A stretch of DNA of 64,000 nucleotides from Amphibalanus amphitrite (Eukaryota; Arthropoda; Thecostraca; Balanomorpha; Balanidae), in contig NW_024881714.1 in NCBI RefSeq assembly GCF_019059575.1, positions 248,001 to 312,000 on the forward strand, read 5' to 3'. Numbering within the stretch: the first letter of the stretch is position 1; every line of letters begins with the position of its first letter. A program made the position numbers and the translations under genes. The notes beneath the pieces were generated by a model that saw nothing but the letters and a program-made list of their open reading frames with translations, had not been told where the DNA came from and ran no database searches. Below, piece by piece: positions 1-64,000 of this stretch.

Positions 1-2076
1 TACTCCGCACGGGCCGGCGCGGCCCCATCGTGTTCGGTGACCACGTGCGACCGGCCTGTCTGCCGCCTCCGAACGACATCAGTGCCGAGTTCACTGCCTG
101 TCTCGTGTCCGGATGGGGTGAGCTTAAAGCTGTAGGGGGGTGGGGTGTGGAGAGCTGTATGGGGTGGGTGAGCTGAGAGCTGTAGGGGGTGGGTGAGCTG
201 AGAGCTGTAGGAGGTGGGTGAGCTTAGAGCTGTAGGGGGGTGGGTGAGCTGAGAGCTGTACATAGGGGGTGGGGTGAGCTAAGAGCTATAGCAGAGTGAT
301 TGGTGGGATGGGCGTTGAGTTATAGGGGAGCAGAGCCAGAGGCCGGTGGGGTGAGCATAGAGCTGGTGAAGCAGAGGGCTGGGGTATACCGTGGGATGGA
401 CAGTGATGTGAAAGGGCGTACTTTAGCAGTAGCTGTAAGTTGTAACCCTGGAGGATCAAATCATTTTGGATTTTGAACGGCAGCTATAATAATAAATTAA
501 CGTGAACTACATTGAATAGCTGATTAAAATTATAATTTTGAGTGTGAAATAGTATTTTATTCAAAATTGGGTACTCTTTTGTGGTTGCTGGGGGTAAGTA
601 TACATTTTATCGCTATAATTGAGTGTCTTGTAAATTAAAGTAGAATTTCCGCGGTTCTCCGCTATTTTTCCCGTCATCTCCATAGAGATGTCACCTCACC
701 CTTGACGCCGCCCTGTCGGCAGGCGCCACCGACACTGAGCGTCGTCCGAACGTGCTGCACGGCACGGAGGTACCGTACGTCTCCTCCGACTTTTGTTCGT
801 CGCCGGAGGTGTGGGGCGCCCTGTTCAACGGCACTGGCCAGCTGTGCGCCGGTGACACGGCCGGCGGACGGGACTCGTGCGGCGGCGACTCGGGCGGTCC
901 GCTCGCCTGCCGGGACGCCAGTGGTGAGTGGGGACACCAGTGCTGGAATGGCAGGGACGCCAGTGGTGGGTGGGGGACACCAGGGCTGGAATGGCAGGGA
1001 CGCCAGTGGTGAGTGGGGACACCAGTGCTGGAATGGCAGGGACGCCACTGGTGAGTGGGGGGACACCAGGGCTGGAATGACCGAGACGCCAATGGTGGGT
1101 GAGGGACACCAGGGCTGGAATGGCAGGGACGCCAGTAGTGAGTGGGGGATTCCAGGGCTGGAATGGCACTGGCAGGGACGCCAGTGGTGAGTGGGGACAC
1201 CAGGGCTGGAATGGCAGGGACGCCGACGGCTTTTAAATGAATGCAACGCGTCCCCGAGCGCTGTTACACATGTTTAAGCCGGTAATTGATTTATGTCGAC
1301 GTTTTAGCCATCCGAGGTCTCCCATCCTCCATGCTGTCTGATGTCTGCTGTGTTCTTGCCGTCTAACTGTACTATTTTATAAGTTCCGGCATACAAGTCA
1401 CATGAGCTGCTCCACGCGCTCGTGACTGAGGTCTCCTGCGTCTTTTAATCTCCCCAGTCTCAGCCAACCTGAGACACAATAGCCCATGCGGCCTGGCCAT
1501 TGCCAGCCTGACGGTATCACATCACCCGTCTTTCAGGCCGTTCTGGCGCGTAGGATAGTCCCTGGGGCTCAGATACTGTCCCCGGTCGCCTATCTGACCT
1601 CTCCTGGGGCCCAGATGTTCGATGTATGTTTCCTGTCTGACCTATCCTATCTTTCAAGCCAGTGCAGTGGCTGGGAGGCTGACATCGTCTCCTGGGGACC
1701 AGATGTTCGGTTTACGTCTCTCCTCTCCTGTCACTCCTTTTTGGCGTCTCCTGACATATCCATTGTTCCAGGCCGGTGGCTGGCGGCCGGTATCGTCTCC
1801 TTTATCTCCTGTTGTGTCTCCTTTCTGGCGTCTCCTGACATCTCCATTTTTCCAGGCCGGTGGCTGGCGGCCGGTATCGTCTCCTGTTGTGTCTCCTTTC
1901 TAGCGTCTCCTGACGTCTCCACTGTTCCAGGCCGGTGGCTGGCGGCCGGTATCGTCTCCTGGGGCTCCGACGACTGCGGTCAAACGGTCCGGGTTGGCGT
2001 CTACACCCGCGTCTCCGCTTATGTGCCGTGGATCGTATACGTAATTGACAACGTGTTCGAATTCAGCTCCGGCTAA
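1..2076 (+). CDS. Trypsin-like serine protease gene, 3' part (spliced, 5' end outside window)
   Basis: Three exons, 1-117, 723-923 and 1931-2076, join in phase 1 at both introns and read through to a TAA at 2074-2076. The product is the C-terminal half of an S1-family (chymotrypsin fold) serine protease. Seen in order: a strand ending in VRPACLP, the SGWG motif, a Cys-rich stretch, GDSGGP with the catalytic Ser, then GIVSWG and GVYTRV near the C-terminus. The residue six before the catalytic Ser is Asp (in RDSCGGDSGGP), which in this family means cleavage after Arg/Lys. The catalytic His and Asp exons would lie left of the window. Such enzymes are normally secreted, acting in digestion, clotting or immune cascades; I cannot tell which here. 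Both introns carry minisatellites made of copied splice sites. Confidence 0.9.
3..117 (+). CDS. Serine protease exon a (partial at window edge)
   Basis: Open frame from base 3 gives the strand before SGWG (PIVFGDHVRPACLPP, then CLVSGWG). It ends at GGATGGG|GTGAGC with donor GT at 118-119, phase 1. The exon begins outside the window. Confidence 0.88.
118..360 (+). repeat. Minisatellite carrying copies of the exon-a 5' splice site
   Basis: About six or seven copies of a roughly 26-bp unit, core TGGGTGAGCTGAGAGCTGTA, start at the authentic donor and continue into the intron. Most copies keep GGTGAGCT, so each is a potential 5' splice site. Confidence 0.85.
361..722 (+). other. Intron a remainder, no other feature
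   Basis: AT-richer intron sequence that ends in the acceptor CTGTCGGCAG at 713-722. I see no gene or mobile element in it. Confidence 0.7.
723..923 (+). CDS. Serine protease exon b with catalytic Ser
   Basis: Starts after CAG at 720-722 in phase 1 and ends at GCCAGTG|GTGAGT (donor 924-925), phase 1. It encodes the disulfide-rich segment and GGDSGGPLAC. The Asp in RDSC sets trypsin-like specificity in this family. Confidence 0.9.
913..1232 (+). repeat. Minisatellite carrying copies of the exon-b end and 5' splice site
   Basis: Seven copies plus a partial one of a 42-48 bp unit begin inside the exon (GGACGCCAGTG) and include the donor GTGAGT. Starts near 915, 956, 999, 1041, 1084, 1127 and 1177, then a broken copy at 1219. 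Five of the seven keep GTGAGT; two read GTGGGT. Confidence 0.9.
1233..1485 (+). other. Intron b middle, no feature seen
   Basis: Unique intron sequence between the donor-type array and the acceptor-type array. Confidence 0.6.
1486..1930 (+). repeat. Minisatellite carrying copies of the 3' splice site and exon-c start
   Basis: Repeated blocks of pyrimidine-rich CTCCTGAC...TTCCAG followed by the exon start GCCGGTGGCTGGCGGCCGGT. Exon-like starts are at 1772, 1856 and 1931 (spacings 84 and 75 bp). Diverged copies lie near 1535 and 1655. Both spacings are multiples of three and the frame is open from 1486 to the stop. Confidence 0.88.
1931..2076 (+). CDS. Serine protease terminal exon c
   Basis: Starts after TTCCAG (AG at 1929-1930), phase 1, and encodes RWLAAGIVSWGSDDCG, then GVYTRV and the C-terminal helix (AYVPWI), ending in TAA. 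The copy at 1931 is chosen because it continues directly into coding sequence, but the copies at 1772 and 1856 could also act as acceptors. Confidence 0.88.
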
Positions 2077-3000
2077 AGTACAACTGCCCCAATGACGTCA
2101 CTGGTGGAATACAGCGGCTAAGTGTGGTTGACGTCATTGGAGGAACTCAGCCACAGCGTTCTACTGAGACTTACCGAGCCTTTGTTATCCGGGAGCTTGT
2201 TCTTTCGAGTGGCTTAGAGCTGCCTGTGGGTAGTTTTTTTTTTTAACGAGAACTGTCTGCAAAATGTGCTCAGTAGGTGGGATATTACGAGAACGGGACA
2301 GACGTAATCTTTGATATTTTTGTGGGATTTTCGTGTCTTATTGTAATCCATCTCGTACTCCATAACCTACTCTATATGCCACTGTAAGAGTCATTATGCG
2401 AACGTGAACGGACTATGGACACTGACAGTACTTCGTGACTGATGTCGCACCGTTTGGGAATCTGGCGTCTCCACCTTGAGGGCGTGGTGTTTTAAAAGAG
2501 GTGTGAAAATATATTCAGTACCGCACCACTTTCACTACATCTTGTATTCATCATTGAACATGTTGCTTTCAACACAAGTAAAATTGTAGCGGTGCATTGC
2601 TCATTGCTCCAAGGACGGACATTGACAGTTTCGTTCCATGGTCGTGTGGAAAACTGCCGGCTAGGAAATGTAAAAGAGGGTCTGTTATCGACGGCGGGGT
2701 CTGTCTCAAAGGCTGCGGTAATTTAGATAAGATATGCAGTTGCACGCACAGATTCGTAAATAAATGGAACGTCTATAGCAATACGCTGTAATTAAATTCC
2801 AATGACGATTAACTTGCTGCGACGACCCACACTAAGTGCTCTAGTATCTCTATACTATATATGATTTAAGTAAGGTTTAACCCAAGTGAAGGAAGGCAGC
2901 CTTTGAATTGTACAGCAGCCCATTTTACATCACCATCCATTATACATCAACCCGCGCTCCGTACGTAGTATACCGCGCGTACGGTATACGGCTGCTCTAA
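2077..3000. other. Intergenic: protease 3' UTR and spacer
   Basis: An AATAAA lies at 2759-2764 and could be the protease poly(A) signal. I see no convincing gene here. Short open frames at 2597-2791 lack family features. Confidence 0.45.
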
Positions 3001-3284
3001 CACGCCTGCACCCCGCTCCCCCCCCCCCCTCCGGATAGCAGCCGGCGAGCGTACACAAGGTCACCGGGCGCCGGCGCCGGGCGCGGCGACTGATGCGCGA
3101 CTGGCTCAGTGCAAGGGCTCAGTGTGCTCAGTTGGTGTCCGGAGCGCGGTGCGGCGGGGAGCGGGCCACGTCTCTCAGCACCGCACTCGGTCGTGCAGTC
3201 TATGTGAGGACTCCAGGCTCCAGCACTAATTGGTCATAGCATCTGCCGCGAGAAGACTATCACAAGTCGCCGCATTTGATCGCA
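3001..3284 (+). promoter_or_regulatory. Probable promoter and 5' UTR of the PM20D1-like gene
   Basis: A GC-rich stretch directly upstream of the start codon. Three TCAGT initiator-like motifs (3106-3110, 3119-3123, 3128-3132) fit the arthropod Inr consensus TCAGT. The transcription start itself is inferred. Confidence 0.4.
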
Positions 3285-3555
3285 ATGTGGGACCTAGCAC
3301 CTTCCATCGCGGCGGCGGCCGGTAGTGCTCTGCTGGGTCTAGTGTCGGTGGTGGTCGGCCGTACACTACTGGCCCGTCGGCGGCACTACGTTTTCAGCCC
3401 CGCTGACCTGAGCTCGGCTGACCTGACCGCGGAGGACCTGCAGGGCAGCGAACAGCGTCTGGCGGGGGGTCTGGCCATACCGACCATCTCTGTGTCTCAT
3501 GACGCCCCGCCACCCAAGAAGGAGCTACTCGACTATCACAAACATCTCCGAGAGA
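3285..3555 (+). CDS. PM20D1-like exon 1
   Basis: ATG at 3285 and an N-terminal hydrophobic segment, then LAGGLAIPTIS, the family's substrate-proximal strand. Ends at CCGAGAGA|GTGAGT, phase 1. Confidence 0.9.
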
Positions 3556-5154
3556 GTGAGTACTGCATGCGTGCTGGTGCCGAGGTGATGTCTGTTGCCA
3601 GTAATGTGTCATTTATCTGTCGTCGTTGATCAATTTGCGTTATTTGCCTGTTGTATACCGTATGCGTCCGGTTGTTGTTTCTAATAACTCGCACAAGATC
3701 ACCTGTTTTTATGCACATGCCATGATGTTAATCGTTGCAAGACACGCTGTAGGCGTCCGGTAACCTGATCTGAAAGTGTTTATCCAGATGACATCGGTTC
3801 CGGCCGTGGCTGGGAGTGTTTAGGGTGCGAGTTTTAGCGTCATTCGGCGAAACCACGCCACCCCGGGTTCTCCTCTTGATCGTCTGACCATCCCCGTCCG
3901 CCCGCAGGTTTTCCAACCGTGTTCAACTCTCCGCTGGTTACGGTGGAGATTGTGAACGAGCTGAGTCTGCTGCTGACGGTGCACGGCTCGCGGTCCGAGC
4001 TGCGTCCCTACCTGCTGCTCTCTCACATGGACGTAGTGCCCGTGAATGAGGAGCGCTGGAACCACCCGCCGTTCGGAGGCCTGATCAAGGACGGCTTCAT
4101 CATCGGTCGGGGAGCCATCGACGTCAAACAGACCACGCACGCTATCCTGGAGAGCTTGGAGCACCGACTGAAGACTGGAGACGCGCCGAAGCGGTCACTC
4201 TTCGTCGCACTGGGACATGACGAGGAGATTAACGGCACGCGAGGAGCCAAGGAAATCGGTAAGCTTCTGGGAGAGCGAGGCGCCCAGCCGCTGTTTATTA
4301 TAGACGAGGGCACGGCCATTCTGGACCGGTTCATGCCGGGCGTGCGCTCCCTGGTGGGGGTGGTGGGGGTCTGTGAGAAGGGCTACCTGTCCGTGGAGGT
4401 GACGGCTCGCGGCGAGGCCGGCCACTCGAGTATCCCGCCGCCGGAGACGGCCGTCGGCCGGCTGGGACACGCGCTGGCCCGTCTCCACCCGAACCCGCAG
4501 CCGCTGCTGCTCGGCCGCGGCCCAGAGATGGAGCTCATCCAGCTGGCCGGCGCCGTGGCAAAGGGGCCGTTCAGGTTCGTCTACGCCAACTTCTGGCTGT
4601 TTAAAGGTCTCATCCAGAAGGCGTTCCTCAAGAACCGTGCCATGCAGGCGACCATCCAGACGAGCACAGCTGTGACTATCATAAAAGGTGGCTACAAGGA
4701 GAACGTCGTGCCCGGCGAGGCCACGGCCGTCATCAACCACCGCGTCTCACCGCTGATGGACCGTGACGCCGTCATCGCCGTCGACCGCGCCGCCATGCGC
4801 GACCCCTCGCTCGAGCTCAAAGTGCTGCGCGAGAGCGCGCCGTCGCCGATCGCTCCGTACGGCGAGGAGGACGGCCCGTTCGGTCTGATCGGCGCCACCC
4901 TACAGCAGATGTACGGAGACGAGGCGATGGCCGTGCCGGGGGTGATGATCGCCAACACGGACACGCGGCACTACCTGGAGCTCACCGATCATGTGTATCG
5001 ATTCAACCCGATCGTGCTGCGGCCGGACCAGCTCGGCATGTACCACGGTGACAATGAGATGATTGCCGTCGACAACTACCACCACTGCGTCCGCTTCTAC
5101 TACCGGCTGATGAAGAACTCGGAGAGTGACGCCGCCGTGGCCAAGATGCCGTGA
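3285..5154 (+). CDS. PM20D1-like N-fatty-acyl-amino acid synthase/hydrolase (peptidase family M20)
   Basis: Two exons, 3285-3555 and 3908-5154, give 505 aa, close to the roughly 500 aa of vertebrate PM20D1. PM20D1 is a secreted enzyme that condenses free fatty acids with amino acids to N-acyl amino acids and hydrolyses them. Residues 8-28 form a hydrophobic signal or anchor segment. The M20 di-metal site is complete: His130 (LLSHMDVVP), Asp132, bridging Asp162 (GRGAIDVK), general base Glu196 and ligand Glu197 (GHDEE), Asp223 (FIIDEG) and His470 (MYHGDNE). The GNTDSR-like motif of PM20D1 appears as ANTDTRHY. The start is the first ATG, with good phase through the single intron. Another M20 carboxypeptidase activity is possible, but end-to-end similarity favours PM20D1. 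Confidence 0.93.
3556..3907 (+). other. PM20D1-like intron 1
   Basis: 352-bp intron, GTGAGT to CCGCCCGCAG. No repeat or other gene seen. Confidence 0.85.
3908..5154 (+). CDS. PM20D1-like exon 2 (catalytic and lid domains)
   Basis: Begins after CGCAG at 3903-3907 in phase 1. It reads SFPTVF across the junction and stays open to TGA at 5152-5154. It carries all the metal ligands, the dimerisation/lid domain and the C-terminal catalytic half. Confidence 0.93.
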
Positions 5155-5645
5155 AAGGTGGTGAGCGGTGAAGGGTCTCTCGCAGAGGCAGATCAGTGGA
5201 TAGCGGCAGCCCGGGCTTCGAGGAGAAACGACTCTGCAGTTGGAAGCACACGGCTGACCAGCGACGGGCTGCGATGGATCAGCGATGAGCTCTATGAGAT
5301 GGGTTCGCACATATAGACACTGTGCTGTTACCGGGTCGTTAATGCCATTTGTCATTATTTTGACGGCTGTGTATTTTGTTGTATGATTTATTACGTTAAT
5401 GAAGGTATGCAACGCGCTATAAATGGGCAATATGAAAAGGTTGTTGTTAAGCAGCCCTAAATGCACATTGCATTAAGCATTTGAAGGACAGCCTTGCTAA
5501 ATATATGTAATGGAAAAGTTTGTACATGTAATTGACTGGCGGCTTTGGGTTCGTTCTTCCTTCGGTTATGGTTACTCCCCATGAATAGACAGAAAAGAGC
5601 GCCGACAGGCGACCTCATAAATTAATAAAATAGTTCAGTGTCCCG
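5155..5645 (+). other. PM20D1-like 3' UTR
   Basis: Non-coding sequence from the stop to just past the poly(A) signal at 5624. Confidence 0.6.
5624..5629 (+). terminator. Poly(A) signal AATAAA for the PM20D1-like gene
   Basis: Canonical AATAAA 470 bp after the stop codon, the best-placed hexamer before the convergent neighbour. Confidence 0.6.
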
Positions 5646-5930
5646 ATGCTATCGTATTAGGATCAAAATGCAGTGAAGGTCAACAAGCCATGACAATGCA
5701 TTTCATCATGTCTCCACATAATCATACCTCACGAGGCGCAGCAAGCACCTGATTCAGAAGTACTTGGCCTCTGACATGAGCACCCGAGCTGTGACATGAG
5801 CACCTCCACTTAAGGGCAGGACACACCTCAGACCAATGCGATATCGCCGTATCTCCTCCACTATCGGCAGCGACAAGACACCTCACAAAAACACTGAGCT
5901 CGGCCCACCGCCCACGTGGATATGTAAAGC

Positions 5931-5936
5931 TTTATT
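5931..5936 (-). terminator. Poly(A) signal AATAAA for kazrin
   Basis: AATAAA on the - strand, 410 bp beyond the kazrin stop codon. It implies a 3' UTR of about 6345 to 5910. Confidence 0.65.
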
Positions 5937-6345
5937 TAGCCACTGGCGATGCGCACCGCGTCGGTAATATATAAAGTGAGTGAGGGCGACGGTCGACGCC
6001 CGTCGACCTGCGCGCGCCGGCGAGCAGGGCTGCGACGAACCGCGCGTCACCACGACTTGAGCTGGCGTCGGCGGCGCGCCGTCCGTTTGTACAGCGGGGG
6101 TCGGTCTCTGGCAGCGCCGCCGCACGCTGCGCGCCGCTCGCGACATGACTAGAGCTTTGGCAACCACGGTGGCGCCGCCTGCGCGCTGCGGCCGGCCCGT
6201 CGTCGGCCGCCTCTCAGATATATCACAGCGGCGCCGGCCACATTTTACCGAGAGCAGCGGCAGCCAGAGCGCCACGCGCGCGCCCAGCACCATCTCCCGG
6301 CGAAAAATTAAACTAGAGTTTGGTCACGGTGCCTCTGGCGGCGCC

Positions 6346-55304
<48,959 letters not shown>

Positions 55305-55770
55305 GACGCTCGATCGTCGCGGACGGTCCTCGGTCACTCACAGATCACTGCCGGACTTCATCTAAGCCGCCTTCCGTCCACGGACTGCATTGGATCACCG
55401 CCGAGAGGCCGGGAAGTCGGGTATCAGATGGCGGCCTGCCCGCGGCACCGTATCGATTGGGCGGCGCACGTGTCGCCCCAGGTTGCCGGCTGGGCGTCCA
55501 CCGGTCTCTCGGCCGGCCTGCGGCGTCACTGTCCGATTACATCGCGCTGGTCGGTCCGCGCGCGTATTCTTGGTATTCTGCTCGGCGTTGGACGCGTCGG
55601 ACGTCGGGGCCGCGCTGCTGGCAGCCGCGCGACTGTGTGACGCTGGCGACGGCCGGAGCCTCGTCAGAGGGGGCGGGGCGCGGGGGCGGCGACGACGACG
55701 GCGGCGGCGGCGGCGGGGAGGGGTGGCGGTGGGGAGGGGGAGGGGAGACGATGTCCCTCGAGCTGCATAT
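55305..55770 (-). promoter_or_regulatory. CpG-rich 5' UTR and promoter region of kazrin
   Basis: Very CpG-rich sequence with GC-box-like GGGGGCGGGG and a (GGC)n run at 55670-55740, directly upstream of exon 1. The start site is not visible. Confidence 0.45.
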
Positions 55771-58700
55771 TCACCGAAAGTGTAGAAATATCTGTGACTT
55801 ATCGACCGAACAATCTGACGGCGACAGCGTCGGCTCGCCGCCGGGACACCCGTATATCGCCGTCAAATAGCGACAGCAGTGGCCGGGGCGACATTTGATC
55901 GCAAATCTCCCCGATTTATATCGCATTAATGACTCAGCCGGATTGCTGCAGAGCCGGGGTCGCTGTTTATCTGCATGGAACCACAAGGAATGTGGACAGG
56001 GATTATCGTCCCATTGGCGACCAGTGCAGATGCGCAACTTATTTCGCAAAGCGCCCGTCTGGCACCAGGATAAGCGGGAGATTAGCGACGTAAAATCGCC
56101 GGGTGGATGCCCATGCCCCTGTGGCTGCTGGCCTGGAACGGCGCCGCGGATCAGTCCGTCCCGCAGCTACAAGCTATGTATCTGGTGAAAGCGTTCTTGC
56201 GCTACTTTGGTTTTAGCATTCATTTCGCATTACTTATGTAGAAGACTGATTTAATTAAATAAAGCTTATAAACATGAGTAGGTATGAAGGATAAATACCC
56301 ACTAGGATGGATAAATAACTTTCATGAGCAGCCTCTGTCAACGGAGGACTAATATAATCGACCTTATTTGTCTATCTTCCGGATCGACCGCTCTCTGACG
56401 CTGCTGAACAAGTTGCTATCCCCAAGCCACAACACGGGAGCCAGCGGCTCGCGGAACAAACGACTTTTGGCCAGTTAGCCCCGAGGGAGAGGTGATTTTG
56501 CCAACTCCTCAAACAGGTGACTCCCCGGAGCTTAGAACAAGAGCAGGCACGGAAATGTTAGCAGTTGAACAAAGGAGACACATTTTTGATTAAATGGTTG
56601 AGAGACTAATTATTACAAAACGTCTGCACGAAACAGCTGGGGCTAACGGGCTAATCTATCAAAACGATTGCAGAAGGAAAACAAGGTGGACAACTTGCCA
56701 GACAGACAAATAAAGAGAAATGATGTAGCAATCCATATAAAAGACTGTTCTTCTCGTAAATAATAAAATGCAAGGAATGTTCTAAGCATGCTACCCATTA
56801 CAACGAGTCATTCTAAGGGCTCGGAAGCGACCTGATGAGTCAGGAGTTGACGTGCGTAGACACTCCTCGGTGAATTCCATTTGGGTACACTAACGCCTCC
56901 TTGGCCTTTCCAAATAGCTGTTTGGTGACGGTCGAACGATCTAAGGAGAAGCACGGAGAAGGACCAGCCACAGGTGGTGGAGAGCGCCGGGCACTCTAGT
57001 TCTACCCGCTAGCTGGGGACCGCGATTCAGTCAGCCAGAGACCACGGTTCATTCCGCTGTAGCCAGTCGTATCACCAACTCGATTCGAGAGCTCAGACAT
57101 AGCCATTAGCCAAGAATAACCACACATCACGGTTCATGTTTCAGCAGCCGCGCGAAAAGAATTCACGTCTCTCTCCCCTCAGCGGCAGCCGTATTCTGAG
57201 TCCCCGTTGACCTCAGTCCCCTGCGAGCACCGTCGTCCCTCAGACCTCCGCGACTGCTGGAGTCACGGCCTCACCGCCTGACCGGTAGCCCCGATGACGT
57301 GGCCACCGGCACCACAGGCGCGTCGGCAACCGGCCAGTGTTTTCATTCCCGGACAATGGCTCACAGTGCGGGTAGACGGCCTTCTGGCACCGGCTCGCGT
57401 TCGGCCAGTGCTTACCGTGACGCGGCTTCAATCGCAAACTCGTCGCGCTCGACGTTTGTTGTCGGGAGTCCATCGCACGGTCAATCGATTTGCGCCAGCT
57501 GTGAGGACGCAATCAGACAGACGGGTGAACGTTTATGGGTGTGTGACGGATGCTCCACCGCCGTGTAGACAGCGGGGACTGGCCTCTGGCGGTCAGACAA
57601 CGTCGCAGCGCGGTCGGCACCGGGCCTCTCATGTCCACCGTCCCGTGGAGAAGTCGCCGGTGCAGACGGCCATCGTCGTGGTCACCGAGCCTTGAGTGCC
57701 ATCAGCGCGGGCTGTTTCTGTTGGCCCCGCCCGGCCCGCTCGCTGACGACCTCTGCAGGCCGCTCGAGGGCTAACTAAGAGCGTCGGTGTCGTTACTGCG
57801 GTCCCGTCAGTGTCGTTACTGTGGTCCAGACAGTTCGTGGATGGCCCAACCTCGGTCCGTGAATGGTCTCCTGACCAGTCCACGGACGGTTTCATGCCGG
57901 TCCGGTTCATTTTACCGGGTGCACAGAGAAGTAATCCGACAGGGAGACAGAAAAACGAGTGATAACAACAGACATATGGGAGAAATAGAGCATCCGTGAC
58001 GGGAGACATTGCATTCGCCGAATAGCGTAGTGCAGAATAACTCAGGCGAAAAAGCTTTCTTGTGTTCCTATTGCCATCATATTAGTGCTTAAGCACAAAA
58101 GACACCTTCTGAATGAAGGCGAAACAGGATTACCTGCTAGCAGAGTACGAATGTCGAAATTTCGGGAACTGGTCCGGCCCGCGGTCTGTGCCTTGCTGCG
58201 GACAGTTGGCGCGGCCTGTGGACGATGGAGTGCTGAGAGACGATATCATCGGTCCGGAGCGGGCTGAGCGGAGAGTGCCGACAGTAACAGATACCCTCGG
58301 CGAGGCCAGTGGAGTCGGGACGGGACGCCGACCGGCCTGCACGAGCTGACAAATGACCCAGCACTGCGGCTGGAGGAACGGCGAACAGCGATACTCGACT
58401 ACCCAGCGACCGTCCACTGGGAGCGAGAGCAGGAAATGATGGCAGATCAGAAACGAGATGAAATGGAGGGTACTCAGTGCTACGAGGGTTCTCCGTCCCT
58501 GTCTGCTGCAGAAAGCATGGAGGTAAAATGCTGGCCATTGATCAGAAACAGAACTGCAGGGCCGCACTGGATTGTGGCGAGACGAGGTGGGGAGGGACGA
58601 CAGCGCAGTCTGTGGCCAGGGTATGAAACAAGAGCACCATGCCAATTGCCAAAGTTAATTTTGCAAATACATAATGAAGGTGCTTCCTGGGGGTGAGGGA

Positions 58701-61700
58701 GAGGAGCTCTCCTGTGAATAGGCAAAAAAATGCCAGTGGACGGAAGGATAAGAAATCTTCCAAATGAGACATGTTTCGATGGGTGGGTGGGACCGGGAGC
58801 CGAGCGTCTGACTGGGGCAGTCCCGGGAACCGTAATCCCCGCCCCGCCCTAGTTCCCTATCTGAACCTAAATCGGACGACACTGTGCCACGCCGCCTCCG
58901 CCGCCGTCGTCGCCGGGTCCACAAATAACTAGCACGCAAACGCATCTGCGGGCGGCCGACATTCGTCGGTCGCCGCGGCACCGACCGCCGGCCTCGCTGG
59001 CACGTCGGTCACACGGTGTAGCTTCCTCTCCCTCAAGCACAGCCACTCTGCTCGTCAGCACAACCCTCACACTTCCAAATCGCACCACACCTCTCACACC
59101 AACCCGAAACTTCGCACACCACCCTCCAACGCCGGCACGCGCGAGCGAACTGGCCCGGCCGGGTTCTGGGGGTGCGGTGCCGCGACGCGGCCGACCTGGC
59201 CGGCAGGTGGCTTCCCGAGCCGTGGCACGTTGCCATGGCGACCAAGACGCGGCGGCCAGGTAGACTGTGCCGCACGACACGCTTGCTGAGCCCGACGGGG
59301 CGGGACAGAATGGGCGGGTAGGGGGAGGTGAATGGGGTGCAGATTGCAGAGGGCCGCCAGACAGAGGGGAGGGAGGGGCGGGTCGTGCATGGCTGCAGCC
59401 GGAAATGGCGGATCTGAGGGGCCGCCCGCCGGTGTAGCACCATCACAAAGGGTCACGAGCAGCGCGGCGGTGGGACGAGCACGGCAGCCCGGCGGCAGGG
59501 ACCGGAGAATGGAGTAGTGGGTAGCAAACCCTGACCCGTCGCTTCTGTGTGCCCGACCCACAGCAGTGGTTTCTACTTGCGACCATGACATCGATGTTAC
59601 GAATTCCTGGAAATCGATCATTGAATACAACCGTCGCATGACTGGTCGTGATTGCACGGTTCGGTCGATTTTGTCGGAAGCGGGGGACGACCTTCAGATT
59701 GCAAACAAGCTCAGACGACGGAAATCCATTAACGACATCCACGAATCGCTCTCATGTGCACATTCAATTGAGCAGGCCAGTGCAGTGGAGACCACGAGAC
59801 AGCCAATGCTTATAACCAGGCTTTGGCTGTATAGCCTGTATTCGTTGTGTTTCCCGAATCATGATAAATGATACATATCCTACCTAGGCCATATCGCTTT
59901 TAGGCCACCTGAACCTCATGTGATGTTTTAACACTCGTAAGTCGTAAATCGTAAATTAAGCTCAGCAACAGCCACCAAAAACATGCAATAAGAATTCAAG
60001 TTCTCAGGACCTCGATATTGTTCACGGTGGTATAAGAAGTCCCTTTGAACAGTGGCCCGATGATAAGCTTTTAAGACCAGTTTTGGAGTACAGGGGAGCT
60101 TTAATTCCTAATTCTTTCACATGCAATACGTATAAGTCGTTATTTCATAATACCTACTTACGTCTTACGTAATGAAACTGGACACTTGAGTACATAAAAA
60201 TAAGACCCATGATTCGGTGGTTGGATAGGAGCATGTGCATGCTTAATATGTTGCTTAATCGTTAGCCACTAATAAATGTCTATAGTTTACAGCCGGCCAA
60301 AATTGCTTATAATAGTCACCGAAAAAAAAACGTATGGATTTTTTTTTTAATTTAAACTTAGCGAAGCAGAGCAGTAAGTTATACAATAGGTACCTACTAC
60401 GTTATATGTAGGTTTTAGTAAATTCCGTGTACAGACAGGTGAGCATGACTAAAATTGAAACGGTCAATCCCGTGTCAAGGCGGGTAATCACGACCGTATT
60501 TCAGCGAATACTGGGAGGAGTTGAATGTACAGGTCAAAGTCAGTCCGTTGTCCATATTGGTCAACTTCTAGTCCCGTAGCCCTCACTTATTAAACAGCAC
60601 TGAGACTTATAAGTCATTGGACATATTTTGGCACCAGCCAAAAAGTGCACTCCTTTGACGATATCAGCCACTGCTGAGTGTCTGTTTTAGCTGTCTAAGA
60701 CAGTCAGGAGAGACGGTACTCTGTCCCTATCCGTGACTCGGCGGGGGCCCGCTCGGAGCGGGCACGGGCCACCTCCCCGACTGAAGGTGGCGCTAGCGTC
60801 ACCGCCAAGCGCAGACACCGATTGGCCCTCAAGGATGAATTCATCGCGAGCGATCAAAGACCGAACAGGATACACCCGTTCTGGGTGCGGGCTGCTCATT
60901 TCCAGCCCGGCTATTGGCACCCCTATCTGTGAGGTCGTGAATCTCCGGACGGCCGTGGTTTATGAGAGGCGGGCTGGGATAATGGGTAGGTCTGATGTGG
61001 CCAGAATCGATCGTCGGTTCAATGTGGCAATGATGGAGGTGCAACTTGACGGAATGTGGATTTCAGGGAACATTTTACCATAAATCTCGCTCTAACACAT
61101 ACCTACAGTGACTTCAAGACCCGGTCAAACATTAACGAGGTGAGTGAGCTTGGATTTTTGACAGCGGCGTTCGGTCCGTTTAAATATAAGTGATATTTTG
61201 AAATACACTAATATAATCTCCAGCAGTTTGGGAAGGCATTTCATTTGGAAAAGTCGAGTGTGCAGTAGGTAGCTGAAAGTTCAGGCATTCTTAAAAATTG
61301 AATAACAAATGAATAAGTAATTATAGGCTACCAAAAGCTGAATAATTGGTATACAAGCACGATAAAACAAATGAGGCATGATTTTTTCATGCAGCACAAA
61401 CCTGTCTTTTTATGTGGCATCACAGCTATCCAACGTTCCATCGGCTCTGTTTATTACGCTATGCCATAACGGCTGTGTGTCATGACCCTTGGCTGCAGTC
61501 GTCGGGTCGGGGCCGGACAGGTCGGGTCGGGTTTACGGCACGACTCGAGGGACAGTCGTCCAATATGTCGTAAACCTGCCGACACCAGCTGGGCCGGTCG
61601 CCCGACGCTGCCGACGCGACGGTACCGACACACAGAACGACGCCAGGGAGACGGGATGGCGGAGAGAGAAAATAGCGACACGGACAATACAGGAAGTGAG

Positions 61701-61790
61701 GAGAAGAGACGGGGAAAGTGTGGGGAAATAAAGTGGATGTGAGAATTGAAGAGCTAACAAAATGGACTTTGAAATCGATGGAGATTTTCC
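55771..61790. other. Upstream intergenic region, 6 kb
   Basis: No exon, RNA gene or transposon that I can support. Open frames at 57.2-59.7 kb overlap each other on both strands in GC-rich DNA and lack family motifs. Confidence 0.45.
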
Positions 61791-61794
61791 TTCA

Positions 61795-62031
61795 ATCATG
61801 TCCGTCTGTCCGTCGGCATGTCCGTCTATCCGTCTGTCCATTTCCGTGCCGTCCGTCTGTCTGTCCGTCCGTCTGTCCGTCTGTTCTGTCTGTCTGTCTG
61901 TCTGTCTGCCTGTCTGTCTGTCCGTCCGTCCGTCCGTCCGTCCGTCTGTCCGCCTGCCTGTCTGCCTGTCTATCTGTCCGTCTGTCTGTCTGTCTGTCCG
62001 TCTGTCCGTCTGTCCGTCTGTCCGTCTGTCC

Positions 62032-62074
<43 letters not shown>

Positions 62075-62185
62075 CGTCCGTCTGTCCGCCTGTCTGTCTG
62101 TCTGTATGTCCGTCCGTCTGTCCGCCTGCCTGCCCGTCTGTCCTGCTGCACGTCTGTCCGTCTGTATGTATGTCTACGTGTCTGC
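61795..62185. repeat. (GTCT/GTCC)n microsatellite, about 390 bp
   Basis: Interspersed TGTC, CGTC and TGCC tetranucleotides. All six-frame open frames here are artefacts. Confidence 0.95.
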
Positions 62186-62712
62186 GAGTGTAGTTAGTCA
62201 CCAATAATGCGAAATCGATATCGCTCGTTCGTGGGAGCCAGCAAGCCGGCAAGTCGGAGGTGTGGGTAAAAAGAAATGCGGTGACTTGCTGCCTAGCGAA
62301 ACATTAAGCGCTTCTGAAGGCAAATTTAGGACAAACTATCAGCTGTGTCCTTTTAACAAACTTTATTTTTGGCAGAGTGAAACGTTTCTGTTCAAAGTTA
62401 TCCGGTTCACGGGCTTGGCATCATTCTCCTCTCCTTACATTTCGGCTTGAACCTCAAAGCATTGCTCGTATTCGTACGTTTTACAGCAGCCATAAAAATG
62501 TGGAGTAGAACATGAATGATTGGATATTTGCAGTTTCAAACGACAAGTAGACATGCAATGTTTAAATATGTTTAATTTCATCCTAAATAGCCGATAGCGC
62601 CTGGTTCAGTAAAGGTAACAAAAGCAATACGAGCCATTATGTCATGCTGTCAATTTAAACGAGCCATTATGTCAAAAGCCATTATGTCTCGTAAAATAAC
62701 GTAGCCCGTAGG

Positions 62713-63385
62713 CAGGGGTGTAATTTTATATCTCTTTGTGGGGGCATATGCACCCACAATCCTGAAGTATGCCCCCACAATGATGAAAATGCACCCACAA
62801 GTCTCCTTTTACAAGCACCCTTTCGAGAGCACGGATCCCTTCGCATGTGCTCTAACGGCGTCCTCCTGACCGCCTCGCGTTCCTGGATAATATAGCGTTT
62901 TTAATCACTCGGCGCCCTTCTGGGAGAATGGCACCCTTTTGACAGCACTGCGCTATTCTCATGGTCTAACGGCGCCCTCCTGACCGTCTCGTGCCATTAT
63001 GTCTCTGTGTCCACCGTGCATCCTTAGACTGTTCGGCGCCCTTCTGGCCTCTCAGCGCCCCTGGACGACATAGCGTTTTCAATCACTCGGCGCCCTTCTA
63101 GGAGAGTGGTGCCCTTTTCATGGTCTCGCGGCGCCCTCGTAACCGTCTGGCGCCCCTACGTCCCCACCAACTTAGCATTACTGACTGTGCGGCGCCCTTC
63201 TGACCTCTCTGCGCCCCTGGATCATACATCATTTTGCATCACTTGGCGCCCTTCTGGGAGAATAGCGCCCTTGTCATGGTCTCACGGCGCCCTTGTAACC
63301 TTCTGGCGCCCCTACGTCCCCTAAGCGGCCTGGCGCCCCTATACAGCTGGGCACCCACAATCATTTTGGGAAAACTACACCACTG
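62713..63385. mobile_element. Non-autonomous hAT-like element 3 (673 bp) with perfect 8-bp TSD
   Basis: Ends CAGGGGTGTAATTTTAT and, inverted, CAGTGGTGTAGTTTTCC. Identical CCCGTAGG flanks at 62705-62712 and 63386-63393. Sub-terminal GCACCCACAAT is inverted too. No transposase. Confidence 0.9.
62850..63345. repeat. Internal degenerate repeats of hAT element 3
   Basis: Units with CGGCGCCCTTCTGGGAGAAT, GGCGCCCTCCTGACCGTCTC and GCGCCCCTGGA blocks recur about every 150-180 bp. Confidence 0.75.
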
Positions 63386-63540
63386 CCCGTAGGTACATTT
63401 TGTCTTTTTATGCATACTATTTTTATCGACGGGGTTAAAAATATTATAAAGAAGCAACAAACATTTTTTCTTTAAAAAACTGTTATGTCACATTGACAGG
63501 TCCGTACAAAGGATTTTATGCAGGGATGCGGAGCCGTGGA

Positions 63541-64000
63541 AATTTCAGACGGCTCCGGCTCCGGCTCCGGCTCCGGAGAAAAAAATCGGCTCCAGCTCCG
63601 GCTCCGGCTCCGGGTGAAATGTCATGGCGGCTCCGGCTCCGGCTCCGGCTCCGAGTAAAATGATCCGGCTCCGGCGGCTCCGGCTCCGGCGGCTCCGGCT
63701 CCGGCGGCTCCGACTCCGGCTTCTACTCAGTACATCCCCTAATACGGGTGGAAGAAAAAAGGCGATGGCCGATTGGTACACGTTGCTTCTGTATTTGTAT
63801 AACAAGGCTGTTTTGAATACCACATTGTTTTACGCCTTGTACTGTCAAACCTAGGTAAATAATTGTTTCCTCTTAAGAAAAGGAGCCGGAGTCGCCCCCT
63901 TTTTTGACGGCTCCGGCTCCGCCTCCGGCTCCGGGCTATATTGTTTCACGGCTCCGGCTCCGGCTCCGGCTCCGGGCAAAATATGCCGGCTCCGGCGGCT
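63541..64000. repeat. (GGCTCC)n hexanucleotide arrays flanking a 180-bp unique core
   Basis: CTCCGG/CGGCTC runs at 63550-63722 and 63906-64000 (running off the window) are separated by unique DNA. The left edge CAGGGATGCGGAGCCG looks like a transposon end. Confidence 0.85.

Follow-up and report, generated by a model that had tools for sequence, protein, structure and literature searches.

Minisatellites that straddle exon edges in genes of an acorn barnacle

Introduction

What places a tandem repeat on the edge of an exon, with the splice site inside the repeated unit? The question is raised by a stretch of 64,000 nucleotides from the acorn barnacle Amphibalanus amphitrite (G000:C217:248001-312000, hereafter the window), in which minisatellites straddle four exon edges, three in a trypsin-like protease gene (two donors, one acceptor) and one in a kazrin gene (a donor). 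An initial annotation had described these four arrays, three at donors and one at an acceptor, as carrying splice signals, and all four are indeed present. It went on to propose that they exemplify a general pattern, that a mechanism duplicates splice junctions or selection keeps such arrays, and that introns may be in the process of being born.

Similar repeats are known from amphioxus, where Adh is said to have furnished the original report of what are called mirages. In the available portions of two papers (PMC3087553, PMC3902484), mirages are minisatellites over exon–intron boundaries (in Adh3, globin, troponin C and PGBD5), with units of tens to ~160 bp at donors or acceptors and many copies bearing AG/GT; regular splicing is reported to be undisturbed, haplotypes differ in copy number, and intron gain has likewise been proposed. 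Human genes in segmental duplications contain internal tandem repeats with ~30-bp units, some at exon–intron boundaries (available text of PMC2812944), and the repeats of a prawn lectin, in the accessible part of PMC7536079, lie inside coding regions. A literature search for boundary-spanning arrays outside amphioxus, covering few subscription papers and other sources only in part, returned none but the human case (PMC2812944) and none in an arthropod, and a search combining barnacle, genome assembly and minisatellite found nothing.

Results

The first 36.5 kb of the window hold three genes (Table 1): the trypsin-like protease gene (1-2076, plus strand), which is partial as its start lies upstream of position 1, an M20-peptidase gene and the kazrin gene. 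The two array-bearing genes had been described as neighbours; in fact the M20-peptidase gene intervenes, and no array was listed in its intron (3556-3907). Exon edges were placed on GT and AG, so that the presence of GT/AG at 38/38 modelled junctions holds by construction, and protein matches back most modelled exons. The spliced trypsin model matches plasminogen in the PDB (E 2.5e-29), and the minus-strand kazrin model, an approximate query, matches an A. amphitrite protein at 98% over query residues 400-760. Given the first donor copy of array A6, kazrin exon 32261-32477 is in frame with 33525-33656 and 19899-20111. An Rfam search returned 0 families and a tRNA scan 0.

Table 1 Exons, genes and arrays in the window, with myosin arrays from elsewhere in the genome; a vertical bar marks a splice junction
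Feature	Position	Strand	Description	Basis or relation
Trypsin-like serine protease exon	1..117	+	ends ..CLVSGWG	identical to P0121/P0122
Array A1	116..291	+	25-bp unit x6.8	begins 2 bp inside exon, donor 117|118
Serine protease exon 2	723..923	+	..DSGGPLACRDASG	protein matches
Array A2	912..1224	+	43-bp unit x7.2, GGGACGCCAGTG|GTGAGT...	tandem-repeat listing, alignment
Decayed older copies of exon-3 acceptor region (A3)	1507..1587, 1628..1697	+	two copies	alignment scores
Array A3	1741..1961	+	75-bp unit, three copies, TTCCAG|GCCGGTGGCTGGCGGCC	TRF and by eye
Serine protease exon 3	1931..2076	+	RWLAAGIVSWG..	protein matches
M20-peptidase gene	3285..5153	+	two coding exons, the first from the model only	sits between array-bearing genes
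Kazrin gene	6346..36481	-	18 coding exons modelled, including alternative first	hosts A4, A5 and A6
Array A4	10796..11129	-	35-bp unit, nine copies by eye, GATGGATAARCTGGTCCGRCCCGCCAG|GTGAG	two TRF rows
Kazrin exon at edge of A4	11102..11246	-	ends ..RRHLAAEMDKLVRPAR	exon end recognisable in other arthropods
Array A5	15988..16398	-	31-bp unit	stops 10 bp short of the acceptor of kazrin exon 15867-15977
Array A6	32199..32261	-	17-bp unit, ~three copies	begins at kazrin donor 32261|32260
Kazrin exon at A6	32261..32477	-		exon prediction, reading frame
Myosin array L028			34-bp unit	spans acceptor
Myosin array L039			50-bp unit	spans acceptor
Myosin array L035				abuts acceptor
Second myosin array L039				begins a few bases past donor
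Myosin array L038				begins ~26 bp past donor

Exon bases lie inside the repeated stretch in all four edge arrays, 12-31 of them in A2, A3 and A4 and ~2 in A1. The description of the arrays as all beginning at an exon edge therefore fits A1, and gives way for A2, A3 and A4 to units that contain exon sequence. Most A1 units retain GGTGAGC, and some have lost the donor. The A2 unit includes 12 bases from the end of exon 2 (at 923) together with the donor, and the A3 unit takes in the acceptor and the first 31 bases of exon 3 (start 1931), its acceptor copies giving exon starts at 1772, 1856 and 1931. TRF called A3 at 1805-1961, and one further copy was added by eye from ~1741. Upstream lie the two decayed copies of the same region, with scores of 55 and 52; the highest score was 41 among 300 shuffled sequences and 45 among 597 control chunks. 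In the intron that holds A2 and A3, 642/1007 bases repeat one or other of its exon edges. In kazrin, the A4 unit covers the last 28 bases of its exon plus the donor, A6 (GAAG|GTGAGC...GG|GTGAGA...) includes one exon base, and A5 adjoins its exon edge without spanning it. Neither A5 nor the L035 array was accepted as spanning, as both only abut. A5, A6 and the decayed copies of A3 add to the initial annotation.

Several other features of the window were recorded. The exon predictor ran kazrin exon 32261-32477 on to the second copy of the A6 donor (32245), an overrun of 16 bases that exemplifies how such arrays mislead gene models. Another kazrin exon start (20103-20112) offers two AG sites separated by 8 bp (CAGCGCTACAG). 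The outer site continues the frame of exon 32261-32477 and appears in database proteins; our guess is that the inner site is also used. Both A. amphitrite kazrin proteins contain a large alternative first coding exon (25773-27258, MGNYSS..), at unequal lengths. A 1.2-kb minisatellite with a 20-bp unit in ~59 copies occupies 49746-51101, with no exons found around it, and the ends of 8221-8700 roughly resemble inverted copies of each other by eye, perhaps marking a small inserted element. The trypsin domain is uninterrupted in the closest trypsin paralogs among the matches listed (C371:535976-536710, C1683:25899-26633 and C227:758452-759186) and in most listed trypsin matches; the gene in the window has two introns inside the domain.

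The exon parts of two units are old protein sequence. That of A3 (GRWLAAGIVSWG) is recognisable in a protease of Pollicipes, and the exon end in A4 (..HLAAEMDKLVRPAR) in the kazrin of a crab (Portunus), a myriapod (Chamberlinius), a stick insect (Bacillus rossius) and a horseshoe crab (Limulus). Because of this age, we take the exon as the source and the intronic copies as derived; the exon protein is older than the array. Database proteins show the outer splice sites only: two database proteins are 100% identical to the outer-site splice of the trypsin gene across the searched 149 residues, and the A4 junction is crossed without interruption in both kazrin proteins of A. amphitrite.

The general pattern suggested by the initial annotation recurs in unrelated genes. 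To locate myosin exons, we searched the entire genome (807,550,619 bases in 2644 contigs) for the myosin head, which gave 100 matches, and picked 20 stretches (88,020 bp, holding 62 of the 100 matches) before repeats were looked at. With a cut-off of period at least 20 and length at least 80, these contain 12 arrays. The 20 stretches are not independent loci and the 12 arrays are not fully independent, as two haplotype pairs are included (L024/L026 and L039/L043), several stretches represent one gene, and four L035 arrays lie close together in apparent repeated blocks. After the L030 stretch was extended by 701 bp, its array proved to repeat the last 16 bases of the upstream exon plus the donor. 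L028 and L039, which from their motifs we take to be myosins of class VII and II, share an intron at the same position and phase (S|GESGAGKT), and it carries unrelated arrays in the two genes. Across the genes covered, units contain exon sequence and a splice site at donors (A1, A2, A4, A6 and the C73 myosin array) and at acceptors (A3, L028 and L039). Boundary-spanning units are those of A2, A3, A4 and three myosin arrays, and A1 and A6 include just 1-2 exon bases.

Many genes occur twice, on pairs of contigs that keep the same gene order, and we read the paired contigs as two haplotypes. On this reading, copy number differs between haplotypes at two other genes, both myosins. The L030 unit is repeated 9.0 times on C73 and 2.0 times on C174, and the adjoining exons differ at a single silent position. 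The L039 unit is present in 3 copies on C1610 and 2 on C1212, the difference being exactly one 50-bp unit in stretches that are 91.7% identical over 1993 bp. At both differences the exon protein is unchanged, and the edge copies are common to the paired contigs. When a second haplotype of the trypsin exon was sought in the genome, a close match was found on C217 alone; the L028 exon, sought likewise, also had a single place. In the comparison of L044 and L030 with L045, the C73 exon copy has a silent base in common with the intronic copies that is absent from the C174 exon, a possible trace of exchange between the exon and its array.

Tests of enrichment at exon edges disagree. We placed arrays at random such that at most 31 coding bases were covered. 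In window positions 1-36481, 4/5 arrays of at least 100 bp span an edge against a mean of 0.3 under this null (reached in 0/20,000 placements anywhere and 3/20,000 in introns; P 5e-4 within their own introns), values that carry the selection of the window for its array pattern. In the myosin set, 3/12 arrays touch an edge (P 0.03) and 4/12 lie at most 5 bp from one, against 0.82 expected (P 0.006). With the L030 exon that was found later, these become, post hoc, 4/12 touching (P 0.004) and 5/12 within 5 bp (P 0.0008). By this test, arrays lie nearer to exon edges than exon-sparing random placement gives.

Counted per junction, the result is different. Under a rule that a copy spanning the junction must lie within 500 bp, which A1 misses and with A6 not among the 38 junctions, 3/38 junctions are covered. 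Among random points the share is 3.2% for 3000 drawn from the window (P 0.12 for the junctions against these) and 3.3% for 2000 drawn from the genome; a local repeat covers ~3% of such points. Genome-wide, we counted two exact copies of the donor CAGGTGAGT 15-45 bases apart, with control motifs of the same composition and on the motif letters alone. The donor forms 315 tandem pairs per 9134 occurrences (3.45%), and the three controls form 118 per 4644 (2.54%), 50 per 6314 (0.79%) and 297 per 11,741 (2.53%), so that the donor exceeds them 1.4-, 4.4- and 1.4-fold, respectively, and the pooled control (2.05%) by 1.7x, with control rates that differ threefold among themselves. We give no P value because pairs cluster in arrays. 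Counted as loci up to contig C214, the donor has 33 and the 0.79% control 11, or 2.1x per occurrence. According to these two tests, splice sites are repeated about as other sequence is, or ~1.4-2x as often when set against most controls. Because the motif test is genome-wide and free of the window choice, we take the excess as modest.

These figures bear on the proposal that some mechanism favours the duplication of exon edges, such as breaks or R-loops linked to splicing or to GC-rich exon ends, which would make junctions hot spots. Such a mechanism would fit the placement excess in the window and the myosin set, as well as the position of the donor motif above its controls. However, per-junction coverage equals that of random points, the controls themselves vary threefold, the window was chosen for the pattern, and in 200 kb of scattered sequence 0/14 arrays lay at most 10 bp from any of 34 predicted exons (judged by eye, with low power). 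Given the per-junction coverage and the motif counts, we do not take the excess in the window to prove a mechanism, and the junction-duplicating mechanism of the initial annotation is not supported; we consider it unlikely.

Alternatively, selection could retain repeated splice sites that aid or regulate splicing, as decoys or alternative exon ends. GT is retained in all intronic copies of A2 (6), A4 (8) and the C73 myosin array (8), and when the 14 GT sites of A2 are combined with four acceptor copies, 6 of the 56 trypsin combinations are open to the normal stop. Yet aligned copies average 89-99% likeness to the exon copy, so that two fixed bases prove little. Moreover, the donor is lost from some A1 units, the last copy of the myosin array is without the GTAAGT consensus, 50/56 combinations fail to reach the normal stop, and the database proteins use the outer sites alone. 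Selection of this kind is thus a distinctly improbable cause.

The birth of introns by tandem duplication of AG|GT segments is a model in print (available portions of PMC3087553 and PMC3443670), and since the closest listed trypsin paralogs are without an intron in the domain, the introns in the window could be new, or could have been lost elsewhere. Against this, the array units at the donor and acceptor ends of the intron with A2 and A3 are unrelated, and two copies of one exonic AGGT segment do not flank it (both by eye); A1 and A4 each sit at one edge only. The S|GESGAGKT intron appears older than its arrays, because its position and phase are common to two myosins whose arrays are unrelated, and this speaks against the suggestion that such arrays capture introns being born. 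From sequence comparison, the arrays give no sign of intron gain, and the absence of the trypsin introns from the closest listed paralogs may represent either gain or loss. We regard intron birth as very improbable here.

An assembly artefact or a post hoc reading could be suspected, since tandem arrays are hard to assemble and the window was picked by the reader who made the initial annotation. Yet the same anatomy recurs in the stretches fetched blind to repeats, and the edge copies are shared by paired contigs; we find such an artefact scarcely credible.

Discussion

We favour, with a probability of roughly 70%, ordinary tandem duplication that is tolerated at exon edges since the outer splice site still works. 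A special junction-duplicating mechanism is not needed. The seed would be an ordinary short tandem duplication, arising through replication slippage, unequal exchange or error-prone break repair, that by chance straddles an exon edge. The outer site, beside the intact exon, would presumably stay in use in the RNA, and the extra copies would fall inside the intron and be nearly harmless. The array could then expand and contract on its intron side as any minisatellite does, with the exon copy as its fixed end copy. In favour of this reading, the exon- and intron-derived parts of the units resemble the exon copy to nearly the same degree (94 vs 93%, 90 vs 89% and 99 vs 97%).

Three observations stand against tolerated tandem duplication as the whole account. 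The edge bias in the window and the myosin set exceeds what simple neutrality predicts. Edge-straddling seeds alone should leave junction coverage below intron coverage, and the two are about equal. Finally, the donor motif lies above all three controls, and above the 0.79% control when loci are counted up to C214.

Judged on sequence anatomy, the barnacle arrays appear to be an already described kind of repeat, the same as the mirages of amphioxus. As in the accessible accounts of mirages (PMC3087553, PMC3902484), units span the boundary, at both 5' and 3' sites, and copy number varies, in the barnacle at myosin genes. The barnacle arrays differ from those accounts in occurring in a crustacean, with several in a small region, and in including a class with just 1-2 exon bases (A1 and A6). 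They also resemble the human internal tandem repeats in unit size and position at boundaries; in the available text of PMC2812944, however, the human repeats alter transcripts, whereas the barnacle database proteins show outer sites only. Like intron gain by tandem genomic duplication as set out in the available part of PMC3443670, the barnacle duplication carries AG|GT, but in that model an exonic segment is duplicated and turns into an intron, whereas in the barnacle at least one intron position appears older than the arrays.

Boundary-spanning minisatellites are thus more than an amphioxus oddity, recurring in an arthropod, and they shift in copy number between apparent haplotypes while the exon stays fixed. 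It is a long shot that barnacle exon edges are true hot spots, several-fold above intron interiors, in which case a few percent of junctions would carry expanding arrays and form a reservoir of alternative splice sites that differ between haplotypes. Because many genes are represented by two contigs in this assembly, it offers a direct way to measure how such arrays arise and expand and what they do to splicing.
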